A DNA stretch of 64,000 bases from the IMG/VR virus record IMGVR_UViG_3300032093_009077, positions 1-64,000 of that record, one strand, 5' to 3'. The translations under genes and the position numbers were made by a program. Positions 1-64,000 of the stretch are shown piece after piece. Each line of letters begins with the position of its first letter. Position 1 is the first letter of the stretch. Under the pieces are notes generated by a model. The model worked only from the letters and a program-made list of their open reading frames with translations, was not told where the DNA came from and made no database searches. This DNA is from a virus.

Positions 1-2
1 TT

Positions 3-1436
3 ATAAAATTTGAATGTGAAAAAAGTCTAGCTCAAGAATTATCAGACTACTTTACTTTCTTCGTTCCAGGTTATCAATTTGTTCCTGCCTATAAAAATAG
101 ATTATGGGATGGTAAAATACGTCTAGCCGATCTTAGATCGTTTACTATTTACCATGGTCTAACTCCTTACATTCAAAAATTTTGCAACGAAAGAAATTAC
201 TCTGTAGATGTAGATTCTAAAATTAATTCTACAGAAAACTTTTCTTTAATTGAGGCAGTAGAGTTCATTAAAACATTAAATTTACCGGCATCAATTGAAG
301 TTCGTGACTATCAATTACAATCATTTGTTCAATCAATACGAAACAAAAGAATATTAATTCTATCACCTACAGGTTCAGGTAAATCATTAATACTTTATCT
401 CATATTGAGATACTTACAGAGTATAGATTATAAAAAAGGTTTGTTAATTGTACCTACTACATCACTCGTAGAACAAATGTATTCTGATTTTATATCGTAT
501 GGTTATGATTCAGAAAAATATTGCCATCGACAATACTCTGGTAAAGAAAAACATTCAAACAGTTTGTTAACCATAACAACCTGGCAGTCTATATATAAGC
601 TAGATGCTGATTATTTTGAACAGTTTGATTTTGCGATGGGTGATGAGTGCCATTTATTTAAAGCCAAATCACTCACCACAATTATGACTGGTTTAAAAGG
701 TGCTTCATATCGTATTGGTTGTACAGGTACATTAGATGGCACACACACGCATCGATTGGTACTTGAAGGTCTATTTGGTACTGTATATCAAGCAACAACC
801 ACGAAACAGTTGATTGACAATAAACAGCTGGCAGATTTTAAAATTAAATGTTTGATTTTAAAATACCCAGAACACCTCTGTAAAATGTCTAGGCAATGGG
901 ATTACAATACAGAAAAAGAATTTATTGTAATGAACAAGGCGAGAAATGATTTTATAAAAAATCTAACACTTTCATTGGAAGGTAATACACTTGTTCTCTT
1001 TCAACTTGTCGAAAAACACGGAAAAGATTTATATTCTTCTATTAAAGATAAAGCTGGCAAACGCAAAGTTTTCTTTGTATATGGTGGAACTGATGTTGAA
1101 ATACGTGAGTCAGTTAGATCGATCACGGAGAAAGAAAATGATGCAATTATTGTTGCTAGTTACGGTACTTTCAGTACTGGTATCAATATACGTAACTTAC
1201 ATAACATCGTCTTTTCTTCGCCTTCCAAGTCTAGGGTGAGAAACTTGCAGTCAATTGGCCGAGGCCTTCGTATTGGTGATAACAAAACAGAAGCTACATT
1301 GTTTGATATTGCTGATGACTTTAGAATAGGCAAACATGTTAATTATACCTTGAAACATTTTATTGAACGTGTTAAAATCTATGATGATGAGAAGTTCAAT
1401 TACAAGTATTATAACATAGAGTTAAAAAATGCATGA
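3..1436 (+). CDS. uvsW: UvsW-type DNA/RNA helicase (5' end outside window)
   Basis: Superfamily 2 helicase of the T4 UvsW type, which unwinds R-loops and branched recombination intermediates and helps move replication from origin to recombination mode. The frame is open from base 3, so the N-terminus is missing; 477 codons are visible against roughly 500 in T4, so little is lost. Walker A SPTGSGKS is encoded at 363-386, the DExH box reads DECH at 642-653, and motif VI reads QSIGRGLRIG near 1249-1278. The 3' end overlaps the next gene by 8 nt. An internal TTG at 405 is not a plausible start because it lies beyond the Walker A motif. Confidence 0.93.
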   Translation: MKFECEKSLAQELSDYFTFFVPGYQFVPAYKNRLWDGKIRLADLRSFTIYHGLTPYIQKFCNERNYSVDVDSKINSTENFSLIEAVEFIKTLNLPASIEVRDYQLQSFVQSIRNKRILILSPTGSGKSLILYLILRYLQSIDYKKGLLIVPTTSLVEQMYSDFISYGYDSEKYCHRQYSGKEKHSNSLLTITTWQSIYKLDADYFEQFDFAMGDECHLFKAKSLTTIMTGLKGASYRIGCTGTLDGTHTHRLVLEGLFGTVYQATTTKQLIDNKQLADFKIKCLILKYPEHLCKMSRQWDYNTEKEFIVMNKARNDFIKNLTLSLEGNTLVLFQLVEKHGKDLYSSIKDKAGKRKVFFVYGGTDVEIRESVRSITEKENDAIIVASYGTFSTGINIRNLHNIVFSSPSKSRVRNLQSIGRGLRIGDNKTEATLFDIADDFRIGKHVNYTLKHFIERVKIYDDEKFNYKYYNIELKNA

Positions 1437-1848
1437 AATTAAATTAGTAAGATTACGTACTGGTGAAGATATATTATCGACATATAAAGAAGATGCAGAA
1501 TCAGAAATGGTAATGTTAAAAGATCCCATGACAATTATCTTTAAACGTTTAGCTTCTGGTCAAAGTATGTTGATGATTTCACCATGGCTTCCAGTAGAAT
1601 TAATAGAGAATAATACGGCAACAATATACACGGATGATATACTTACGGTAATAGAACCTAAAACTGTTTTAATTGAACACTATGTTAAAATGGTAAATGA
1701 TTTAAACAAATATGTTAATGATGATGATAATACTTTAAGAAGGCATCTCTCTGAGTTAGAAGAAGATATGGAAGATGATCTAGATGAAGAAGATATTGAA
1801 GAAGTACTAGAAGCTTTAAAGGAAAAGAAGAATAATAATATACATTAA
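1429..1848 (+). CDS. Sm/LSm-like small acidic phage protein
   Basis: 139 residues. The N-terminal 80 residues read like a compact beta-barrel: IKLVRLRTGEDIL, then KDPMTIIF, SPWLPVEL, DDILTVIEP, then a helix (YVKMVNDLNKY). This spacing matches LSm/Hfq-like proteins seen in T4-like phages of aquatic bacteria, and a second protein with the same plan lies at 22512-22808. The C-terminus is strongly acidic (EEDMEDDLDEEDIEE) and likely disordered. It overlaps uvsW and is followed by the late sigma gene, so it sits in a regulatory neighbourhood. RNA binding is an inference from fold resemblance only. Confidence 0.7.
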   Translation: MHEIKLVRLRTGEDILSTYKEDAESEMVMLKDPMTIIFKRLASGQSMLMISPWLPVELIENNTATIYTDDILTVIEPKTVLIEHYVKMVNDLNKYVNDDDNTLRRHLSELEEDMEDDLDEEDIEEVLEALKEKKNNNIH

Positions 1849-1918
1849 TTTCAAACGGCACACCGAGAGTTTAACTCTTGTCAAGCCATAAGTCAAGCGA
1901 AAAGAAGGTAATAATGAT
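1849..1918 (+). other. structured leader upstream of gp55
   Basis: Seventy bases without a gene. An imperfect hairpin can be drawn: GGC/GCC closing, ACA/TGT, then AGAG-TTTAA-CTCT at the tip. The first 22 bases nearly match the sequence immediately after the stop codon at 61337. The ribosome site of gp55 is AGAAGG just before 1919. There is no T-run, so it is not an obvious terminator. Confidence 0.4.
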
Positions 1919-2464
1919 ATGAGTGCAAAATCCAACCATTACATAAACAATGCAGACTTTCTGCAAGCCCTTATTGATTATAGAGATCAATGTGACAAGG
2001 CTAAAAAGAAAAAGAAACCAGAACCACCTATACCAAATTATATCGGTGAATGTTTTCTAAAGATTGCGGATCATCTATCTCGAAAACCAAACTTTATATC
2101 ATATTCTTTCCGTGATGAAATGATTGCAGATGGCATTGAAAACTGCCTAATGTATTTTCGTAACTTTGATCCGGCAAAAAGTAAAAATCCATTTGCTTAT
2201 TTTACTCAGATCATATATTATGCTTTTCTCAGAAGAATTATGAAAGAGAAGAAACAATTATATGTTAAGTACAAAGCCACCGAACAGTTTGGTTTACTTG
2301 ATGAAGGTGAACTATATGAAGATGAAAGTGGTAATGTAAGGCAATTTGAACTGTACGATAACATATCAGAGTTTATTCATAATTTTGAAGAAAACAAAAA
2401 GAAAAAGAAAACCAAATCTAAAGATACCGAACCTGAACTTGATATTGAAAATGAATTGAAATGA
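1919..2464 (+). CDS. 55: late-transcription sigma factor gp55
   Basis: Sigma-70 family late sigma factor of T4-type phages; with gp33 and the sliding clamp it directs host RNA polymerase to TATAAATA promoters. The 181-residue length matches T4 gp55 (185). The conserved core, roughly residues 60-110, contains YSFRDEMIADGIENCLMYF and NPFAYFTQIIYYAFLRRI, the region-2-like helices. Both ends are lysine rich and low complexity. It overlaps gp47 by 4 nt. TATAAATA-type motifs elsewhere in this window (31349, 39486, 7574 reverse) are its expected targets. Confidence 0.92.
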   Translation: MSAKSNHYINNADFLQALIDYRDQCDKAKKKKKPEPPIPNYIGECFLKIADHLSRKPNFISYSFRDEMIADGIENCLMYFRNFDPAKSKNPFAYFTQIIYYAFLRRIMKEKKQLYVKYKATEQFGLLDEGELYEDESGNVRQFELYDNISEFIHNFEENKKKKKTKSKDTEPELDIENELK

Positions 2465-3531
2465 GAATAGTAATACTTGGTGATACACATTTTGGCATGA
2501 GAGGTGATTCATTAGAGTTTCACAACTATTACCAAAAGTTTTATGAAAATGTTTTCTTTCCTTACCTAAAAGAAAATAAAATTGATGTTGTCTACCAACT
2601 TGGTGACCTATTTGATCGGCGTAAGTTTATTAATTTTAATTCTCTCTATCTATGCCGTGAGTACTTCTTTGATAAGCTGGCTGAAGAAGGCATTCAATTT
2701 TATTCTTTACTTGGCAACCACGACATTTCATTTAAGAACACACTCAAGGTAAATTCATCCACATTACTGTTGAACGAATACAATAATATCTGTATTCACG
2801 ATAAACCATACAAAGAAAATTTTGAGGGTGTAGAAGTTGATGTGATACCCTGGATCTGTGCAGAGAATGAAGATGAAATTATGGAGTTTATGAAGAATAG
2901 TAAGGCACAGATTTGTTTTGGTCATTTTGAAATTGATGGCTTCGAAATGGACCGTGGCAATATTGCTCATGGTGGTATTGACAGGAAAGTTTTTTCACAG
3001 TATGATGTTGTACTGTCTGGCCACTTTCACCATAAATCTTCTGATGGTAACATTCATTATGTTGGAACACCAGGCGAAATCACATGGGCTGATTACAATG
3101 ACCCAAGAGGTTTTCATGTATTTGACACAGACACACGACAGTTAGAATTTATACAAAACCCCTATCGTATGTTTCATAAACTTAATTATGATGATGGTGA
3201 ACAAGATTTTGAATTTTGGAAAACATATGATTTCAATCAGTACAAAGAGTGTATGGTGAAAGTTGTGGTACTAAACAAACAGAATCCATACCTCTTTGAT
3301 CATGTCGTTGATAACCTTTATAAAGCTGGTGCAAACGACATAAGTATTGTTGAAGATTTCAATGACCTTTCTGCCATAGATGACCAAGAAATTATCGATC
3401 AGGCAGAAGATACAATGACAATACTTTCAAAGTACATTGATAACTTGACACTTGATGTTGAACCTGATAAACTAAAAAACCTCATGAAAGAGGTTTACAT
3501 TGAGGCATTAAATACTGAAACTACAGAATGA
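2461..3531 (+). CDS. 47: recombination nuclease subunit gp47 (Mre11/SbcD-like)
   Basis: Metallophosphoesterase subunit of the gp46/gp47 exonuclease that resects DNA ends for recombination-dependent replication and degrades host DNA. Phosphoesterase motifs run in order: GDTHFG near residue 7, YQLGDLFDRR near 45, LLGNHD near 83, and GHFHHKS near 182. The length (356) is close to T4 gp47 (339). The start overlaps gp55 and the stop overlaps gp46 by 4 nt, implying translational coupling of the two subunits. Confidence 0.95.
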   Translation: MRIVILGDTHFGMRGDSLEFHNYYQKFYENVFFPYLKENKIDVVYQLGDLFDRRKFINFNSLYLCREYFFDKLAEEGIQFYSLLGNHDISFKNTLKVNSSTLLLNEYNNICIHDKPYKENFEGVEVDVIPWICAENEDEIMEFMKNSKAQICFGHFEIDGFEMDRGNIAHGGIDRKVFSQYDVVLSGHFHHKSSDGNIHYVGTPGEITWADYNDPRGFHVFDTDTRQLEFIQNPYRMFHKLNYDDGEQDFEFWKTYDFNQYKECMVKVVVLNKQNPYLFDHVVDNLYKAGANDISIVEDFNDLSAIDDQEIIDQAEDTMTILSKYIDNLTLDVEPDKLKNLMKEVYIEALNTETTE

Positions 3532-5240
3532 TTTTATTTCGTAATCTTCGTTGGAAAAACTTATTAAGTACAGGTAATTACTTTACTGAAATTAAACTAA
3601 ACAACCAGAACAATACTTTGGTTGTTGGTGATAATGGTTCTGGCAAATCAACCATGCTTGATGCTTTGTGTTTCGCTTTGTTTGGCAAAGCATTTCGTAA
3701 CATTAATAAACCAAACCTTGTTAACAGTATCAACAATAAAGATTGCGTGGTTGAAGTTGAGTTTGACACAAACAATAAGTCATATAAGATTGTTCGTGGT
3801 ATTAAACCAAACATCTTTGAAATCTATTGCAACGGTGACTTAGTTGATCAGGCTGCTGCATCAAAAGACTATCAAGAATATCTAGAACGATTTATTTTAA
3901 AACTGAACTACAAATCTTTTACACAGATTGTAATTCTTGGTAGTGCATCATTTACTCCATTCATGCAGTTATCGGCTTCAGACCGCCGTGCTATCATTGA
4001 AGATCTACTTGACATTCAAATCTTTTCTACAATGAATGGCATTGTCAAAGATCGCATAACTATCAATAAAGATACTATAACAACCAAGAAACACGAAATT
4101 GATTTGATGCAACAGAAGTACGATATGCAAAAGAAACATATCGAACAACTCAAGCAAAACAATGAAGAAAAGGTAAAAGAATATGTTGATGAAATTCAAT
4201 GCCATAGCGATACCGTATCCACCTTACTCACGAATGTTGCGACCCTTACCGCCGAGACAGAAGAACTCCAACTGGTTGTTGCGAGTAAAATTGATGCAGA
4301 GGCTAAGGTCAAGAAGATTACAAAACTTGAATCACAAATTGAAAGCAACTTATCCAAATTTCAGAAGGATATCAGTTTCTTTCAATCACATGATGATTGT
4401 CCAACGTGTAGGCAAGCCATTGCCAATTCTTTTAAGACGCAAGAGCTTAAAGCCCTCGATAACAAGGTTGCGGAATGTAAACACGGACTCAATCAGTTAG
4501 AAGAAAAGTTAAACGCTGAACAAACTAAACTGAATGATATAAATGAAAAGCAAAAGATTATCAATCAGAAACAGGTTCAAATTGCAACTCACAATGCTAC
4601 AATCACAGAAACAAATAAACTGATTGCTCGATTGCAGAAACTTACAAATGAGTTGCAAGAATCTAAAGTAATATCGGACTCAGAAGAACAACAGCTGAAA
4701 GAACTAAAAGACTCTTTGAGTACGCTGCAACTAAACTTAAAAGCATTAATTGAAGAACGGACATATTATGAGGTCGCTTCTAATTTATTAAAAGATACTG
4801 GCATCAAAACTAAGATTGTTCGTCAGTATTTACCAATCATTAATAAGTTGGTGAACAAGTATTTAGCATCATTGGATTTCTTTGTTAACTTTAACCTTGA
4901 TGAATCATTTAAAGAAACAATTAAATCACGGCATCGTGATGAGTTTACTTATAATAATTTTAGTGAAGGTGAGAAACAGCGTATTGATATGGCTTTGATG
5001 TTGACTTGGCGTGCAGTTGCCAAGTTGAAGAATTCTTCTAATACAAATTTGCTGATACTTGATGAGGTGTTTGATAGTAGTTTAGATACAAATGGCACAG
5101 AAGAACTCATGAAGATTCTTCACATGCTAGAAGATGTGAATCTATTCGTTATCTCTCACAAAGGAGATATTTTAGTTGATAAATTTACCAATATAATTCG
5201 TTTCGAAAAAGTAAAGAATTTTTCAAAGGTGATAAAATGA
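3528..5240 (+). CDS. 46: recombination nuclease ATPase subunit gp46 (Rad50/SbcC-like)
   Basis: SMC-like ATPase partner of gp47. Walker A GDNGSGKST lies at residues 34-42. Long coiled-coil arms flank a zinc hook CPTC near residue 292. The ABC signature NNFSEGEKQR and Walker B LLILDEVFDSS are close to the C-terminus. The length (570) is close to T4 gp46 (560). It overlaps gp47 upstream and the deformylase gene downstream by 4 nt each. A complete head-hook-head architecture is visible with no missing key residues. Confidence 0.95.
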   Translation: MILFRNLRWKNLLSTGNYFTEIKLNNQNNTLVVGDNGSGKSTMLDALCFALFGKAFRNINKPNLVNSINNKDCVVEVEFDTNNKSYKIVRGIKPNIFEIYCNGDLVDQAAASKDYQEYLERFILKLNYKSFTQIVILGSASFTPFMQLSASDRRAIIEDLLDIQIFSTMNGIVKDRITINKDTITTKKHEIDLMQQKYDMQKKHIEQLKQNNEEKVKEYVDEIQCHSDTVSTLLTNVATLTAETEELQLVVASKIDAEAKVKKITKLESQIESNLSKFQKDISFFQSHDDCPTCRQAIANSFKTQELKALDNKVAECKHGLNQLEEKLNAEQTKLNDINEKQKIINQKQVQIATHNATITETNKLIARLQKLTNELQESKVISDSEEQQLKELKDSLSTLQLNLKALIEERTYYEVASNLLKDTGIKTKIVRQYLPIINKLVNKYLASLDFFVNFNLDESFKETIKSRHRDEFTYNNFSEGEKQRIDMALMLTWRAVAKLKNSSNTNLLILDEVFDSSLDTNGTEELMKILHMLEDVNLFVISHKGDILVDKFTNIIRFEKVKNFSKVIK

Positions 5241-5824
5241 GTGAAGAACTTTTAGTTATTAATACGGACAACGTTGTAAAAGAAACCGAGATTGTTGAAC
5301 CTTTGCCACTTTATGGTGAAGGATTTGATATGCTTGACGATGAAATTCCTTTGTACACAGACCCTTTGCCAAATCCATTGATGAGCAAACTTGTGGAAAG
5401 GTTAAAACTTACCATGAAACTTTATGGTGGTATTGGTCTTTCAGCCAATCAATGTGGTGTTTATCAAAGAGTATTTGTCCTTGGCCATGGTGATTTTCAA
5501 TTAGTCTGTATTAACCCAAAAGTTTTAGAAATATCGGAAGAAACAATTAAATCTGATGAAGGCTGCCTCTCTTATCCAGGATTATTTGTTAAGATAGAAA
5601 GACCTGCTGCAATTAAGGTTGAATTTATGAATGAAACTGGTGAAGTAAAACAGATGATGTTAGAAGGGTTAACTGCTCGGTGTTTCTTACATGAAACAGA
5701 ACACATGAATGGCGGAAGATTTATACAACATGTTAAACCTGTTGCCATGAGATTGGCAAGACAAAAACAAATTAAAAGAGTTAAGAAAGTTACAAGAGCA
5801 CAAAAGAATGGCATACGCCTTTGA
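5237..5824 (+). CDS. def: peptide deformylase
   Basis: Metallohydrolase that removes the N-terminal formyl group from nascent proteins. All three family motifs are present: GIGLSANQ (residues 65-72), EGCLSYPG (108-115, metal-binding Cys110) and HETEH (152-156, two His ligands and catalytic Glu). At 195 residues it is of ordinary bacterial size and carries an acidic N-terminal extension of about 30 residues. Phage deformylases are known from cyanophages and Vibrio phages. The last 17 nt overlap the next gene. Confidence 0.95.
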   Translation: MSEELLVINTDNVVKETEIVEPLPLYGEGFDMLDDEIPLYTDPLPNPLMSKLVERLKLTMKLYGGIGLSANQCGVYQRVFVLGHGDFQLVCINPKVLEISEETIKSDEGCLSYPGLFVKIERPAAIKVEFMNETGEVKQMMLEGLTARCFLHETEHMNGGRFIQHVKPVAMRLARQKQIKRVKKVTRAQKNGIRL

Positions 5825-7088
5825 TCCAAAAGATGATGTAGAAACACAATGGAAAAAATGGTCAGAACTGGAAGAAATTTCTGACCTTGATTTTACCATT
5901 GATGATTTGCGTGAACGCACTATACAAGAACTTACCTATGTTTCTAAAATGGATGTGCGTGAATATACTTTGTTTCAAAAGTGGTGTGAAGTGCAAGAAC
6001 GTTACCCTACAGTAACAGTTAATGATTTGTGGGAAGGCGAGAAACGGGTTCTAGAGGATGATAAACAGCGTGAACTGATACCTCAACTGAAGAACAACAT
6101 TTGGATGCCAGCCAATGTTGACGATTATCTGAATCTAGAACCCGAACTCCTTTACACAAATAAAGAAGGTGATTTGCCAGAAACATGGAATTGTATTCGT
6201 ACTTTTTCATCCACAATGAAAAACAATGCCAACATTGGTAGAAATTTAAATTTTATTGTAAGAGATAAAGTAACAAAAAAATATCTAGGTGTTATTTGTA
6301 TTTCATCTGACTTTTTAGATTTGACACCTAGAGATAACTTTATTGGTTGGTCGAGAGAAAAGAAAACTCAAGGTGCTATGATCAACCATACTGCCATCGG
6401 CTCTACGATTGTGCCTTTACAACCTCTTGGTTATAATTATGTTGGTGGCAAATTATTGGCTTTGCTTTGTTTGGCCGATCCTATACAACAACTATGGGAA
6501 AAACTATATGGTGATAAATTAGTTTCTGTAACAACAACATCACTCTATGGTAAAACAAAAGCTGGTGGGTTGTCCCAATACGATAATTTGGATTACTGGC
6601 AGCCGATGGGCTTTACTAGTGGTTCAGTATCGTTTGAACCATTGAAAGATACACGATACATGATTCGTGAATGGCTTCGTAAGAATCATACTCGTAAATA
6701 CTTTGAATGGTATGTAGCAAAGAAACCTTCAGGTCAACCACATAAGCGTGACCACAAGAATCGTTCTTTGAACTTTGCTTACTCGCAAATGAAAATACCA
6801 AAAGAATTGATTCGTAGTGAACATGCTCGTGGCATTTATTTTACACCTTTGTATGATAAGACTTGCGAATTTCTCCGAGGCGATCATGATGGCAAAGATA
6901 TGAAAAAACTCTTTGATACTAGCGTTGAGAGCCTAAGTAATATATGGAAGATGAAACATGCGAAACCACGTATCAGTATTCTAAAGAAAAAAGGTACAGT
7001 TTCACATGAAACACTTTTCTATGATGACCTTACCGTGTTATCATGGGAAGAAACAAAAGCTAAATATCTTATCCAGATTGGCAGATAA
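5808..7088 (+). CDS. DUF4338/DruA-like protein, copy A
   Basis: 426 residues, with a central domain (about 140-270) containing GRNLNFIVRD, KYLGVICISSD, RDNFIGW, GYNYVGGKLLALL and TTSLYG. The order matches the DUF4338 family, best known from DruA of the Druantia defence system, and common as an uncharacterised protein in T4-like phages. A diverged paralogue is at 29087-30199. It starts inside the deformylase gene and its last 20 bases overlap the convergent gene at 7069-7515. I assign the family with moderate confidence and claim no function. Confidence 0.6.
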   Translation: MAYAFDPKDDVETQWKKWSELEEISDLDFTIDDLRERTIQELTYVSKMDVREYTLFQKWCEVQERYPTVTVNDLWEGEKRVLEDDKQRELIPQLKNNIWMPANVDDYLNLEPELLYTNKEGDLPETWNCIRTFSSTMKNNANIGRNLNFIVRDKVTKKYLGVICISSDFLDLTPRDNFIGWSREKKTQGAMINHTAIGSTIVPLQPLGYNYVGGKLLALLCLADPIQQLWEKLYGDKLVSVTTTSLYGKTKAGGLSQYDNLDYWQPMGFTSGSVSFEPLKDTRYMIREWLRKNHTRKYFEWYVAKKPSGQPHKRDHKNRSLNFAYSQMKIPKELIRSEHARGIYFTPLYDKTCEFLRGDHDGKDMKKLFDTSVESLSNIWKMKHAKPRISILKKKGTVSHETLFYDDLTVLSWEETKAKYLIQIGR

Positions 7089-7515
7089 ACCCTTTATGAT
7101 TTGATTGTTTTCCTTTAGAAACATTTATCATACCACTTTGAAAAAGACCATTTTCCTTACAAAATTTTGTTAAGTTTTTTATTAATAACTTTGTTCCATC
7201 TGGACAAATTATTAACCATTCTTTAGAGAGTGTATTTGCTATTTTTTCTTTTTGAGAGTTATTATTTGGAATTCCTAAATTCCAAGGAATTTTTCCTTTA
7301 TTAGCAATACTTTGTTTTATTTTTGTTTCTTGTGAAAGTTTTTTACCTAAATTAATTTCACGCAGAATTTGTTTTGTTGATTCAGGAAGTTTTTCTCCTG
7401 GAATTCCACCATAAGAATGTGTGGCATTTTTAGGTATTTCTAGTGGATTATTTTTACACCATTCACGGAGATGTATAATGAATGGGTCATCATTTTTAGG
7501 TAAATAAATATTCAT
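7069..7515 (-). CDS. homing-endonuclease-like protein lacking a visible nuclease domain
   Basis: 148 residues on the minus strand, one of only two minus-strand genes here. The centre (GKKLSQETKIKQSIANKGK) resembles a NUMOD3 DNA-binding module and the C-terminus (FCKENGLFQSGMINVSKGK) resembles the NUMOD1-like end of the GIY-YIG gene at 39529. No GIY-YIG, HNH or LAGLIDADG signature is seen at the N-terminus, so it may be a DNA-binding remnant. A perfect late promoter (7574-7581) lies 59 bp upstream. The start at 7515 is 11 nt from an AAGGA site, with a 3-codon ORF (ATGCCAGCATGA) in between. Its 3' end overlaps copy A of the DUF4338 gene. Confidence 0.65.
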   Translation of the reverse strand: MNIYLPKNDDPFIIHLREWCKNNPLEIPKNATHSYGGIPGEKLPESTKQILREINLGKKLSQETKIKQSIANKGKIPWNLGIPNNNSQKEKIANTLSKEWLIICPDGTKLLIKNLTKFCKENGLFQSGMINVSKGKQSNHKGFICQSG

Positions 7516-7573
7516 GCTGGCATAGTTCCTTTATGTTAGAGTGGATGCAGACGGCAATCTGGCGATCCACACC

Positions 7574-7581
7574 TATTTATA
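7574..7581 (-). promoter_or_regulatory. T4-type late promoter TATAAATA for the 7069-7515 gene
   Basis: Reading the minus strand gives TATAAATAGGTG, an exact match to the T4 late consensus, 59 bp before the start codon at 7515. The reverse-strand motif before the minus-strand fibre (63868-63875) shares the ATAAATAGGT core. Confidence 0.75.
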
Positions 7582-7592
7582 CCTTAAAAATG

Positions 7593-7621
7593 TTGACTTT
7601 CAGCCTACATAAGAGTATAAT
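7593..7621 (+). promoter_or_regulatory. sigma70-type early promoter TTGACT-17-TATAAT
   Basis: The -35 TTGACT at 7593-7598 and -10 TATAAT at 7616-7621 are separated by exactly 17 bp. Transcription would begin near 7628, 3-5 bases before the structured element at 7632. Upstream, TACCTTAAAAAT is identical to the bases preceding the early promoter at 61425. Confidence 0.8.
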
Positions 7622-7631
7622 ATCCTTTCAT

Positions 7632-7697
7632 GCGGTGAGTCCGAGACAACCTACCCCCGTAGGTAGACAGGTTTAACTCCTGTTAACCGCTCCACCA
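7632..7697 (+). ncRNA. compact tRNA-like structured RNA ending in CCACCA
   Basis: About 60 nt fold into a three-way junction. The outer stem is GCGGT (7632-7636) with ACCGC (7686-7690). A 6-bp hairpin ACCTAC-CCCC-GTAGGT spans 7649-7664. A T-arm-like 5-bp stem ACAGG/CCTGT with the 7-base loop TTTAACT spans 7667-7683. CCACCA follows at 7692-7697. There is no room for both D and anticodon arms, and the middle hairpin has a 4-base loop, so it is not a normal tRNA; it lacks tmRNA 5' features too. A consensus promoter starts transcription just upstream. Class and function are unknown. Confidence 0.5.
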
Positions 7698-7757
7698 AAC
7701 ATAAGTAAGTACTTACTAACATCTACCAGGTAGTGTTGTTTTTATACAACAAATGCA
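7698..7757 (+). promoter_or_regulatory. palindrome and hairpin between the structured RNA and promoter 2
   Basis: A perfect 14-bp palindrome AGTAAGTACTTACT occupies 7704-7717. A 6-bp hairpin TGTTGT/ACAACA with a T-rich loop spans 7734-7751. The palindrome could be a dimeric regulator site for the promoter at 7758; the hairpin might weakly terminate transcripts from the first promoter. Both roles are inferred. Confidence 0.4.
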
Positions 7758-7786
7758 TTGACAAAGCTCCAAAATGGTAGTATAAT
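7758..7786 (+). promoter_or_regulatory. consensus early promoter TTGACA-17-TATAAT
   Basis: Perfect -35 (7758-7763) and -10 (7781-7786) hexamers with a 17-bp spacer, 30 bp upstream of the ATG at 7817. The leader contains the ribosome site AAAGGTG. It should drive the VWA/metallopeptidase and AAA+ genes strongly and early. Confidence 0.85.
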
Positions 7787-7816
7787 GGTAAGATATAGTC
7801 AAAAAGGTGTCATAAC

Positions 7817-10162
7817 ATGTCTTTTACTGCCGAACAAAAATCACAATTAGCAAAACTTCTGGCAACCGAGAATCTAACGGTTCAACACCAGAAAATCTCT
7901 ACTGCTAAATTCGATCCTAAAAACCGTGTGCTTTACCTGCCAATCTGGCAAAACATGACAGGTCTGATTTATGACTTGTTGGTAGGCCATGAAGTTGGTC
8001 ATGCTCTGTATACTCCTGCTGAAGGTTGGCATGATGCAGTTACCGATACTGATAAAAATAAAAACTTCAAAAACTTTTTGAATGTTGTTGAAGATGCTCG
8101 CATTGAGAAAAAAGTTAAGCGCAAATATCCTGGCTTAAATACTGCCTTCAAATTGGCATATCAAGAGTTAAACTTGCGTGACTTTTTTGGCATTAAAGGC
8201 CGTGATGTGAATGAAATGCCTTTCATTGATCGCCTGAACCTTTTCAGTAAGTCACAATGGACTGCCACATGGATTCGATTCACAGCTCAAGAAGAACTGC
8301 TTGTCAAAGAAGTGCAGGCGGCCGAAACTTGGGATGATGTGCTTCGTATCACAAACAAAATCTATCAGTATTCAAAAGAAGAACAACATGAAATGGCACT
8401 TGAATACCATGATGAACTAATGCGTCAGATGGCTGATGATGCTGACGAATATGGTGAAGAAGAATATGGTGATGATGTTGATGATGAATTCGATGACGAA
8501 TATGGTTTTGGCCAAGGTGATGGAGACGAATTTGAAGAAGGTGAAACACAATCACAGCGCAGTCAATCTAGTGATGAAGAAGCTGGCGAAGAAAATTTAG
8601 AAGGCGGTCAGTTTATCAACCATGATAAAACTTCACATCCTGGTGATAAAGACCAATTTGATCCTACATGCCAGACAGATCAAAACTATCGCCGTAATGA
8701 ATCACAACTGCTCGATGACAAGTGTAAAGAATTTGTTTATGTAGATATTCCCAAACCTAAATTGCAAAACATTATTACTCCTGCCAAACGTGTGCAAGAG
8801 TTAATGACAAAAGGTTACAAACAATTTATTAATGAGAAAGTAATTCCGGCTGAAAAACCGATGCAGTTGCTCAATGAATTTAAACGGCGTAATGAACGAT
8901 ATGTAAGTTTGTTGGCCAAAGAATTTGAAATGCGTAAGGCAGCTAAGTCGTATAGTAAATCTAAACTGTCTGATACAGGTGATATTGACATTAACAAACT
9001 TTCATCTTATAAGTTTGATGACAATATCTTCCGTAAAGTGATGATGACACCTAAAGGTAAGAACCATGGCCTAGTATTGTTACTTGACCGTTCTGGTTCA
9101 ATGTCACGCAATATGACTGGATCTATTGAACAGATTTTGGTGCTATCAATGTTCTGCCGCAAAGTGAACATTCCTTTTGTTGTGTATGGTTTTACTGAAT
9201 CGTCACATGTACATGCCATTGATTTAGGCATTGACCCTAATGACAGAGAGTTTAAGGTTGAATATGTTCATACAGAAAAACATAAGTGTTTCTCTGATAA
9301 TGCTGGTGAAATGAAATTTGATAATGTGCATTTGCGTGAGTACCTTAATTCCAAAATGTCCAATGCCGAGTTTACTGGCGCATTGAAGAATATGTGTTTA
9401 TTGATGGAAGGTTATAAAGAAGATCGGCGTTATTCACCAAGACCAGAATCAGAACAATTGAACAACACTCCAATGACACAAGCTATTGTTGCAACTGCTG
9501 AAATTATGGCAAATTTTAAACGCAATCATAACTTAGATATTTGTAGTCTGGTTGTTGTGCATGATGGTGATGCTGACAGTTTAGGAAATTATTGGTCAGA
9601 AGAAGAAGTTATTGATAACGCAACGAATCAACCTAAAATGAAGAAAGTTCCTAGGTATTACAATTCTAGTGATCGAGTTTACATTATCCGTGATCGGCAG
9701 AATAAGTTTGAAGCCAAAATGACTTTAAATTTTAGTGAAGATATTCCAATTAACATTTTGAAATGGTTTAATAAGACAACTGGTGCTCGTGTGTTTGGTT
9801 TCTTTATTGCTGAGGGTCGTAGTGAAGCAAAGCATATTGCCAGAAACAAATACCTCTATGAAAATGGTAAGAACTATTGGGTTATGGGTGCTGAAATTGG
9901 TCGTGAAGCTGCCGAAGAATTGGTCAAGAAAACTTTGAAACAATTCAAAGATGAAAAGTTTCTTACAAGCAAACTACCAGGTTATGAAAACTTTTTCTTT
10001 ATCTCTGGCGGCCAAGAATTGACCACAGATGATGAAAATGGTATTGAAGTAGAAGGCAAATTCTCTGCTCGTAAATTGGCAACTGCCTTTGCCAAGTATA
10101 ATAAGAAGCGAGCGGTAAATCGTGTGTTAGTATCTCGGTTCATTCAAGGTATTGCCGCATAA
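7817..10162 (+). CDS. HExxH and VWA-domain protein (CobT-like partner of AAA+ ATPase)
   Basis: 781 residues. The N-terminus carries a zinc-peptidase-like motif HEVGH at 58-62, followed by an E-D-A-R-I-E helix typical of such proteases (near residue 95). The middle (about 200-290) is highly acidic and disordered. The C-terminal half has a von Willebrand A MIDAS motif LLLDRSGSMS near residue 424. Together with the AAA+ gene downstream this is the MoxR/VWA (CobS/CobT-like) arrangement, in which the ATPase remodels a target presented by the VWA protein. The target is unknown; cobalamin synthesis is unlikely because no other cob gene is present. A consensus early promoter precedes it. Confidence 0.8.
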   Translation: MSFTAEQKSQLAKLLATENLTVQHQKISTAKFDPKNRVLYLPIWQNMTGLIYDLLVGHEVGHALYTPAEGWHDAVTDTDKNKNFKNFLNVVEDARIEKKVKRKYPGLNTAFKLAYQELNLRDFFGIKGRDVNEMPFIDRLNLFSKSQWTATWIRFTAQEELLVKEVQAAETWDDVLRITNKIYQYSKEEQHEMALEYHDELMRQMADDADEYGEEEYGDDVDDEFDDEYGFGQGDGDEFEEGETQSQRSQSSDEEAGEENLEGGQFINHDKTSHPGDKDQFDPTCQTDQNYRRNESQLLDDKCKEFVYVDIPKPKLQNIITPAKRVQELMTKGYKQFINEKVIPAEKPMQLLNEFKRRNERYVSLLAKEFEMRKAAKSYSKSKLSDTGDIDINKLSSYKFDDNIFRKVMMTPKGKNHGLVLLLDRSGSMSRNMTGSIEQILVLSMFCRKVNIPFVVYGFTESSHVHAIDLGIDPNDREFKVEYVHTEKHKCFSDNAGEMKFDNVHLREYLNSKMSNAEFTGALKNMCLLMEGYKEDRRYSPRPESEQLNNTPMTQAIVATAEIMANFKRNHNLDICSLVVVHDGDADSLGNYWSEEEVIDNATNQPKMKKVPRYYNSSDRVYIIRDRQNKFEAKMTLNFSEDIPINILKWFNKTTGARVFGFFIAEGRSEAKHIARNKYLYENGKNYWVMGAEIGREAAEELVKKTLKQFKDEKFLTSKLPGYENFFFISGGQELTTDDENGIEVEGKFSARKLATAFAKYNKKRAVNRVLVSRFIQGIAA

Positions 10163-10208
10163 GTTGTTGGGTTTTTTATATAATTAAATTTGATAGGAGT
10201 TTTATATT

Positions 10209-11402
10209 ATGAGTAAACGTGCCGAAGTTCGTCAAAAGTTTCTTTCTGCCCTACTTAAACTTGGCAGACCTACTGCAACAAAGGAAGAAATTACCGATAT
10301 TTGTAAGAGTATTGGTATCGCTCATCCTTATTGGTTCACTAATGATGAAGCGAACCGTGTAAAACGTGGCGTTTATAGAGTGCCTTCTACTCAACTAGAT
10401 ACCATGCCTGCTCTACAAGCTCAAGTGATCCCTATGGCTAAACCTGTTGAAAAATCAAATCATCGTATCAGTAATGTTACGACAGACCTAGATGAAACAA
10501 ATCTAGTGCCGACTGCATACAAAAACTATGTGCCGTTTGGTAACTTTGAAGATGTAATGTCAATCGTTTCATCGATGCGTTTTTTTCCTGTTTTCATTTC
10601 TGGTCATTCTGGCAACGGTAAGACCATGTCAATTGAACAGGCATGTGCCAAAGCTAAACGCAAGTTTGTTTGCGTATCGATGACACCTGAAACCGATGAG
10701 AGTGATCTACTTGGTAACTATGTTCTGATTGATGGTAATATGGAATGGCGTGATGGTCCTGTGACTACTGCTGCTCGTCAAGGTGCCGTTCTGTGTATCG
10801 ATGAGATTGATTATGGTGCTCAGAATCTTTCCTCTTTGCAGCGTGTACTTGAAGGCAAACCGTTTATGCTGAAAAAGAAAGGCGAATTGATTTCACCTGC
10901 ACCTGGTTTCACCGTGTTTGCTACGGCAAATACAAAAGGTAAAGGTTCAGATGATGGTCGTTATATGTTCACCAACGTTTTGAATGAAGCTTTTCTTGAG
11001 CGTTTTCGTACCACAATGGAACAAGAATTTCCGCCAGTAAAAACTGAGCGTAAAATTATTGAGAAAGAATTGGCATCAGTTGGCAAAGCTGACGATGATT
11101 TCGCCGAGAAACTTGTTACTTGGGCTGATGTAATTCGTAAAACATTTGCTGATGGCGGTTGTGATGAAGTGATTTCTACTCGCCGCCTTGTGCATATCGT
11201 TGAAACATACGGCATCTTTGGTGACAAGATGAAGGCAATTACTTTGTGTTTGAATCGCTTTGATGATGACACTAAGGCATCGTTTGTTGACCTGTATACC
11301 AAAGTTGATGCAGGAGCTTCTGCCGATGATATTCTGGCACCTCAACCAGATCCTGTGGCAGAAGAAGTCAAACCTGAAGCTGATGCAGCATCGCCTTTCT
11401 AA
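10209..11402 (+). CDS. MoxR/CobS-like AAA+ ATPase
   Basis: 397 residues. Walker A GHSGNGKT lies at 132-139 and Walker B AVLCIDEID at 193-201, and arginine-rich sensor segments (RFRTTMEQEF, STRRLVHIVETYG) follow. The N-terminal 100 residues resemble a small helical DNA- or protein-binding domain. Often annotated cobS in cyanophages, but here it pairs with the upstream VWA protein rather than with cobalamin genes. It has its own ribosome site (TAGGAG) and ends 14 bp before a strong terminator, defining a two-gene operon. Confidence 0.85.
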   Translation: MSKRAEVRQKFLSALLKLGRPTATKEEITDICKSIGIAHPYWFTNDEANRVKRGVYRVPSTQLDTMPALQAQVIPMAKPVEKSNHRISNVTTDLDETNLVPTAYKNYVPFGNFEDVMSIVSSMRFFPVFISGHSGNGKTMSIEQACAKAKRKFVCVSMTPETDESDLLGNYVLIDGNMEWRDGPVTTAARQGAVLCIDEIDYGAQNLSSLQRVLEGKPFMLKKKGELISPAPGFTVFATANTKGKGSDDGRYMFTNVLNEAFLERFRTTMEQEFPPVKTERKIIEKELASVGKADDDFAEKLVTWADVIRKTFADGGCDEVISTRRLVHIVETYGIFGDKMKAITLCLNRFDDDTKASFVDLYTKVDAGASADDILAPQPDPVAEEVKPEADAASPF

Positions 11403-11415
11403 TGGTTCGGCACTT

Positions 11416-11443
11416 GAACCGTTGGCAACAACGGTTCTTTTTT
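11416..11443 (+). terminator. intrinsic terminator after the AAA+ gene
   Basis: Perfect 9-bp stem GAACCGTTG/CAACGGTTC closed by a GCAA tetraloop and followed by six T. It ends the HExxH-VWA/AAA+ operon before the promoter at 11465. Confidence 0.92.
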
Positions 11444-11464
11444 ATTTCTTTGCCTACAAATCTC

Positions 11465-11493
11465 TTGACAAGTAGCGCATCCTATGATACTAT
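11465..11493 (+). promoter_or_regulatory. early promoter TTGACA-17-TACTAT
   Basis: Perfect -35 at 11465-11470, -10 TACTAT at 11488-11493, 17-bp spacer. It lies between the terminator at 11416 and the HTH gene at 11568 and leaves a leader of about 68 nt. Confidence 0.82.
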
Positions 11494-11567
11494 ATGTTTA
11501 TTGAGTGAACGGTCTCCGCTCAATACATTTTTACCTTGTTGAGACCTTTTTAATGGAGTTTTATATA
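11494..11567 (+). promoter_or_regulatory. leader with mutually exclusive stems before HTH gene
   Basis: GGTCTC (11511-11516) can pair with GAGACC (11541-11546), directly followed by TTTTT, which is terminator-like. CTCAA (11519-11523) can instead pair with TTGAG at 11501-11505 or at 11539-11543, the latter overlapping the terminator arm. This looks like a small attenuator or autoregulated leader; the ribosome site GGAG is at 11555-11558. Confidence 0.45.
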
Positions 11568-11840
11568 ATGTCAGTTAAGTCCAAAGTCCTCGCCTATCTT
11601 TCCAAAGACAGCGCCTACAACACACTTACCGCAACCAAGATGCAGAGCCTTTTCGGTGTTGCTAATCCTTCCGCAGTCATCAATGACCTGCGTAACGAAG
11701 GTCATGCAATTTACCTGAACAGCCGTGTCAATGCAAACGGCGACAAAGTTTCTTTCTATCGCCTTGGCAGCCCGACAAAGCGCATGGTCGCTGAAGGCAT
11801 CGCCGCAATTCGTTCACAAGGTGAGCGTGCTTTTGCCTAA
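11568..11840 (+). CDS. small winged-helix/HTH DNA-binding protein
   Basis: 90 residues from the ATG at 11568, chosen over the upstream GTG at 11505 because GGAG sits 9 bp before it and the promoter leader covers the earlier start. The sequence KVLAYLSKDSAYNTLTATK followed by NPSAVINDLRNEGHAIY and a beta wing (FYRLG) fits a winged helix-turn-helix as found in small phage regulators. It stands alone between two terminators with its own early promoter, consistent with an early regulator. Its target is unknown; the palindromes near 7704 and 17991 are candidates only. Confidence 0.75.
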   Translation: MSVKSKVLAYLSKDSAYNTLTATKMQSLFGVANPSAVINDLRNEGHAIYLNSRVNANGDKVSFYRLGSPTKRMVAEGIAAIRSQGERAFA

Positions 11841-11857
11841 AATAGTTTAGGAAAAGC

Positions 11858-11897
11858 AAAGAGGAATCGATAAATAATAATGTCGATTCCTCTTTTT
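11858..11897 (+). terminator. intrinsic terminator with late-promoter-like loop
   Basis: Perfect 13-bp stem (11858-11870 with 11883-11895) and a T-run to 11897. The 12-base loop holds TAAATAATAATG; with the preceding GA it forms GATAAATA (11869-11876), close to the late promoter consensus and 39 bp before the gene at 11915. Confidence 0.85.
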
Positions 11898-11914
11898 CAT
11901 TTTATGGGTACATT

Positions 11915-12730
11915 ATGGAAATCAAAGTTAAACTTGAAGATCTAAAACAAAATAAATTATTTGTAGCAACACCAATGTACGGCGGCATGGCCCACGGCCT
12001 GTACGTTAAATCCTGCTTAGATTTACAATCAGTAATGTCTAAGTACGGCATCGATTCAAAATTCTCCTTCCTTTTCAACGAATCTCTTATCACAAGAGCA
12101 CGAAACTATCTCGTTGACGAATTTCTCCGTTCTGGTTGTACACACATGTTGTTCTTAGATTCGGACATTCATTACAATCCACAAGATGTTTTGGCTATGA
12201 TGGCTCTTGATAAAGATGTAATTGGCGGTCCTTATCCTAAGAAGTCAATCAATTGGGGTAACATCGCTCAGGCAGCAAGAAGTAGGCCTGATATGGAACC
12301 AAAAGAATTAGAAAAATTAGTTGGTGAATATGTATTCAATGTGGTACATGGCACTAAAACTTTCCAAGTTACAGAGCCACTTGAAGTTATGGAAATTGGT
12401 ACTGGTTATATGATGATCAAGCGTCATGTATTTGAAAAACTTGAGAAGGCATTTCCACAGTTACGATATAAACCTGACCATGTTGGCCAAGCTAACTTTG
12501 ATGGTTCACGATACATTCATGCTTACTTTGATACCATTATTGATACAAAAGATTCAGCAACAGGTGGCGGATCTGATCGCTATCTAAGTGAAGATTATAT
12601 GTTCTGCCAGTTGTGGCGTAAGATTGGTGGCCAAGTTTGGTTATGCCCATGGATGAAAACTCAACACATTGGAACATATCCATTTACAGGTGATATGCCA
12701 GCAGTTGCAGCACATACAGGTAAGTTGTAA
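11915..12730 (+). CDS. GT-A-fold glycosyltransferase-like protein
   Basis: 271 residues. The N-terminus FVATPMYGGMAHGLYVKS and the DxD-type motif MLFLDSDIHYNP (about residue 90) fit the phage glycosyltransferase-like family common in T4-like cyanophages. A conserved MEIGTGYMMIKRHVF segment and YLSEDYMFC (acceptor-side acidic motif) follow. Substrate cannot be read from sequence. It overlaps the next gene by one base and may be served by the late promoter-like motif at 11869. Confidence 0.72.
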   Translation: MEIKVKLEDLKQNKLFVATPMYGGMAHGLYVKSCLDLQSVMSKYGIDSKFSFLFNESLITRARNYLVDEFLRSGCTHMLFLDSDIHYNPQDVLAMMALDKDVIGGPYPKKSINWGNIAQAARSRPDMEPKELEKLVGEYVFNVVHGTKTFQVTEPLEVMEIGTGYMMIKRHVFEKLEKAFPQLRYKPDHVGQANFDGSRYIHAYFDTIIDTKDSATGGGSDRYLSEDYMFCQLWRKIGGQVWLCPWMKTQHIGTYPFTGDMPAVAAHTGKL

Positions 12731-13071
12731 TGGCTTCAAAGCAAGAAGTAGCAAAATCTCAAAATGCAAAAACTGGTGGTCGCAAGTTTGATGGTGGTAA
12801 ATTACAATATGGTTTACTGCCACCACTTGCATTAAAAGCCACAGTTGATGTATTGACATTTGGTGCAGAAAAGTATGAACCTAATAATTGGAAGCATGTA
12901 CCTGATTCTAAACGTAGGTATTTTGATGCACTACAAAGGCATGTGTGGGCATGGAAAGAAGGTGAACAGATTGATCCAGAATCAAGTAAACACCATCTAG
13001 CACATGCTCTTTGTTGCCTCATGTTTCTGTATGAACATGATATATTATACTCTGTGAATGACAAATCTTAA
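12730..13071 (+). CDS. dATP/dGTP diphosphohydrolase-like protein (DUF5664)
   Basis: 113 residues. Motifs GGRKFDGGKLQYGLLPP, FGAEKYEPNNWK and HHLAHALCCLMFLYE match the N-terminal-domain family of dATP/dGTP diphosphohydrolases, an all-alpha NTP-pyrophosphatase relative that includes MazZ of 2-aminoadenine phages. Likely role: hydrolysing purine dNTPs to monophosphates to tune the nucleotide pool. No PurZ is seen in this window, so a Z-genome is not supported. It is immediately upstream of the sliding clamp gene. Confidence 0.75.
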   Translation: MASKQEVAKSQNAKTGGRKFDGGKLQYGLLPPLALKATVDVLTFGAEKYEPNNWKHVPDSKRRYFDALQRHVWAWKEGEQIDPESSKHHLAHALCCLMFLYEHDILYSVNDKS

Positions 13072-13086
13072 TTATGAGGTATTTAA

Positions 13087-13770
13087 ATGAAACTTTCAAG
13101 CAATACAATTTCTGTATTAAAGAATTTCGGTTCTATCAATGAAGGCATCTACTTTAAAAAAGGTAAGACGCTCAAGACCGTATCAAAACTAAAAAATGTT
13201 CTAGCAGAAGCCACAATTGCAGAGGATATTCCTACTGATTTTGGTGTTTCTGATGTGAACAATTTCTTATCTGTAATCTCTCTTAGCAAAGATGATACTA
13301 CCTTTGAGTTTGAAGGTAAGAACATTGTCATCGTAAATAACAAAGGTCGTAGTCGCACAAAGTATCGTTTCTGTGAACCAACGATGATCATTACGCCGCC
13401 TGAGAAAGAAATTGCGATGCCAGATCCAGAAATCACATTTGATTTTACTGCTGATGATTTTGCATGGACTCTGCGTAGTGCATCTGTATTGTCCTCACCT
13501 CATGTTGTTGTTGAATCTGATGGAAAAAAAGTAAATGTGGTGTGTACTGACCTTACAAATGATGCTGCTCATACTAATTCACTTGAAATTGGTGAAGGTA
13601 ATGGCAACAAATATAAAATGATTTTTAAGACCGAACATCTTGATAAGATTATGCCTGGTGCATATACTGTACAAATTTCATCTAAAGGTATTGGTAAATT
13701 TGTAAACAAGAATGTGGCATTGAAATACTGGATCTCAACTGAGTCTGGTTCTAAACTTGAAAAAGCTTAA
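13087..13770 (+). CDS. 45: sliding clamp gp45
   Basis: Processivity clamp of the phage polymerase and, in T4, the activator of late transcription through gp33/gp55. The 227-residue length is that of T4 gp45 (228), and the context (45-44-62-regA-43) is diagnostic. Clamp-typical segments include LKNFGSINEGIYFKKG at the N-terminus and the duplicated beta-sheet domain around DFTADDFAWTLRSASVL. The ribosome site ATGAGG precedes the start. Confidence 0.93.
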   Translation: MKLSSNTISVLKNFGSINEGIYFKKGKTLKTVSKLKNVLAEATIAEDIPTDFGVSDVNNFLSVISLSKDDTTFEFEGKNIVIVNNKGRSRTKYRFCEPTMIITPPEKEIAMPDPEITFDFTADDFAWTLRSASVLSSPHVVVESDGKKVNVVCTDLTNDAAHTNSLEIGEGNGNKYKMIFKTEHLDKIMPGAYTVQISSKGIGKFVNKNVALKYWISTESGSKLEKA

Positions 13771-13798
13771 TTTATTATGATTTATGTGAAAGGTTCCC

Positions 13799-14731
13799 AT
13801 GGAACATTTATTATGGACAGAGAAGTATCGCCCTCAGACAGTAGAAGATTGTATTCTGCCAGAGCGCCTGAAAAAACCATTTCAGGAGTACGTGAAGCAG
13901 CAAAACATTCCCAATCTCCTATTGACTGGTGGGGCCGGCGTTGGCAAAACGACCGTAGCGAAAGCGATGTGTCATCAAATAGGGTGCGATTATCTAGTAA
14001 TCAATGGTTCTGACGAATCAGGCATTGACACATTTCGTACCAAGATTAAAAATTATGCCTCATCGATGAGCCTTTCCGGTGGCAGGAAAGTCATTATCAT
14101 CGATGAGGCTGATTATCTAAATCCAAATTCAACTCAACCTGCTTTGCGTAATGCGATTGAAGAATTTGCAAGTAATTGTTCATTCATCTTTACTTGTAAT
14201 TTTAAGAATCGCATTATTGATCCGCTTCATTCTCGTTGTGCCGTTGTTGAATTCTCACTCAAAAACGGTGAGAAAGATAAGATGGCAACTCAGTTCTTCA
14301 AGCGTATTCAATCGATTTTGCAAAGTGAAAAAATTGACTTTGACAAATCAGTTATTGCTGAACTAATCAAAAAACATTTTCCAGATTTTCGCCGTGTTCT
14401 AAATGAACTACAGCGTTATTCACAATTTGGTGCAATCGATACAGGAATTTTGGCACAGATTGGTGATGTGTCTATCAAAGAAATTGTAAAGTATATTTCT
14501 GAAAAAGATTTTGGTGCAATTCGTAAATGGGTTGCATCAAACGATATGGATCAGAATTTATTTTTCCGTAAAATTTATGATGCTTTGTATGATACATTAA
14601 AGCCAGCTTCGATTCCTCAAGCGGTCATTATTCTTGCTGACTATCAATACAAGTCGGCTTTTGTTGCTGACCAAGAAATTAATACTGTTGCATGTCTAAC
14701 AGAATTGATGGTGAATTGTGAGTTTGTATGA
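13799..14731 (+). CDS. 44: clamp loader large subunit gp44
   Basis: AAA+ ATPase of the gp44/62 clamp loader. Walker A GGAGVGKTT is near residues 43-51, Walker B VIIIDEADYL near 99-108, and the SRC sensor LHSRCAVVEF near 143. 310 residues against 319 in T4. The start overlaps nothing but follows gp45 by 28 bp. It is separated from its partner gp62 by an unrelated small membrane protein gene. Confidence 0.95.
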   Translation: MEHLLWTEKYRPQTVEDCILPERLKKPFQEYVKQQNIPNLLLTGGAGVGKTTVAKAMCHQIGCDYLVINGSDESGIDTFRTKIKNYASSMSLSGGRKVIIIDEADYLNPNSTQPALRNAIEEFASNCSFIFTCNFKNRIIDPLHSRCAVVEFSLKNGEKDKMATQFFKRIQSILQSEKIDFDKSVIAELIKKHFPDFRRVLNELQRYSQFGAIDTGILAQIGDVSIKEIVKYISEKDFGAIRKWVASNDMDQNLFFRKIYDALYDTLKPASIPQAVIILADYQYKSAFVADQEINTVACLTELMVNCEFV

Positions 14732-15015
14732 ACGATTTATTAAGACCAACTATAGAATGGATCAAAGATGATTGGAATTCTAACTCTGCTCGTTTTTTGC
14801 TTGAGTTGCTTGCTTGGGCTATTAGTATTGGGTGTTCGATTACAATGGCTCTCACGGTACCCACTCCGCCCCTTTTATATCTCTATCCTATTTGGATTCT
14901 CGGTTGCAGCATCTATGCTTGGGCTGCTTGGACTCGCAGAAGTTTTGGAATGCTGGCTAACTACTTGCTCTTAACGACAATCGATACAATTGGCCTTATG
15001 AGGATGGTAATATGA
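14728..15015 (+). CDS. small membrane protein between clamp loader genes
   Basis: 95 residues with about three hydrophobic segments (roughly 24-44, 46-66, 73-93) and tryptophan-rich borders. It overlaps gp44 and gp62 by 4 nt each, so it is translationally embedded in the clamp-loader operon. In T4 gp44 and gp62 are adjacent, so this is an insertion. No recognised family; function unknown. Confidence 0.8.
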   Translation: MNDLLRPTIEWIKDDWNSNSARFLLELLAWAISIGCSITMALTVPTPPLLYLYPIWILGCSIYAWAAWTRRSFGMLANYLLLTTIDTIGLMRMVI

Positions 15016-15395
15016 GTCCATTTGATTATGTAAACCAGATACTTCAAGGTAAAAAACAGTTAATTATTGATGAGGAGACTGAGAAAAAGTACAGTCCTTT
15101 TCTTACAAATCGTTCTTTATCCTACCATCTTGACTGTATAATGTATGCAAACGAGATGAACCGCCGGCATTTTCTAGATAATAAGTGTCAGAACGATTTT
15201 TTACTAAATACCATACGGTCTAAGAAAAGGCCGTTTGCTAAGTGGGTTAAGGCTGAAAAAGGTGAAGATTTAGAATGTGTCAAGATCATGTATGGACTAT
15301 CAGACGCAAAAGCTCGTGAAGCGATCCGCCTACTTAGTAATGAACAAATCCAACAATTAAAAGAACAAACCGATACCGGTGGATTAAGGAAGTGA
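15012..15395 (+). CDS. 62: clamp loader small subunit gp62
   Basis: Identified by position and by the conserved motif set: MSPFDYVNQI, LSYHLDCIMYANEMNRRHFL, FLLNTIRSKKRPFAKW. 127 residues, shorter than T4 gp62 (187) as is usual in T4-like phages of aquatic bacteria. It forms the collar subunit that with four gp44 loads the clamp. It is followed one base later by regA. Confidence 0.88.
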   Translation: MSPFDYVNQILQGKKQLIIDEETEKKYSPFLTNRSLSYHLDCIMYANEMNRRHFLDNKCQNDFLLNTIRSKKRPFAKWVKAEKGEDLECVKIMYGLSDAKAREAIRLLSNEQIQQLKEQTDTGGLRK

Positions 15396-15396
15396 T

Positions 15397-15801
15397 ATGG
15401 TCGACCTTACACAATTTGTTGAGGTTACTCTCAATGAACAAGATGATTTCTTAAAAGTAAGAGAAACACTTACTCGAATTGGTGTATCGTCACGCAAAGA
15501 AAAAGTATTATACCAATCTTGCCACATACTACACAAACAAGGCAGATATTATATCGTACACTTTAAGGAACTTTTTGCCCTTGACGGTAAACCATCTAAC
15601 ATTTCAGAGAATGATGTACAAAGACGTAATGCAATAGCTAAGTTATTAGAAGAATGGGGTCTCGTTAAAATTTTGAATTCTAGAATTATGGAAAACAATA
15701 TTGCACCACTTCATCAGATAAAAATTATTTCTTTCAAAGATAAAGATGAATGGGAATTAATTCCTAAATATAATATTGGTAAAAAATCACAAGATTACTG
15801 A
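15397..15801 (+). CDS. regA: translational repressor RegA
   Basis: 134 residues (T4 RegA 122). Matching features include the N-terminal VEVTLNEQDDFLKVRETLTRIG, ILHKQGRYYIVHFKELFALDG and the RRNAIAKLLEEWGLV helix. RegA binds start regions of early mRNAs and represses their translation, including clamp-loader genes. It lies between gp62 and gp43 as in T4. The start at 15397 has AAGG 8 bp upstream. Confidence 0.92.
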   Translation: MVDLTQFVEVTLNEQDDFLKVRETLTRIGVSSRKEKVLYQSCHILHKQGRYYIVHFKELFALDGKPSNISENDVQRRNAIAKLLEEWGLVKILNSRIMENNIAPLHQIKIISFKDKDEWELIPKYNIGKKSQDY

Positions 15802-15812
15802 AATGATACGCC

Positions 15813-15995
15813 ATGGAAAAAGTGAAGAATCCTGTAAGACTAAAAAACATTTATCAAGGAACTGTAGTTTATACTTTAGACTATGATGATGTTTATCGTA
15901 TGAACGAAATGGAATTTATTCGGGTTTATGAAGAAGCTAACCCTCAACGCACATACTTGGCTAACAAGGCAGCCTTCGTAAAACTGGATAAATAA
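15813..15995 (+). CDS. small conserved-looking protein downstream of regA
   Basis: 60 residues, charged, no membrane segment, not recognised. It begins 12 bp after regA (no strong ribosome site visible; GAAATGATACGCC precedes it) and ends at a GATAAATA late-promoter-like motif. The sequence YTLDYDDVYRMNEMEFIRVYEE suggests a helical domain. Length and codon usage are like the neighbours, so it is likely real. Confidence 0.7.
   Translation: MEKVKNPVRLKNIYQGTVVYTLDYDDVYRMNEMEFIRVYEEANPQRTYLANKAAFVKLDK
15987..15994 (+). promoter_or_regulatory. late-promoter-like GATAAATA before hsp20
   Basis: One mismatch to TATAAATA, overlapping the upstream stop codon and 55 bp before the Hsp20 start. Confidence 0.45.
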
Positions 15996-15998
15996 AAC

Positions 15999-16019
15999 TG
16001 TGACGCCTAATGGGTCACA
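15999..16019 (+). promoter_or_regulatory. hairpin TGTGAC/GTCACA before hsp20
   Basis: Six-bp stem with a 9-base loop, followed by TTATTAA rather than a T-run. Either a weak terminator or a leader structure of the Hsp20 mRNA. Confidence 0.45.
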
Positions 16020-16048
16020 ATTATTAACTCGCTTAAAAGGAGAAAACT

Positions 16049-16534
16049 ATGACACTAGGACGTGTTACATTCGGGCCATTGGCTCATTCTACACTTGGAT
16101 TTGAAAAGTTTATTAATGATGTTGATAGACTGTTGAATATGGATGTCCAAAAAGCCACATCTACTTTCCCTCCACACAATATCATTAAACTTGATGAGTC
16201 TCGTTATGTTGTTGAGCTCGCTGTAGCTGGCTTCAGCAAAAGTGAAATTGAAATTACTGTTGAGGATAGTACATTGACAATTACAGGTGAAAAGAAAGAA
16301 GGTCAGGCTGATATTCAGTATCTACACAGAGGTATTGGTACCAGATCGTTCACTAAGAAGCTGACGATAGCTGACACCATTGAAGTTCAAGGCGCTGAGT
16401 TTAAGGATGGTATTCTGCGTGTTGGTCTTATCAATGTAATTCCTGAACACAAAAAGCCTAAGAAAATTGAGATAGGTAAGGAGTTAAAACAATTTTCTCC
16501 TAAACTATTACAAGAAGAAAATTCTCCGGCTTAA
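16049..16534 (+). CDS. small heat-shock protein Hsp20 (alpha-crystallin)
   Basis: 161 residues. The alpha-crystallin domain spans about 44-140, with YVVELAVAGFSKSEIEITVEDSTLTITGEK and the beta9-type motif FKDGILRVGL; the I-x-I-like tail is replaced by KKIEIGKEL. The N-terminal region starts with the class A-like phenylalanine/glycine pattern FEKFINDVDRLL. Holdase chaperones are frequent in T4-like phages of cyanobacteria and pelagic bacteria. AAAAGGAG gives a good ribosome site, and an intrinsic terminator follows at once. Confidence 0.92.
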   Translation: MTLGRVTFGPLAHSTLGFEKFINDVDRLLNMDVQKATSTFPPHNIIKLDESRYVVELAVAGFSKSEIEITVEDSTLTITGEKKEGQADIQYLHRGIGTRSFTKKLTIADTIEVQGAEFKDGILRVGLINVIPEHKKPKKIEIGKELKQFSPKLLQEENSPA

Positions 16535-16540
16535 ACACAT

Positions 16541-16568
16541 GGGGGCGATTTTTTCGCCTCCATTTTTT
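16541..16568 (+). terminator. intrinsic terminator after hsp20
   Basis: GGGGGCG pairs with CGCCTCC (one G-T pair) around a T-rich loop, followed by six T. Confidence 0.88.
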
Positions 16569-16599
16569 AACTCTAAAATTAACTTTGGATATATATATC

Positions 16600-16770
16600 A
16601 TGAAACCAAACAAAACATTCAAAATGCCTAAGTCAACAAAAAGACTGCTGGCTGGTTTATCTGGTGGTGACCATACTTCTTTCAAAAAGAGTATGATAGA
16701 ATCTCACCTCATGTCTACTATTATAGTACGTGATAAGAAAAAAAATAAAGTAGAAAAAAATGAAGAATAA
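16600..16770 (+). CDS. small basic protein, unknown
   Basis: 56 residues from the ATG at 16600; a TTG 15 bp upstream is less likely. Basic and lysine-rich at both ends (MKPNKTFKMPKSTKR, VRDKKKNKVEKNEE) with a short central helix. It overlaps the deaminase gene by 11 nt. The ribosome site is poor (GGA 12 bp upstream). Not recognised; could be a small nucleic-acid-binding protein. Confidence 0.6.
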   Translation: MKPNKTFKMPKSTKRLLAGLSGGDHTSFKKSMIESHLMSTIIVRDKKKNKVEKNEE

Positions 16771-17218
16771 ATTTAAGGTCGCTCATATGGAGGCGGCCGA
16801 AGTTTATTCTCAATTATCTTCTGCTCGGCGCCTTCAAGTTGGTTGTGTTATTGTAAAAAACAATACAATCATTGGAATTGGTTATAACGGCATGCCATCT
16901 GGTTGGGATAATGACTGTGAATTTGCAGATTATTATGATGATGGTGATTTTGTCATTAGATCCAAACCAGAAGTCCTTCATGCAGAAACAAACGCAATAG
17001 CAAAAGTGGCTAAATCTACTAACTCCACAGAAGATGCAGATTTGTTTGTAACACATGCACCTTGTTTAGATTGTGCAAAACTTATTCACCAATCTGGAAT
17101 CAAAAGAGTATTTTACAGAGATACATATAGGAGTGATGAAGGTTTAAAGTTTCTTAAACAATGTAATATTGAGGTGGAAAATGTCAAAGAGTTACAATGC
17201 AACGGTAGTGGCGATTGA
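16760..17218 (+). CDS. cd: dCMP deaminase
   Basis: Zinc-dependent deoxycytidylate deaminase making dUMP for thymidylate synthesis. HAE zinc/catalytic motif lies at LHAETNAIAK (about residue 74) and the second site is APCLDCAKL (about 98). The N-terminus MEAAEVYSQLSSARRLQVG and IGYNGMPSGWDNDCE are typical of phage dCMP deaminases. 152 residues. It works with ThyX (52939) and the class I reductase (53616, 57169) in this window. Confidence 0.93.
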   Translation: MKNKFKVAHMEAAEVYSQLSSARRLQVGCVIVKNNTIIGIGYNGMPSGWDNDCEFADYYDDGDFVIRSKPEVLHAETNAIAKVAKSTNSTEDADLFVTHAPCLDCAKLIHQSGIKRVFYRDTYRSDEGLKFLKQCNIEVENVKELQCNGSGD

Positions 17219-17369
17219 CTGTTTTGGTGATGCAATCGTTCAATTACCAGATAAGTTGGTGGAAGAATTAGATTGGCGAGTGGGTGATACGTTAGATTAT
17301 GAACTTGTAGATAAAAGTATTATAATTAAAAATCTGACAAAGGAAAAAAGAAATGCAACTAACAGCTAA
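17181..17369 (+). CDS. AbrB/MazE-like SpoVT-domain protein
   Basis: 62 residues from the ATG at 17181, chosen because GAGGTGG lies 5-11 bp upstream. The pattern ATVVAIDCFGDAIVQLPDKLVEELDWRVGDTLDYELVDKSIIIKNL matches the swapped-hairpin AbrB fold of antitoxins and transition regulators (cut here across several short motifs: QLPDKLVEEL, RVGDTLDYE, SIIIKNL). It overlaps the deaminase upstream and the endolysin gene downstream. Probably a DNA-binding regulator; no toxin gene is adjacent. Confidence 0.75.
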   Translation: MSKSYNATVVAIDCFGDAIVQLPDKLVEELDWRVGDTLDYELVDKSIIIKNLTKEKRNATNS

Positions 17370-17817
17370 TTTTTCATTAGAAGAAATGATTAAGAGCGAA
17401 ACTGCTCTGCGTCAAGGTTTAGAGAATATACCAGGTGAAGCTGAGATTGAAAATCTTAGAGTTTTGTGTACCTATGTTTTACAACCTTTACGTGATGCCT
17501 GGGGTCGTGGCATCAAAGTGAATTCCGGCTTCAGACACCCTGATGTGAACGCTGCCGTAGGCGGGTCACGCACATCCGATCATTGTCGTGGTCAAGCTGC
17601 TGATATTGAAATACCAGGAGTTTCAAATTACGATTTAGCAAAATACATCGAACAATACTTTCAATTTACACAAGTAATTTTGGAATTCTATACACCAGGT
17701 ATTCCTGATTCTGGTTGGGTCCACGTATCATATGATCAGAACAATTTAAAGAAACAATCTTTAACTGCGATGCGTGAAAATGGTAAAGTGGTTTACAAAC
17801 CTGGTTTAATTGCATAA
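17353..17817 (+). CDS. M15-type peptidoglycan peptidase (candidate endolysin)
   Basis: 154 residues. Peptidase M15 (VanY/Hedgehog-type) signatures: NSGFRHPDVN, GGSRTSDHCRG, AADIEIPG and GWVHVSYD give the zinc ligands H-D-H. Phage M15 enzymes cleave peptide cross-links in peptidoglycan. No signal peptide, so release would need the holin candidate at 50976. It overlaps the AbrB-like gene by 17 nt and a 40-codon gene by one base. Confidence 0.88.
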   Translation: MQLTANFSLEEMIKSETALRQGLENIPGEAEIENLRVLCTYVLQPLRDAWGRGIKVNSGFRHPDVNAAVGGSRTSDHCRGQAADIEIPGVSNYDLAKYIEQYFQFTQVILEFYTPGIPDSGWVHVSYDQNNLKKQSLTAMRENGKVVYKPGLIA

Positions 17818-17939
17818 TGGATCCAAGAGCCCTTATTGCATTTTTAAACCGAGTAAAATGTTGGATACCTGAATACAATGGCGGCATTAGAGGCGAAATT
17901 GATCAGGTAATCCAACAATTGAGAAATTCAATAAGGTAA
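17817..17939 (+). CDS. 40-residue small protein after endolysin
   Basis: ATG overlaps the endolysin stop (TAATG), suggesting translational coupling. The peptide begins MDPRALIAFLNRVKCW and continues with a helical QVIQQLRNSIR end. No known family. Codon use resembles neighbours; kept because the start-stop overlap is the usual joint in this genome. Confidence 0.5.
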   Translation: MDPRALIAFLNRVKCWIPEYNGGIRGEIDQVIQQLRNSIR

Positions 17940-18043
17940 ATAGGAAAATATCATTAGACATATAATGTAAATCCTGATATATTATTGATAAGTACTATCA
18001 TAGTAGTAGTACTGATATAAATTGACTATCAAGGAGAATTGAA
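17940..18043 (+). promoter_or_regulatory. ahpC upstream region with inverted repeat
   Basis: AGTACTA (17991-17997) and TAGTACT (18007-18013) form a perfect 7-bp inverted repeat around 9 bases; GATA flanks each arm on its left or right. A TATAAT-like hexamer lies at 17961-17966 upstream. It could be an operator for a redox regulator or a leader hairpin. The AAGGAG site is at 18031-18036, 7 bp before the TTG start of ahpC. Confidence 0.45.
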
Positions 18044-18604
18044 TTGAAAACCGTAGGTGACAAGTTAGAAAAATTTTTAGTTGTAGGTATTAATCCAGGT
18101 AAAGACGATTTTTTTGATATTACAGAAAAATCATTTGAAGGCAAATGGAAAGTAATTGTTTACTATCCAAAAGATTTTACATTTGTATGCCCAACAGAAA
18201 TTGTGGCTTACGATAAACTCTTTCAAGATTTTGCGGATCGTGATGCGGTTCTATTAACAGGTTCTACAGACAATGAATTCTGTAAATTAGCATGGCAACG
18301 CTCCCATGAAGATCTTTCTAAGATCAAACACATTCAGTTTGCTGACACTCAGCGTCCAGGTTATGACGTAGATAGTGAGTATCGTGATTTAGGTCTTATT
18401 AGTCAACTTGGTGTATTCTATAAGCCAGCTGGCGCAGCATTACGTGCTACATTCATCGTTGATCCAGATAATGTGATTCAACATGTTACAGTAAACAATC
18501 TAAATGTTGGCCGTTCACCAGAAGAAACTTTGCGTGTATTAGATGCTTTGCAAACAGGTGAATTGTGTGCATGTAATCGTGCCGTTGGTGGTGAAACTTT
18601 ATAA
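18044..18604 (+). CDS. ahpC: alkyl hydroperoxide reductase AhpC (2-Cys peroxiredoxin, AhpD-coupled type)
   Basis: 186 residues. The peroxidatic cysteine is Cys49 in DFTFVCPTE; the resolving pair is Cys175 and Cys177 in GELCACN, the CAC arrangement of the AhpC type that is reduced by AhpD. Catalytic Pro42, Thr46 and an arginine (ATFIVDP region) are in place. The start is TTG at 18044, fixed by AAGGAG 7 bp upstream and lack of a nearer ATG. It overlaps iscS by one base, and ahpD follows iscS, so the peroxidase and its reductant are in one operon. Confidence 0.93.
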
Positions 18605-19812
18605 TGCAATTTCCAATTTATCTTGATTACTCATCTACAACTCCTGTTGATCCTAGAGTTGTAGAATCCATGATACCTTTTTTATATCAAAATTTTGGTA
18701 ATCCTGCTTCAAGAAGTCATGCTTTTGGATGGAAGGCAGAAGATGCTGTTGAAGAAGCACGAAAAAATGTAGCTGATTTAGTTAACTGTGATTCGAAAGA
18801 AATAATTTGGACTTCTGGTGCTACTGAATCGATTAATTTGGCATTAAAAGGTGCCTGTAAGTTCAATAAACAAAAAGGCAATCATGTTATCACAATCAAA
18901 ACAGAACACAAAGCAACATTAGATACATGTAGAGAATTAGAAAGAGAAGGATTTGAAGTAACTTACTTAGATGTAAAAGATGATGGTTTAATTGATATTG
19001 AGAATTTTATTTCTTCTATAAAATCTTCTACAATTTTAGTTTCTGTAATGTTTGTAAATAATGAAATAGGTGTAATACAAGATATTGCTAAATTAGGAGA
19101 AATTTGTAGAGAAAAAGGAATTATTTTTCATGTTGATAGTGCTCAAGCAGCAGGAAAAGTAGACATTGATTTGCAATCATTAAAAGTAGATTTAATGTCA
19201 TTTTCTGCACATAAAGTTTATGGGCCGAAAGGCATTGGAGCATTATTTGTAAGAAGAAAACCTAGAGTTAGATTAGAAGCACAGATACATGGTGGTGGCC
19301 ACGAAAGAGGTTTAAGATCTGGGACTTTACCAACACATCAAATTGTAGGCATGGGAGAATCTTTCAAACTTGCTAAACAAGAAATGCACAAAGAAAATGA
19401 TAATATCAAAAAAATGCGTGATCTTTTACTTGATGGTTTAAAAGAAATTCCTCATGTTTATATTAATGGTTGTTTAAAGAATCGTGTACCACACAATTTA
19501 AATATAAGTTTCAATTATATTGAAGGTGAATCATTATTGATGGGCATAAAAGATATTGCTGTTTCATCTGGTTCAGCATGTACTTCAGCTAGTTTAGAAC
19601 CATCATATGTTTTACGTGCGTTAGGAAGGTCAGATGAACTTGCTCATTCATCGATTAGATTTTCTATTGGACGATTTACTAAAGAAGAAGATATAAATTT
19701 TACGATAGATCTACTGAAGAAAAAAGTAAATCATTTAAGGTCGATGAGTCCTTTATGGGAAATGGTACAAGAAGGAATAGACCTTGATAAAATTGAATGG
19801 GCAGCACATTAA
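18604..19812 (+). CDS. iscS: cysteine desulfurase IscS
   Basis: PLP enzyme that takes sulphur from cysteine and passes it to IscU for Fe-S assembly. 402 residues (E. coli IscS 404). PLP lysine Lys204 in SFSAHKVYG, sulphur-accepting Cys326 in [14 protein letters not shown], and base-stacking His102 in KTEHKAT are intact. The C-terminus [18 protein letters not shown] is the IscS-type tail that docks IscU, distinguishing it from NifS or SufS. It sits between ahpC and ahpD; IscU and IscA are encoded at 58315-59011. Confidence 0.95.
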
Positions 19813-19828
19813 AATCAAGGAGAAATAA

Positions 19829-20341
19829 ATGATTTGGGTCGATCAAATTAAGGAGGCATTACCAGAATATGCGAAAGATACAAAACTCAATTTGGATTCC
19901 GTTATTAATCGTAGCACTATTGATGTTACCATTGCTCAAGGTTGCGCCCTCGCAGCAGCAATGGCAACAGGTAACGGAAAACTCGTTGCTTTTATTCAGT
20001 CAGGTCTGGAGGATACCAGAGAGCGTGACGCAGCGTTAACAGCTGCATCGCTCATGGCTATGACTAACATTTGGTATCCATTTGTTGAAATGGCAAATGA
20101 TGATCGTTTGAAAGGTCTTCCTGCACAATTAAGAATGAACGCAATCGCAACACATGGCGGCACTAGTAAAGTAAATTTTGAAGCATATAGTTTGGCTGCA
20201 TCAATTGTTGGCAAATGTCATTTCTGTATTAGTGCTCATTACAGTACTTTGAAACAAGAAGGTTACACAGTCGAACAATTGCGTGATATTGGCCGTATTG
20301 CTGCTGTAATTACTTCTGTTGCAAAAGTATTAAATAGTTAA
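19829..20341 (+). CDS. ahpD: AhpD-type alkylhydroperoxidase (reductant for AhpC)
   Basis: 170 residues. The CxxC-x3-H catalytic motif KCHFCISAH gives Cys130, Cys133 and His137, and Glu118 is also present, the same numbering as mycobacterial AhpD. The N-terminus ALPEYAKDTKLNLDSV is likewise characteristic. AhpD reduces AhpC through a dithiol relay. A good ribosome site (AAGGAG) precedes the start. The end abuts the Pho-box-like array of pstS. Confidence 0.93.
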   Translation: MIWVDQIKEALPEYAKDTKLNLDSVINRSTIDVTIAQGCALAAAMATGNGKLVAFIQSGLEDTRERDAALTAASLMAMTNIWYPFVEMANDDRLKGLPAQLRMNAIATHGGTSKVNFEAYSLAASIVGKCHFCISAHYSTLKQEGYTVEQLRDIGRIAAVITSVAKVLNS

Positions 20342-20384
20342 TGTAACAAAAGATTCATATAAAATTCATACTTTTGTAACATTG
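20341..20384 (+). promoter_or_regulatory. Pho-box-like array of four 11-bp repeats before pstS
   Basis: Four 7-mers at exact 11-bp spacing: ATGTAAC (20341), GATTCAT (20352), AATTCAT (20363), TTGTAAC (20374), each followed by an AT-rich tetramer. Spacing and composition match PhoB binding sites (7-mer plus 4-bp AT spacer). It lies 64 bp before pstS. A -10-like CATATT is at 20404. Downstream, a hairpin GAAGCA-TTTT-TGCTTC precedes the AAGGAG site. Confidence 0.7.
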
Positions 20385-20447
20385 GAAATGTTGCAACACA
20401 ATACATATTAATGAAGCATTTTTGCTTCTATTAATAAGGAGAACTTA

Positions 20448-21455
20448 ATGAAAAAAATTCTACTGACACTACTGGCGGCATTTACCGTTACAGCACACGC
20501 AGCAGATATTACTGGCGCTGGCGCAACATTTCCATATCCAATTTATTCTAAATGGGCTGAAGGATATAAAAAGACAACTGGCGTTGGATTAAATTATCAA
20601 TCAATTGGTTCGTCTGGTGGTGTAAGACAAATCAATGCTAAGACCGTTGCATTTGGTGCTACAGATGCACCGGTATCAGGTGCAGATTTAGATAAGAATG
20701 GTCAAGTGCAATTTCCAGCTGTTCTTGGTGGCGTAGTTCCTGTTTTTAATCTTGAGGGTTTCAAACCAGGTGAACTTAGGTTAAATGGTGTTGTGCTTGC
20801 AGAAATTTTTATGGGAAAAATTACAAAGTGGAATGATCCAAAAATTGCTTTATTAAATCCTTCCGCAAAACTTCCAAATCAAACAATTACTGTGGTGCAT
20901 CGTGCTGATGGTTCTGGCACTACATTTATTTTTACTGATTATCTGAATGAAGTTAGCCAAGATTGGCGTGCAAATGTTGGTAAAGGCGCATCAGTAAAAT
21001 GGCCAGCCACATCAAGTGTTGGTGGTAAAGGTAATGAAGGTGTTGCAGCAAATGTTGAGCGAGTAAAAGGTTCTATTGGATATGTTGAGTATGCATATGC
21101 AAAGAAAAATAAAATACCTCACATTAGAATGGAAAATAGAAATGGTCTTTATGTAGATCCAGATGATTCTACTTTTGCAGCTGCCGCAGCAAACGCTGAT
21201 TGGTTTAGTGTTTCAGGCATGGGCATTTCATTAGTGAATCAAAGAGGAACTCAAGCTTGGCCAATTACAGGCGCAAGTTTTATTATCATGTATAAAGATC
21301 CAACTGATAAAAAATCAAGCCAAGAAGTATTAAAGTTTTTTGATTGGTCTTGGAAAAATGGCAAAAAAGATGCATTAGATTTAGACTATGTGCCTCTGCC
21401 AGACTCTTTAACTAATCAAATTAGACAGAAGGTTTGGTCTCAGATTAAACACTAA
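20448..21455 (+). CDS. pstS: periplasmic phosphate-binding protein PstS
   Basis: 335 residues with a Sec signal peptide (MKKILLTLLAAF, cleavage after AHA near residue 18). Phosphate-binding signature TGAGATFPYPIYSKW and SIGSSGGVRQI, plus HRADGSGTTFIFTDY, are intact. PstS binds phosphate in the periplasm for the host PstCAB transporter. PstS is a known auxiliary gene of cyanophages and other T4-like aquatic phages. The upstream array suggests control by host PhoB. Confidence 0.95.
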   Translation: MKKILLTLLAAFTVTAHAADITGAGATFPYPIYSKWAEGYKKTTGVGLNYQSIGSSGGVRQINAKTVAFGATDAPVSGADLDKNGQVQFPAVLGGVVPVFNLEGFKPGELRLNGVVLAEIFMGKITKWNDPKIALLNPSAKLPNQTITVVHRADGSGTTFIFTDYLNEVSQDWRANVGKGASVKWPATSSVGGKGNEGVAANVERVKGSIGYVEYAYAKKNKIPHIRMENRNGLYVDPDDSTFAAAAANADWFSVSGMGISLVNQRGTQAWPITGASFIIMYKDPTDKKSSQEVLKFFDWSWKNGKKDALDLDYVPLPDSLTNQIRQKVWSQIKH

Positions 21456-21508
21456 ATACTCATTACAACATTGTTTATGTTAAAGTGAAATTTTTATGTT
21501 AGATTATT

Positions 21509-22159
21509 ATGGCATTTCTTGTTCACAATTTACCTCCAATCCAATGCTTTGTTAAAAAAGAGTTTCTCTATGACTTTGAAAAAGGTCATGGAGAGCTCGA
21601 GCCTTGCATATGGATCAGTTTAAAATGTATCAAAGGCCAGGCATTTAGAATCGAAGCATTACTGCCAAATTATGGTGCATTGTATGATAAACTCCCATTA
21701 CATGCATTTGTATCAAGGCAAAAAGACTTAAATACATCATCTTTACCTTTGGATTACTTGCAAATTTGGGACTGTTTGAGTTATAATTTTACTGTCATTG
21801 AAAAAGATAACCTTCGAATGTTGAAGTGTAAATTCTTAGACAAAGACAAAACATGGCATTTTGGTGAGTATATGTTCACCGTAGATTTTTGCCAAAACGA
21901 CCCTGGTTATCTAAACACAGGATTTTCTGAAACAGTAGAAGAACATAAGAGTTATAATTTTATTAAGTTAGACAACGGACAATTTGCCGCACAACCTAAC
22001 AATAAAACATTATTCTATGATGCATCTTTGACTGTGCCAGAGTTTAAGAGACCAGATTTTAAAATAGCAACAAAGTTGTATTCAGTAGAAAAATTCAATA
22101 AACATTCTGCTCGAAACAACAATGATTTTTTCTATGACTTTGAGGAAAGAAAAGAATGA
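21509..22159 (+). CDS. conserved-looking phage protein, unknown
   Basis: 216 residues, aromatic-rich and apparently all-beta (HAFVSRQ, YLQIWDCLSYNFTVIE, WHFGEYMFTVDF). No signal peptide or membrane segment. It opens the run of overlapping genes that leads to the DNA polymerase (overlap of 4 nt with the next gene). Not recognised; the predicted beta structure and acidic C-terminus (FYDFEERKE) are all that can be said. Confidence 0.75.
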   Translation: MAFLVHNLPPIQCFVKKEFLYDFEKGHGELEPCIWISLKCIKGQAFRIEALLPNYGALYDKLPLHAFVSRQKDLNTSSLPLDYLQIWDCLSYNFTVIEKDNLRMLKCKFLDKDKTWHFGEYMFTVDFCQNDPGYLNTGFSETVEEHKSYNFIKLDNGQFAAQPNNKTLFYDASLTVPEFKRPDFKIATKLYSVEKFNKHSARNNNDFFYDFEERKE

Positions 22160-22380
22160 ACACCCGTGAACTAGCAAAAAAATTAGCCCAAGAGCACAAA
22201 ACAATTCAAGCAGAAAAATATGATTTATTCCTGCGTGACTATGATAATATGGTTGAATTGATTGGACTTGTGCAAGATCCTAATTACAGTATGAATGACT
22301 TTCGTGGTCGTGAAATGCTTTTTCCAAAACGCTGGCTCACATTAACTGTACTTGATGCGGAGACTGTTGTAAATGTATAA
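22156..22380 (+). CDS. small protein upstream of gp43, unknown
   Basis: 74 residues, helical N-terminal half (RELAKKLAQEHKTIQAEKYD) and a short FRGREMLFPKRWL stretch. It overlaps its upstream neighbour by 4 nt and the next small gene by 8 nt. No family recognised. Confidence 0.7.
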   Translation: MNTRELAKKLAQEHKTIQAEKYDLFLRDYDNMVELIGLVQDPNYSMNDFRGREMLFPKRWLTLTVLDAETVVNV

Positions 22381-22540
22381 AGTTATTTTTAAAAATAAGA
22401 TTGATGAATCCCGTCAGGCTTTCAAATTTTTTATGAGTGAAGAAAAAGCAAAACTTTATCAAAAAGAATTAACTGAACAAGGTTATGCATTTGTTAAAAT
22501 TGAGGATATGAATGATAAAACTAATAACGTTGAAAACTAA
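22373..22540 (+). CDS. 55-residue small protein
   Basis: ATG at 22373 overlaps the upstream gene; stop at 22538-22540 lies inside the following gene. The peptide starts MYKVIFKNKIDESRQAFKFF and continues with a helix and a beta strand (YAFVKIED), like a small alpha/beta fold. The overlaps and even coding character support a real gene; function unknown. Confidence 0.6.
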   Translation: MYKVIFKNKIDESRQAFKFFMSEEKAKLYQKELTEQGYAFVKIEDMNDKTNNVEN

Positions 22541-22808
22541 TCACACACTTTTAGGTGATGTAACCATTGACGGTGATAAACCTGTAAAAATCAAACAACC
22601 TGTACAAGTTGTTTCTGTGCCACCTCGTAGTCAAAATGATTCTGGTGGTATTGCTTTTTCTCCATTTTTAGAGTATAGTCAAGAATTCAAAACAGGAATC
22701 GAACTACAATGTTCTGATATTTTAGTCATTACAAATCCTGTTGTTGAATTAGAAAATCAATACAATTCTATTTTTGGTTCTGGAATACAAATTGCGAAAG
22801 CTCTGTGA
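22512..22808 (+). CDS. Sm/LSm-like protein, second copy
   Basis: 98 residues with the same plan as the 1429-1848 protein: IKLITLKTNHTLLGDV, then IKQPVQVV, a mid-segment FSPFLEYS, ILVITNPVVELENQY. It lacks the acidic tail of the first copy. It overlaps the polymerase gene by 4 nt. Two LSm-like proteins suggest a heteromeric or paralogous RNA-binding pair; this is inference. Confidence 0.68.
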   Translation: MIKLITLKTNHTLLGDVTIDGDKPVKIKQPVQVVSVPPRSQNDSGGIAFSPFLEYSQEFKTGIELQCSDILVITNPVVELENQYNSIFGSGIQIAKAL

Positions 22809-25336
22809 GTAAATACTATACAAACGTTGTTGTACAAGGCAACAACATTCTCTACCGTGGTGTGCAAAAAGGTAGGCGAGTACGGATGAAAGTTCAATAC
22901 TCGCCTACTTTGTTTTTGCCAACCAAAAAACCTACCGATTTTAAAACTCTTTTCGGTGAAAATCTTGAGGCTATGCGATTCGAATCGATTCGTGAAGCTC
23001 GTGACTTTGTTAAGAGATATGACGGTGTAGAAAATTTCAAAATATTTGGAAATGATAGATATGAGTATGCCTTCATTGCTGATGAATTCAAAGCACAAAT
23101 AGAGTGGGATCAAAACGAACTATCGATTGCAATCATCGATATTGAGGTCGGTTCTGAAAATGGTTTTCCTGATCCATATCGTGCAAGTGAACCTATCACG
23201 GCTATTGCTGTTCGCCAATTAAATGGTGGCATTACTGTTTATGGTTGTGGTGACTATGAAGTGCAAGGTGAAGAAGTTTATATAAAATGTGATGATGAAG
23301 TTTCGTTATGTAAAAAGTTTTTAAGAGATTGGCAAGATAACTATCCCGATATTATTACAGGTTGGAATACTGAATTCTTTGATATTCCTTATCTCGTAAA
23401 TCGTTTTAAAAATCTTCTTGGCGAAGATGAAATGCGTAAACTTTCACCATGGAATAATGTGTGGGAAAGAAGAACCACTTTTAACGGGAGAGAACTAATT
23501 GCGTATAATATTTCCGGTGTTGCTGCTCTTGATTATATTGAGCTTTACAAATGGTATGCGCCAGGCGGCAAATCACAAGAATCGTACAGACTTGATAACA
23601 TCGCACATGTCGAACTAGGTGAAAAGAAATTAGATTATTCTGAATATGATAATCTACACCAGTTGTATCGGTTGAATTATCAAAAGTTTATTGAGTATAA
23701 TATTAAAGACGTAGAACTTGTTGTCAAACTAGAAGATAAACTAAAACTCTTACAGTTGGCCATTACTCTGGCATACGACACAAAAACTAATTATGAAGAT
23801 GTTTTTGCTCAAACAAGAATGTGGGATTCTCTTATCTATTCTCACCTTCTGGCTAAAAGAATCATTGTGCCGCCAAAGGTTGTCAAACGAAAAGATTCTG
23901 CATTTGAAGGTGCTTATGTAAAAGAGCCACAAGTTGGTATGCATCCATGGGTCGCATCATTTGACCTTGATTCTTTGTACCCTCACCTGATGATGCAGTA
24001 TAATATTTCACCAGAAACTCTTGTTGAATCTGATGATTATACTGATGAAATGCGTCAGGTGTTGATGCAAGGTGTCAATGTTGATAAAATGCTTGAACAA
24101 AAAATTGACACAAAAAATCTAAATGGTGTTACACTCACACCAAATGGCCAATTCTTTCGCACCGATATTCAAGGTTTCTTGCCAAAAATGATGGAAGAAA
24201 TGTATGAAGATCGTAAGAAGTTTAAGAAAATGATGTTGAAGGCTAAACAAGATTATGTAAACGAAAAAGATGAAGTAAAGAAGAATGAAATTGGTAAACT
24301 AGTGGCGAGATATAATAATCTACAACTAGCAAAGAAAGTTTCACTTAACTCTGCTTATGGTGCATTAGGTTCTCAGTATTTCCGTTTCTATGATCTTCGC
24401 CAGGCACTTGCAGTTACAATGGCAGGTCAACTTTCTATTCGATGGATTGAAAAGAAGTTGAATCAATTTATGAACAAATTATTAAAAACGGAAAATGATT
24501 ATGTCATCGCATCAGATACAGACTCGATTTATCTCCGCCTTGGTGAACTCGTTGATAAAGTGTATACGGGTGAGAAGAAAACTCCAAGAATTATCTCCTT
24601 CATGGACAAGGTCTGTGAGGATAAAATACAACCATTTATTAATCAGAGCTATCAAGAACTTGCTGACTACGTTCACGCATACTCGCAAAAGATGAGAATG
24701 AAGCGTGAAGCTTTGGCTGACAAAGGTGTATGGACTGCCAAGAAACGCTATATTATGCATGTGTATAATAACGAAGGTGTTGCATACGATGAACCTGATA
24801 TGAAGGTGATGGGTCTTGAAATGGTCAAATCATCTACGCCTTCTGCTATTCGTGAGAAAATGTCTTTGCTCATTAAAATTATGATTACCAAAGATGAAGC
24901 AGCAGTTCAAGAATTTATTGCAAACTTTCGTGCAGAGTTTAAGAAACTTCCGCCTGAAGATATTTCTTTTCCAAGAGGCGTGAATGGTATCAGAGAATAC
25001 TCTGATTCTATATCGATATATAAGAAAGGTACACCAATTCATGTCAAAGGTGCGTTGATATACAATTACATTCTTAAAGAAAAAGATTTAACAAAAAAAT
25101 ACCCTTTGATACAAGATGGTGAAAAATTAAAATTCTCTTATCTCAAAACACCTAATCCTGTAAAAGATACAGTCATTTCATATCCAAACAGATTGCCAGT
25201 CGAACTAGGTTTACATGAGTACATTGATTATGAATTACAGTTCGAGAAATCCTTTATTGAACCAATTAAGATTATTCTTGATTGTATGGGTTGGCATGTT
25301 GAGAAACAGAGTTCATTAGAGGACTTTTTCGCATGA
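22805..25336 (+). CDS. 43: DNA polymerase gp43 (family B)
   Basis: 843 residues (T4 gp43 898), GTG start overlapping the upstream stop. Exonuclease motifs: AIIDIEVGS (about 112) and TGWNTEFFDIPYL (about 190). Polymerase motifs: DLDSLYPHLM (about 386), KKVSLNSAYGALGS (about 510), and ASDTDSIYL (about 567). All catalytic acids are present, so both proofreading and synthesis should work. It ends overlapping the next gene by 4 nt. Confidence 0.96.
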   Translation: MSKYYTNVVVQGNNILYRGVQKGRRVRMKVQYSPTLFLPTKKPTDFKTLFGENLEAMRFESIREARDFVKRYDGVENFKIFGNDRYEYAFIADEFKAQIEWDQNELSIAIIDIEVGSENGFPDPYRASEPITAIAVRQLNGGITVYGCGDYEVQGEEVYIKCDDEVSLCKKFLRDWQDNYPDIITGWNTEFFDIPYLVNRFKNLLGEDEMRKLSPWNNVWERRTTFNGRELIAYNISGVAALDYIELYKWYAPGGKSQESYRLDNIAHVELGEKKLDYSEYDNLHQLYRLNYQKFIEYNIKDVELVVKLEDKLKLLQLAITLAYDTKTNYEDVFAQTRMWDSLIYSHLLAKRIIVPPKVVKRKDSAFEGAYVKEPQVGMHPWVASFDLDSLYPHLMMQYNISPETLVESDDYTDEMRQVLMQGVNVDKMLEQKIDTKNLNGVTLTPNGQFFRTDIQGFLPKMMEEMYEDRKKFKKMMLKAKQDYVNEKDEVKKNEIGKLVARYNNLQLAKKVSLNSAYGALGSQYFRFYDLRQALAVTMAGQLSIRWIEKKLNQFMNKLLKTENDYVIASDTDSIYLRLGELVDKVYTGEKKTPRIISFMDKVCEDKIQPFINQSYQELADYVHAYSQKMRMKREALADKGVWTAKKRYIMHVYNNEGVAYDEPDMKVMGLEMVKSSTPSAIREKMSLLIKIMITKDEAAVQEFIANFRAEFKKLPPEDISFPRGVNGIREYSDSISIYKKGTPIHVKGALIYNYILKEKDLTKKYPLIQDGEKLKFSYLKTPNPVKDTVISYPNRLPVELGLHEYIDYELQFEKSFIEPIKIILDCMGWHVEKQSSLEDFFA

Positions 25337-26163
25337 TTAAAATTAATTCTCAAGTGTGGTTGCCATTTGTAACTGCAATCGCATTGTCAGTAGTAGCCGC
25401 ATATTATTCAATCATTGGTTTGGCACAGATATTTCCTGGTTCTTTTTGGCCAGTTGTTATCATGGGATCGATACTTGAAATTGCTAAACTGGTTACAATT
25501 TCTTGGTTATACAACAATTGGTCATTTGCAGGTAAATTACTTAAAACATACTTTTCAATTGCGGTGTTTTTGTTAATGACAATTACATCGATGGGTATTT
25601 TTGGTTATCTTTCAAAAGCACACATTGATTCTACAATTGTTTCTGGTGCAAACACCGTACAGTTAAGAAACATCGAAGCACAAGAAAAGATTGCTAAAGA
25701 ACGATTGACATATCTGTTACAACGTGCAGGTGACCCTGCAACGGCCACGAATAGAATTGACCGGCAGATACAAGAAACACAAGCAGAAATCAAACGAATT
25801 ACAACTGAAAAATTACCTTTACTTGCAGAAGAAAATAAACTGACGGCAGAAATTGGTCCAATTAAGTATGTCGCCGAACTTTTCTTTGATAAAGCAGACC
25901 CATCTTTTATAGATAAAGCTGTACGATCTGTTATTATTACAATCATTATCGTATTTGACCCATTGGCAATCTTACTTTTAATTGCCGCTCAAAAAACATT
26001 CAAACAAACCCGTAAAAAGAAGATTATTACGGTAGAAGATGGGGAAGAAAAGATTATAGAGGTTGACGATGATGATGATATTGTGATACAATATGATATG
26101 GAAGATATAAACGAAGTTATCCCTAAATCTAAGATTACCAAACTTGACGGAGGTTCATTTTAA
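25333..26163 (+). CDS. membrane protein between polymerase and UvsX
   Basis: 276 residues: hydrophobic segments near 10-30, 37-57, 72-94 and 201-222, with a charged coiled-coil (about 108-175) between the third and fourth, and a highly acidic cytoplasmic tail (EVDDDDDIVIQYDMEDINE). It overlaps gp43 by 4 nt, and its last bases carry the GGAGG site for uvsX. Not recognised; related-looking proteins occur in other T4-like phages. It could anchor replication to the membrane, but that is speculative. Confidence 0.8.
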   Translation: MIKINSQVWLPFVTAIALSVVAAYYSIIGLAQIFPGSFWPVVIMGSILEIAKLVTISWLYNNWSFAGKLLKTYFSIAVFLLMTITSMGIFGYLSKAHIDSTIVSGANTVQLRNIEAQEKIAKERLTYLLQRAGDPATATNRIDRQIQETQAEIKRITTEKLPLLAEENKLTAEIGPIKYVAELFFDKADPSFIDKAVRSVIITIIIVFDPLAILLLIAAQKTFKQTRKKKIITVEDGEEKIIEVDDDDDIVIQYDMEDINEVIPKSKITKLDGGSF

Positions 26164-26164
26164 C

Positions 26165-27223
26165 ATGGGTTTATTAGACAAACTGAAAAAGAATACGACA
26201 ATTAAAGAATCGTCTATTCTTGAAAAATCAAAATTCTTTACTGAAAAAGATATGATTCCTACTGATGTGCCTATGATTAATGTGGCACTATCAGGCAGGT
26301 TAGATGGCGGCCTTGTACCAGGTCTTACAATGTTGGCAGGTCCATCTAAACACTTCAAAACAGCATTTGCATTATTAATGGCATCTGCATACATGAAGAA
26401 GTATAGTGATGCTGTTGTTCTATTTTATGATTCAGAATTTGGCACACCACAGAAATATTTTGAAACATTTGATATTGATATGGGTCGTGTTCTTCATACA
26501 CCAATTACTGATGTAGAAGAATTGAAACATGATATTATGAATCAATTGCAAGGCCTGGAAAAAACAGACCATGTAATTATTGTAATCGATTCAATTGGTA
26601 ATTTGGCTTCTCGTAAAGAAGTTGAAGATTCACTTGAAGGCAAATCTGTTGCAGACATGACCCGTGCAAAACAAATCAAATCATTGTTTCGTATGATTAC
26701 ACCACATCTTACAATTAAAGATGTACCAATGGTTGTTGTCAATCACACTTATAAAGAAATTGGCATGTTTCCAAAAGATATTGTTGGTGGTGGTACAGGT
26801 TCTTACTACTCTGCTGATACAATCTGGATTCTTGGCCGTCAGCAAGAAAAAACTGGTGGTGATATTGTTGGTTATAACTTTATCATCAATGTTGAAAAGT
26901 CTCGTTATGTTCGTGAAAAATCTAAAATTCCTGTCACAGTATCATTTGAAGGTGGTATCAACAAATATTCAGGTCTACTTGAAATTGCTCTTGAAGGAAA
27001 CTTTGTTTCGAAACCTACAGCTGGTTGGTATGCAAAAGTAAATCAAGAAACTGGTGAAATTGATAGTCAGAAGTTCCGTGAATCTGATACTAACACAAAA
27101 GAATTTTGGAAAGATATTCTAAAAAATGCTAAGTTTAAAGAATTCATTTCGAAGAAATATTCTATCTCCTATGGTAGCATTATGGGAGAGGATGTTTCGG
27201 AAGAAGAAGTTACCGAAGTATAG
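26165..27223 (+). CDS. uvsX: RecA-like recombinase UvsX
   Basis: 352 residues from ATG 26165, preferred over a TTG at 26144 because GGAGG lies between them. Walker A-type LAGPSKHFKTAF (about 54), Walker B VIIVIDSIGNLAS, and L2-region GGGTGSYYSADTIWI are all as in T4 UvsX. It forms presynaptic filaments for strand invasion with UvsY and gp32. It overlaps the following gene by 32 nt. Confidence 0.95.
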   Translation: MGLLDKLKKNTTIKESSILEKSKFFTEKDMIPTDVPMINVALSGRLDGGLVPGLTMLAGPSKHFKTAFALLMASAYMKKYSDAVVLFYDSEFGTPQKYFETFDIDMGRVLHTPITDVEELKHDIMNQLQGLEKTDHVIIVIDSIGNLASRKEVEDSLEGKSVADMTRAKQIKSLFRMITPHLTIKDVPMVVVNHTYKEIGMFPKDIVGGGTGSYYSADTIWILGRQQEKTGGDIVGYNFIINVEKSRYVREKSKIPVTVSFEGGINKYSGLLEIALEGNFVSKPTAGWYAKVNQETGEIDSQKFRESDTNTKEFWKDILKNAKFKEFISKKYSISYGSIMGEDVSEEEVTEV

Positions 27224-27503
27224 ATTTCAAAACTCACCTGTAGATGATGTAACATGGGTTCAAATTACTGATGGTAGATATTCATCAGTAGTTTTTTCTT
27301 ATGGTACAGTTCGATTCTCTTGGGAACTAGACATTCCTAAACTACAATTTAGTTACAATATTCTGCACTCAGGTAATCATGATCCTGATCTATTGAAAAA
27401 TGATCAAGAATTTGTTACAATGATGGGAGATATTCTTACAGAAATAATTATTGCGAATGAACCGATTAGAACAAACAATCCTCAAGAATCTGATTTACAA
27501 TGA
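27192..27503 (+). CDS. small protein at gp40 position
   Basis: 103 residues from ATG 27192, preceded by AGAGG. It lies between uvsX and gp41 exactly where T4 gp40 (head vertex chaperone, 114 residues) is encoded, but sequence similarity cannot be claimed by eye. Contains DDVTWVQITDGRYSSVVFSY and a C-terminal helix. Overlaps both neighbours (32 and 47 nt). Confidence 0.7.
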   Translation: MFRKKKLPKYRFQNSPVDDVTWVQITDGRYSSVVFSYGTVRFSWELDIPKLQFSYNILHSGNHDPDLLKNDQEFVTMMGDILTEIIIANEPIRTNNPQESDLQ

Positions 27504-28854
27504 TGACTATTCACGAAAAGTTTTGCCTTTTCTGAAAGCAGAATACTTTAACGACCTAACCGAGAAAACGGTATTCAATGAAGTCCAAGAGTTTATCAAC
27601 AAATACAAAAATCTACCAACACATGAAGCACTTGTAATTAATTTTACTGAAACTAAAAATCTAAGTGAAGAACAAGTCCGTGAATCAATACAACTTCTAA
27701 AAGAATTACACGAAGGTCGTAAAGAAGATACAGAAAAACAATGGCTCATTGAACAAACAGAAAAGTTCTGCCAAGATCGTGCAATCTATAATGCAATTAT
27801 GGAATCTGTATCGATACTTGATGATAAACAAGGCCGCAAATCAAAAGGTGAAATACCAACTTTGTTGAGTGAAGCACTTGGAGTTTCATTTGATTCATCG
27901 ATTGGTCACGATTACATGCAAGATATGGATCGCCGATATGATTTCTATCACAAGACAGAAGCTCGTATCAAATTTGACCTTGACATGTTCAACAAGATCA
28001 CTAAAGGTGGTCTGCCAATCAAAACATTGAATATCGCTTTGGCAGGTACTGGTGTTGGTAAATCATTGTTTATGTGTCATATGGCTGCATCGTGTCTATC
28101 TCAAGGCCATAATGTGTTGTATATTACACTTGAAATGGCAGAAGAAAAGATTGCAGAGCGTATTGATGCGAATCTGTTGAACATTGACATGCAAGAACTT
28201 CATGTGATACCTAAAACTGATTACGAAAGAAAGTTTGAAGTATTGCGTAGTAAAACACATGGTAAATTAATCATCAAAGAATATCCAACTGCAAGTGCTT
28301 CTGTATTGCATTTTAGATCTTTGATTAATGAACTGCAACTGAAAAAGAGTTTTAGACCAGATATTATCTTTGTTGATTACCTAAACATCTGTGCATCATC
28401 ACGAATCAAACCAGGTGCAAGTGTAAACTCATATTCTTATATCAAGGCCATTGCAGAAGAACTTCGTGGTCTTGCAGTAGAGTTTGCTGTGCCTGTTATG
28501 AGTGCAACACAAACAACAAGAAGTGGTTTTACAAATACAGATCCAGGTCTAGAAGATACATCAGAATCTTTTGGTCTTCCTGCGACTGCTGACTTTATGT
28601 TTGCTTTGATTTCTACAGAAGAATTAGAACAGTTAAATCAAATCATGGTCAAACAATTGAAGAATCGTTTTGGTGATCCTAATCACTTTAAGCGTTTTGT
28701 GGTAGGTATTGATAGAGCTAAGATGCGTTTGTTTGATGCAGAACCAACAGCGCAACAAGGTATCGTAGATGCAGGTCAAGATGACGAACCTATTAATACT
28801 TTTGGTAATCGTGAACGCAAGTTCAATTCTAAATTTGAAGGAATCAAAGTATGA
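27457..28854 (+). CDS. 41: replicative helicase gp41 (DnaB-like)
   Basis: 465 residues from ATG 27457 (T4 gp41 475). Walker A LAGTGVGKSLF near residue 195, Walker B PDIIFVDYLNI near 303, and the downstream SATQTTRSGF arginine-finger segment fit the DnaB RecA-like core. It forms the primosome with the primase at 51914. The start lies inside the preceding gene. Confidence 0.95.
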   Translation: MNRLEQTILKNLIYNDDYSRKVLPFLKAEYFNDLTEKTVFNEVQEFINKYKNLPTHEALVINFTETKNLSEEQVRESIQLLKELHEGRKEDTEKQWLIEQTEKFCQDRAIYNAIMESVSILDDKQGRKSKGEIPTLLSEALGVSFDSSIGHDYMQDMDRRYDFYHKTEARIKFDLDMFNKITKGGLPIKTLNIALAGTGVGKSLFMCHMAASCLSQGHNVLYITLEMAEEKIAERIDANLLNIDMQELHVIPKTDYERKFEVLRSKTHGKLIIKEYPTASASVLHFRSLINELQLKKSFRPDIIFVDYLNICASSRIKPGASVNSYSYIKAIAEELRGLAVEFAVPVMSATQTTRSGFTNTDPGLEDTSESFGLPATADFMFALISTEELEQLNQIMVKQLKNRFGDPNHFKRFVVGIDRAKMRLFDAEPTAQQGIVDAGQDDEPINTFGNRERKFNSKFEGIKV

Positions 28855-29090
28855 AAGTAGTTCAATTTGAACCAAAGGTTGAAAAAACAAGTAAGAAGAT
28901 GAAAGATGACTTGATTGAAGTTCTTGATGCATTGAGAGAAAAAATTGACAAAGATGAAGTCACAGAATTTGTAATATCTTCAATGCATGTTGATGGTGAA
29001 GTTGAAATCTATGCCTGCACCAAAGATTTTGTTGGTGCCATTGGACTATTTGAAGCAGGTAAACATAATTTATTAACACAATACGAATGA
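28851..29090 (+). CDS. small protein downstream of gp41
   Basis: 79 residues; N-terminal charged helix (KKMKDDLIEVLDALREKI) then beta strands (VTEFVISSMHVDGEVEIYAC). Overlaps gp41 and the DUF4338 copy B gene by 4 nt each. Not recognised; similar small proteins occur beside gp41 in related phages. Confidence 0.75.
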   Translation: MKVVQFEPKVEKTSKKMKDDLIEVLDALREKIDKDEVTEFVISSMHVDGEVEIYACTKDFVGAIGLFEAGKHNLLTQYE

Positions 29091-30199
29091 ACCTAGATCA
29101 AGCACTACATTGTTCAAAAGTCTTTGAAAATTATTTCAAGGATTTTAATCGCATTGATGAATACATGCGTGAACAAAAATTGAATTCATTGGCCGAATTA
29201 CCTTTTGCTTTGCCTGGTTGTGGTCCCGAAGAAGATTTGTTTTCTGACTTCACTATGAATCCGCAAGATATGGATTTTGAAGTCATTGAAATGGAATCTA
29301 GTCGTTGGCAATTGTATCTTGACATTATTTCATCACACAACAATCTTTCCAGTCCAGGCAGAAACTTACGATTAGCTGTATTAGAAAAAAATACTCAGAA
29401 GTGGGTTGGTTTTATTCGTATTGGTTCGCCAACAATTATGATGAAACCGAGAAATGAATTGCTTGAGTGTGTAATCACCAATGAAGAAAGTACAACAAAG
29501 TCATTTAATAAAGCCGCAGCAATGGGATTTGTAATTGTGCCAGCGCAACCTTTCGGTTTCAATTATCTTGGCGGAAAGTTACTTGCAGGTATCTGTTGTT
29601 CACATGAAGTGAAATCGATGCTTGACAAAAAGTATAGCATGAATACTTGTTTGTTTGAAACAACTTCATTGTATGGTAGTTCCAAATCTGTATCACAATA
29701 TGACGGCATGAAGCCCTACCTCAGATTTGCTGGCACTACTGATTCAGATTTTCTGCCAATGATGCATGGCAAACCTTATGAAGATTTAGTAAAATATGTA
29801 GAAGATGTAAATGGTGGCCCTATTGTACCTGAAGATGCAAGTAGTCGCAAGTTGAAGATCATTAATACTACAATTGCGATGACAAAATCAGCATTAAAGA
29901 GTCATAAAGATCATTATGATTCATTTATGAACATCATCGAAAAAGCCAAAAGTCTGACCGAAAAGAAAAGATATTACTATTCAAATTATGGTTATTCAAA
30001 CTATAAAGATGTAGTACTTGGCAAGACCGACAAACTTGTGCCAGACAAGGAAAACTATGACAAACATGGTCTGGCCAACATCATAAAGTGGTGGAAGAAC
30101 AAGGCTTGTAGTAGATTTACAACACTTCAGACAGAAAACCGCATAAGAACAGACATGGAAGTATGGACTGGCGATAAGGAGATTGACATTATACGGTAA
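29087..30199 (+). CDS. DUF4338/DruA-like protein, copy B
   Basis: 370 residues. The core (about 85-230) parallels copy A at 5808-7088: GRNLRLAVLEK, KWVGFIRIGSP, a long spacer, GFNYLGGKLLAGICC and FETTSLYG. The N- and C-terminal parts differ, and the R-D-x-x-I-G-W segment of copy A is not conserved here. Position after gp41 suggests middle-mode expression. The same family caution applies; no activity is claimed. Confidence 0.6.
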   Translation: MNLDQALHCSKVFENYFKDFNRIDEYMREQKLNSLAELPFALPGCGPEEDLFSDFTMNPQDMDFEVIEMESSRWQLYLDIISSHNNLSSPGRNLRLAVLEKNTQKWVGFIRIGSPTIMMKPRNELLECVITNEESTTKSFNKAAAMGFVIVPAQPFGFNYLGGKLLAGICCSHEVKSMLDKKYSMNTCLFETTSLYGSSKSVSQYDGMKPYLRFAGTTDSDFLPMMHGKPYEDLVKYVEDVNGGPIVPEDASSRKLKIINTTIAMTKSALKSHKDHYDSFMNIIEKAKSLTEKKRYYYSNYGYSNYKDVVLGKTDKLVPDKENYDKHGLANIIKWWKNKACSRFTTLQTENRIRTDMEVWTGDKEIDIIR

Positions 30200-30211
30200 T
30201 TGTGGTAGGAT
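30183..30211 (+). promoter_or_regulatory. sigma70-type promoter TTGACA-17-TAGGAT with late-like GATAAATA
   Basis: -35 TTGACA (30183-30188), 17-bp spacer, -10 TAGGAT (30206-30211). The -10 overlaps GATAAATA (30209-30216), a late-promoter variant. The -10 ends 6 bp before the ATG at 30218, so the transcript would be leaderless or nearly so. Confidence 0.5.
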
Positions 30212-30217
30212 AAATAA

Positions 30218-31324
30218 ATGATTATGAAAATCCCTACCAAAGTTAATACAGATACTTCAAGTCAGTCAGGTGCTGGTGCAGAAGTAACTGCACTAGCAGA
30301 ATCACTACAGGCTTATGCTTGTGCAACTAGACAACACTATGGCAAACCGTTAGGTGATATTTCTCAAGTTACTGAACGAACAATTGCTGATGCAGATTGC
30401 GATAGAACTTTGAAACAATGCATGAAAGGTCTAGATGAAAAATGGTTTTTAAGTATTGTCAAAACAGCAAACAAAATATTTGAAGAAGTTCCTGGTGCTC
30501 GATCAGGAAAGAATTTTAAGTTTTATCGTGGTGGTCGTTTTGTAGATTCTATTTACAATGAGTGGAGAAAATTTAAAAAAGAAAGTGGTATCACAGGTGA
30601 TGACAAATGGAATCCTGCTGATATTTGGATGGTCAAAAAATCTTTTAAATTGAAAACTGGTTGGCCAACACTTAGAGATTATAACAGGTACATTTATGAT
30701 GAGTTCGCCAAAACTAATTTGATCGGCATATCACTCAAAAAATTAGATCCAAAAGCCACATCTGCACATTCTAAAATATTTAATAACGGTAAACCATTAA
30801 TTGCTAAGTTTAGAGGCATAAAACTTGGCAGTAATATGACAGACTCGAAAGATATTTACATACAATACACATCTGAAGGTATAGATGGTGAAATACAGTT
30901 TAGAAATTTCTCAAGTAGACCACAACCATCATCGTGGCAAGGAGAAATTAAAGGTAAGACCGCAGCTGGTGGAAAAATTGGCGGCGGAGTAATATTTGCT
31001 GGTGCTATAGAATCTGGTGTGCCAAGAACGAAACTTACGCAACCAAATCAAACACCAATTGATAAACCAAAAGATTCTGATTTTAAAGAATTTGCAACGA
31101 TGTTTAAGAAATTATCTGGTTCAAAAGATAGCATAGATAATTTAGTATTACAAGCAAAATCAGGACACAGAAAAGATAAAACTTGGTGGATGTCCAAATA
31201 CATTGGTATCAGTTTAGTCTATAATGTAATACAAGCAGGAAAACAAGATGATTTCTGCAAATATATTTTTGAATATGCTTCATCAGCAACTAAGAACAGT
31301 AGTATTTTTATAAAGTACAGTTAA
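30218..31324 (+). CDS. unknown protein with K-W-N-P-A-D-I-W motif
   Basis: 368 residues. Not recognised with certainty. Notable segments: KNFKFYRGGRFVDSIYNEW, DDKWNPADIWMVKK, NLIGISLKKLDPKA and SSWQGEIKGKTAAGGKIGGG. The order of an ADIW acidic residue, then a strand ending in S-L-K-K, then basic/glycine-rich segments, faintly recalls restriction-endonuclease-like nucleases, but the PD-(D/E)xK signature is not clear. It precedes a homing endonuclease gene inserted at the next boundary. A second Met lies at 30224. Confidence 0.75.
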   Translation: MIMKIPTKVNTDTSSQSGAGAEVTALAESLQAYACATRQHYGKPLGDISQVTERTIADADCDRTLKQCMKGLDEKWFLSIVKTANKIFEEVPGARSGKNFKFYRGGRFVDSIYNEWRKFKKESGITGDDKWNPADIWMVKKSFKLKTGWPTLRDYNRYIYDEFAKTNLIGISLKKLDPKATSAHSKIFNNGKPLIAKFRGIKLGSNMTDSKDIYIQYTSEGIDGEIQFRNFSSRPQPSSWQGEIKGKTAAGGKIGGGVIFAGAIESGVPRTKLTQPNQTPIDKPKDSDFKEFATMFKKLSGSKDSIDNLVLQAKSGHRKDKTWWMSKYIGISLVYNVIQAGKQDDFCKYIFEYASSATKNSSIFIKYS

Positions 31325-31348
31325 TGAACACGTAGAAGATGATTTTTT

Positions 31349-31356
31349 TATAAATA
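31349..31356 (+). promoter_or_regulatory. late promoter TATAAATA before homing endonuclease
   Basis: Exact T4 late consensus, 17 bp upstream of the ATG at 31374, with AGAAGGG as the ribosome site between. Confidence 0.82.
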
Positions 31357-31373
31357 GATGAGAAGGGAATTTT

Positions 31374-32015
31374 ATGTACGGATTCGTCTATTTGACCACC
31401 AATAAAATTAATGGTAAAAAATACATCGGAATGTGTAAAAACACACATGAAAAAAATTATTTGGGTTCTGGAAAATTATTAAAATCTGCCATAAAAAAAT
31501 ATGGAAAAGAAAATTTTGAAAGAGTTATATTGCAAGAATGTCAAAATTTTGAGGAATTGAGTAAATCAGAAGAATATTGGATAAAAAAATATAATGCTGT
31601 TGAAGATAATACTTTTTATAATTTAACATCTGGTGGTTTTGGTGGTAACAGCGACTATTTAAAAGAGTATTGGAATAAATTTACCAAAGAAGAACGAAAA
31701 ATTTGTAGGCAATGGATTAAAAGAGATGTTTATGGTAAAAATAATCCAATGTATGGTAAAAAACACTCAGAAGAAACTAAAAGAATCATAGGTTCAAAAA
31801 GTGTGAATAGAAATTGGAATAAACCTAACCATAAGGGAGAAAAAAATCCTAGAGCCAAAAAAGTTCTAGTTGAAATGGATAATTTGGTAAATCAATTTAA
31901 TTGTCTAAAAACTTTTGCTAATAGTATTAAAAATATTCCTTACTCAACATTAAAGAGTATCGCAAAAGATGGAAGATATTCAAAAAAATATAATTTAAGA
32001 ATAACATATGTTTAA
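31374..32015 (+). CDS. GIY-YIG homing endonuclease
   Basis: 213 residues. GIY-YIG core: GFVYLTTN then KKYIGMCKN (residues 2-24), catalytic arginine segment near LLKSAIKKYGKENF, and a glutamate in EELSKSEEYWIKKY. NUMOD3 DNA-binding module NNPMYGKKHSEETKRIIG near residue 122. A freestanding HEG of the Seg type, expressed from its own late promoter. Its last 8 nt overlap the start of the next gene, which carries a frame break about 85 bp downstream. Confidence 0.9.
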   Translation: MYGFVYLTTNKINGKKYIGMCKNTHEKNYLGSGKLLKSAIKKYGKENFERVILQECQNFEELSKSEEYWIKKYNAVEDNTFYNLTSGGFGGNSDYLKEYWNKFTKEERKICRQWIKRDVYGKNNPMYGKKHSEETKRIIGSKSVNRNWNKPNHKGEKNPRAKKVLVEMDNLVNQFNCLKTFANSIKNIPYSTLKSIAKDGRYSKKYNLRITYV

Positions 32016-32097
32016 TTTTAACGACTTTTTAATGGAGAAAAATCAAGGTGTACTTCTTGCTGAAGAAAAATCTGGCAAGAATGTTCACCTTGAATAG
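32008..32097 (+). pseudogene. N-terminal fragment of the ligase-like gene (frame-broken)
   Basis: ATG 32008 opens a 29-codon frame (MFNFNDFLMEK... ending NVHLE, stop TAG 32095-32097). The next frame, open from 32094, continues AEHIEDEVL and runs into the 32118-33275 protein. The two parts look like one gene split by a single -1 shift (one missing base in GAATAG) or an 8-base insertion. The MFNFNDFLME start resembles a capsid-targeting peptide. Cause may be mutation after homing-endonuclease insertion, a recoding site or a sequence error. Confidence 0.6.
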
Positions 32098-32117
32098 CTG
32101 AGCATATCGAGGATGAA

Positions 32118-33275
32118 GTGTTAAATCGTGGTGTTTCTGGTGCTCGTGACGCAATTAACTTTTTGCAATCATTACGCAATATGTTGGCTGGCAATTCTCA
32201 AACAAAAATAAATGTAACGACCAAATGGGATGGCGCACCTGCCATATTTGCAGGTACTAATCCAGAAAATGGCAAATTCTTCGTTGGTACTAAATCAGTA
32301 TTCAACAAGGCCGCCAAATTAAACTATACAGAAGAAGATATTGATGCAAACCACCCTGGTGAAGGCTTGAATGTAAAACTAAAAGCTGCATTGAAACACC
32401 TGCCAAAACTTGGCATTAAAGGTATTTTGCAAGGTGACATGATGTTTGTGAAAGGTGATATTACAAGACAATCGATTGAAGGCCAATCATATATCACATT
32501 TCAACCAAACACAATCGTATATGCTGTGCCTACTAGTAGTGCATTGGCCAAAAAAATGTTAGATGCTCAAGTTGGTGTCGTGTTTCATACATCATATAGT
32601 GGCAAAACTATGGCCGATATGAAAGCATCTTTTAATATCGACATTGGTTATTTACGAAATACAAAAGATGTTTGGTTTCGTGATGCATCGTTTACTGATG
32701 CTTCTGGTTCTGCATCGTTTACAGAAGAAGAAACAAAACAAATTACAGGTGTTTTGTCTACCGCAGGTAAAACATTTCAATCGATCAATTCTTTGGTGTT
32801 AAATAAGATTGCTACGAGTGATGTGTATAAAACCTATATTAAGACATTCAACAATGCAAAAGTTCGTCAAGGTGAAAGAATAACTGACACCAGAAGGCAT
32901 ACGATAGAGTTGATTTCATGGATCGAAGCTAAGTTAAATAAAGAAATACAAGAAGCAAAAAAAGAAGATACTAAAAAGAAACGCATTAAAGAAAAAACAG
33001 AAGTCATGCGTTTTTTTCGTAACAATGCTGGACAATTAAAATCTATATTTGACCTGCAAAACATTTTAGTTTTTGCTAAAAATATGATTGTGAAAAAGTT
33101 ACAAGAAATACGGCAAGTTACAGGTACATTTTTACGAACAGACAAAGGATTTAAAGTTACAAATCCTGAAGGGTTTGTAGCAGTAGATAGATTAAAAGGT
33201 AATGCAGTAAAGTTAATTGATAGATTAGAATTCAGTCAGGCGAATTTTAATGCTACGAAAAATTGGGACAAATAA
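32118..33275 (+). CDS. nucleotidyltransferase/ligase-fold protein (DUF6267-like)
   Basis: 385 residues if started at the GTG 32118; the natural start is probably 32008 (see frame break). Motif I KWDGAPAIF (Lys nucleophile) near residue 36, then FFVGTKS, a GILQGDMMF motif III-like strand near 100, and VGVVFHTSYSG motif IV-like near 152 fit the DNA/RNA ligase nucleotidyltransferase fold, as in the DUF6267 family of T4-like phages. C-terminal half helical. Adenylation activity is inferred. Confidence 0.75.
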   Translation: MLNRGVSGARDAINFLQSLRNMLAGNSQTKINVTTKWDGAPAIFAGTNPENGKFFVGTKSVFNKAAKLNYTEEDIDANHPGEGLNVKLKAALKHLPKLGIKGILQGDMMFVKGDITRQSIEGQSYITFQPNTIVYAVPTSSALAKKMLDAQVGVVFHTSYSGKTMADMKASFNIDIGYLRNTKDVWFRDASFTDASGSASFTEEETKQITGVLSTAGKTFQSINSLVLNKIATSDVYKTYIKTFNNAKVRQGERITDTRRHTIELISWIEAKLNKEIQEAKKEDTKKKRIKEKTEVMRFFRNNAGQLKSIFDLQNILVFAKNMIVKKLQEIRQVTGTFLRTDKGFKVTNPEGFVAVDRLKGNAVKLIDRLEFSQANFNATKNWDK

Positions 33276-33550
33276 TGGCTTACGATCTGAATAAAATTTT
33301 AGCAGAATACGGTGATGATGATTTTGGTTTTTCTGCCGTATCAGAAGAAGAATACAATAAAGTAATATCTGAAACTGCTGACACAGCCGAAGAATACAAA
33401 GCACGATTAACACAAGTTGAGAAACTTGTATTACCGTTTTTTACTAAGTTACTTAAAACTGCCGATAAAGAATACATTTACTGGCCAAACAGAAAATCTA
33501 CAGTTGAATCTCAAATTCAAAAGATACTACAACTTACACGAAATGACTAA
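33275..33550 (+). CDS. small conserved-looking protein, unknown
   Basis: 91 residues from ATG 33275 (an upstream in-frame start at 33263 lies inside the preceding gene). Contains LNKILAEYGDDDFGFSAV at the N-terminus and KEYIYWPNRKSTVESQIQ at the C-terminus; the latter motif recurs in T4-like phage proteins. Overlaps both neighbours. Function unknown. Confidence 0.78.
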   Translation: MAYDLNKILAEYGDDDFGFSAVSEEEYNKVISETADTAEEYKARLTQVEKLVLPFFTKLLKTADKEYIYWPNRKSTVESQIQKILQLTRND

Positions 33551-33845
33551 AAAGAAAATAGAAGAAGCCTCATATGCAGGTAATATTGGTGTGATGGAAC
33601 TTGTTAAGTTTCACAATATTGCCACATCTGATCAGAAAAAACAGTTAAGATACCATTTAGACAATAAGAAAAAACATGATGCATGGAAATTAATTCAAAA
33701 CGTAACAGGCACCAAACTACATAAAAGTGTGAGTGAAGAATATGGTGCAGGTGAAGATGGCACAGAAAAACTGGTAAGAAAGTATATTGCTGATACTCCA
33801 GGTCAAACTTCTGCCGTCATTAAGAGGTATAAAAAGACTAAGTAA
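33543..33845 (+). CDS. small basic protein, unknown
   Basis: 100 residues from ATG 33543. Helical: SYAGNIGVMELVKFHNIA, then DQKKQLRYHLDNKKKHDAWK and a C-terminal KYIADTPGQTSAVIKRYKK. Overlaps the preceding gene by 8 nt. Similar small proteins occur in T4-like phages of aquatic bacteria, without known function. Confidence 0.75.
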   Translation: MTKKKIEEASYAGNIGVMELVKFHNIATSDQKKQLRYHLDNKKKHDAWKLIQNVTGTKLHKSVSEEYGAGEDGTEKLVRKYIADTPGQTSAVIKRYKKTK

Positions 33846-33866
33846 TAGATACAGATTGGAGATGTT

Positions 33867-34712
33867 ATGGGTGATGAGAATGATTTGATCATTGGTTGTT
33901 CAACTAATTATGATTGGTCTAAGATAAAATATTGGATCAATTCAATCAACATGTCAGGTTTTAAGGGTGAGAAAGTACTCATTCTGATGAACTGTGACAG
34001 AGACACCGCACAAAAGGTACAAGAAGCTGGATTTAAGATTGTCGGATTTAAAACTGACAATCAAGGTAATCTTGTATATGAATCAAATATGATGGTGCAT
34101 GTAGAAAGATTTATTCATATCTACAATTATATCGATCCATCTAAACACCGAAATGTAATTACTACTGACGTAAAAGATGTTGTGTTTCAACAAGATCCTG
34201 GCCGTTGGTTGCGAGAAAACATTTACGTTGATAAAGATTTGGTTTTTGCTTCTGAAAGTATTCGTTATAAGAATGAACCGTGGGGTGATCAAAACCTAAA
34301 AGAGACTTATGGTCAATTCATCTATGAGAAATTTAAAGATAATGAAATTTACAATGTAGGTGTTTTAGGTGGTCGAGCTAAAGCTATGAAAGATTTATGT
34401 TTAAATATTTTTGTAGCATGTACAGGCCGTCCTATTCCTATTTGTGATCAATCAACATTCAACTTTATGATTTCACAACATCCGTATACTGAAAGATCTT
34501 TATACATGAAATCTGAAAATGGATGGGCATGTCAATTAGGAACTACAGGTGATCCAACAAAGATACAGAAGTTTAAACCATATCTATTAGAACCAAGTCC
34601 TAAGTTTGAAAATGATGTTGTCAAAACAAATAAAGGAACAGAATTTTGTATCGTTCACCAATACGATAGAGTGCCAGCGATTGCAAAAGTTTTGGAGAAA
34701 AAATACGGATGA
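33867..34712 (+). CDS. glycosyltransferase-like protein (GT-A type)
   Basis: 281 residues; first gene of a seven-gene cassette. DLIIGCSTNYDWSKIKYWI at the N-terminus, then VITTDVKDVVFQQDP (DxD-type metal site near residue 108) and NVGVLGGRAKAM fit a nucleotide-sugar transferase of GT8-like layout. Substrate unknown. GGAGATG gives the ribosome site. The 3' end overlaps the next gene by 4 nt. Confidence 0.7.
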   Translation: MGDENDLIIGCSTNYDWSKIKYWINSINMSGFKGEKVLILMNCDRDTAQKVQEAGFKIVGFKTDNQGNLVYESNMMVHVERFIHIYNYIDPSKHRNVITTDVKDVVFQQDPGRWLRENIYVDKDLVFASESIRYKNEPWGDQNLKETYGQFIYEKFKDNEIYNVGVLGGRAKAMKDLCLNIFVACTGRPIPICDQSTFNFMISQHPYTERSLYMKSENGWACQLGTTGDPTKIQKFKPYLLEPSPKFENDVVKTNKGTEFCIVHQYDRVPAIAKVLEKKYG

Positions 34713-35674
34713 AAAAAATACTGTTTGTTGTGCATCGTTATCCTCCTTTTCCTGGTGGATCTGAAAACTATGTTCGAGATATGGCAGAAGAAGTTGTACG
34801 CCGTGGCCATGAAGCCGTTGTGTTGACGGGTGAACACAAAGGTGATAGAAACGGTGTAAAGGTTACAAGTAATGCAGAGATACTTGGCCAAAAATGGGAT
34901 CTAATTGTGGTACATGGTGGTGATGTTGGTGTTCAAGATTTTGTTTTGAATCGTTCTCATGCTATTGCTGAGATTTCTCCAATGTTGTTCATGTTAATCA
35001 TTCCTTCTGAAAGTGAAACATATAAACACGCTTGTGAACATGTACAATACATCGGTTGCTCAGCGCCAGAAGATTGGGACTGGATTAAGAAAAAAGGTCT
35101 TGAAAAGAAAGCAAAAAGAATCAGTCATGGCATCGATGAAAGATCTTCTACTGGCATGCCAGGCTTTAGAGAAAAATATGGCATCAAAACAGAATTGATG
35201 TTTCTATCTTGTGGTGGTTATTGGCCAAACAAGGCGATGCATGAATTGGTTGATACTTTTAATCAAGTTGGTCGATGGGATATTACTTTAGTTTTAACTG
35301 GTTATGATAATCGTTATGGTCTAATGCCTAGAGAATCAGAATATGTCAGACCATTAATGATTGATGATCGCAACGATGTTATGTCTGCAATTCGTGAATC
35401 GGATCTTTACATTATGCACTCTCACCGTGAAGGATTTGGATTGGTTCTTTTAGAATCTATGTTAAATCATACGCCATGGGCATCACGCAATATCGCTGGC
35501 GGCCGCCTAATGAGCGATTTTGGTTTTACATACGATAGAGATGAAGAATTATTGAAGTATATGAGAAAATATAAAACTTTACGTAACACAATTCGTTCAG
35601 AAAATGCATATGAATATGTTATACATAATCATTTGATTAGACATACAGTTGATGACATAATGAGGTTAACATGA
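34709..35674 (+). CDS. GT4-family glycosyltransferase (GT-B fold)
   Basis: 321 residues. N-terminal HRYPPFPGGSENYVRDMAEE is the acceptor-side loop of GT4 enzymes; the donor-side motif HREGFGLVLLESM carries the E-x7-E pair near residue 237. Somewhat shorter than typical (about 370). Overlaps both neighbours by 4 nt, so the cassette is translationally coupled. Confidence 0.88.
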   Translation: MKKILFVVHRYPPFPGGSENYVRDMAEEVVRRGHEAVVLTGEHKGDRNGVKVTSNAEILGQKWDLIVVHGGDVGVQDFVLNRSHAIAEISPMLFMLIIPSESETYKHACEHVQYIGCSAPEDWDWIKKKGLEKKAKRISHGIDERSSTGMPGFREKYGIKTELMFLSCGGYWPNKAMHELVDTFNQVGRWDITLVLTGYDNRYGLMPRESEYVRPLMIDDRNDVMSAIRESDLYIMHSHREGFGLVLLESMLNHTPWASRNIAGGRLMSDFGFTYDRDEELLKYMRKYKTLRNTIRSENAYEYVIHNHLIRHTVDDIMRLT

Positions 35675-36285
35675 AATTTAGTTTTGGTATTTTAACATTA
35701 TATGAGAACACCGAACAAATTCAAGGTGTAATTGATTCAATCAAAGCATTGAATATTCTTGATCATGAAATTCTTTTAATTGGCCCAAAGAATGACCAGT
35801 TTAAAAACACCATAGAATTTGATGAAACACAAAAAGAAGGTTGGATTACACGCAAGAAAAATATGTTAGTTGATTCTGCTAAGTATGATAATGTAGTCGT
35901 GATGCATGATTACTATACATTTGATTCTGATTGGTATAAAAACTTTGTAGAATTTGGTGATGATTGGGATGTTTGCAGTAACGCACAACTGTTGATTAAC
36001 GGCAATCGCCACTTCACCGATTGGGTCACATGGGATTCTCCAATTTTTCCAAGATATACAGCAATGTCTTATGATGATTGGTCACACACCCGCTGTATGT
36101 ACCAGTCTGGTGGTTATATGATTGTTAAGAAGGATTTTTACAAAAAATTTCCAATGAACGAAGAAATGACATGGGGTACCGCAGAAGATGTTGAATGGTC
36201 TTTGCGTATGCGTACAAGTGCTAAATGGAAATGTAATGGCAAATCAATTGTGAAACATAATAAGGTACACCGTGATGCCCGCTAA
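35671..36285 (+). CDS. GT2-like glycosyltransferase
   Basis: 204 residues. FSFGILTLYENTEQIQGVIDSI at the start, VVVMHDYYTFDSDWY as the metal-binding region (D-Y-Y in place of DxD), and WGTAEDVEWSLRM as the catalytic-base ED motif fit a short GT2-family enzyme. Overlaps neighbours on both sides. Sugar specificity cannot be told. Confidence 0.78.
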   Translation: MKFSFGILTLYENTEQIQGVIDSIKALNILDHEILLIGPKNDQFKNTIEFDETQKEGWITRKKNMLVDSAKYDNVVVMHDYYTFDSDWYKNFVEFGDDWDVCSNAQLLINGNRHFTDWVTWDSPIFPRYTAMSYDDWSHTRCMYQSGGYMIVKKDFYKKFPMNEEMTWGTAEDVEWSLRMRTSAKWKCNGKSIVKHNKVHRDAR

Positions 36286-37648
36286 ATTGGTTATCTTTGA
36301 TCTTGACGGTGTTTTAATTGATTCAAGAGAACTTCACTACGATGCTTTAAATGAGGCTTTACGAAAAGTTGGTGAAGAATATGTGATTAGTCGTGAAGAA
36401 CATTTAAGCACATATGATGGTCTCAACACCACAAGAAAACTTGAACTCTTATCTGAACAAAAAGGTTTAGATAGAAAGTATTTCAATCAAGTTTGGCAAG
36501 ATAAACAAAATGCAACATTTAAGTTATTAAGTGACTTAAAAATAAATCATACTGCTCGCTATATTATTACACAATGTAAATTAAAAGGTTGGAAAGTTGC
36601 AGTTGCCAGTAATTCCATTCGAGAAACAATTCGCATTGCTCTTGACGCAATTGGAATTTTAGGCCATGTTGATTACATTGTAAGTAATGAAGATGTGAAA
36701 AGAACAAAACCATTTCCAGAAATGTATTGGAAATGTATGATAGCACTTGGTGCTTTACCAAAAGATACTATTATCATTGAAGATAGTCACATTGGCCGTC
36801 AAGGTGCCATTGATTCTGGTGCAATACTTTATCCTGTAGAAAATGCGAATGACTTAAATGGATTACGATTTATGGAAAAAATTGAAGAATATGAAAAATC
36901 CCACCGTGACTCTGCAATACCATGGCGTGATAAAAAACTAAATGTGTTAATTCCTATGGCCGGTGCAGGTTCTAGATTTGCACAAGCAGGTTATACATTT
37001 CCAAAACCATTGATTGAAGTTCATGGTAAACCAATGATTCAAGTTGTAGTAGAAAATTTAAATATAGAAGCCAATTATATTTTCATCGTGCAAAAAGAAC
37101 ATTATGAAAAATATAATTTAAAGTATCTACTGAATTTAATTACACCTAATTGTAAAATTGTACAGGTCGATGGCATGACAGAAGGTGCCGCCTGCACAAC
37201 TTTACTTGCAAAAGAATTTATTGATAATGATGCACCACTTGTAATGGCAAACTCTGATCAGTATGTTGAATGGAATTCAAATGAGTGTATGTACGCTTTC
37301 AATGCTGATGCGATTGATGGTGGTATTCTGACATTTAAAGCCACGCATCCAAAATGGTCGTATGCTAAATTAAATGAAGATGGTTTTGTATCAGAAGTTG
37401 CAGAAAAGAAACCTATTTCTGATAACGCAACTGTAGGCATTTACTTTTGGAAAAAAGGTTCTGATTATGTTAAGTATGCAGAACAAATGATTGCAAAAAA
37501 TATTCGCACAAACAATGAATTCTATGTTTGTCCTGTATTCAATGAGGCGATTGAAGATGGTAAAAAAATTCGTGTCAAACAAATCGAAAAGATGTGGGGT
37601 ATTGGTACACCTGAAGATTTAAATTATTTCTTGGAAAATCACAAATGA
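36275..37648 (+). CDS. HAD phosphatase fused to sugar nucleotidylyltransferase
   Basis: 457 residues from ATG 36275. Residues 1-210 are a HAD hydrolase: FDLDGVLIDS, VAVASNS, RTKPFPEMYW, IIIEDSHIGRQGA. Residues 224-457 are a nucleotidyltransferase: NVLIPMAGAGSRFAQAGY, FPKPLIEVHGKPMI, MANSDQY. The fusion would dephosphorylate a sugar phosphate and activate a sugar-1-phosphate with NTP, as in heptose or related pathways. It supplies a donor for the adjoining glycosyltransferases. Overlaps both neighbours. Confidence 0.88.
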   Translation: MPAKLVIFDLDGVLIDSRELHYDALNEALRKVGEEYVISREEHLSTYDGLNTTRKLELLSEQKGLDRKYFNQVWQDKQNATFKLLSDLKINHTARYIITQCKLKGWKVAVASNSIRETIRIALDAIGILGHVDYIVSNEDVKRTKPFPEMYWKCMIALGALPKDTIIIEDSHIGRQGAIDSGAILYPVENANDLNGLRFMEKIEEYEKSHRDSAIPWRDKKLNVLIPMAGAGSRFAQAGYTFPKPLIEVHGKPMIQVVVENLNIEANYIFIVQKEHYEKYNLKYLLNLITPNCKIVQVDGMTEGAACTTLLAKEFIDNDAPLVMANSDQYVEWNSNECMYAFNADAIDGGILTFKATHPKWSYAKLNEDGFVSEVAEKKPISDNATVGIYFWKKGSDYVKYAEQMIAKNIRTNNEFYVCPVFNEAIEDGKKIRVKQIEKMWGIGTPEDLNYFLENHK

Positions 37649-38370
37649 AAACTGCTGTTATTTTGACAGGACACCTGCGTTGTTGGAAGCAGGTGTTTCC
37701 TAATTTTAAAGAACGAATTATTGATCGTTACACACCCGATATTTTTATTCACACTTGGGATGATGAAGCATATTGGATTCCTGGTGACAAACAAAATGAA
37801 ACAGGCATCTACGAAGGTGCACCTGAAATTGTAGATCAGGAAGTAATTGATACATACAAACCACTTTATTATGTAAAAGAATATTGGAAAGATTTCAATA
37901 AACACTTTGAACATTGTGGTACATACTTTGAAAACTTTGCACATCGACCAAAAAATATTCTATCGATGTATTATAAAATTCATCAAGGTGTTGCATTGAT
38001 GGAAAAACATGTGGCTCAATTACAAAACAATTATGATTTAGTTATTCGTATGCGGCCTGATATGATTTTTCATGAGAATCTTCCAGAGTTTGAACCAAAT
38101 ACTTTCTACACTATTGCACATCGAAATCATTTAGGCCAAGGTACTGGTGATTTGATGCAAGTTGGTAATTTGGCACAGATGATGTTCTTCTCTAAAATTA
38201 TTTGTTTTATTGCACCAATTTATGCACAAACGAAGTTATTATGTCCCCATGTCATAACAGAACAACACATTAAAAATTTAGGTCTAAACTGGAAAGAATT
38301 TAATATCAATAAAACATTAATGCATACACCAAAAGGTGCGTATGTAGAAATGGATAAAGAGAATGCTTGA
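37645..38370 (+). CDS. putative surface-glycan transferase-like protein
   Basis: 241 residues. VILTGHLRCWKQVFPNF, then DIFIHTWDDEAYW and DLVIRMRPDMIF are the arrangement seen in uncharacterised glycosyltransferase-like proteins of capsule and LPS loci. No classic DxD. Part of the coupled cassette, overlapping by 4 and 8 nt. Assigned by context as much as sequence. Confidence 0.6.
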   Translation: MKTAVILTGHLRCWKQVFPNFKERIIDRYTPDIFIHTWDDEAYWIPGDKQNETGIYEGAPEIVDQEVIDTYKPLYYVKEYWKDFNKHFEHCGTYFENFAHRPKNILSMYYKIHQGVALMEKHVAQLQNNYDLVIRMRPDMIFHENLPEFEPNTFYTIAHRNHLGQGTGDLMQVGNLAQMMFFSKIICFIAPIYAQTKLLCPHVITEQHIKNLGLNWKEFNINKTLMHTPKGAYVEMDKENA

Positions 38371-39037
38371 AGAAATTTTAAATTTTAATGATGGTCCTGT
38401 AGGTTACGAAAGAAGTGGCCGTGGCCACATTAAGATGAAAGGTCATTCTGTACCTTATAGTATTATGCAGAAAGAGTGGGACTTTTTGCATAACATTGTT
38501 TTAGAAAATAATTTACAAAGAGGGTTTGAACTAGCAACCGCATTTGGCATTTCAGGTTCTGCCATCGGTACTGCATTTAAAAAAACAGGTGGTAAGTTTG
38601 TAACAATGGATGCATATGTAGAAGAAAAGTATGACAATGCTGGCACATATGAAACATTTGAAAGACAAGTGTATGAACAATCAGACGGTTACAAAAGTGT
38701 AAAATATCTTGTAGAAAAATTTGAATTGCAAGGTACAATGTTTCCAGAAATTGGTTGGTCACCAGATGATGTTGGTTCTACAATAACAAAACATTTCACA
38801 GATAAACTTGATTTTGTATTCTTAGATGCTGGGCATTTTGAAGGCCAAATGATTAAAGATGTTGATGCAATTAAACCGCATCTTGCAGAAAAATTTGTAT
38901 TTGTTTTTCATGACATTTATCCATGGAGTTGCACTCAAAAAGTGCATGATCATGTAAAAAATGTATTTGGAAAAAGCATTGAAGTAAAATTACCATATCC
39001 AGATGGTGAAAACATGGGAGTAATTATAAACTTATGA
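38363..39037 (+). CDS. class I SAM-dependent methyltransferase
   Basis: 224 residues. SAM-binding GFELATAFGISGSAIG (about 51-66), acidic VTMDAY at strand beta2, and FVFLDAGHFEGQ then FVFHDIYPW place it in the Methyltransf_24-like group, often found in sugar O-methylation. It probably caps or modifies the glycan built by the cassette. Confidence 0.78.
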   Translation: MLEEILNFNDGPVGYERSGRGHIKMKGHSVPYSIMQKEWDFLHNIVLENNLQRGFELATAFGISGSAIGTAFKKTGGKFVTMDAYVEEKYDNAGTYETFERQVYEQSDGYKSVKYLVEKFELQGTMFPEIGWSPDDVGSTITKHFTDKLDFVFLDAGHFEGQMIKDVDAIKPHLAEKFVFVFHDIYPWSCTQKVHDHVKNVFGKSIEVKLPYPDGENMGVIINL

Positions 39038-39501
39038 TGATTATATCACACAGAGGTAATTTAGATGGACCAGATCTGTTCAATGAAAACAGACCTGAAA
39101 TTGTAGATTATTGCATTTCAAAAGATACACCAGTTGAAGTCGATTTACGCTGGAGTAATGATCAATTTTATTTTGGCCATGATGAACCACAATATCCAGT
39201 TACAGTACAATATCTATTAGAAAACAAAGATTGGCTTTGGTTGCATTGTAAAGAGCGTGAATCATTACATGAGATTTTGAAATTAAAAAGATTCAATTGT
39301 TTTTGGCATCAAGAAGATGATTACACGATGACCAGTTTTGGTTACACTTGGGCATATCCAGGCCAACTACCAGCTGGCCCTATGACCATTGGTGTAATGC
39401 CTGAACTGAAGTGGTCACTTGAAGAATCTATCAAAAAAGGTTTCTTTGGTCTTTGTACGGATAATGTTATTCCGTTGCAAGAAATTATAAATAGCAAATA
39501 G
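39034..39501 (+). CDS. GDPD-like phosphodiesterase domain protein
   Basis: 155 residues. ISHRGNLDGPD, then PVEVDLRWSNDQFYFGHDEP matches the HRG...E-x-D...H core of glycerophosphodiester phosphodiesterases, and LHCKE and GLCTDN are later TIM-barrel strands. It is shorter than bacterial GDPDs (about 240), so the barrel may be minimal. It may remove or attach glycerophosphate on surface glycan; inferred. Ends in a late promoter for the next gene. Confidence 0.72.
   Translation: MMIISHRGNLDGPDLFNENRPEIVDYCISKDTPVEVDLRWSNDQFYFGHDEPQYPVTVQYLLENKDWLWLHCKERESLHEILKLKRFNCFWHQEDDYTMTSFGYTWAYPGQLPAGPMTIGVMPELKWSLEESIKKGFFGLCTDNVIPLQEIINSK
39486..39493 (+). promoter_or_regulatory. late promoter TATAAATA before second GIY-YIG gene
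   Basis: Exact consensus inside the final codons of the GDPD-like gene, 35 bp upstream of the ATG at 39529; GGGAGAG provides the ribosome site. Confidence 0.8.
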
Positions 39502-39528
39502 ATTAACTGCTGTAGAGGCGGGAGAGAT

Positions 39529-40152
39529 ATGAGATTTGGGTTCGTGTACCTATGGTACGATATAATTAGAAAAAAATATTACCTTGGAAGCCATCTAGGT
39601 CTTCCAACGGATGGTTATATTGGAAGTAATCGCCGTTTTCAATCCGCCTTCAAAAGTAGACCAGATTCCTTTAAACGAAGAATTTTGGAATCTCACGAAA
39701 AAATAACTTCTAAAGAATTACTTGCCAGAGAACAATATTGGTTGGATATGATTCAACCTATTGAGCTTGGAATTCGTTATTATAATGAAAAAAAGGTGGC
39801 GACTGGTGGAGATATAATTACTAACTTATCAGAAGAAAAAAGAAAAGAACATTCAATAAAATCAGGTTTAGCATCTAAAAAGTTTTGGGATAATATTTCA
39901 CTTAAAGATTATGAAAAAAGAAGAAAAGATGCTTTTGGTGGCAATAAATTTGATAGAAGTTATATGAAAGAAAGACAGGACAAATTATTTGCTCGCCAAG
40001 CTAAAATTATTTTTCCAACAGGCGAGGAAAAAATTATTAAAAATATAAGAGATTTTTGTAAAGAAAATAATTTAAATTATGGTAATTTTAAAACAATGTT
40101 AAGAGGCGAAAAATATAAATCTTGCGGCGGTTTTAAAGGCATTTACATATGA
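39529..40152 (+). CDS. GIY-YIG homing endonuclease
   Basis: 207 residues. GFVYLWYDIIRKKYYLGSH is the GIY-YIG strand pair, DGYIGSNRRFQSAF and RRILESHEKI follow, and EQYWLDMI contains the metal-binding Glu. C-terminal FCKENNLNYGNFKTMLRGEK resembles the end of the 7069 gene. It lies at a gene boundary, overlapping the next start by 4 nt, and has its own late promoter. Mobile within T4-type phages. Confidence 0.9.
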   Translation: MRFGFVYLWYDIIRKKYYLGSHLGLPTDGYIGSNRRFQSAFKSRPDSFKRRILESHEKITSKELLAREQYWLDMIQPIELGIRYYNEKKVATGGDIITNLSEEKRKEHSIKSGLASKKFWDNISLKDYEKRRKDAFGGNKFDRSYMKERQDKLFARQAKIIFPTGEEKIIKNIRDFCKENNLNYGNFKTMLRGEKYKSCGGFKGIYI

Positions 40153-42644
40153 AATTTAAAGATTTTTTATTTGAGCAGAGAGAAAAACACGCTGTTATGG
40201 CATTTGGTCGCCTTAATCCACCAACTCTCGGACACGAAAAACTAGTCAATAAAGTCAAAAGTATCGCACAAAAGGTTGGCGGTACTGCACATATCGTAGT
40301 TTCGCACTCTCAAGATTCTGAGAAAAATCCACTCTCCGCAGCACAAAAATTAAAACATGCTAAACGTGCATTTCCTGGTGTCCATGTTATGGCATCAGAC
40401 AAAGAGGCACCAAATTTTTTAGCACAGGCCGCCAAGTTACACAAAGCAGGTGTGACTCATTTTCATATGGTTGGTGGCCAAGATCGTGTAGAAGAATTTC
40501 ATAATCTTCTACACAAATATAATGGTGTAAAAGGACCACATGGTCGTTTTAATTTTAAAAAGATAGAAGTACACTCAGCAGGTGATAGAGATCCTGATTC
40601 TGAAGGTGTAGAAGGTATGTCAGCAAGTAAGATGAGAGAACACGCAAAAACAAATAATTTTGCTCACTTTAAAAAAGGTGTGCCATCAACAATGTCACAT
40701 GAACATGCATTTGAAATGTTCAAAGATGTTCGTAAAGGTATGGGATTGAAAGAAGATGTGAACACCGATTTTGAAGAATTACTTAATGAAGGTGTGCATG
40801 ACAAATCAATCTTCAAAGCAGTTTTCTTGGCAGGTGGTCCTGGTTCTGGTAAAGATTATGTTTTGGATAATACATTACAAGGACATGGTCTTGTTGAAAT
40901 TAATTCTGATAAGGCATTAGAGTTTTTAATGGACAAACATGGTCTTGATAAAACAATGCCTGCAACCGAGAAACATCGCCGTGATTTAGTTCGTGGTAAA
41001 GCCAAGAATATGACTGAGTTGCGTCAACGCCTTGCATTAATGGGTCGTAATGGTCTTATCATTAATGGTACAGGTGATGATGCAGAAAAGATTGGAACAA
41101 TTAAAAAGAAGTTAGAAGAATTAGGTTACGAGTCATCAATGGTAATGGTGAATACTGCTGATGATGTGTCGATGCAAAGAAACATTGAACGTGGCCAAAG
41201 AGGTGGTCGTACAGTACCAGAAGAAATAAGAAAACAAAAATGGGATGCATCACAAAATGCAAGACCAAAGTATGCAGAAATGTTTAAAGATAACTATCAT
41301 GAGTTTGACAATTCACAAGATTTGCGTACTGCACCACCAGAAGTTGTAAAAGCAAAAACAGAAGAATTAACACAAATTTATAAAAACATTCAAAAGTTTA
41401 CAAATAAACCAGCGAAGAATGATACATCTAAAAATTGGATTGCTTCTGAATTACAGAGAAAAGATCTGATGAAAGTAAACAAAGAAGTTGAAGTAAAAGA
41501 ACCACATTCATCATCTAAGGCTGCAGAAGATGCCAAGAAAAGAGGTTTACAATATTATGGTTTTGGTAGATATGGAACGAATGGTAAAGTTACATTCCGT
41601 TCTGTGCATGATAGATTAGTTGAAGTACCGAAAGAACCTATGAAAAAACCTGTCAACGAAGAATTTGAAGAATTGATTGCAGAAGATTTACGCAAGTGGT
41701 TTAGTAAAACAGATCCAGAAGGTGGTTGGAAAAGAATTAACAGTAAAGGTGAAGCAATTGGTCCTTGTGCAAGAGAACCAGGTGAACCAAAACCAAAATG
41801 TATGTCAAATGAGAAGCGTGCTAAATTAAGTAAAAAAGAAAGAGCATCAGCAGTTGCAGCTAAACGCCGCCATGATCCTGTTGCTGATCGATCTGGTAAA
41901 GGTGGAAAACCTGTAAACGTTTCTAATTTTGGTAAAGGTAAATTATCTGAATCATATGAATTATCCGATAGAGATTCATTAAATGTATTATTGTTAGGCA
42001 CTTCAATTGATGAAGTTGATCTTAATAATTTTGAAGAACAAAAGAAACCAAAATATCTTACGGATAAAAATGGTAAAGTAAGAACATTTATGCTTCGAGC
42101 AGCTGCTGCAAGAGAAGCACATACACAGAATGGTATTGTAATGCCATATAAAAATGGTTATGTAATTAAATTAAACGAGGAGAATGAAGATGTTAAACTT
42201 TCTGAAGAATCTATTTTCAACACCACAACCAGAAGTTCTGGACTCATTAGCGAAAACACCAAGCCAGAGAAAAGAAGAATCATCGGCGGCACCACAGCCT
42301 ACGGTTTCGCAAAAAAGCACGCCTACGCCGGAGAAGAAACCAGCAGTGATGAAGAATCCTCCGGCCAAATCAAAAAAATCACCCTCGCCGAAATCTGGAA
42401 AAGGAAAAAAGAAGTAAAAGAATCAATTGACAAAGGCATCGAACCAGGTATTTCTATGGCAGCTGCCGGCGAATCAATTGGTCGAGATATGGGTGAAAAG
42501 AACCGTAAAAAAGATGGTAAAGTTACGGTTACAAATGAAATGACTGGTGATGAAACTGGTGCATCGATTGGTGCTCAGAAAGAAGATGAATTAAAGAAAA
42601 AAGGAATTAACCTTTCAACATTTAAAACAAAGAACCCAATATGA
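40149..42644 (+). CDS. multi-domain head precursor: nucleotidyltransferase + P-loop kinase + basic module
   Basis: 831 residues. Residues 1-10 MKFKDFLFEQ resemble a capsid-targeting peptide. Residues 15-200: nucleotidyltransferase (FGRLNPPTLGH; MVGGQDRVEEFH; MSASKMRE), NMN-adenylyltransferase-like. Then DFEELLNEG (about 211-219) and a P-loop kinase, FLAGGPGSGKDYVL with INSDKALE and RGQRGGR. A second EEFEELIAED precedes a basic module with GGWKRINSKGEAIGPC. These [IL]-x-E sites could be cut by the prohead protease, releasing separate enzymes inside the capsid. The NMNAT-kinase order recalls NadR. NAD synthesis is inferred. A small gene is overprinted at 42190. Confidence 0.75.
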   Translation: MKFKDFLFEQREKHAVMAFGRLNPPTLGHEKLVNKVKSIAQKVGGTAHIVVSHSQDSEKNPLSAAQKLKHAKRAFPGVHVMASDKEAPNFLAQAAKLHKAGVTHFHMVGGQDRVEEFHNLLHKYNGVKGPHGRFNFKKIEVHSAGDRDPDSEGVEGMSASKMREHAKTNNFAHFKKGVPSTMSHEHAFEMFKDVRKGMGLKEDVNTDFEELLNEGVHDKSIFKAVFLAGGPGSGKDYVLDNTLQGHGLVEINSDKALEFLMDKHGLDKTMPATEKHRRDLVRGKAKNMTELRQRLALMGRNGLIINGTGDDAEKIGTIKKKLEELGYESSMVMVNTADDVSMQRNIERGQRGGRTVPEEIRKQKWDASQNARPKYAEMFKDNYHEFDNSQDLRTAPPEVVKAKTEELTQIYKNIQKFTNKPAKNDTSKNWIASELQRKDLMKVNKEVEVKEPHSSSKAAEDAKKRGLQYYGFGRYGTNGKVTFRSVHDRLVEVPKEPMKKPVNEEFEELIAEDLRKWFSKTDPEGGWKRINSKGEAIGPCAREPGEPKPKCMSNEKRAKLSKKERASAVAAKRRHDPVADRSGKGGKPVNVSNFGKGKLSESYELSDRDSLNVLLLGTSIDEVDLNNFEEQKKPKYLTDKNGKVRTFMLRAAAAREAHTQNGIVMPYKNGYVIKLNEENEDVKLSEESIFNTTTRSSGLISENTKPEKRRIIGGTTAYGFAKKHAYAGEETSSDEESSGQIKKITLAEIWKRKKEVKESIDKGIEPGISMAAAGESIGRDMGEKNRKKDGKVTVTNEMTGDETGASIGAQKEDELKKKGINLSTFKTKNPI
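42190..42417 (+). CDS. candidate overprinted small P/K/S-rich protein
   Basis: 75 residues in an alternative frame inside the 40149 gene. GAGGAG lies 7 bp before ATG 42190 (a second ATG is at 42184). The product starts MLNFLKNLFSTPQPEV and ends in a lysine-rich tail (KKSPSPKSGKGKKK). Over this stretch the host frame switches to C-rich third positions unlike the rest of the gene, as expected if two frames are constrained. It may equally be a chance ORF. Confidence 0.45.
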   Translation: MLNFLKNLFSTPQPEVLDSLAKTPSQRKEESSAAPQPTVSQKSTPTPEKKPAVMKNPPAKSKKSPSPKSGKGKKK

Positions 42645-43030
42645 AAAGACTAAAAGATTTTATTGCAGAACGTTGCTGGCCAGGATACAAACCTGCTCCA
42701 GGAAAAACTGCATACTCAAAAGGTTCTTGCGTAAAAGAAGAAGAACAAATCGATGAAGTGGCCGCATGGCAACGCAAAGAAGGTAAAAATCCTGAAGGTG
42801 GTTTGAATCGTAAAGGTATTGAATCATATCGCCGTGAAAATCCAGGTTCAAAACTTTCAATGGCAGTCACAACAAAACCAAGCAAATTGAAACCTGGTTC
42901 AAAAGCCGCTAATCGCCGTAAATCATTCTGTGCAAGAATGGGTGGAATGAAGAAGCGTTTAACATCTGCTAAAACCGCAAATGATCCCGATTCACGCATC
43001 AATAAAGCACTAAGAAAGTGGAACTGTTAA
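42641..43030 (+). CDS. small basic head-associated protein (DUF6321-like)
   Basis: 129 residues. MKRLKDFIAERCWPG is a capsid-targeting-like start with an I-A-E site; EEEQIDEVAAW gives a second I-D-E site. The remainder (NPEGGLNRKGIESYRREN, RRKSFCARMGGMKKRL, INKALRKWNC) matches the cysteine-containing basic module widespread in T4-like phages. Likely packaged with DNA. Overlaps the precursor gene by 4 nt. Confidence 0.75.
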   Translation: MKRLKDFIAERCWPGYKPAPGKTAYSKGSCVKEEEQIDEVAAWQRKEGKNPEGGLNRKGIESYRRENPGSKLSMAVTTKPSKLKPGSKAANRRKSFCARMGGMKKRLTSAKTANDPDSRINKALRKWNC

Positions 43031-43036
43031 TATATT

Positions 43037-44452
43037 ATGACACAATTTACGACACAAACAAATCAGTTTTTAAACACCAATAGGCACATCTATGAGGTCA
43101 TGTATTTGGCCAATGGTGCCAATGGTGATATTGTGTCGACCGGAAATAGATTGCCAGTTGATGCTGCATTTTCTGGCACTGCTGGTGATGCTTTTGGCCG
43201 TTTGCGTGTTGCAGAACCATTTACACTTGGTGACTACAAACATCTTTACGCAATTGACCCAAACTTTATAGATTTTACTGCAAATGGCGGTTCAGTTGTG
43301 TTTACAGGAAATACTGCTTCTGCTACACTATCAACAAACAATAGCACATCATCTGTATCGGTACACCAAAGTAAATTTTATCATAGTTATCAACCAGGCA
43401 AATCACAAGTTATTCTTTCTTCTGTTGTGTTTGGGTACGCACAACAAAATGTGACAAAGAGAACTGGATACTTTGATGACCGTGATGGAATTTATTTTGA
43501 GCAAGTTGGTTCAAACACATCAACCGGCACAGATAACGGAACATTAAATTTTGTAATTCGTTCTTTTGTTACTGGTACTCCATTAGAAACAGATATTGGT
43601 TCTTATAAGCGTAGAGTGCCACAATCACAATGGAATGTTGACCGCTGTGATGGCACAGGAGCATCAGGTTTCAATATCGATACTTCAAAAACACAATTAA
43701 TTTATATTGACTTTCAATGGTTAGGTGTTGGTCGTGTTCGTGTTGGTTTTGTTCACGATGGTGCGTTTATTATAGCACATGAATACTATCACTCAAATGT
43801 ATTGGATGAAGTTTATATTTCAAATCCAAATTTACCAGTTCGTTGTGAAATAAGAAATACAGGAACAACTTCTGGCGGTTCTATGGATCAAATATGTGCT
43901 ACTGTTATTGCAGAGGGTGGTTACAATGAATCTGGACTTGATTGGTCGGTTGTTGGTGATGCAAGAACAACAGCTACACCATCTGCGACAGAATTGCCAC
44001 TTATTGCATTGAGATTAAAAAATACATTTCAAACTTACCCTAATAGATTAAGTGTAAAATTGGAAACTCTTTCACTATATGCGGAAACAAATAGTATTAT
44101 TTTTAAGATTATAAAATTACCAAATCAAGGACATTTGGCAAATAGCACAGGTGCGTTAGTGTGGACTTCAGCAGATTCGGATAGTGGTTGTGAATATTGC
44201 GTTAATGCTAATACATATGATTCAGCTAACGGAGATATGTTATTGTCTGGATTTGTTCCGTCAGGGTCATCACAAAATTCCTTGTCACCAGTAAGCACCG
44301 GAGGAATTTCTACCGCAAAGAAAAATATTATTACACAAAATTTTGATTCAACAAATTCAGAAGTATATGTAGTAGTGGTCAGAACAATTACAACAGCCGG
44401 TAATCAATCTGCAACCGTAGCAGCTGCATTACAATGGCGAGAAATTTATTAA
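43037..44452 (+). CDS. virion structural protein
   Basis: 471 residues, beta-rich, low in charge, rich in Ser/Thr/Asn. The N-terminal GDAFGRLRVAEPFTLGDYK is a signature of structural proteins in T4-like phages of cyanobacteria and other aquatic hosts. Further motifs WNVDRCDGTG and IDFQWLGVGRVRVGFVHDG belong to the same family. Probably a fibre- or head-associated protein; location cannot be fixed from sequence. Weak ribosome site. Confidence 0.78.
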   Translation: MTQFTTQTNQFLNTNRHIYEVMYLANGANGDIVSTGNRLPVDAAFSGTAGDAFGRLRVAEPFTLGDYKHLYAIDPNFIDFTANGGSVVFTGNTASATLSTNNSTSSVSVHQSKFYHSYQPGKSQVILSSVVFGYAQQNVTKRTGYFDDRDGIYFEQVGSNTSTGTDNGTLNFVIRSFVTGTPLETDIGSYKRRVPQSQWNVDRCDGTGASGFNIDTSKTQLIYIDFQWLGVGRVRVGFVHDGAFIIAHEYYHSNVLDEVYISNPNLPVRCEIRNTGTTSGGSMDQICATVIAEGGYNESGLDWSVVGDARTTATPSATELPLIALRLKNTFQTYPNRLSVKLETLSLYAETNSIIFKIIKLPNQGHLANSTGALVWTSADSDSGCEYCVNANTYDSANGDMLLSGFVPSGSSQNSLSPVSTGGISTAKKNIITQNFDSTNSEVYVVVVRTITTAGNQSATVAAALQWREIY

Positions 44453-44469
44453 AACTCAGGAGAAAAACC

Positions 44470-45243
44470 ATGCAATTTGACAACCAAAAAACAAGAAATG
44501 TCGCAGATGTAGTTGCCAAGATTTTGGCTGGTGAATCTGCAAAGCAGGAACCAAAGATGTTGGAAGAAGAATTAAAAGGTCAACAACATAAGATTGATGC
44601 CAATAAAAATAACAAGATTGATGCTCACGACTTCAAACTGCTTCGTGCTAAAAAAGAAGTGAAGAAAGAAGAAGTAGAGCAGATTGATGAAGTATTTGAA
44701 AAAGATGATCCTGTAGGCACCAAAAAGAAAACAACTATGGGAACAGCAACAAAAACTGCAACAGGTATGAAACACGAAAGAACACCCGAGAAAGATCTTG
44801 AAGCAGGCGTCACAGATTGGGATAAAGAAGAAAGATTAGCAAAAAGACATTTGAGTCCTAAACCTGCTAAGAAAAAATATGGTGCTCGTCAAAATTATAT
44901 TCGTTCTACCCGTGTAAATGAATCTTTTACAGGATTACTTTCACAGTATCAAGAAGGCGGATTAAAGAATCTTTTTGAATCACTTAAAAAAGAAGAAGAA
45001 GTTTTAAATGAAGAAGTAAAAGAAGAAACTGTAGAAGTTGAAGTCACCGATTTAAATGCAACAAATGGTGTTGCCATCGAAACCATTGAAGAGCGTACAC
45101 TTACAGAGCCAGAAACTGCAAAGAAAGAAGAAATTGTTAAGTCGATGAAAAAGAAAATGTCTGGCTTTAAACAGCGTTATGGTGAGGACGCTAAATCAGT
45201 AATGTATGCCACCGCCACCAAAATGGCCAAGAAAGGTGCCTGA
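44470..45243 (+). CDS. acidic/basic head-core-like protein with EF-hand-type loop
   Basis: 257 residues from ATG 44470 (CAGGAG 8-13 bp upstream). An EF-hand-like loop DANKNNKIDAHD (about 45-56) is followed by KKEEVEQIDE, a repeated motif with an I-D-E site. Then charged helices, an NESFTGLLSQYQ segment and a C-terminal RYGEDAKSVMYATATKMAKK module common to T4-like phage head proteins. Probably a packaged, processed protein. Disorder is predicted by eye from composition. Confidence 0.7.
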   Translation: MQFDNQKTRNVADVVAKILAGESAKQEPKMLEEELKGQQHKIDANKNNKIDAHDFKLLRAKKEVKKEEVEQIDEVFEKDDPVGTKKKTTMGTATKTATGMKHERTPEKDLEAGVTDWDKEERLAKRHLSPKPAKKKYGARQNYIRSTRVNESFTGLLSQYQEGGLKNLFESLKKEEEVLNEEVKEETVEVEVTDLNATNGVAIETIEERTLTEPETAKKEEIVKSMKKKMSGFKQRYGEDAKSVMYATATKMAKKGA

Positions 45244-45244
45244 A

Positions 45245-46225
45245 ATGAAAAAACCGTCTGAAGTTTTCAGCAGTATTCGTTACGCTAAAGGTAAATCAAA
45301 AGATAAACCTCATACATCAACAGACAATGAGGAACATTATACCGTTGGCGAAAAAGAATACGATCAACAAGTAAAACATGTCAAAAAAATGGCGATGCAG
45401 GAACAAAGTGATACCATGGAAAAAGTTGAAATGGTAAAATCACAATTGCATTTCATCAAATATGCTTGCGAAGAAATTCTTGAATATATTGATATGGGCG
45501 GTGAAGTTGAAGAATGGTATCAAGTTAAAGTTGCCAAATCTTTTAGTGAGTTTGAAAGTCTCCATGCATTTATGGAAGGCGAATCTCGCCGTAAAGGTAT
45601 GAAAGAAGAAGTGGAACAGTTAGATGAATTATCACCATCTACAGTTTCTTCTTATAAAACTCAAGCACAAAAAAGTATTCAACAATTAAAACCACATGCC
45701 GAAAAAGGTGAGTATCGTGATATTGCTAAAAATATCATGCAACGCCGTCAAAAAGGCCTTGCTGCAGCCATGAAGCGTGAAGAAGTAGAACAGTTAGATG
45801 AAAAGAATGTTCCTACGAACCCATCTTTATGGTCGAGAGCAAAAGCGTTAGCACGATCAAAGTTTGATGTGTATCCATCAGCATATGCAAATGGTTGGGC
45901 ATCAAAATGGTATAAAGGAAAAGGTGGTGGTTGGAAATCTGTAAGTGAATCTGTAGAAAATCCTCCATTCGAAGGTGGTACAAAATCAAAAGAAAAAGTA
46001 GTACCCGGCAAACATGGTAAAGGATATTCGACTGCTCGCCATCTTGCTCGTATGGCCATGAAAAAACAAGTCGAAAAGATGAAAAAGGCACCTATGAAAG
46101 AAGAAACTCGTAAGGCTGCTATTGTAAAAGACATTATGAAGAAGAAAACTGAACCCGATGATAAGTTTCAAGCAAATCCAACACTTACTTCACAGGTTCA
46201 AAAGGTCGATAACGCAGTAACATAA
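45245..46225 (+). CDS. modular head-associated protein with EEVEQLDE repeats
   Basis: 326 residues from ATG 45245. Two EEVEQLDE sites (about residues 122 and 183) separate modules: an N-terminal helical part (QSDTMEKVEMVKSQL), a middle helical part (LSPSTVSSYKTQAQKS), and a C-terminal basic module (KFDVYPSAYANGWASKWYK, GGGWK) typical of T4-like phages. Each site fits the prohead protease rule [IL]-x-E. It ends in a late-promoter-like motif. Confidence 0.72.
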   Translation: MKKPSEVFSSIRYAKGKSKDKPHTSTDNEEHYTVGEKEYDQQVKHVKKMAMQEQSDTMEKVEMVKSQLHFIKYACEEILEYIDMGGEVEEWYQVKVAKSFSEFESLHAFMEGESRRKGMKEEVEQLDELSPSTVSSYKTQAQKSIQQLKPHAEKGEYRDIAKNIMQRRQKGLAAAMKREEVEQLDEKNVPTNPSLWSRAKALARSKFDVYPSAYANGWASKWYKGKGGGWKSVSESVENPPFEGGTKSKEKVVPGKHGKGYSTARHLARMAMKKQVEKMKKAPMKEETRKAAIVKDIMKKKTEPDDKFQANPTLTSQVQKVDNAVT

Positions 46226-46228
46226 ATA
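46221..46228 (+). promoter_or_regulatory. late-promoter-like CATAAATA
   Basis: One mismatch to TATAAATA; 25 bp before the start at 46254 and its TTAGGAG site. Fits strong late expression of a structural protein. Confidence 0.6.
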
Positions 46229-46253
46229 CCAAATAAATTTTTAGGAGAAAGAA

Positions 46254-46592
46254 ATGCCTTTATTTTCTGCAACTGATGCCAATACTGGCGCACCAAAATT
46301 TGCCGTTGCTGGCGGACTCGGTGTGTCTGCTAATGGTTATACACTCTATGCAAATACTACTACTGGTGCGTATGTACCAGGCGCCGCTATCGGTGTTTTT
46401 GGTGTAGATACTACAGAGATTGCTCTTGCTGCAAACAAAGCAAACAAACCAGCTCATACTGGTTGGGTTTTACGCACAGCAGGAACAGGTGGTCGTGAAG
46501 GTCGTGTGCAAACGGAAGTCATTGTTGCTGGCGGTATGAGTGGAGACATTCAAACAACAGCTAATGATAATATCGTTTACGCTAACACCTAA
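46254..46592 (+). CDS. small virion structural protein
   Basis: 112 residues, Gly/Ala/Thr-rich, beta type. GLGVSANGYTLYANTTTGAYVPGAAIGVFGVD and HTGWVLRTAGTGGREGRV (short parts of a conserved structural family in T4-like aquatic phages). Good ribosome site and late promoter imply high expression, as for a head decoration protein; that role is inferred. Confidence 0.75.
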   Translation: MPLFSATDANTGAPKFAVAGGLGVSANGYTLYANTTTGAYVPGAAIGVFGVDTTEIALAANKANKPAHTGWVLRTAGTGGREGRVQTEVIVAGGMSGDIQTTANDNIVYANT

Positions 46593-47002
46593 TGATTCAC
46601 TTTAAAGAATTTCTGAATATAGATCCAGGTCAAGCAGAAGAAGCGCACGAGCCTTCTCAACGTGCATCTTCTTCTGTTTTAAACCCTCATATTCAGAGTG
46701 AAATAAACAGTTTGTTATACAGGGAACTAAATGAGTTTCCTGTACCAAACGCACAGGCTGGCATACAAAAGATTCGCAAAACATTACATCGTTTTGGTCT
46801 TGATATGCCTGCTCTATATGATTTAGATCCTGAAGGTGATGAAATTACTTTTGATTTAAATCAGTATGACAACCCTGATGTAATGATTTACCTTTATGTT
46901 TTATATGCTATTACCGATGACGGTTATTATGATTTCTATGCACAGGTAGGTGATGAAGAAACAATTGATAATCTAGTATCGGAGGAAGATAACGAAGAAT
47001 AA
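46592..47002 (+). CDS. acidic protein with capsid-targeting-like start
   Basis: 136 residues. Starts MIHFKEFLNIDP, resembling the targeting peptides of the neighbouring head proteins but without a Glu after L-x. The rest is helical (SEINSLLYRELNEFPV, AGIQKIRKTLHRFGL) with an acidic end. Start and stop share bases with both neighbours. Function unknown. Confidence 0.7.
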   Translation: MIHFKEFLNIDPGQAEEAHEPSQRASSSVLNPHIQSEINSLLYRELNEFPVPNAQAGIQKIRKTLHRFGLDMPALYDLDPEGDEITFDLNQYDNPDVMIYLYVLYAITDDGYYDFYAQVGDEETIDNLVSEEDNEE

Positions 47003-47394
47003 TGTCTTTTGATAACTTGACGAATGATAATATTATGATGTATGCAATTAAATCGTATGATAGTCCTAATTGTGTAATGAGTGAATTTACTGAGGATATG
47101 AAACGATTTAATTATATCAAAAGACTTTTTCGGCGTTATACAAAATACGGTGAATTAAGAGAACGTTTGATTCTTAATCATCTGATAGTTTTATATAATG
47201 TTTTTGGTGTTGAACCAACCACACGCATGTTATTTTTTAAGATTAGTAAAAGTGATTGGTCTGCATTAAAAACTTATTTGTTGTTTTTAAGTTATATGCC
47301 AATTACGGTAAGAGGCATTAAAGGACAAAATATACAATCATCTGATATTGCTGTTGATATGACAATTGCAGATGTACTAAGAGACATAAAATGA
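47002..47394 (+). CDS. conserved-looking helical protein, unknown
   Basis: 130 residues. NIMMYAIKSYDSPNCVMSEF, then KRFNYIKRLFRRYTKYGELR and ERLILNHLIVLYNVFGVE form a pattern seen in many T4-like phages of aquatic bacteria, with unknown function. Overlaps its neighbours by 1 and 4 nt. Confidence 0.78.
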   Translation: MSFDNLTNDNIMMYAIKSYDSPNCVMSEFTEDMKRFNYIKRLFRRYTKYGELRERLILNHLIVLYNVFGVEPTTRMLFFKISKSDWSALKTYLLFLSYMPITVRGIKGQNIQSSDIAVDMTIADVLRDIK

Positions 47395-47630
47395 CCTGGT
47401 CAGACAAATATAAAAGAAGTATCGACTGTAATAATCCAAAAGGATTTTCACAGAGAGCTCATTGTCAAGGTAGAAAAAAGAGATTGAAAGAAGAAATGCC
47501 TGTCAACAATGTAAGTGGTGGTAATATTGCTGGCCTTGGTGTTGGATCTCAAGGCGAACCAGGTATTAAGAAAAGAAAGACTGCTTCGTTTATTGCTTAT
47601 ATGAGAAGAAAGAATGTTTCAAGCAATTAA
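47391..47630 (+). CDS. small basic protein with C-x-N-P-K-G-F motif
   Basis: 79 residues. KYKRSIDCNNPKGFSQRAHC then GRKKRLKEEM is a cysteine-containing basic module that recurs in T4-like head precursor proteins, here as a separate gene. C-terminus basic (KKRKTASFIAYMRRKN). Overlaps both neighbours. Possibly a DNA-associated head protein. Confidence 0.7.
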   Translation: MTWSDKYKRSIDCNNPKGFSQRAHCQGRKKRLKEEMPVNNVSGGNIAGLGVGSQGEPGIKKRKTASFIAYMRRKNVSSN

Positions 47631-48084
47631 ACTTGTCATTGTTTTGATTATCATTGCTGGTTTGGCCGCAGGTGGTTGGTATGTTACAAATCTAAAGGCA
47701 GACTTAGCGGTATCTGAAATGAACAATCAGAAGTTACAAGATGGTATACAAAAACAACAAGAATTATTAGAACAACAACAAAAAGATATTACACAAATAC
47801 AAGAAACAAATAAAGAACTGGCACAACAAAACGAAAAGAATAAAAAAGATGTAGATTCTCTTTCAAAGAAATTTTCTAAAAGAGATATTGGTGAAAGAGC
47901 AATAGAGAATCCAGAATTAGTAGAAAAGTTAGTAAATCGTGGTACAGTAAATGCCTTGCGTTGTATTGAATTGGCATCAGGTGCACCACTTAACGAAAAA
48001 GAAAAAGCAGCTAAAACCCCTGTAGAGGCAAACCGTGAATGTCCGTCCCTTATTGATCGCAACTATACTGCTCCCTCTCATTAG
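47614..48084 (+). CDS. i-spanin-like protein (Rz type)
   Basis: 156 residues. One N-terminal transmembrane helix (about 5-26, IKLVIVLIIIAGLAAGGWYV), then a long coiled coil (QDGIQKQQELLEQQQKDI and onwards to about 90) and a periplasmic C-terminus with two Cys. This type II topology is typical of inner-membrane spanins. The o-spanin-like lipoprotein gene starts inside its 3' end. Coding overlap of the two is typical of Rz/Rz1. Confidence 0.72.
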   Translation: MFQAIKLVIVLIIIAGLAAGGWYVTNLKADLAVSEMNNQKLQDGIQKQQELLEQQQKDITQIQETNKELAQQNEKNKKDVDSLSKKFSKRDIGERAIENPELVEKLVNRGTVNALRCIELASGAPLNEKEKAAKTPVEANRECPSLIDRNYTAPSH

Positions 48085-48403
48085 TGGTTGTTCTATACTT
48101 GGTTGGAAGTCTGTAGAGCCAATTGAGATAAAAACAAAAGCTGTAGAGAGAACAAGGTTAAACTTGTCCGACCCAGCACCAATTCAGGCAAGAGAATTAC
48201 AATGGGTTATTATTACAAAAGATAATGCTCAAGAAGTTTTTAAACGATTAGAAGAAAAAGGTGTTGATATAGTTCTGTTTGGATTGACCGATGAAGGTTA
48301 TGAACAGTTAGCATTGACGATGGCAGAATTAAGAAACTATATTGCACAACAGAAAACAATCATCATTAAATATAAAGATTACTACGAGCCTAAGGAAAAA
48401 TAA
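48035..48403 (+). CDS. o-spanin-like outer-membrane lipoprotein
   Basis: 122 residues, GTG start with GAGG 8 bp upstream. Signal peptide with lipobox LISGC (Cys19). The mature part is longer than Rz1 and has an alpha/beta look (ELQWVIITKDNAQEVFKRLE, VDIVLFGLTDEGYEQL). Overlap with the upstream coiled-coil protein supports a spanin pair, though the mature domain is not proline-rich. Alternative: an unrelated phage lipoprotein. Confidence 0.65.
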   Translation: MNVRPLLIATILLPLISGCSILGWKSVEPIEIKTKAVERTRLNLSDPAPIQARELQWVIITKDNAQEVFKRLEEKGVDIVLFGLTDEGYEQLALTMAELRNYIAQQKTIIIKYKDYYEPKEK

Positions 48404-48405
48404 AA

Positions 48406-50175
48406 ATGCCGTTAACACAAATTCAACCAGGTTCTTATGAAGCCGCATCAATTAACACAACAGATTTAGGTGCAAATGTAACGGCAACTTATGCGACCTA
48501 TGCGGCCGTTGCAGCCAATCTTACACCAAGAATCACTACAGTCAATGTCGCCAATAGTTCTTATACAGTATTAGATGATACTGCTGTAAATACAGCTGGT
48601 GGATATCTAGTAATTACTGGTGCAAACTTTCAATCTGGTGCTATTGTAACAATCGATACAACAAATGCAACAAGCACTACATTTATTAACAGTACTACAT
48701 TAAGAGTTCAAACACAATCAAGAACTGCTGGTTCATATAATTTATATGTTACAAATCCAGATGGTGGAACTGCAATTAAAATTTTAGGTGTAACTTACTC
48801 AAATACTCCAATATGGGGTACAGCAGCCACTTTAAGTGGTCAGGTATCTAATACGGCCTTTGCTGTAAACATTAGTGCCAATTCAGATTCAGCTGTAACT
48901 TATAGCAATACTACGGCATTACCAGCAGGTACCACATTATTGGCTAATGGGCTTTTTTATGGTACTGTAAGTATTGGTGCAGAAACTACGTATTCATTTG
49001 ATGTAAATGCTATTGATGCTGAGTTACAAGATACACCAAGAACATTTAGCTTGACGGTTACAGTACCACCTCCTTGGATCACAGGAGCATTATGGGTTTG
49101 GGGTGATGATACTAACGGTCAGTCTGGATTAAATGTTCCAGTTAATACAACTAGATCAAGTCCTGTTCAAGTTGGATCAGATACTACATGGACAAGTGAA
49201 CAAGGTGCTAATGGCGCAACTAATGGCAGTAGAATTGCCATAAAAACTAATAATACTTTATGGGCTTGGGGTTCTGGCACCGGTGGCATTTTAGGACTTA
49301 ATGATGCTATTAATCGATCAAGTCCTGTGCAAATAGGTACAGCAACAAATTGGAGTAAAGTCGGTCAAGGCCAAGGTGGAACATGTTTTTTCGCAATTAA
49401 AACTGATGGTACTCTTTGGACTTGGGGACCATCTAATGCAGTAATGGGACTTAATGATGCTATTCACCATTCTAATAATCGATCAAGTCCTACTCAAATA
49501 GGCACAGAAACAACCTGGAATGGCATTTGGGCTGGCCAAAACGTTGTAACTGCTACTAAAACTGATAATACATTATGGGTTTGGGGTTCTGGCTCTAATG
49601 GTTCATTGGGACTTAATGATGTTATTAATCGATCAAGTCCTACTCAAGTAACATTTTCAAATTGGTCAAAAATTAATGTTGGTCAGTTTTTAATATCTAT
49701 TGTTAAAACAGATGGTACTCTTTGGATGTTTGGAGGAAATAATATTCAAGGAGTTTACGGAAATGATACTGCCGTCAATGTATCAAGCCCAATACAAATT
49801 GGTTCTTCTACAAATTGGCGAGAAGTCTGGCCAGGTCAAACAGTATGTTTTGGAGTTAAAACAGATGGAACAGCATGGGTTTGGGGAAGTTCTGCATATG
49901 GTAACACAGGTTTGAATGATCTTGTTTCTCGATCAAGTCCAACACAATTAGGATCACTTACTACATGGAAATCTGGTAGAATATTTGGTGGTCATGCATT
50001 GGCTATTACAACTTCAAATCAATTATTTACATGGGGAAGAAATATTAATGGAATGCTTGGAGACAATATAACATACGGCGCTAATAGATCTTCTCCTGCT
50101 CAAGTAGGATCTGCAACAAATTGGCAATTTGCACAAATAGGCGGTACAACAACAGCATTTGCACTTCGCTCATAA
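48406..50175 (+). CDS. RCC1-repeat tail fibre/adhesin, + strand copy
   Basis: 589 residues. The N-terminal 65 residues probably attach to the virion (MPLTQIQPGSYEAASINTTD). Next is an IPT/TIG-like domain (YLVITGANFQSGAIVTI), then an Ig-like putative domain ending DTPRTFSLTVTV (about 215). Residues 225-589 are about seven RCC1-type repeats (SSPVQVGS..W..., LWAWGSGTGG.LGLND), likely a beta-propeller for receptor binding. A close paralogue is on the minus strand at 62075-63841. Confidence 0.85.
   Translation: MPLTQIQPGSYEAASINTTDLGANVTATYATYAAVAANLTPRITTVNVANSSYTVLDDTAVNTAGGYLVITGANFQSGAIVTIDTTNATSTTFINSTTLRVQTQSRTAGSYNLYVTNPDGGTAIKILGVTYSNTPIWGTAATLSGQVSNTAFAVNISANSDSAVTYSNTTALPAGTTLLANGLFYGTVSIGAETTYSFDVNAIDAELQDTPRTFSLTVTVPPPWITGALWVWGDDTNGQSGLNVPVNTTRSSPVQVGSDTTWTSEQGANGATNGSRIAIKTNNTLWAWGSGTGGILGLNDAINRSSPVQIGTATNWSKVGQGQGGTCFFAIKTDGTLWTWGPSNAVMGLNDAIHHSNNRSSPTQIGTETTWNGIWAGQNVVTATKTDNTLWVWGSGSNGSLGLNDVINRSSPTQVTFSNWSKINVGQFLISIVKTDGTLWMFGGNNIQGVYGNDTAVNVSSPIQIGSSTNWREVWPGQTVCFGVKTDGTAWVWGSSAYGNTGLNDLVSRSSPTQLGSLTTWKSGRIFGGHALAITTSNQLFTWGRNINGMLGDNITYGANRSSPAQVGSATNWQFAQIGGTTTAFALRS
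48430..49070. repeat. long inverted homology between the two fibre genes (partner about 63170-63820)
   Basis: The 5' thirds of the two fibre genes match closely in opposite orientation, including identical runs such as ACACCAAGAATCACTAC and TATGCGACCTATGCG. The RCC1 parts also share repeated GATCAAGTCC-type blocks. Recombination between them could invert the segment between or convert one gene by the other. Confidence 0.65.
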
Positions 50176-50193
50176 AATAACAGAGAAAAACAA

Positions 50194-50355
50194 ATGGCAC
50201 TCACTAAAATATCTTCAAATGAAATTCAAACTGGTGCAGTTACATCAGATAAAATTGCAACCAACGTATCACTTGGTGGTCCTCAAATAGGTACAGCAAC
50301 AACATGGAAAAATGTTTATCCATTATATTATGGTCAACTAGGTATTGGTGAATAA
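50194..50355 (+). pseudogene. internally deleted remnant of a third RCC1 fibre
   Basis: 53 codons. The start MALTKISSNEIQTGAVTSDK resembles the virion-attachment end of such fibres; it then jumps to GPQIGTATTWKN, an RCC1 repeat fragment, and stops. The intervening domains are absent. It lies directly after the intact fibre, as expected for a duplicated gene that collapsed by recombination between repeats. It may still be translated. Confidence 0.65.
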
Positions 50356-50356
50356 A

Positions 50357-50776
50357 ATGAAATCTTTAATCCTCTCCATACTCCTTACAACCACTCTTTC
50401 AGGCTGTGCGGTTGGTTATAAAGTCTACGATGCCTTCTTTATGGCTAAATATGATAACCTTGAATATGCATTGACCAACAAAGTCCGCACACTATCTGAA
50501 TTGGCTGTTGAAGATTGTAAAGACCAAAGCAAATCAAAAGATAATTTTGAAGGTCTCTATTTCATTTCAGTAGAGTTGAAAAACTTTACACAATATTTAC
50601 CTGATAATCCTGATGCTCACAAATTGGCAGGCAACCTCGTAGAATTAACAAAACAAGGAAGGGAATTGTATGCTAAAGGTACTGGTGTTTCTGAAGGTTT
50701 TTGCCGAATCAAGTTACAACAAATTAATCGGTCTGCTGAAGTGGCCCAAAAAGTAATAGGAAAGAAACCAAGATGA
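50357..50776 (+). CDS. phage lipoprotein, unknown role
   Basis: 139 residues from ATG 50357. Signal peptide and lipobox TLSGC (Cys17). The mature part is helical and has a pair of Cys (VEDCKDQS, GFCRIKLQ). It is the second lipoprotein after 48035. Could be an alternative o-spanin or a superinfection-exclusion lipoprotein; neither is shown. Overlaps the next gene by 4 nt. Confidence 0.72.
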   Translation: MKSLILSILLTTTLSGCAVGYKVYDAFFMAKYDNLEYALTNKVRTLSELAVEDCKDQSKSKDNFEGLYFISVELKNFTQYLPDNPDAHKLAGNLVELTKQGRELYAKGTGVSEGFCRIKLQQINRSAEVAQKVIGKKPR

Positions 50777-50979
50777 CTTTAAATGAAATAGATGCTTCAT
50801 ATCGTGAAGCTACATCAATGTTTGAACAAGGTGAAATTACCAAAGAAGAATATTTAAATTTTCTTCGTGGGTTTGAAATTGAAAAAACCGTAACAATGAA
50901 CGCAGAAGAAATGCAGCAGAAAGAACAACTTCATGCTGCAATTACAACTGCTATTTCAATTGTGAGTGCTTTGGCGTGA
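50773..50979 (+). CDS. small helical protein upstream of holin candidate
   Basis: 68 residues. Helical (SYREATSMFEQGEITKEEYL, FLRGFEIEKTVTM) with a weakly hydrophobic C-terminus (ITTAISIVSALA). Overlaps both neighbours by 4 nt, within a lysis/membrane gene group. Unknown function. Confidence 0.68.
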   Translation: MTLNEIDASYREATSMFEQGEITKEEYLNFLRGFEIEKTVTMNAEEMQQKEQLHAAITTAISIVSALA

Positions 50980-51209
50980 ATTGGTTTCACAGCATGTTAT
51001 CTGATGGTACAGATGATCTTATCAGCAGTAAAAGAGCAGTAACAATCGCCGCATTTGTTTTGTGTGCTATCGCCTTTGTTGCAGATTTATTTTGGGATTA
51101 TAAGGTAGATCCAAATGTGTTTGAGGGTATGATGTATATTGCCATCGCCGGCCTTGGAGTTACTGCCTCAGAAAAATTTGCTAAAAAGAGCGAGGCACCA
51201 AAACTATGA
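50976..51209 (+). CDS. holin candidate
   Basis: 77 residues, GTG start in a GTGA overlap. Two transmembrane segments (about 22-42 AVTIAAFVLCAIAFVADLF and 50-66 FEGMMYIAIAGLGVTA) with a short loop and a lysine-rich tail (EKFAKKSEAPKL), the class II holin layout. Neighbours are a lipoprotein, spanin-like genes and coiled-coil membrane proteins; the endolysin is at 17353. Confidence 0.65.
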   Translation: MNWFHSMLSDGTDDLISSKRAVTIAAFVLCAIAFVADLFWDYKVDPNVFEGMMYIAIAGLGVTASEKFAKKSEAPKL

Positions 51210-51412
51210 AAATAAATAATATGTCTTACCATTTACAAGATGTTACACTAACCCCTGTTGAACCAAAACGTTTTGCAGAATATGTGCAAGATAAACAACA
51301 AACGGATGCAGAAGTAAAAGCGGTTCTTGAAAAAATAGATCAAGAAATGGTAGATTTGAAATGCCTACTATCACAAATTGCCGCAATAAGGTGTAACAAA
51401 GATGTATCCTGA
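51206..51412 (+). CDS. small protein, unknown
   Basis: 68 residues, predicted helical coiled coil (DKQQTDAEVKAVLEKIDQEM) with two Cys in the C-terminal part. Overlaps the holin candidate by 4 nt and the next gene by 11 nt. Alternative start at ATG 51221. Not recognised. Confidence 0.65.
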   Translation: MKINNMSYHLQDVTLTPVEPKRFAEYVQDKQQTDAEVKAVLEKIDQEMVDLKCLLSQIAAIRCNKDVS

Positions 51413-51875
51413 AGAAGAAAAAATACACAACATAGAAATGAAAGTTGGCTTGCTCGAAAAAGATATACAGCAAGTTGATCGTGTGTGTGAAAAACTATCC
51501 GAATCAATTGAAAAGATTCAAGAAATGAATGACAACATGATTCGTATGTTGACTATTCATGAACAACGCCATGAACAGCACGAAAAGGCAGAAGATAATT
51601 TGCAAGAAGATATTAAAGAACTGCACTCAAGAATTACCACAATTAGCCGTGAAATTCATGATAGAATAGATCAGGTCGAATTTCGTATTACCGAAAGACT
51701 TGACAATATTCGTGCCGATCTGATTCGCCATAAAGAAGAAGATGGTGGCAATAAAGTTGGTGCTACATTAAAAGAAATAGACAAATATAAATGGATGATA
51801 TTAGGTGCAGCTATTGCTATCGGTTGGATTATCGGCAACGTCAATCTAGGTGTTTTAGGTACACTTTTCAAATAA
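51402..51875 (+). CDS. coiled-coil tail-anchored membrane protein
   Basis: 157 residues. Long coiled coil from about 5 to 115 (EMKVGLLEKDIQQVDRV, QEDIKELHSRITTIS) and a C-terminal transmembrane helix (WMILGAAIAIGWIIGNVNLG). The XhlA/haemolysin-like layout is often found next to holins. Last gene of the lysis-associated group. Confidence 0.72.
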   Translation: MYPEEEKIHNIEMKVGLLEKDIQQVDRVCEKLSESIEKIQEMNDNMIRMLTIHEQRHEQHEKAEDNLQEDIKELHSRITTISREIHDRIDQVEFRITERLDNIRADLIRHKEEDGGNKVGATLKEIDKYKWMILGAAIAIGWIIGNVNLGVLGTLFK

Positions 51876-51913
51876 ACTTGTTTTTGTTGTAGTTTTCTGT
51901 TACACTTTACATT

Positions 51914-52942
51914 ATGTTATCTGTTGATTCTAAATACATCCGTCTACTCTCATTCCGTCTGCGAAACTTTAAGCAGAAGAATGATTACCTTTGGAATTTT
52001 TCCTGTCCCATATGCGGTGACAGTAAGAAAAATAAAACAAAGGCTCGTGGATATGTGTACCGTAAATTAAATGATTTGTTTTATTCCTGCCATAATTGTG
52101 GTGCAGGGTTAAGTATTGGTAATTTTATAAAGTTCGTTGATGAAAATTTACACAAAGAATACACACTTGAGCGATACACATCAGGTAAGACCAATAACTC
52201 CTCGCTCGCTAACACAGTCCTCAACATCAGCCCACCGAAATTTGATCGAATTGAAAAGGCGAAAACATTTGACCATGCCGAATGGGTCAGCAAACTCCCA
52301 AGTGGACATTTTTGTTTAGATTATGTTTCAAACAGAAAAATACCAATCGAGTTTCACGATAAGTTATTGTTTACTGAGCATTACAAACAATTCATTGATA
52401 CTCTGATACCAAATCATGGCAAAATTTTATATGATGATCCACGACTTGTAATACCCTTTTATGATGAATATGATGAATTAATTGCAGTATCAGGTCGTGC
52501 ATTGGTAAAAAGCGAAAGAGAATTGAGATACATTACGATTCGCACCAATGACTCTCAAAGTAAGTTGATATTTGGCATGGATCGTGTAGATTTATCAAAA
52601 GATGTTTATATTGTAGAAGGACCACTTGATTCATTGTTTATAAGTAACTGTATAGCAAGTGGTGACGCAAATCTTTCATTGACAGCAAAAAATATTTCAG
52701 CAGGTAAAAAGATTTTAATTTTTGATAATGAACCAAGAAATAAAGAAGTGATGAATTTGATGCAAAATGCCATTAAATCCGATCAATATGTCGTTATTTG
52801 GCCTAATACGATGAGAGGTAAAGACATAAACGAAATGATTATGAATGGTTATACTCAAAGTGAGATACAAGAAATTATAAGTAGTAACTCCTTCAAAGGT
52901 CTTGAAGCGCAAGCTAAATTTACATTTTGGAAAAAAATATGA
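51914..52942 (+). CDS. 61: DNA primase gp61
   Basis: 342 residues, as in T4 gp61. N-terminal zinc finger CPICGDSKKN and CHNCGAGLS (about residues 31-60), then a TOPRIM domain with VYIVEGPLDSLF (about 230) and KILIFDNEPRN (about 260). Makes primers with gp41 helicase. No Shine-Dalgarno is visible; a TACACT -10-like element ends 7 bp before the ATG. Overlaps thyX by 4 nt. Confidence 0.93.
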   Translation: MLSVDSKYIRLLSFRLRNFKQKNDYLWNFSCPICGDSKKNKTKARGYVYRKLNDLFYSCHNCGAGLSIGNFIKFVDENLHKEYTLERYTSGKTNNSSLANTVLNISPPKFDRIEKAKTFDHAEWVSKLPSGHFCLDYVSNRKIPIEFHDKLLFTEHYKQFIDTLIPNHGKILYDDPRLVIPFYDEYDELIAVSGRALVKSERELRYITIRTNDSQSKLIFGMDRVDLSKDVYIVEGPLDSLFISNCIASGDANLSLTAKNISAGKKILIFDNEPRNKEVMNLMQNAIKSDQYVVIWPNTMRGKDINEMIMNGYTQSEIQEIISSNSFKGLEAQAKFTFWKKI

Positions 52943-53595
52943 AAGTTGAATTGATTAGTTATTCTCAACCTGATGTATATTTTGTTGAGAATATGACAGA
53001 ATTGGTTGCCTTCTGTGCGAGAGTGTCGAATCCAAGCAATCAATCTAATAAAGATACAAGTGACAAATTGATTCGTTATCTTATCAAACATGCTCATTGG
53101 AGTCCTTTAGAAATGGTGAGCATGTGTTTAGAAATAGAAACTACAAGAGATATTGCGAGACAAATGTTACGTCACCGTTCTTTTTCTTTTCAAGAGTTTA
53201 GTCAAAGATACGCCGATCCAACAAAAGAATTAGATTTTGTAATTCGTGAAGCAAGATTACAAGATGAAAAGAATCGTCAAAATAGTATTGAGACAGAAGA
53301 TAACTTATTACAAATAGAATGGGAAAGAGCTCAGAAAAGAGTTTTGTTTGCAGCCAAAAGAGAATATGAATGGGCTATCAAAAATGGTATTGCAAAAGAA
53401 CAGGCTCGTGCAGTATTACCTGAAGGACTTACAGTATCTAGATTATACATGAATGGAACACTCAGATCATGGATTCACTACATACAACTTCGCTCTGCGA
53501 ATGGCACACAAAAAGAACACATGGAAATTGCACGTAAATGTGCAGAAGTAATCGCCAAAGTATTTCCGATGGCGAATGAATTTGTAACAAAATAA
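52939..53595 (+). CDS. thyX: flavin-dependent thymidylate synthase ThyX
   Basis: 218 residues from ATG 52939. ThyX signature RHRSFSFQEFSQRY (RHRx7S) near residue 74, plus EGLTVSRLYMNGTLRSWIHY, the C-terminal substrate/FAD-binding region. Makes dTMP from dUMP with methylenetetrahydrofolate and FAD, replacing the ThyA-type td gene of T4. Works with dCMP deaminase at 16760. Confidence 0.95.
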   Translation: MKVELISYSQPDVYFVENMTELVAFCARVSNPSNQSNKDTSDKLIRYLIKHAHWSPLEMVSMCLEIETTRDIARQMLRHRSFSFQEFSQRYADPTKELDFVIREARLQDEKNRQNSIETEDNLLQIEWERAQKRVLFAAKREYEWAIKNGIAKEQARAVLPEGLTVSRLYMNGTLRSWIHYIQLRSANGTQKEHMEIARKCAEVIAKVFPMANEFVTK

Positions 53596-53615
53596 TAATA
53601 ACATTGGAGTATTGG

Positions 53616-55412
53616 ATGAACAATATCGTTCACGGCATCACCGTTGATTTCACTAGAGATTCGTTATTTGATGAATTAGGCATTAAAAGGTTAAAAGAAA
53701 GTTATATGCGTGAAGATGAAACTTCACCACAAGAAAGGTTTGCATATGTCTCTAAACATTTTGGGTCGAACATTGAACACTCGCAAAGGCTTTATGAGTA
53801 TTCTTCTCGACATTGGCTTTCTTATAGTACTCCCATTTTATCTTTTGGTCGGAGTAAGCGTGGTCTTCCTATTTCATGTTTTCTTCCATATTTGGATGAT
53901 TCTGCGGAAGGCCTTGTTGATTGTTTATCTGAAGTTAACTGGCTCTCAATGTTAGGTGGAGGTATAGGAATTGGAATTGGAATTCGTAGTTCAGATGATA
54001 AGTCGGTTGGTGTTATGCCTCATTTGCGTACCTATGATGCTTCATCACTTGCTTATCGGCAAGGCCGAACAAGGCGTGGTTCTTACGCTGCTTATCTTGA
54101 TATTTCTCATCCTGATATTCTCATTTTTTTAGAGATGCGTAAACCAACAGGCGACCAAAATATGCGTTGCTTGAATCTACATCATGGCATCAATATTACA
54201 GATGACTTCATGTATCTAATCGAAAAGTGTATGTTAGACCCAAATGCAGATGATACATGGGAACTTAAAGACCCACATAGTGGTGAAGTGCGTGATACGG
54301 TACCTGCTCGTGAATTGTGGCAACGCATACTTGAGATTCGTATGCAAACAGGTGAACCATATTTGCATTTCATTGATACAAGTAATGCAGCGATGCCAGA
54401 GTTTCAAAAGAAATTAGGCCTATCAATCAAACAATCTAATTTGTGTAGTGAAATTATTTTACCAACAGATAAAGAACGCACAGCCGTATGTTGTTTATCA
54501 TCAGTTAATTTGGAGTATTTTGATGAATGGAAATCTGACCCATTATTTTTGCGTGACGTTGCCGAAATGCTTGATAATGTCTTGCAGTACTTTATTGACA
54601 ATGCTCCTGACACTATTGCTCGTGCAAAGTATAGTGCCCAGCGGGAGCGTTCTATTGGTATCGGTGCTCTTGGGTTCCATGCTTATTTGCAGCGAAACAA
54701 TTTGGCTTGGGAATCTGCTTTGGCCACATCAGCCAACAACAAAATCTTTAAACACATTAGAGCACACTTAGATCAAGCAAACATATATCTTGGTAAACAA
54801 AGGGGTGAAGCTCCTGACGCTAAAGGTACCGGTTTACGCTTTAGTCATATGCTCGCTATTGCTCCTAATGCTAGTTCATCCATCATTATGGGTAACACTA
54901 GCCCTTCTGTTGAACCTTTTCGAGCTAATGCTTATCGACAAGACACATTGAGTGGTGCATTTTTAAACAAGAACAAATATTTGGATAAAATCATCAAGGA
55001 GAAATGCGATGCAGACAGTAAACTCGACTACAATGAGATTTGGTCATCAATTATCTCAAACGATGGATCCATTCAACACCTTGACTTTCTCGATGAATGG
55101 ACGAAAGATGTGTATAAAACCTCTATGGAAATTGACCAAAGATGGGTTGTGGACCATGCAGCTAACAGACAAAGTTACATTGACCAAGCGCAATCTATCA
55201 ATCTCTTTTTTCGACCAGATGTTAACGTAAAATATCTCCATGCTGTACACTTTCAAGCATGGAAACAAGGGTTGAAAACACTTTACTATTGTCGTTCTGA
55301 AAAATTGGCCAAAGCCGATAAAGTAAGTAAAAAGATTGAACGCCAAGTGATACAAGAAATTGATTTGAAACAATTGGCGACTGAAGAAGTGTGTTTGGCC
55401 TGTGAAGGTTAA
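53616..55412 (+). CDS. nrdA: ribonucleotide reductase large subunit NrdA
   Basis: 598 residues from ATG 53616 with GGAG 6 bp upstream. Active-site segments: PISCFLPYLDD (first redox Cys), QSNLCSEIILPT and TAVCCLSSVNL, GIGALGFHAYLQ, and the C-terminal EEVCLACEG redox pair. Shorter than T4 NrdA (754) because the N-terminal ATP-cone is missing, so dATP overall inhibition is probably absent. nrdB follows after two sugar genes rather than immediately. Confidence 0.95.
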   Translation: MNNIVHGITVDFTRDSLFDELGIKRLKESYMREDETSPQERFAYVSKHFGSNIEHSQRLYEYSSRHWLSYSTPILSFGRSKRGLPISCFLPYLDDSAEGLVDCLSEVNWLSMLGGGIGIGIGIRSSDDKSVGVMPHLRTYDASSLAYRQGRTRRGSYAAYLDISHPDILIFLEMRKPTGDQNMRCLNLHHGINITDDFMYLIEKCMLDPNADDTWELKDPHSGEVRDTVPARELWQRILEIRMQTGEPYLHFIDTSNAAMPEFQKKLGLSIKQSNLCSEIILPTDKERTAVCCLSSVNLEYFDEWKSDPLFLRDVAEMLDNVLQYFIDNAPDTIARAKYSAQRERSIGIGALGFHAYLQRNNLAWESALATSANNKIFKHIRAHLDQANIYLGKQRGEAPDAKGTGLRFSHMLAIAPNASSSIIMGNTSPSVEPFRANAYRQDTLSGAFLNKNKYLDKIIKEKCDADSKLDYNEIWSSIISNDGSIQHLDFLDEWTKDVYKTSMEIDQRWVVDHAANRQSYIDQAQSINLFFRPDVNVKYLHAVHFQAWKQGLKTLYYCRSEKLAKADKVSKKIERQVIQEIDLKQLATEEVCLACEG

Positions 55413-56190
55413 TGTTGTACTAAGAACTTGCGATAGAGTATCTTTGGCTACCGATAGAATAGTGCCAAAGGATGAATGTATAGTAAGATGTTTACATTCA
55501 CTTGTGTCATCATTGGATGAATATGGCGACTATTCATTACATATTATAGATGATAACTCAAGTGAAGAAACAAAAAATAAAATTAAAGAGATTGCACATT
55601 CTGCTACATTTAATTTTTTACCAGAAAGAAATCAAGATGGGTTAAATGGTAAACAGAAGTCACGTTACTCAGTTAAAGTTGCCTATGATTACATTGATAC
55701 TTTACCTGAAGATGAATTAGTTTACATTGTAGAAGATGATTATTTGCATTATAATTATTCAATACAAAGAATGATTGATGCATGGAAGTTTTTTAGTAGT
55801 TTTGATTTAAGTGTAGACATTGGTATATTTCCACAAGATTTTGCACAATTATATCTACACCCAAGAAATTTATATAACGAAACATACGTCAGGCCATGTA
55901 TTGTGGTTGCAGGACCAGATCGTTACTATCGCACTACATGGTTTACACATGAATCATTTATGGTTCGTAAATCAGTAATAACAAAATATAAAGAAGAATT
56001 TGATAAACTAATGGAGATTGGTGAAATAGATGGCAAATGGGAAGGCACATGTTTATCAAATGTATGGGTAAAACCTGATGTAAAGATGTTGATGCCCATG
56101 AAAACACTTGCTATACATGTAAGTGCCAAAGAAGATATTTCATTCTTCTGCGATGATTTTTATAGGCTATGGGAACAAAACGCATATTAG
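55402..56190 (+). CDS. glycosyltransferase (GT2-like) inserted between nrdA and nrdB
   Basis: 262 residues, GTG start overlapping nrdA by 11 nt. NVVLRTCDRVS, SLHIIDDNSSEETK and VYIVEDDYLHYN (metal-binding E-D-D) are GT-A/GT2 features. Contains YYRTTWFTHESFMVRK near the acceptor region. It probably uses a donor linked to the next gene, UDP-galactopyranose mutase. Confidence 0.78.
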   Translation: MKVNVVLRTCDRVSLATDRIVPKDECIVRCLHSLVSSLDEYGDYSLHIIDDNSSEETKNKIKEIAHSATFNFLPERNQDGLNGKQKSRYSVKVAYDYIDTLPEDELVYIVEDDYLHYNYSIQRMIDAWKFFSSFDLSVDIGIFPQDFAQLYLHPRNLYNETYVRPCIVVAGPDRYYRTTWFTHESFMVRKSVITKYKEEFDKLMEIGEIDGKWEGTCLSNVWVKPDVKMLMPMKTLAIHVSAKEDISFFCDDFYRLWEQNAY

Positions 56191-57188
56191 TTGTAGGTGC
56201 TGGCTTTGCTGGTGCCGTAGTTGCTCGTAAGTTACATGAGGCTGGTTATGATGTAACTGTAATAGATCGCCGTGATCATATTGCTGGTAATGCTTATGAT
56301 TTTCAAAATGGTTTTGGTATTCGTGTGCATAGATATGGTCCACACCTATTTCATACAAATAACGAAGAAGTATTTAAATGGTTGACCAAGTTTACAGATT
56401 GGGTGCCGTACGAACACCACATCAAGGCCAAATTGAAAGATGGTACATTTGTACCTTTTCCTGTAAATAGAAATACATTGAAACATGTAAAGAAAGATGA
56501 TGTATTTAAAGTATTCTTTGAACCTTACTCAAAGAAGATGTGGGGTGAATACTATAAAGAGTTAAGCAAAGATGTTTTTGATCGTGTAAAGCCTAGAGAT
56601 ACAAATGATGATAGGTGTTTTACAGATGAATATCAGTATATGCCAGTTGATGGTTATACTAAGATGTTTGAAAACATATTGAACGGCATCAAAGTTAAAT
56701 TAAGTACTGATTATCATAAATCAATGGAAAATGATTATGACCATATATTTAATTCGATGGCCATAGATGAATATTATGATTATTGTTATGGTGAATTGCC
56801 ATATCGATCAATACGTTTTCATACACACACAGTACCAATTGATGAAATATTACCATGCACCACAGTAAACTTTACTGACGATAATAAGTTTACAAGAGTT
56901 ACAGAATGGAAACAAATACCAATGCATGGTACCAATATGAATTATAGTACAGTTACATATGAAGAACCTTGTGATTATAAAGAAACTGGTGAAAAGTATT
57001 ATCCAGTTATCACAGAAAAAAATAAAGAGTTGTACAAGAAGTATAGAGAAATACAAAATGATAAGGTGACATTTATTGGCCGTTGTGGCCTTTATACCTA
57101 CATGGATATGCATATGGTTATTTCGTCATCGTTATCAATTGCAAAAAAATTTATAAGAGAGAACAAATATGGTAAAGAAGAAGCATAA
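56169..57188 (+). CDS. glf: UDP-galactopyranose mutase
   Basis: FAD enzyme converting UDP-galactopyranose to UDP-galactofuranose. 339 residues, a little shorter than bacterial Glf (about 365-390). FAD-binding VVGAGFAGAVVARKL at the N-terminus, then NAYDFQNGFGIRVHRYGPHL FHT (His and Arg of the active site; split here) and KKMWGEYYKEL. C-terminal VTFIGRCGLYTYMDMH is the second FAD-contact region. Overlaps both neighbours by about 20 nt. Confidence 0.92.
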   Translation: MGTKRILVVGAGFAGAVVARKLHEAGYDVTVIDRRDHIAGNAYDFQNGFGIRVHRYGPHLFHTNNEEVFKWLTKFTDWVPYEHHIKAKLKDGTFVPFPVNRNTLKHVKKDDVFKVFFEPYSKKMWGEYYKELSKDVFDRVKPRDTNDDRCFTDEYQYMPVDGYTKMFENILNGIKVKLSTDYHKSMENDYDHIFNSMAIDEYYDYCYGELPYRSIRFHTHTVPIDEILPCTTVNFTDDNKFTRVTEWKQIPMHGTNMNYSTVTYEEPCDYKETGEKYYPVITEKNKELYKKYREIQNDKVTFIGRCGLYTYMDMHMVISSSLSIAKKFIRENKYGKEEA

Positions 57189-58158
57189 CATAACAGAAGA
57201 AAGAAATTCATTTAAACCATTCTATTATCCGTGGGCATATGAGGCATGGTTGAAACACGAACAAATTCATTGGTTGCATACAGAAGTGCCAATGCTTGAA
57301 GATGTAAAAGATTGGAAAAACAAATTATCGAAAGAAGAAAAACAATTTCTCACACACATCTTTCGTTTCTTCACACAAGGCGACATAGATGTTGCTGGTG
57401 GTTATGTAAAGAATTATCTACCATACTTTCAACAACCTGAAGTTCGTATGATGTTGCTTGGTTTTGCGGCTCGTGAAGCACTACATGTTGCTGCATATTC
57501 ACATTTAATTGAAACTCTTGGTTTGCCTGAAACCATGTATAATCAGTTTTTAGAATATGATGCCATGAAACAGAAACACGATTACATTTTAGACATTTCA
57601 AATCAAAATACATCAAAAGAAAACACAGCCAAACACATTGCTGTATTCTCTGCATTTACCGAAGGCATGCAATTGTTTAGTTCATTTATTATGTTGTTGA
57701 ATTTCCCACGCCACGGTAAAATGAAAGGCATGGGACAGATTGTTACATGGTCGATTGTAGATGAGACAATGCATACAGAATCAATGATTAAACTGTTTAG
57801 AACATATATCGAAGAAAATAAAGAGATTTGGAATGATGATCTTAAATCTCAGATATATACCATTGCAACCAAGATGGTCGAATTAGAAGATAAGTTCATC
57901 GACCTTGCGTTTGACATGGGACCAATGCAAGATTTAACGTCTGAAGATGTTAAACAGTATATTCGTTATATTGCTGATCGTAGATTGATTAGTCTTGGTA
58001 TGAAAGGAATTTTCAAAGTTAAAAAGAACCCGTTACCATGGGTAGAAGAAATGATTAACAGTCCAATTCATGGTAATTTCTTTGAGAATCGTGTTACAGA
58101 TTATGCAAAAGGTGCTTTATCGGGAGATTGGGAAGATGTTTGGGGTAAAGCCGCATAA
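57169..58158 (+). CDS. nrdB: ribonucleotide reductase small subunit NrdB
   Basis: 329 residues. Diiron ligands: D in FTQGDIDVAGGY, E and H in REALHVAAYSH (which also contains the Tyr at the radical position), E in TEGMQLFSS, and E-H in VDETMHTESM. It starts 20 nt inside glf. Supplies the tyrosyl radical to NrdA. The C-terminal interaction tail is short (EDVWGKAA). Confidence 0.93.
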   Translation: MVKKKHNITEERNSFKPFYYPWAYEAWLKHEQIHWLHTEVPMLEDVKDWKNKLSKEEKQFLTHIFRFFTQGDIDVAGGYVKNYLPYFQQPEVRMMLLGFAAREALHVAAYSHLIETLGLPETMYNQFLEYDAMKQKHDYILDISNQNTSKENTAKHIAVFSAFTEGMQLFSSFIMLLNFPRHGKMKGMGQIVTWSIVDETMHTESMIKLFRTYIEENKEIWNDDLKSQIYTIATKMVELEDKFIDLAFDMGPMQDLTSEDVKQYIRYIADRRLISLGMKGIFKVKKNPLPWVEEMINSPIHGNFFENRVTDYAKGALSGDWEDVWGKAA

Positions 58159-58169
58159 AGGAGAAATAA

Positions 58170-58313
58170 ATGTTAGAAACTCTATTTTGGATTTTAGTAG
58201 GTGCTTTTATTGGTTGGAATTTTCCACAACCTGAATTAGCAAAAAACATTCAAGCCAAGTATTTACAAAAGTATATCGATAAACTAAAAGCAATTTTGTT
58301 TTTCTGGAGATAA
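58170..58313 (+). CDS. 47-residue membrane peptide before iscU
   Basis: AAAGGAG 6 bp before ATG 58170. One N-terminal hydrophobic helix (ETLFWILVGAFIGWNF) followed by a basic amphipathic helix (YLQKYIDKLKAILFFW). It ends 1 bp before iscU. Not recognised; real by ribosome site and operon position. Confidence 0.65.
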   Translation: MLETLFWILVGAFIGWNFPQPELAKNIQAKYLQKYIDKLKAILFFWR

Positions 58314-58314
58314 A

Positions 58315-58719
58315 ATGGCATATTCATCACAGGTTATAGACCACTATGAAAATCCTAGAAACGTTGGAAGTTTTGATCGACAAGACACCTCTGTGGGTAC
58401 TGGAATGGTTGGCGCACCGGCCTGCGGCGATGTAATGAAATTACAAATTAAGGTAGACGATGGCATTATCACGGATGCAAAATTTAAAACATATGGATGT
58501 GGCTCTGCGATTGCAAGTAGTTCACTTGTCACGGAGTGGGTTAAGGGCAAGACTCTTGCTCAAGCGGCGGAGATTAGGAATACACAAATTGCAGAAGAAC
58601 TTGCGTTACCGCCGGTTAAAATACATTGCTCCATATTGGCAGAGGATGCGATCAAAGCGGCCATAGGCGATTATAGAAAGAAAAACGAAATTGATAACAC
58701 TAACACCATTAGCAGCTGA
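58315..58719 (+). CDS. iscU: Fe-S scaffold protein IscU
   Basis: 134 residues. All scaffold residues are present: Cys37 and Asp39 in GAPACGDVM, Cys62 in YGCGSA, His104 and Cys105 in [11 protein letters not shown]. The HscA recognition motif LPPVK lies at 98-102, so the host HscA/HscB chaperones could act on it. The last residues (IDNTNTISS) are altered by overlap with iscA. Partner IscS is at 18604. Confidence 0.96.
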
Positions 58720-59011
58720 AAAAGTAAAAAATCATTTAATAAAACGTGGAAAAGGTGAAGGTGTTCGAGTAGGTGTAAAAACTACTGGTTGTTCTGGTCT
58801 TGCATATACTTTAGAATTTGTAGATCTGAAAAAAGAAGAAGATTTAACTTTCGAGTCACATAATGTTAAAGTATTTGTTGATCCAAAAAGTATTGTATAT
58901 TTAAATAATATGGTTATGGATTGGACAAAAAAAGGTTTAAATGAAGGATTTGATTTTGTCAATCCAAATGAATCAGCTCGATGTGGTTGCGGAGAAAGTT
59001 TTAAAGTATAA
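58691..59011 (+). CDS. iscA: A-type Fe-S carrier IscA
   Basis: 106 residues, TTG start overlapping iscU by 29 nt. Three conserved cysteines: Cys34 in TTGCSGLAY, Cys98 and Cys100 in ARCGCGESF. Receives clusters or iron and passes them to apo-enzymes. Order iscU-iscA is that of bacterial isc operons, but iscS is 39 kb away in this phage. Confidence 0.95.
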
Positions 59012-59018
59012 TTTTAAT

Positions 59019-59059
59019 CCTGTGTGCATTTGCAACATACATATTAGAAACACAGGAGG
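59019..59059 (+). promoter_or_regulatory. inverted repeat masking the aceA ribosome site
   Basis: CCTGTGT (59019-59025) pairs with ACACAGG (59050-59056), which includes half of AGGAGG (59054-59059). Between them lies TTGCAACATACATATTA, nearly the same as TTGCAACA-CAA-TACATATTA upstream of pstS (20391-20410). Could be an RNA switch or shared promoter element. Confidence 0.5.
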
Positions 59060-59065
59060 TTTAAT

Positions 59066-60343
59066 ATGATTACAAGAGAACAACTGGCGCAAGCATTACA
59101 GAAACAATGGGCAGAAAGTCCACGATGGAAAGGTGTACGCAGAAATTATACTGCGGCCGATGTAGTAAGATTATATGGTTCTGTAGATGAAAAATTTACA
59201 TTAGCAGAACGTGGTGCCAGTCGTTTGTGGCAAGATTTACAGAGTGAACCTTTTGTCAATGCATTAGGTGCTTTAACTGGTATGCAGGCACTACAACAGG
59301 CAAAAGCTGGTTTGAAGACCATCTATTTGTCTGGCTGGCAAGTGGCGGCCGATGCAAATATGGCAGGTGAAATGTATCCTGACCAGTCATTGTATCCTGC
59401 ATATAGTGTACCAAAAGTTGTAGAAAAAATTAACAATACATTTAGGCGTGCTGACCAAATCCAATGGATGGAAGGCGTAGGTGAAATAGATTATTTTGTG
59501 CCAATCGTTGCTGATGCAGAAGCAGGATTTGGTGGTGTATTAAACGCATTTGAATTAATGAAACAAATGATTCGTGCAGGCGCCGCAGGAGTTCATTTTG
59601 AGGATCAACTTGCATCGGTCAAAAAGTGTGGCCACCTCGGAGGAAAAGTATTGGTTCCAACGAGAGAAGCAATTAATAAGCTCAATGCGGCACGATTGGC
59701 TGCTGATATCTGCGGTGTGCCTACTCTTGTGGTTGCTCGCACAGACGCCGAAGCTGCTGATTTGGTTACTTCAGATATAGATGAAAATGATAAACCGTTT
59801 TTAACGGGTGAGAGAACGGTTGAAGGATTTTATCGTACCAGACCAGGTCTGGAACAAGCCATAAGTAGAGGACTGGCTTATGCACCATATGCTGATTTAG
59901 TATGGTGTGAAACCGGGAAACCTGATTTAGAGTATGCAAAGAAATTTGCAGAAGCAATTCATAAACATTTTCCTGGTAAGATGTTATCATATAATTGCTC
60001 ACCATCTTTTAATTGGAAGAAGAACTTAGATGATGCCACAATTGCGAAATTTCAACATGAACTCGGTGCGATGGGTTATAAATTTCAGTTTATTACTCTT
60101 GCTGGCTTTCATTCACTTAACGCAGGTATGTTTGACTTGGCTAGTGGTTATCGGGATCGAAATATGTCGGCATTTGTGGACTTACAGGAAAGAGAGTTTG
60201 CATTACAACAAAGCGGTTTTACTGCGGTCAAACATCAACGAGAAGTTGGAACGGGATACTTTGATGCCGTTACTACCACTATTGAGCAGAATAGCTCAAC
60301 GACTGCAATGAAAAATTCAACTGAAACGGAGCAATTTCACTAA
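59066..60343 (+). CDS. aceA: isocitrate lyase
   Basis: Cleaves isocitrate to glyoxylate and succinate, first step of the glyoxylate shunt. 425 residues (E. coli AceA 434). Catalytic KKCGHLGGK with Cys188, metal-binding [30 protein letters not shown], and NCSPSFNW are all intact. Ends TEQFH like bacterial AceA. AGGAGG lies 6 bp before the ATG. Downstream of iscU-iscA and overlapping the exported nuclease gene by one base. No malate synthase gene is seen in this window. Confidence 0.96.
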
Positions 60344-60783
60344 TGAAACTATACATCTTTATTGCTTTGCTGATTGCAATTATTGTACCAGCATATGCAC
60401 AAAAACAACCACAAGGCGTTACATATGACGCACAAATAGTAAGGGTAAATGACGGCGACACGGTGGTAATTAGTGCGCCGTTTCTCCCTCAGCCGCTCAA
60501 GCCAGAACTTGCAGTACGAATCTTTGGAGTCGATACACCAGAAAAAGGCCACAGAGCTCAATGTCCAGCTGAAGATCAAAGAGGAAGAGCCGCAACAGAT
60601 TTCACCAAAAATGTCGTTAACTCTGCCACTAAACGTCAAGTGGTTTTATATGGATGGGATAAGTTTGGTGGTCGTGTACTTGGTGATATACTTTTAAATG
60701 GCCAATCTTTACGTGCAATGTTAATTCAAAATGGTTTTGCTCGTGAATATTATGGCGATGCTAAACAATCATGGTGCAATTAA
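60343..60783 (+). CDS. exported thermonuclease (SNase family)
   Basis: 146 residues. Sec signal peptide (LYIFIALLIAIIVPAYA, cleavage near residue 19). SNase core: VNDGDTVVI, RIFGVDTPEKG (first catalytic Arg), GRAATDFTKN and KFGGRVLGDIL (second Arg), GFAREYYGD. It would act in the periplasm or outside the cell. Role could be degrading incoming or extracellular DNA. One-base overlap with aceA. Confidence 0.88.
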   Translation: MKLYIFIALLIAIIVPAYAQKQPQGVTYDAQIVRVNDGDTVVISAPFLPQPLKPELAVRIFGVDTPEKGHRAQCPAEDQRGRAATDFTKNVVNSATKRQVVLYGWDKFGGRVLGDILLNGQSLRAMLIQNGFAREYYGDAKQSWCN

Positions 60784-60927
60784 ATGAATTTACATCACGT
60801 ATGCGATAATTGTGGTTCTGAGTTTACAATTAAATATGATGATTCACAAACAGAATCAGACCCTTTGCATTGTCCCTTTTGTGCAGAGTATATTGTAGAA
60901 TCAGAGGAAGTTGATGATGACGAATGA
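60784..60927 (+). CDS. 47-residue zinc-ribbon protein
   Basis: ATG directly after the nuclease stop. Two CxxC knuckles (VCDNCGSEF and HCPFCAEY) about 24 residues apart form a zinc ribbon, with an acidic tail. Overlaps the next gene by 4 nt (ATGA). Likely a small nucleic-acid- or protein-binding zinc protein. Confidence 0.75.
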   Translation: MNLHHVCDNCGSEFTIKYDDSQTESDPLHCPFCAEYIVESEEVDDDE

Positions 60928-61337
60928 CCTGGTACTTTCATAATTCACCAGCAGAATTCACAGAAGATGATATAGGTGATGCCTTCGGGTTCATCTATAT
61001 CATTACGCACAATAAAACTGGCCAAAAATACATTGGCAAAAAGTTTTTCACCAAATCTAAAACAAAACAGGTAAAAGGCAAAAAGAAACGCAGCCGAATT
61101 AAATCTGATTGGGAAACCTATTGGGGAAGTAATAAGAAGTTACAAGAGGATGTAAAGAAAAACGGTGAAGATGAATACACTAGAGAGGTTTTGCACCTCT
61201 GCAAGACTAGAAGTGAGTGTTCGTATTGGGAAACTTGGGAGATATTCAACCGCCACGCTTTAATGCATGATTCATACTATAATGAATGGGTGTCCTGTAA
61301 GATTCGGAAGGACCACCTTAAAGCTAAAGCATCTTAA
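60924..61337 (+). CDS. GIY-YIG endonuclease-like protein
   Basis: 137 residues. GFIYIITHNKTGQKYIGKK (GIY-YIG core near residue 22) with an insert of basic residues (KGKKKRSRIKSDWETYWG), then ECSYWETWEIF with the metal-binding Glu. The family is common in T4-like phages and, unlike the two HEGs, has no NUMOD tail or private late promoter, so it may be a resident nuclease. A hairpin follows. Confidence 0.82.
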   Translation: MTWYFHNSPAEFTEDDIGDAFGFIYIITHNKTGQKYIGKKFFTKSKTKQVKGKKKRSRIKSDWETYWGSNKKLQEDVKKNGEDEYTREVLHLCKTRSECSYWETWEIFNRHALMHDSYYNEWVSCKIRKDHLKAKAS

Positions 61338-61424
61338 TTTCAAACCGGACACCGATACTTATGTATCCGGTGCTTCAAAACCTGTATCACCTGGTAAAAA
61401 CATGCATCATTACCTTAAAAATAC
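61338..61424 (+). other. hairpin-containing gap with repeated motif
   Basis: CACCG-ATAC (61350-61358) pairs with GTAT-CGGTG (61363-61372, one bulge), loop TTAT; no T-run. The first bases after the stop (ATTTCAAACCGG-ACACCGA) repeat the motif found at 1849. Upstream of the promoter, TACCTTAAAAAT (61411-61422) is identical to that at 7580. Confidence 0.55.
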
Positions 61425-61453
61425 TTGACAAATGATGCGTTGCAACATATAAT
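61425..61453 (+). promoter_or_regulatory. consensus early promoter TTGACA-17-TATAAT
   Basis: Perfect hexamers and spacer; transcription would start near 61460, 30 bp before the small gene at 61490. Confidence 0.88.
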
Positions 61454-61489
61454 CTACTAAATAAGATTGTAATGCTTAAGGAGATTACA

Positions 61490-61597
61490 ATGTTATTAAA
61501 ACTTAAATCGTTTCTGGCAATTCTTTGGGATTCTATGATTGAGGCACAAGAAAAGCGTGCCGAATATTATAGGAAAACCAGAAAATTCATGGAATAA
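61490..61597 (+). CDS. 35-residue early peptide
   Basis: AAGGAG 7 bp before ATG 61490 and a consensus early promoter upstream. Hydrophobic/amphipathic start (LLKLKSFLAILWDSM) then a basic helix (EKRAEYYRKTRKF). Too short to classify; first gene of the early transcript. Confidence 0.65.
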   Translation: MLLKLKSFLAILWDSMIEAQEKRAEYYRKTRKFME

Positions 61598-61627
61598 ACT
61601 CAATCTTGCTTAATTAAGGAGAAACAA

Positions 61628-61873
61628 ATGGTAAACGCAAAAGACTTTCAATTCGACACAATGGTAGACACAGCAAAAGATGTAGCAATCAAGACTGTTG
61701 CATTTAATTCAACCCTGGCTCAAGAAACCATTGCCTATTTTGATTCTGTTACAGAGAAAAAATTTAATACATATACCATGTGGTTTAAAAAAGGTATTGT
61801 AGATTTTACAGATGCAACAGAAAAATTCATCAAAACGGGACAAGTTCAGAACATTTTTGCAAATAGCAAATAA
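61628..61873 (+). CDS. small helical early protein
   Basis: 81 residues with AAGGAG upstream. Amphipathic helices (DTMVDTAKDVAIKTVAFN, AQETIAYFDSVTEKKF, FTDATEKFIKTG). The pattern is vaguely phasin-like (granule-associated amphipathic helices), but I would not assign it. Expected to be expressed early. Confidence 0.7.
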   Translation: MVNAKDFQFDTMVDTAKDVAIKTVAFNSTLAQETIAYFDSVTEKKFNTYTMWFKKGIVDFTDATEKFIKTGQVQNIFANSK

Positions 61874-62072
61874 TACACGTTCTTGGCTTCCAGTCAATAG
61901 AAATGGTTGGTGGATTAAGTTTTCCACCTACCATTCTCACAACATATTAATCTTTTTTGTATCTCAGCATACTGGTCAGACCATCGTAAGATACTTTGAT
62001 AATGAAGATGATGCAGTCAAATATATCAACTACATCTGTGATTTAGATCCAACGGTTGAGTTGGAGGTTTGA
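61812..62072 (+). CDS. small protein, start uncertain
   Basis: Up to 86 residues, overlapping the previous gene by 62 nt from ATG 61812; no ribosome site is evident there, and a later TTG (61857) may be used. The part beyond the overlap (SWLPVNRNGWWIKFSTYHSH, TIVRYFDNEDDAVKYINYI) looks like a small alpha/beta domain and is probably coding. It converges on the minus-strand fibre 2 bp away. Confidence 0.55.
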   Translation: MQQKNSSKRDKFRTFLQIANNTRSWLPVNRNGWWIKFSTYHSHNILIFFVSQHTGQTIVRYFDNEDDAVKYINYICDLDPTVELEV

Positions 62073-62074
62073 TA

Positions 62075-63841
62075 TTATTGTTTTATAGCCATCGTGGAAT
62101 AATATGTACTTGTCATATTTAACCATGTGCCGCCTGTTCCGACTTGTGTTGGACTGGATCTATTGATTGTATCACCTAACATTAATTGTCCATGAACATT
62201 ATTTTTTCCCCAAGTCCATAAAGTACCATCTGTTTTGATTGCAGCCATAGTTACAGCGTTTGCGCCTCTTGAACTTGATTTTATTAGTTTACTCCAATTA
62301 GTTCCTGATCCTACTTGTGTTGGACTGCTTTTATTTACTCCTGTTGCATTAAGACCTAGCTGACCATTATTATTATTTCCCCAAGCCCATAGTGTTCCAT
62401 TTGTCTTTAATCCTAAAGTACAATCTCCAGCGCCGGATGATACAGTTTCACTCCAATTTGTATCTGATCCAACTTGCACAGGTTCAGATCTGTAAACTGT
62501 TTGTTCACCTAAACCTAATCCTCCATAATAACTAATACCCCAAGCCCATAATGTTCCATTTGTTTTAATTGCAAACATCGGGCCGTTTGAAGCAGCACCA
62601 CTAGTATCAAGTTTACTCCAATTAGTAGCAGAACCCACTTGAATTGGACTTGATTTATTTACTGCATCATTAATACCTAAAACACCTCCAAAATTATCAC
62701 CCCAAGACCATAATGTACCATTAGTCTTAATAGCAAATCCTGCACGATAAGTTGATCCTATTTTAAACCATGTTGTATCTGAACCAACTTGAGTTGGACT
62801 TGATTTATATACTGTATTATTAAGACCTAATCTTCCTCTATCATTAGATCCCCAGGCCCACAAAGTACCATTGGTTTTTAAAGCCATTGCTGAGGGGTAT
62901 TGTCCTATAATCTCAGACCAATTACTACTAGATCCAACCTGTACTGGACTGGATCTATTTACTGCATCATTAAGACCTAATGTACCATATATATTAGCAC
63001 CGAAAGACCATAATGTTCCATCCAATTTTATTACAAAACAATTTAATCCTGAACTTGCCACAACAGACCAATCTGTTCCTGATCCTACTTGTGTTGGACT
63101 TGATCTATTTACTGCATCATTAAGACCTAAAACACCAAGGCTGGCGGCACCAGCTGTAAAAAGAGATCCTGACGGTGGTCCAACTGTAACCGTCAAACTA
63201 AATGTTCTTGGTGTATCTTGTAACTCAGCATCAACAGCGTTTACATCAAATGTAAATACTGTTTCAGAACCTACCGTTACAGTACCATAGAATAGTCCAT
63301 TGGCCAATAACGTAGTACCTGCTGGTAATGATGTAGTATTAGAATAAGTTACATTAGAATCGGAGTTTGCACTAATACTTACAGCAAAGGCAGTATTAGC
63401 CTCTTGATTACTTAATGCCGCCGCTGTACTCCAAACAGGAGTATTACTAAAGGCCACACCAAGGACACGAATGGCAGTACCACCATCTGGATTTTGTACA
63501 TACACCGAATAAGATCCAGCCGTTTTTGCCGGCACTTGCGCTCTAAGTGTAGTATCATTGACATATGTTGTACTTGTTGCAGCAGTATCGCCAATTGTAA
63601 CCAGAGCACCAGATTGAAAGTTTGCGCCAGTAATCACCAAATAACCACCAGAAGTATTTACTGAGGTATCATCGAGCACCGCATAAGTACTATTGGCCAC
63701 ATTGACCGTAGTGATTCTTGGTGTCAAATTGGCTGCAACAGACGCATAGGTCGCATATGTGGCAGTAAATGCTGAATCTACTTTATCGGTTGATATTGCC
63801 GAGTTGGCGATGTTTTGGCCTTGGATTCTGGTAATGGGCAT
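62075..63841 (-). CDS. RCC1-repeat tail fibre/adhesin, - strand copy
   Basis: 588 residues, same domain order as the 48406 fibre: short attachment end (MPITRIQGQNIANSAISTDK), TIG-like domain (YLVITGANFQSGALVTI), Ig-like domain ending DTPRTFSLTVTV, then about seven RCC1-type repeats (NRSSPTQVGS, LWSFGANIYG, LWAWGSNDRG). The two N-terminal thirds are far more alike than the propellers. A late-promoter-like motif lies upstream on the minus strand. Being on the opposite strand to nearly all late genes is unusual. Confidence 0.85.
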   Translation of the reverse strand: MPITRIQGQNIANSAISTDKVDSAFTATYATYASVAANLTPRITTVNVANSTYAVLDDTSVNTSGGYLVITGANFQSGALVTIGDTAATSTTYVNDTTLRAQVPAKTAGSYSVYVQNPDGGTAIRVLGVAFSNTPVWSTAAALSNQEANTAFAVSISANSDSNVTYSNTTSLPAGTTLLANGLFYGTVTVGSETVFTFDVNAVDAELQDTPRTFSLTVTVGPPSGSLFTAGAASLGVLGLNDAVNRSSPTQVGSGTDWSVVASSGLNCFVIKLDGTLWSFGANIYGTLGLNDAVNRSSPVQVGSSSNWSEIIGQYPSAMALKTNGTLWAWGSNDRGRLGLNNTVYKSSPTQVGSDTTWFKIGSTYRAGFAIKTNGTLWSWGDNFGGVLGINDAVNKSSPIQVGSATNWSKLDTSGAASNGPMFAIKTNGTLWAWGISYYGGLGLGEQTVYRSEPVQVGSDTNWSETVSSGAGDCTLGLKTNGTLWAWGNNNNGQLGLNATGVNKSSPTQVGSGTNWSKLIKSSSRGANAVTMAAIKTDGTLWTWGKNNVHGQLMLGDTINRSSPTQVGTGGTWLNMTSTYYSTMAIKQ

Positions 63842-63867
63842 GATTGGATTCCTGTCAAATAATCACC

Positions 63868-63875
63868 TATTTATT
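63868..63875 (-). promoter_or_regulatory. late-promoter-like AATAAATA for minus-strand fibre
   Basis: Minus-strand reading gives AATAAATAGGTG, 27 bp before the start codon at 63841; it shares ATAAATAGGTG with the promoter at 7574. Confidence 0.6.
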
Positions 63876-63887
63876 CGTTCTAAATAC

Positions 63888-63916
63888 TTGACAATTGAAT
63901 TTTCATCATTTATAAT
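63888..63916 (+). promoter_or_regulatory. consensus early promoter TTGACA-17-TATAAT
   Basis: Perfect hexamers and 17-bp spacer. Only 6 bp separate the -10 from the ATG at 63923, so the expected transcript starts on or next to the start codon. Confidence 0.88.
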
Positions 63917-63922
63917 ACCTCT

Positions 63923-64000
63923 ATGAAATCTATACTCGCCGAACTCAAAAATCTCACCGAAAAAGACAAACTCCATATAGCCTTAGCGTTACTTTTGTCT
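63923..64000 (+). CDS. N-terminus of an early protein (cut by window end)
   Basis: 26 codons visible, beginning MKSILAELKNLTEKDKLHIA and still open at the window edge. C-rich third positions differ from the neighbours. No Shine-Dalgarno is present, consistent with a leaderless mRNA from the promoter at 63888, unless a later start is used. Function unknown. Confidence 0.55.
   Translation, partial: MKSILAELKNLTEKDKLHIALALLLS

Follow-up and report, generated by a model that had tools for sequence, protein, structure and literature searches.

In the stretch of viral DNA analysed here (the window, 64,000 nucleotides of the 67,938-base viral contig recorded in IMG/VR as IMGVR_UViG_3300032093_009077), a single gene probably encodes a precursor of head cargo, which would be targeted to the phage head by an N-terminal leader, cut by the prohead protease into separate enzymes, and delivered with the DNA. 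In the proposed mechanism, the first nine residues would act like the capsid-targeting sequence of T4 and bring the precursor into the prohead core. There, a gp21-type prohead protease would recognise [LI]-x-E and cleave behind the glutamate, once at the leader and once at each internal site, so that an NMNAT-fold nucleotidyltransferase, a P-loop kinase and a basic module would be set free within the head. By analogy with T4 practice, the freed basic proteins would remain associated with the packaged DNA and be carried along with it into the next host. Each module would possess its own leader-plus-site unit, and fusion or movement of a module would turn its old N-terminal propeptide into an internal site. 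T4-like phages belonging to the Kyanoviridae, together with uncultured viruses, make up the relatives of the window. For T4-like phages of marine and freshwater origin we lean, with less assurance than for the single gene, towards a general modular polyprotein system, in which units consisting of a leader and an [LI]xE site would be shuffled and fused, packaged by the leader, cut by the protease and injected. The parts of the gene, and the neighbouring genes that carry the same signature, are collected in Table 1.

Table 1. Coordinates of the precursor gene, its parts and signature-bearing neighbours in the window
Feature	Position	Strand	Details and basis
Precursor gene, intact open reading frame	40149..42644	+	831 aa: targeting leader, NMNAT-fold domain, P-loop kinase, GYG linker module, basic DLRKWF module, C-terminal tail
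Capsid-targeting-like leader MKFKDFLFE	40149..40175	+	aa 1-9, predicted cut after E9; spacing as in the T4 ipII/ipIII leader
NMNAT-fold nucleotidyltransferase	40176..40790	+	aa 10-214, motifs GRLNPPTLGH and GMSASKMR; profile searches, AlphaFold model (pLDDT 86), fold matches
Predicted internal cleavage site FEELLNE/G	40770..40790	+	aa 208-214, cut between E and G; motif scan, homologue comparison
P-loop kinase domain	40791..41483	+	aa 215-445, Walker A GGPGSGKD, NSD motif, LID arginines; Pfam, alignment, AlphaFold model (pLDDT 92), fold matches
GYG module	41520..41627	+	aa 458-493, about 36 aa; profile search of fetched loci
Predicted internal cleavage site FEELIAE/D	41664..41684	+	aa 506-512, cut between E and D; motif scan, module comparison
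Basic module DLRKWF...GGW	41685..41957	+	aa 513-603, pI 10.1; occurs in other proteins in relatives
C-terminal tail	41958..42641	+	aa 604-831, more LxE/IxE triplets; motif scan
Next gene, DUF6321	42641..43030	+	leader MKRLKDFIAE; second site QIDE/VAAW ahead of the DUF6321 module
Neighbouring basic protein	44434..45243	+	internal EEVEQIDE site
Neighbouring basic protein	45206..46225	+	two internal EEVEQLDE sites
DUF6267 gene	32008..33275	+	leader MFNFNDFLMEK; frame interrupted at 32095

Internal proteins of T4 are packaged by means of a leader and cleaved by gp21. In that leader, residues 4 and 7 serve in targeting and residues 8 and 10 in processing; cleavage by gp21 takes place behind L/I-x-E (PMC9026906). 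Both ipII and ipIII begin with MKTYQEFIAEA in the T4 record, and the leader in the window presents F3, F6, L7 and E9 at the same spacing, so that the targeting and the processing residues are both present. A motif written from ipII and ipIII, [FYWLM]xx[FYLM][ILVM]xE, occurs in the precursor exactly three times, as FKDFLFE (aa 3-9) and at the two internal sites; shuffled versions of the precursor contain it 0.32 times on average and reach three with P=0.003, while for the tighter form F..[FL][IL].E the average falls to 0.026, and a count of three was not attained in any of 5000 shuffles. Since the bare [LI]xE triplet shows no more than a slight excess (13 occurrences, 8.0 expected, P=0.05), weight rests on the longer motif and on its placement. 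Profile searches matched aa 6-205 to NMNAT-like/cytidyltransferase families (phrog_3041, E 1e-67, and phrog_395), aa 223-369 to Zeta_toxin (3e-12) and AAA_33 (1e-6) of Pfam, and aa 513-595 to phrog_12753 and phrog_23735, a module common to other phage proteins; the two internal sites immediately precede the positions where conservation of the kinase (aa 215) and of the DLRKWF module (aa 513) begins. Motif scan and domain profiles hence agree with the original prediction, which had described a targeting-like N-terminus and, exactly at domain borders, two internal sites of the type F-E-E-[LI]-[IL]-x-E; as read here, both fit F-E-E-L-[LI]-x-E. Further [LI]xE triplets lie in the C-terminal third, at aa 599, 620, 675, 684, 700 and 746, and the C-terminal part of the precursor may be cut further at these positions.

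Candidate activities of the two enzyme domains

The first domain combines the NMNAT fold with an HxGH-type and an SxSxxR motif, and in structural comparison matches phosphopantetheine adenylyltransferase (PPAT) with Z 15 and NMNAT with Z 13, while Foldseek ranks NaMNAT first; judged from this fold, the enzyme would adenylylate a small phosphate compound, possibly NMN. The best structural matches of the kinase model, with Z of about 15 and rmsd of 3.1-3.3 over 160-180 residues, are a putative kinase, O-phosphoseryl-tRNA kinase (PSTK) and the polynucleotide kinase of C. thermocellum; zeta toxin and T4 polynucleotide kinase (PNK) follow with Z 13-14, and Foldseek places zeta toxin and adenylate kinases first. 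The alignment of the family reveals invariant GxPGSGK, NxD, R134 and R140, PF06414 scores above the Pfam cutoff, and the Walker A motif, an Asp after beta2, the LID arginines and the fold are all those of Zeta toxin/PNK/PSTK-like kinases. Adenylate kinases and zeta toxin being nearly as high-scoring, the fold fixes no substrate; from the models, a nucleic-acid end, a tRNA or a nucleotide is the most likely one.

Two alternative accounts of what the cargo does share the proposed packaging. The first, which is tentative, is that of an injected end-repair kit, in which the kinase would phosphorylate the 5' ends of RNA or DNA and, together with other cargo, mend nicked tRNA or incoming DNA. The similarity of the kinase to the C. 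thermocellum enzyme and PSTK (Z 15) and to T4 PNK (Z 13) points in this direction, as does the match of the HTVC008M kinase to the polynucleotide kinase family phrog_505, and DUF6267, which contains a KxDG motif (KWDGAPA) and in several phages opens with a targeting leader, would be a candidate partner. However, the ligase identity that the KxDG and EGxV motifs of DUF6267 suggest is no more than a lead, with no sequence match to a ligase among PDB chains, and the scores of adenylate kinases and zeta toxin argue against singling out nucleic-acid ends.

The second account, NAD salvage at the moment of entry, is doubtful. It stems from the original prediction, which read the order of the two domains as NadR-like and envisaged that injected NMNAT and nicotinamide riboside kinase would rebuild NAD in the face of NAD-depleting defences. 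The fold and motifs of the first domain are consistent with it, NAD reconstitution by phages is a known strategy (PMC9503650), and a role in NAD synthesis was proposed by the authors of the S-CREM2 and S-SCSM1 virion studies (PMC10665884, PMC9602691). The remaining elements of that claim found no support: the NadR kinase family PF13521 gave no match in the window record, nor for the kinase in Pfam at E<=0.1, TIGR01526 (NadR) did not match the kinase in NCBIfam, and nicotinamide riboside kinase is absent among the kinase's 50 best structural matches, which does not exclude one. Furthermore, NadV (PF04095) was found in none of 8 records, which include the HTVC008M and Melnitz-3 genomes and the window's own fragment record, the first domain is as near to PPAT as to NMNAT, and the kinase is often standalone or joined to other domains. 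Because the kinase does not look NadR-like, NadV is missing from the 8 records and the first domain is also PPAT-like, NAD salvage is rated as possible but unproven, with a nucleic-acid or tRNA-end kinase at least as likely; the appearance of the kinase places nucleic-acid ends and tRNA, beside NAD precursors, as first candidate substrates.

Predicted cleavage sites in homologues and other modules

The proposal of a head-cargo precursor cut at its module borders draws on comparison with homologues. A first IMG/VR search with a single protein returned only close relatives, and alignments were hence employed as queries. With a kinase alignment from five phages, at least 544 IMG/VR stretches were found to encode the kinase, of which the best 80 loci were read; since the search patterns demanded the P-loop or the IFKA segment, and never the cleavage site, the site was not selected for in this set. 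Among kinase homologues from viral contigs, Agrobacterium phage Atu_ph07 included, an x-E/G site directly precedes the kinase in all 61 distinct sequences, with E at P1 and G at P1' throughout and L or I at P3 in 59, while P2 is occupied by 13 different residues; the entropy is 2.6-3.2 bits at P2, 0.9-1.0 at P3 and 0 at P1. The site is present both where the kinase is fused behind another domain (34 sequences) and where it is standalone, at or near the protein start (27 sequences). A second collection, of bacterial and archaeal genome assemblies, scored by the slightly looser [LIVMF]xE[GAS], contained the site in 19 of 19 further kinase homologues, several of which are probably phage contigs binned with hosts, bringing the two collections together to 80 of the 80 homologues read.

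Standalone kinases start with MKTFAELQE/G in Melnitz and MIPFILKE/G in HTVC008M, and in the relative L095 MEFKDFISE/G opens a longer protein. When fused and standalone homologues are compared, the internal site of the former corresponds to the N-terminal leader site of the latter, and the internal kinase site of the window has, on this comparison, the look of an N-terminal leader after fusion; the direction of change would have been from leader to internal site, upon fusion or movement of the module. The kinase has varied fusion partners: NMNAT domains belonging to two or more sequence types precede it, and in Atu_ph07 its partner has the look of an ADP-ribosyltransferase. Taken together, the comparative evidence argues strongly that the internal elements are real processing sites.

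The same signature is borne by other modules, which also change places. The site was found in 12 of 14 contexts of the DLRKWF module (2.2 expected) and in 54 of 74 of DUF6321 (11.9 expected), counts that include related sequences, so that members are not all independent; the DUF6321 exceptions include many short proteins with another start, on other contigs. In the 70%-identical relative L007 the DLRKWF module belongs to a different protein, and in Sf-CH8 it stands at the beginning of one. The GYG module recurs in NMNAT-like proteins of cyanophages, where it follows the leader, and in two virion proteins of S-CREM2, the Cas9-like and the APH-kinase-like one. Unrelated neighbouring genes bear the same kind of leader, and the fetched loci contain 82 distinct sites of the type EE[VI]E-[LI][DE]E ahead of 66 different sequences. 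The NMNAT leader of HTVC008M, MKTLKELLRKK, is without the glutamate.

These observations bear on the view, which we consider unlikely, that [LI]xE-G is a structural N-terminal segment of the kinase and that the protein works uncut, with packaging, if any, mediated by its first nine residues. The invariance of G at P1' and also of D at P4' indicates that constraint extends to either side of the proposed cut, as a structural segment would have it. However, variability is extreme at P2, whereas P3 is nearly and P1 fully fixed, the signature recurs on the unrelated DUF6321, DLRKWF, NMNAT and DUF6267, and the 82 EE[VI]E-[LI][DE]E sites stand ahead of 66 different sequences.

Prohead protease and virion proteins of relatives

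Cleavage of the precursor would require a gp21-type protease (Peptidase_S77, PF03420). None is encoded on the window's own 68-kb record, which is a fragment. Of 11 related records searched, 8 have the domain, among them a 135.9-kb record that likewise carries a fused gene of this kind; the 3 records without a match (40-125 kb) are probably fragments, and the lack of a match in records with leaderless DUF6321 concerns fragments of 6-18 kb and is hence not evidence of absence. In addition, the capsid proteins of six relatives display L-x-E near residue 50, at about the maturation position of T4 gp23. In the 135.9-kb relative, few frames starting with ATG have the motif within their first 13 residues; among them are a pair of genes directly ahead of the protease, the DUF6267 gene, and the NMNAT-kinase gene together with the one that follows.

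Homologues of the first domain have been encountered in phage particles. Published proteomics detected cytidyltransferase or NMNAT-like proteins in virions of S-SM1 (PMC3037559), S-CREM2 (PMC10665884), S-SCSM1 (PMC9602691) and S-SZBM1 (PMC9146016); the S-CREM2 authors state that CsCl-purified virions can carry co-purified proteins (PMC10665884). Within S-CREM2, 6 of 218 CDS have the T4-derived motif among their first 15 residues, and 5 of these 6 are virion-detected (Fisher P=0.003, or P=0.0003 when tail proteins are left out). The first 15, 20 and 25 residues were all computed (P 0.003-0.008), with only six positives, and the motif was taken from T4, but several S-CREM2 leaders were already known beforehand.

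Packaging and cutting of the predicted cargo are judged likely for the phage of the window. The original prediction held that separate enzymes are released within the capsid and injected; sites in homologues, the protease of relatives and virion proteomics of homologues support packaging and cleavage at the borders, and injection would follow if the cargo behaves as in T4. That these are ordinary intracellular auxiliary metabolic enzymes, joined by chance and carrying coincidental motifs, is highly improbable: short motifs are common in charged proteins, and the excess of [LI]xE alone is mild, but the site is kept across 80 homologues and placed at borders, and homologues are detected in virions.

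If the modular system exists as proposed, the leader code would predict injected effectors from sequence, including the Cas9-like nuclease, the SAM hydrolase and the APH-like kinase of S-CREM2, and the head of T4-like phages, which are among the commonest viruses of the sea, would be a delivery vehicle with sequence-readable cargo. It would also explain the recurrence of metabolic-looking enzymes in cyanophage virions, turning the question of contaminant or cargo into a testable one, and the prohead protease would double as a polyprotein processor.

Comparison with known systems

The closest parallels are the T4 internal proteins IPI-III and Alt, which share with the window precursor the leader layout (aromatic-x-x-hydrophobic-[ILV]-x-E), the predicted cut after E and membership of the T4-like group, as well as, judging here from sequence, the character of basic proteins of the head interior that are delivered with DNA. 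T4 IPs, however, are single small proteins, whereas the precursor comprises several enzymes and has additional sites where modules meet. Several gp21 sites inside one protein, as predicted here, are known from the T4 core proteins gp22, gp67 and gp68, but these are degraded to peptides that are mostly expelled, while the cuts predicted for the precursor fall between folded domains. NadR also consists of a nucleotidyltransferase followed by a P-loop kinase; the window kinase belongs to another P-loop kinase branch, would be separable by cleavage and is often standalone.

The cyanophage virion NMNAT/cytidylyltransferase proteins of S-SM1, S-SCSM1, S-CREM2 and S-SZBM1 are homologous to the first domain, and leaders of the window type open those of S-SCSM1 (MKSFLQFLKE) and S-CREM2 (MKNFSSFLTE); unlike the precursor, none has a fused kinase in the sequences compared. 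The available portions of the cyanophage virion papers do not tie the NMNAT to a targeting leader or to protease sites. In the open-licence literature, the phrase targeting sequence, searched together with cyanophages, was met only in the T4 review (PMC9026906), no phage papers on DUF6321, DUF6267 and cytidyltransferase were found, and no description was found of a multi-enzyme precursor of T4-like type in which every domain border has a prohead-protease site and the modules are mobile.

Transport of NAD/ADP-ribose enzymes inside phage heads has already been suggested in print (PMC9503650), and polyvalent proteins (Iyer et al. 2017) are phage proteins of several domains for which injection together with the DNA has been proposed (PMC5512222). 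The precursor resembles the latter in being multi-domain, with two enzyme domains; polyvalent proteins are freed, if at all, by an embedded peptidase (PMC5512222), whereas the sites in the window fit a separate prohead protease. Packaging of internal proteins and polyvalent proteins are both known, and the new part, as read from sequence, would be the modular, multi-enzyme form of T4 internal-protein packaging.

Leaders and domain borders in related phages

T4-style leaders begin three further S-CREM2 genes, and the SAM hydrolase, the Cas9-like protein and the APH-like kinase that these encode have all been reported in S-CREM2 virions (PMC10665884). The annotated start of the phage C48C1 cytidyltransferase seems to lie too far downstream, translation from an in-frame GTG giving the leader MIKNFSQYLLE. 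In the Atu_ph07 fusion, xE|G, the motif of the predicted cut before the kinase, is present at the border between the kinase and the preceding domain, which reads from its sequence like a putative ADP-ribosyltransferase. Pfam yielded no useful match for another leader-bearing neighbour, some residues of which recall a PD-(D/E)xK nuclease.

Features discussed, with positions in the window or in related loci (L)
Feature	Position	Remarks
SAM hydrolase, S-CREM2 gp6	L012:3837-5081	leader MKDFDSFLEEF
Cas9-like protein, S-CREM2 gp12	L012:7704-10313	leader PLRFASFMAEA
APH-like kinase, S-CREM2 gp14	L012:10579-12846	leader MKRFDAFLTEE
Kinase fusion, Agrobacterium phage Atu_ph07	L019:3245-5581	kinase behind another domain
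Cytidyltransferase start region, phage C48C1	L010:4988-5055	upstream in-frame GTG
Leader-bearing neighbour	L009:2272-3357; L008:3194-4252	leader MQGFKTFLSEA in Melnitz
GIY-YIG gene	window 31374-32015	directly upstream of DUF6267 gene
DUF6267 gene	window 32008-33275 (+)	targeting leader at start; frame interrupted at 32095
GIY-YIG-like homing endonuclease gene	window 39529-40152	directly upstream of precursor gene

Homing endonucleases and the interrupted DUF6267 gene

The second GIY-YIG-like gene shares four bases with the start of the precursor gene, and none is found at the corresponding place in the 70%-identical relative L007. The window DUF6267 gene opens with the leader MFNFNDFLMEKNQGVLLAEEKSGKNVHLE and then meets a TAG at 32095, where 8 inserted nucleotides displace the reading frame, so that the remainder of the gene continues in a different one. 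The same arrangement occurs in six further contigs, of two lineages approximately 83% identical, and a GIY-YIG homing endonuclease immediately precedes the gene in every contig that has it; in relatives L205 and L206 the gene is uninterrupted. Together, the interrupted gene and the upstream GIY-YIG gene recall the T4 gene 60 bypass with its homing-endonuclease cassette. The gene may be expressed by frameshifting or bypass, or it may be split.
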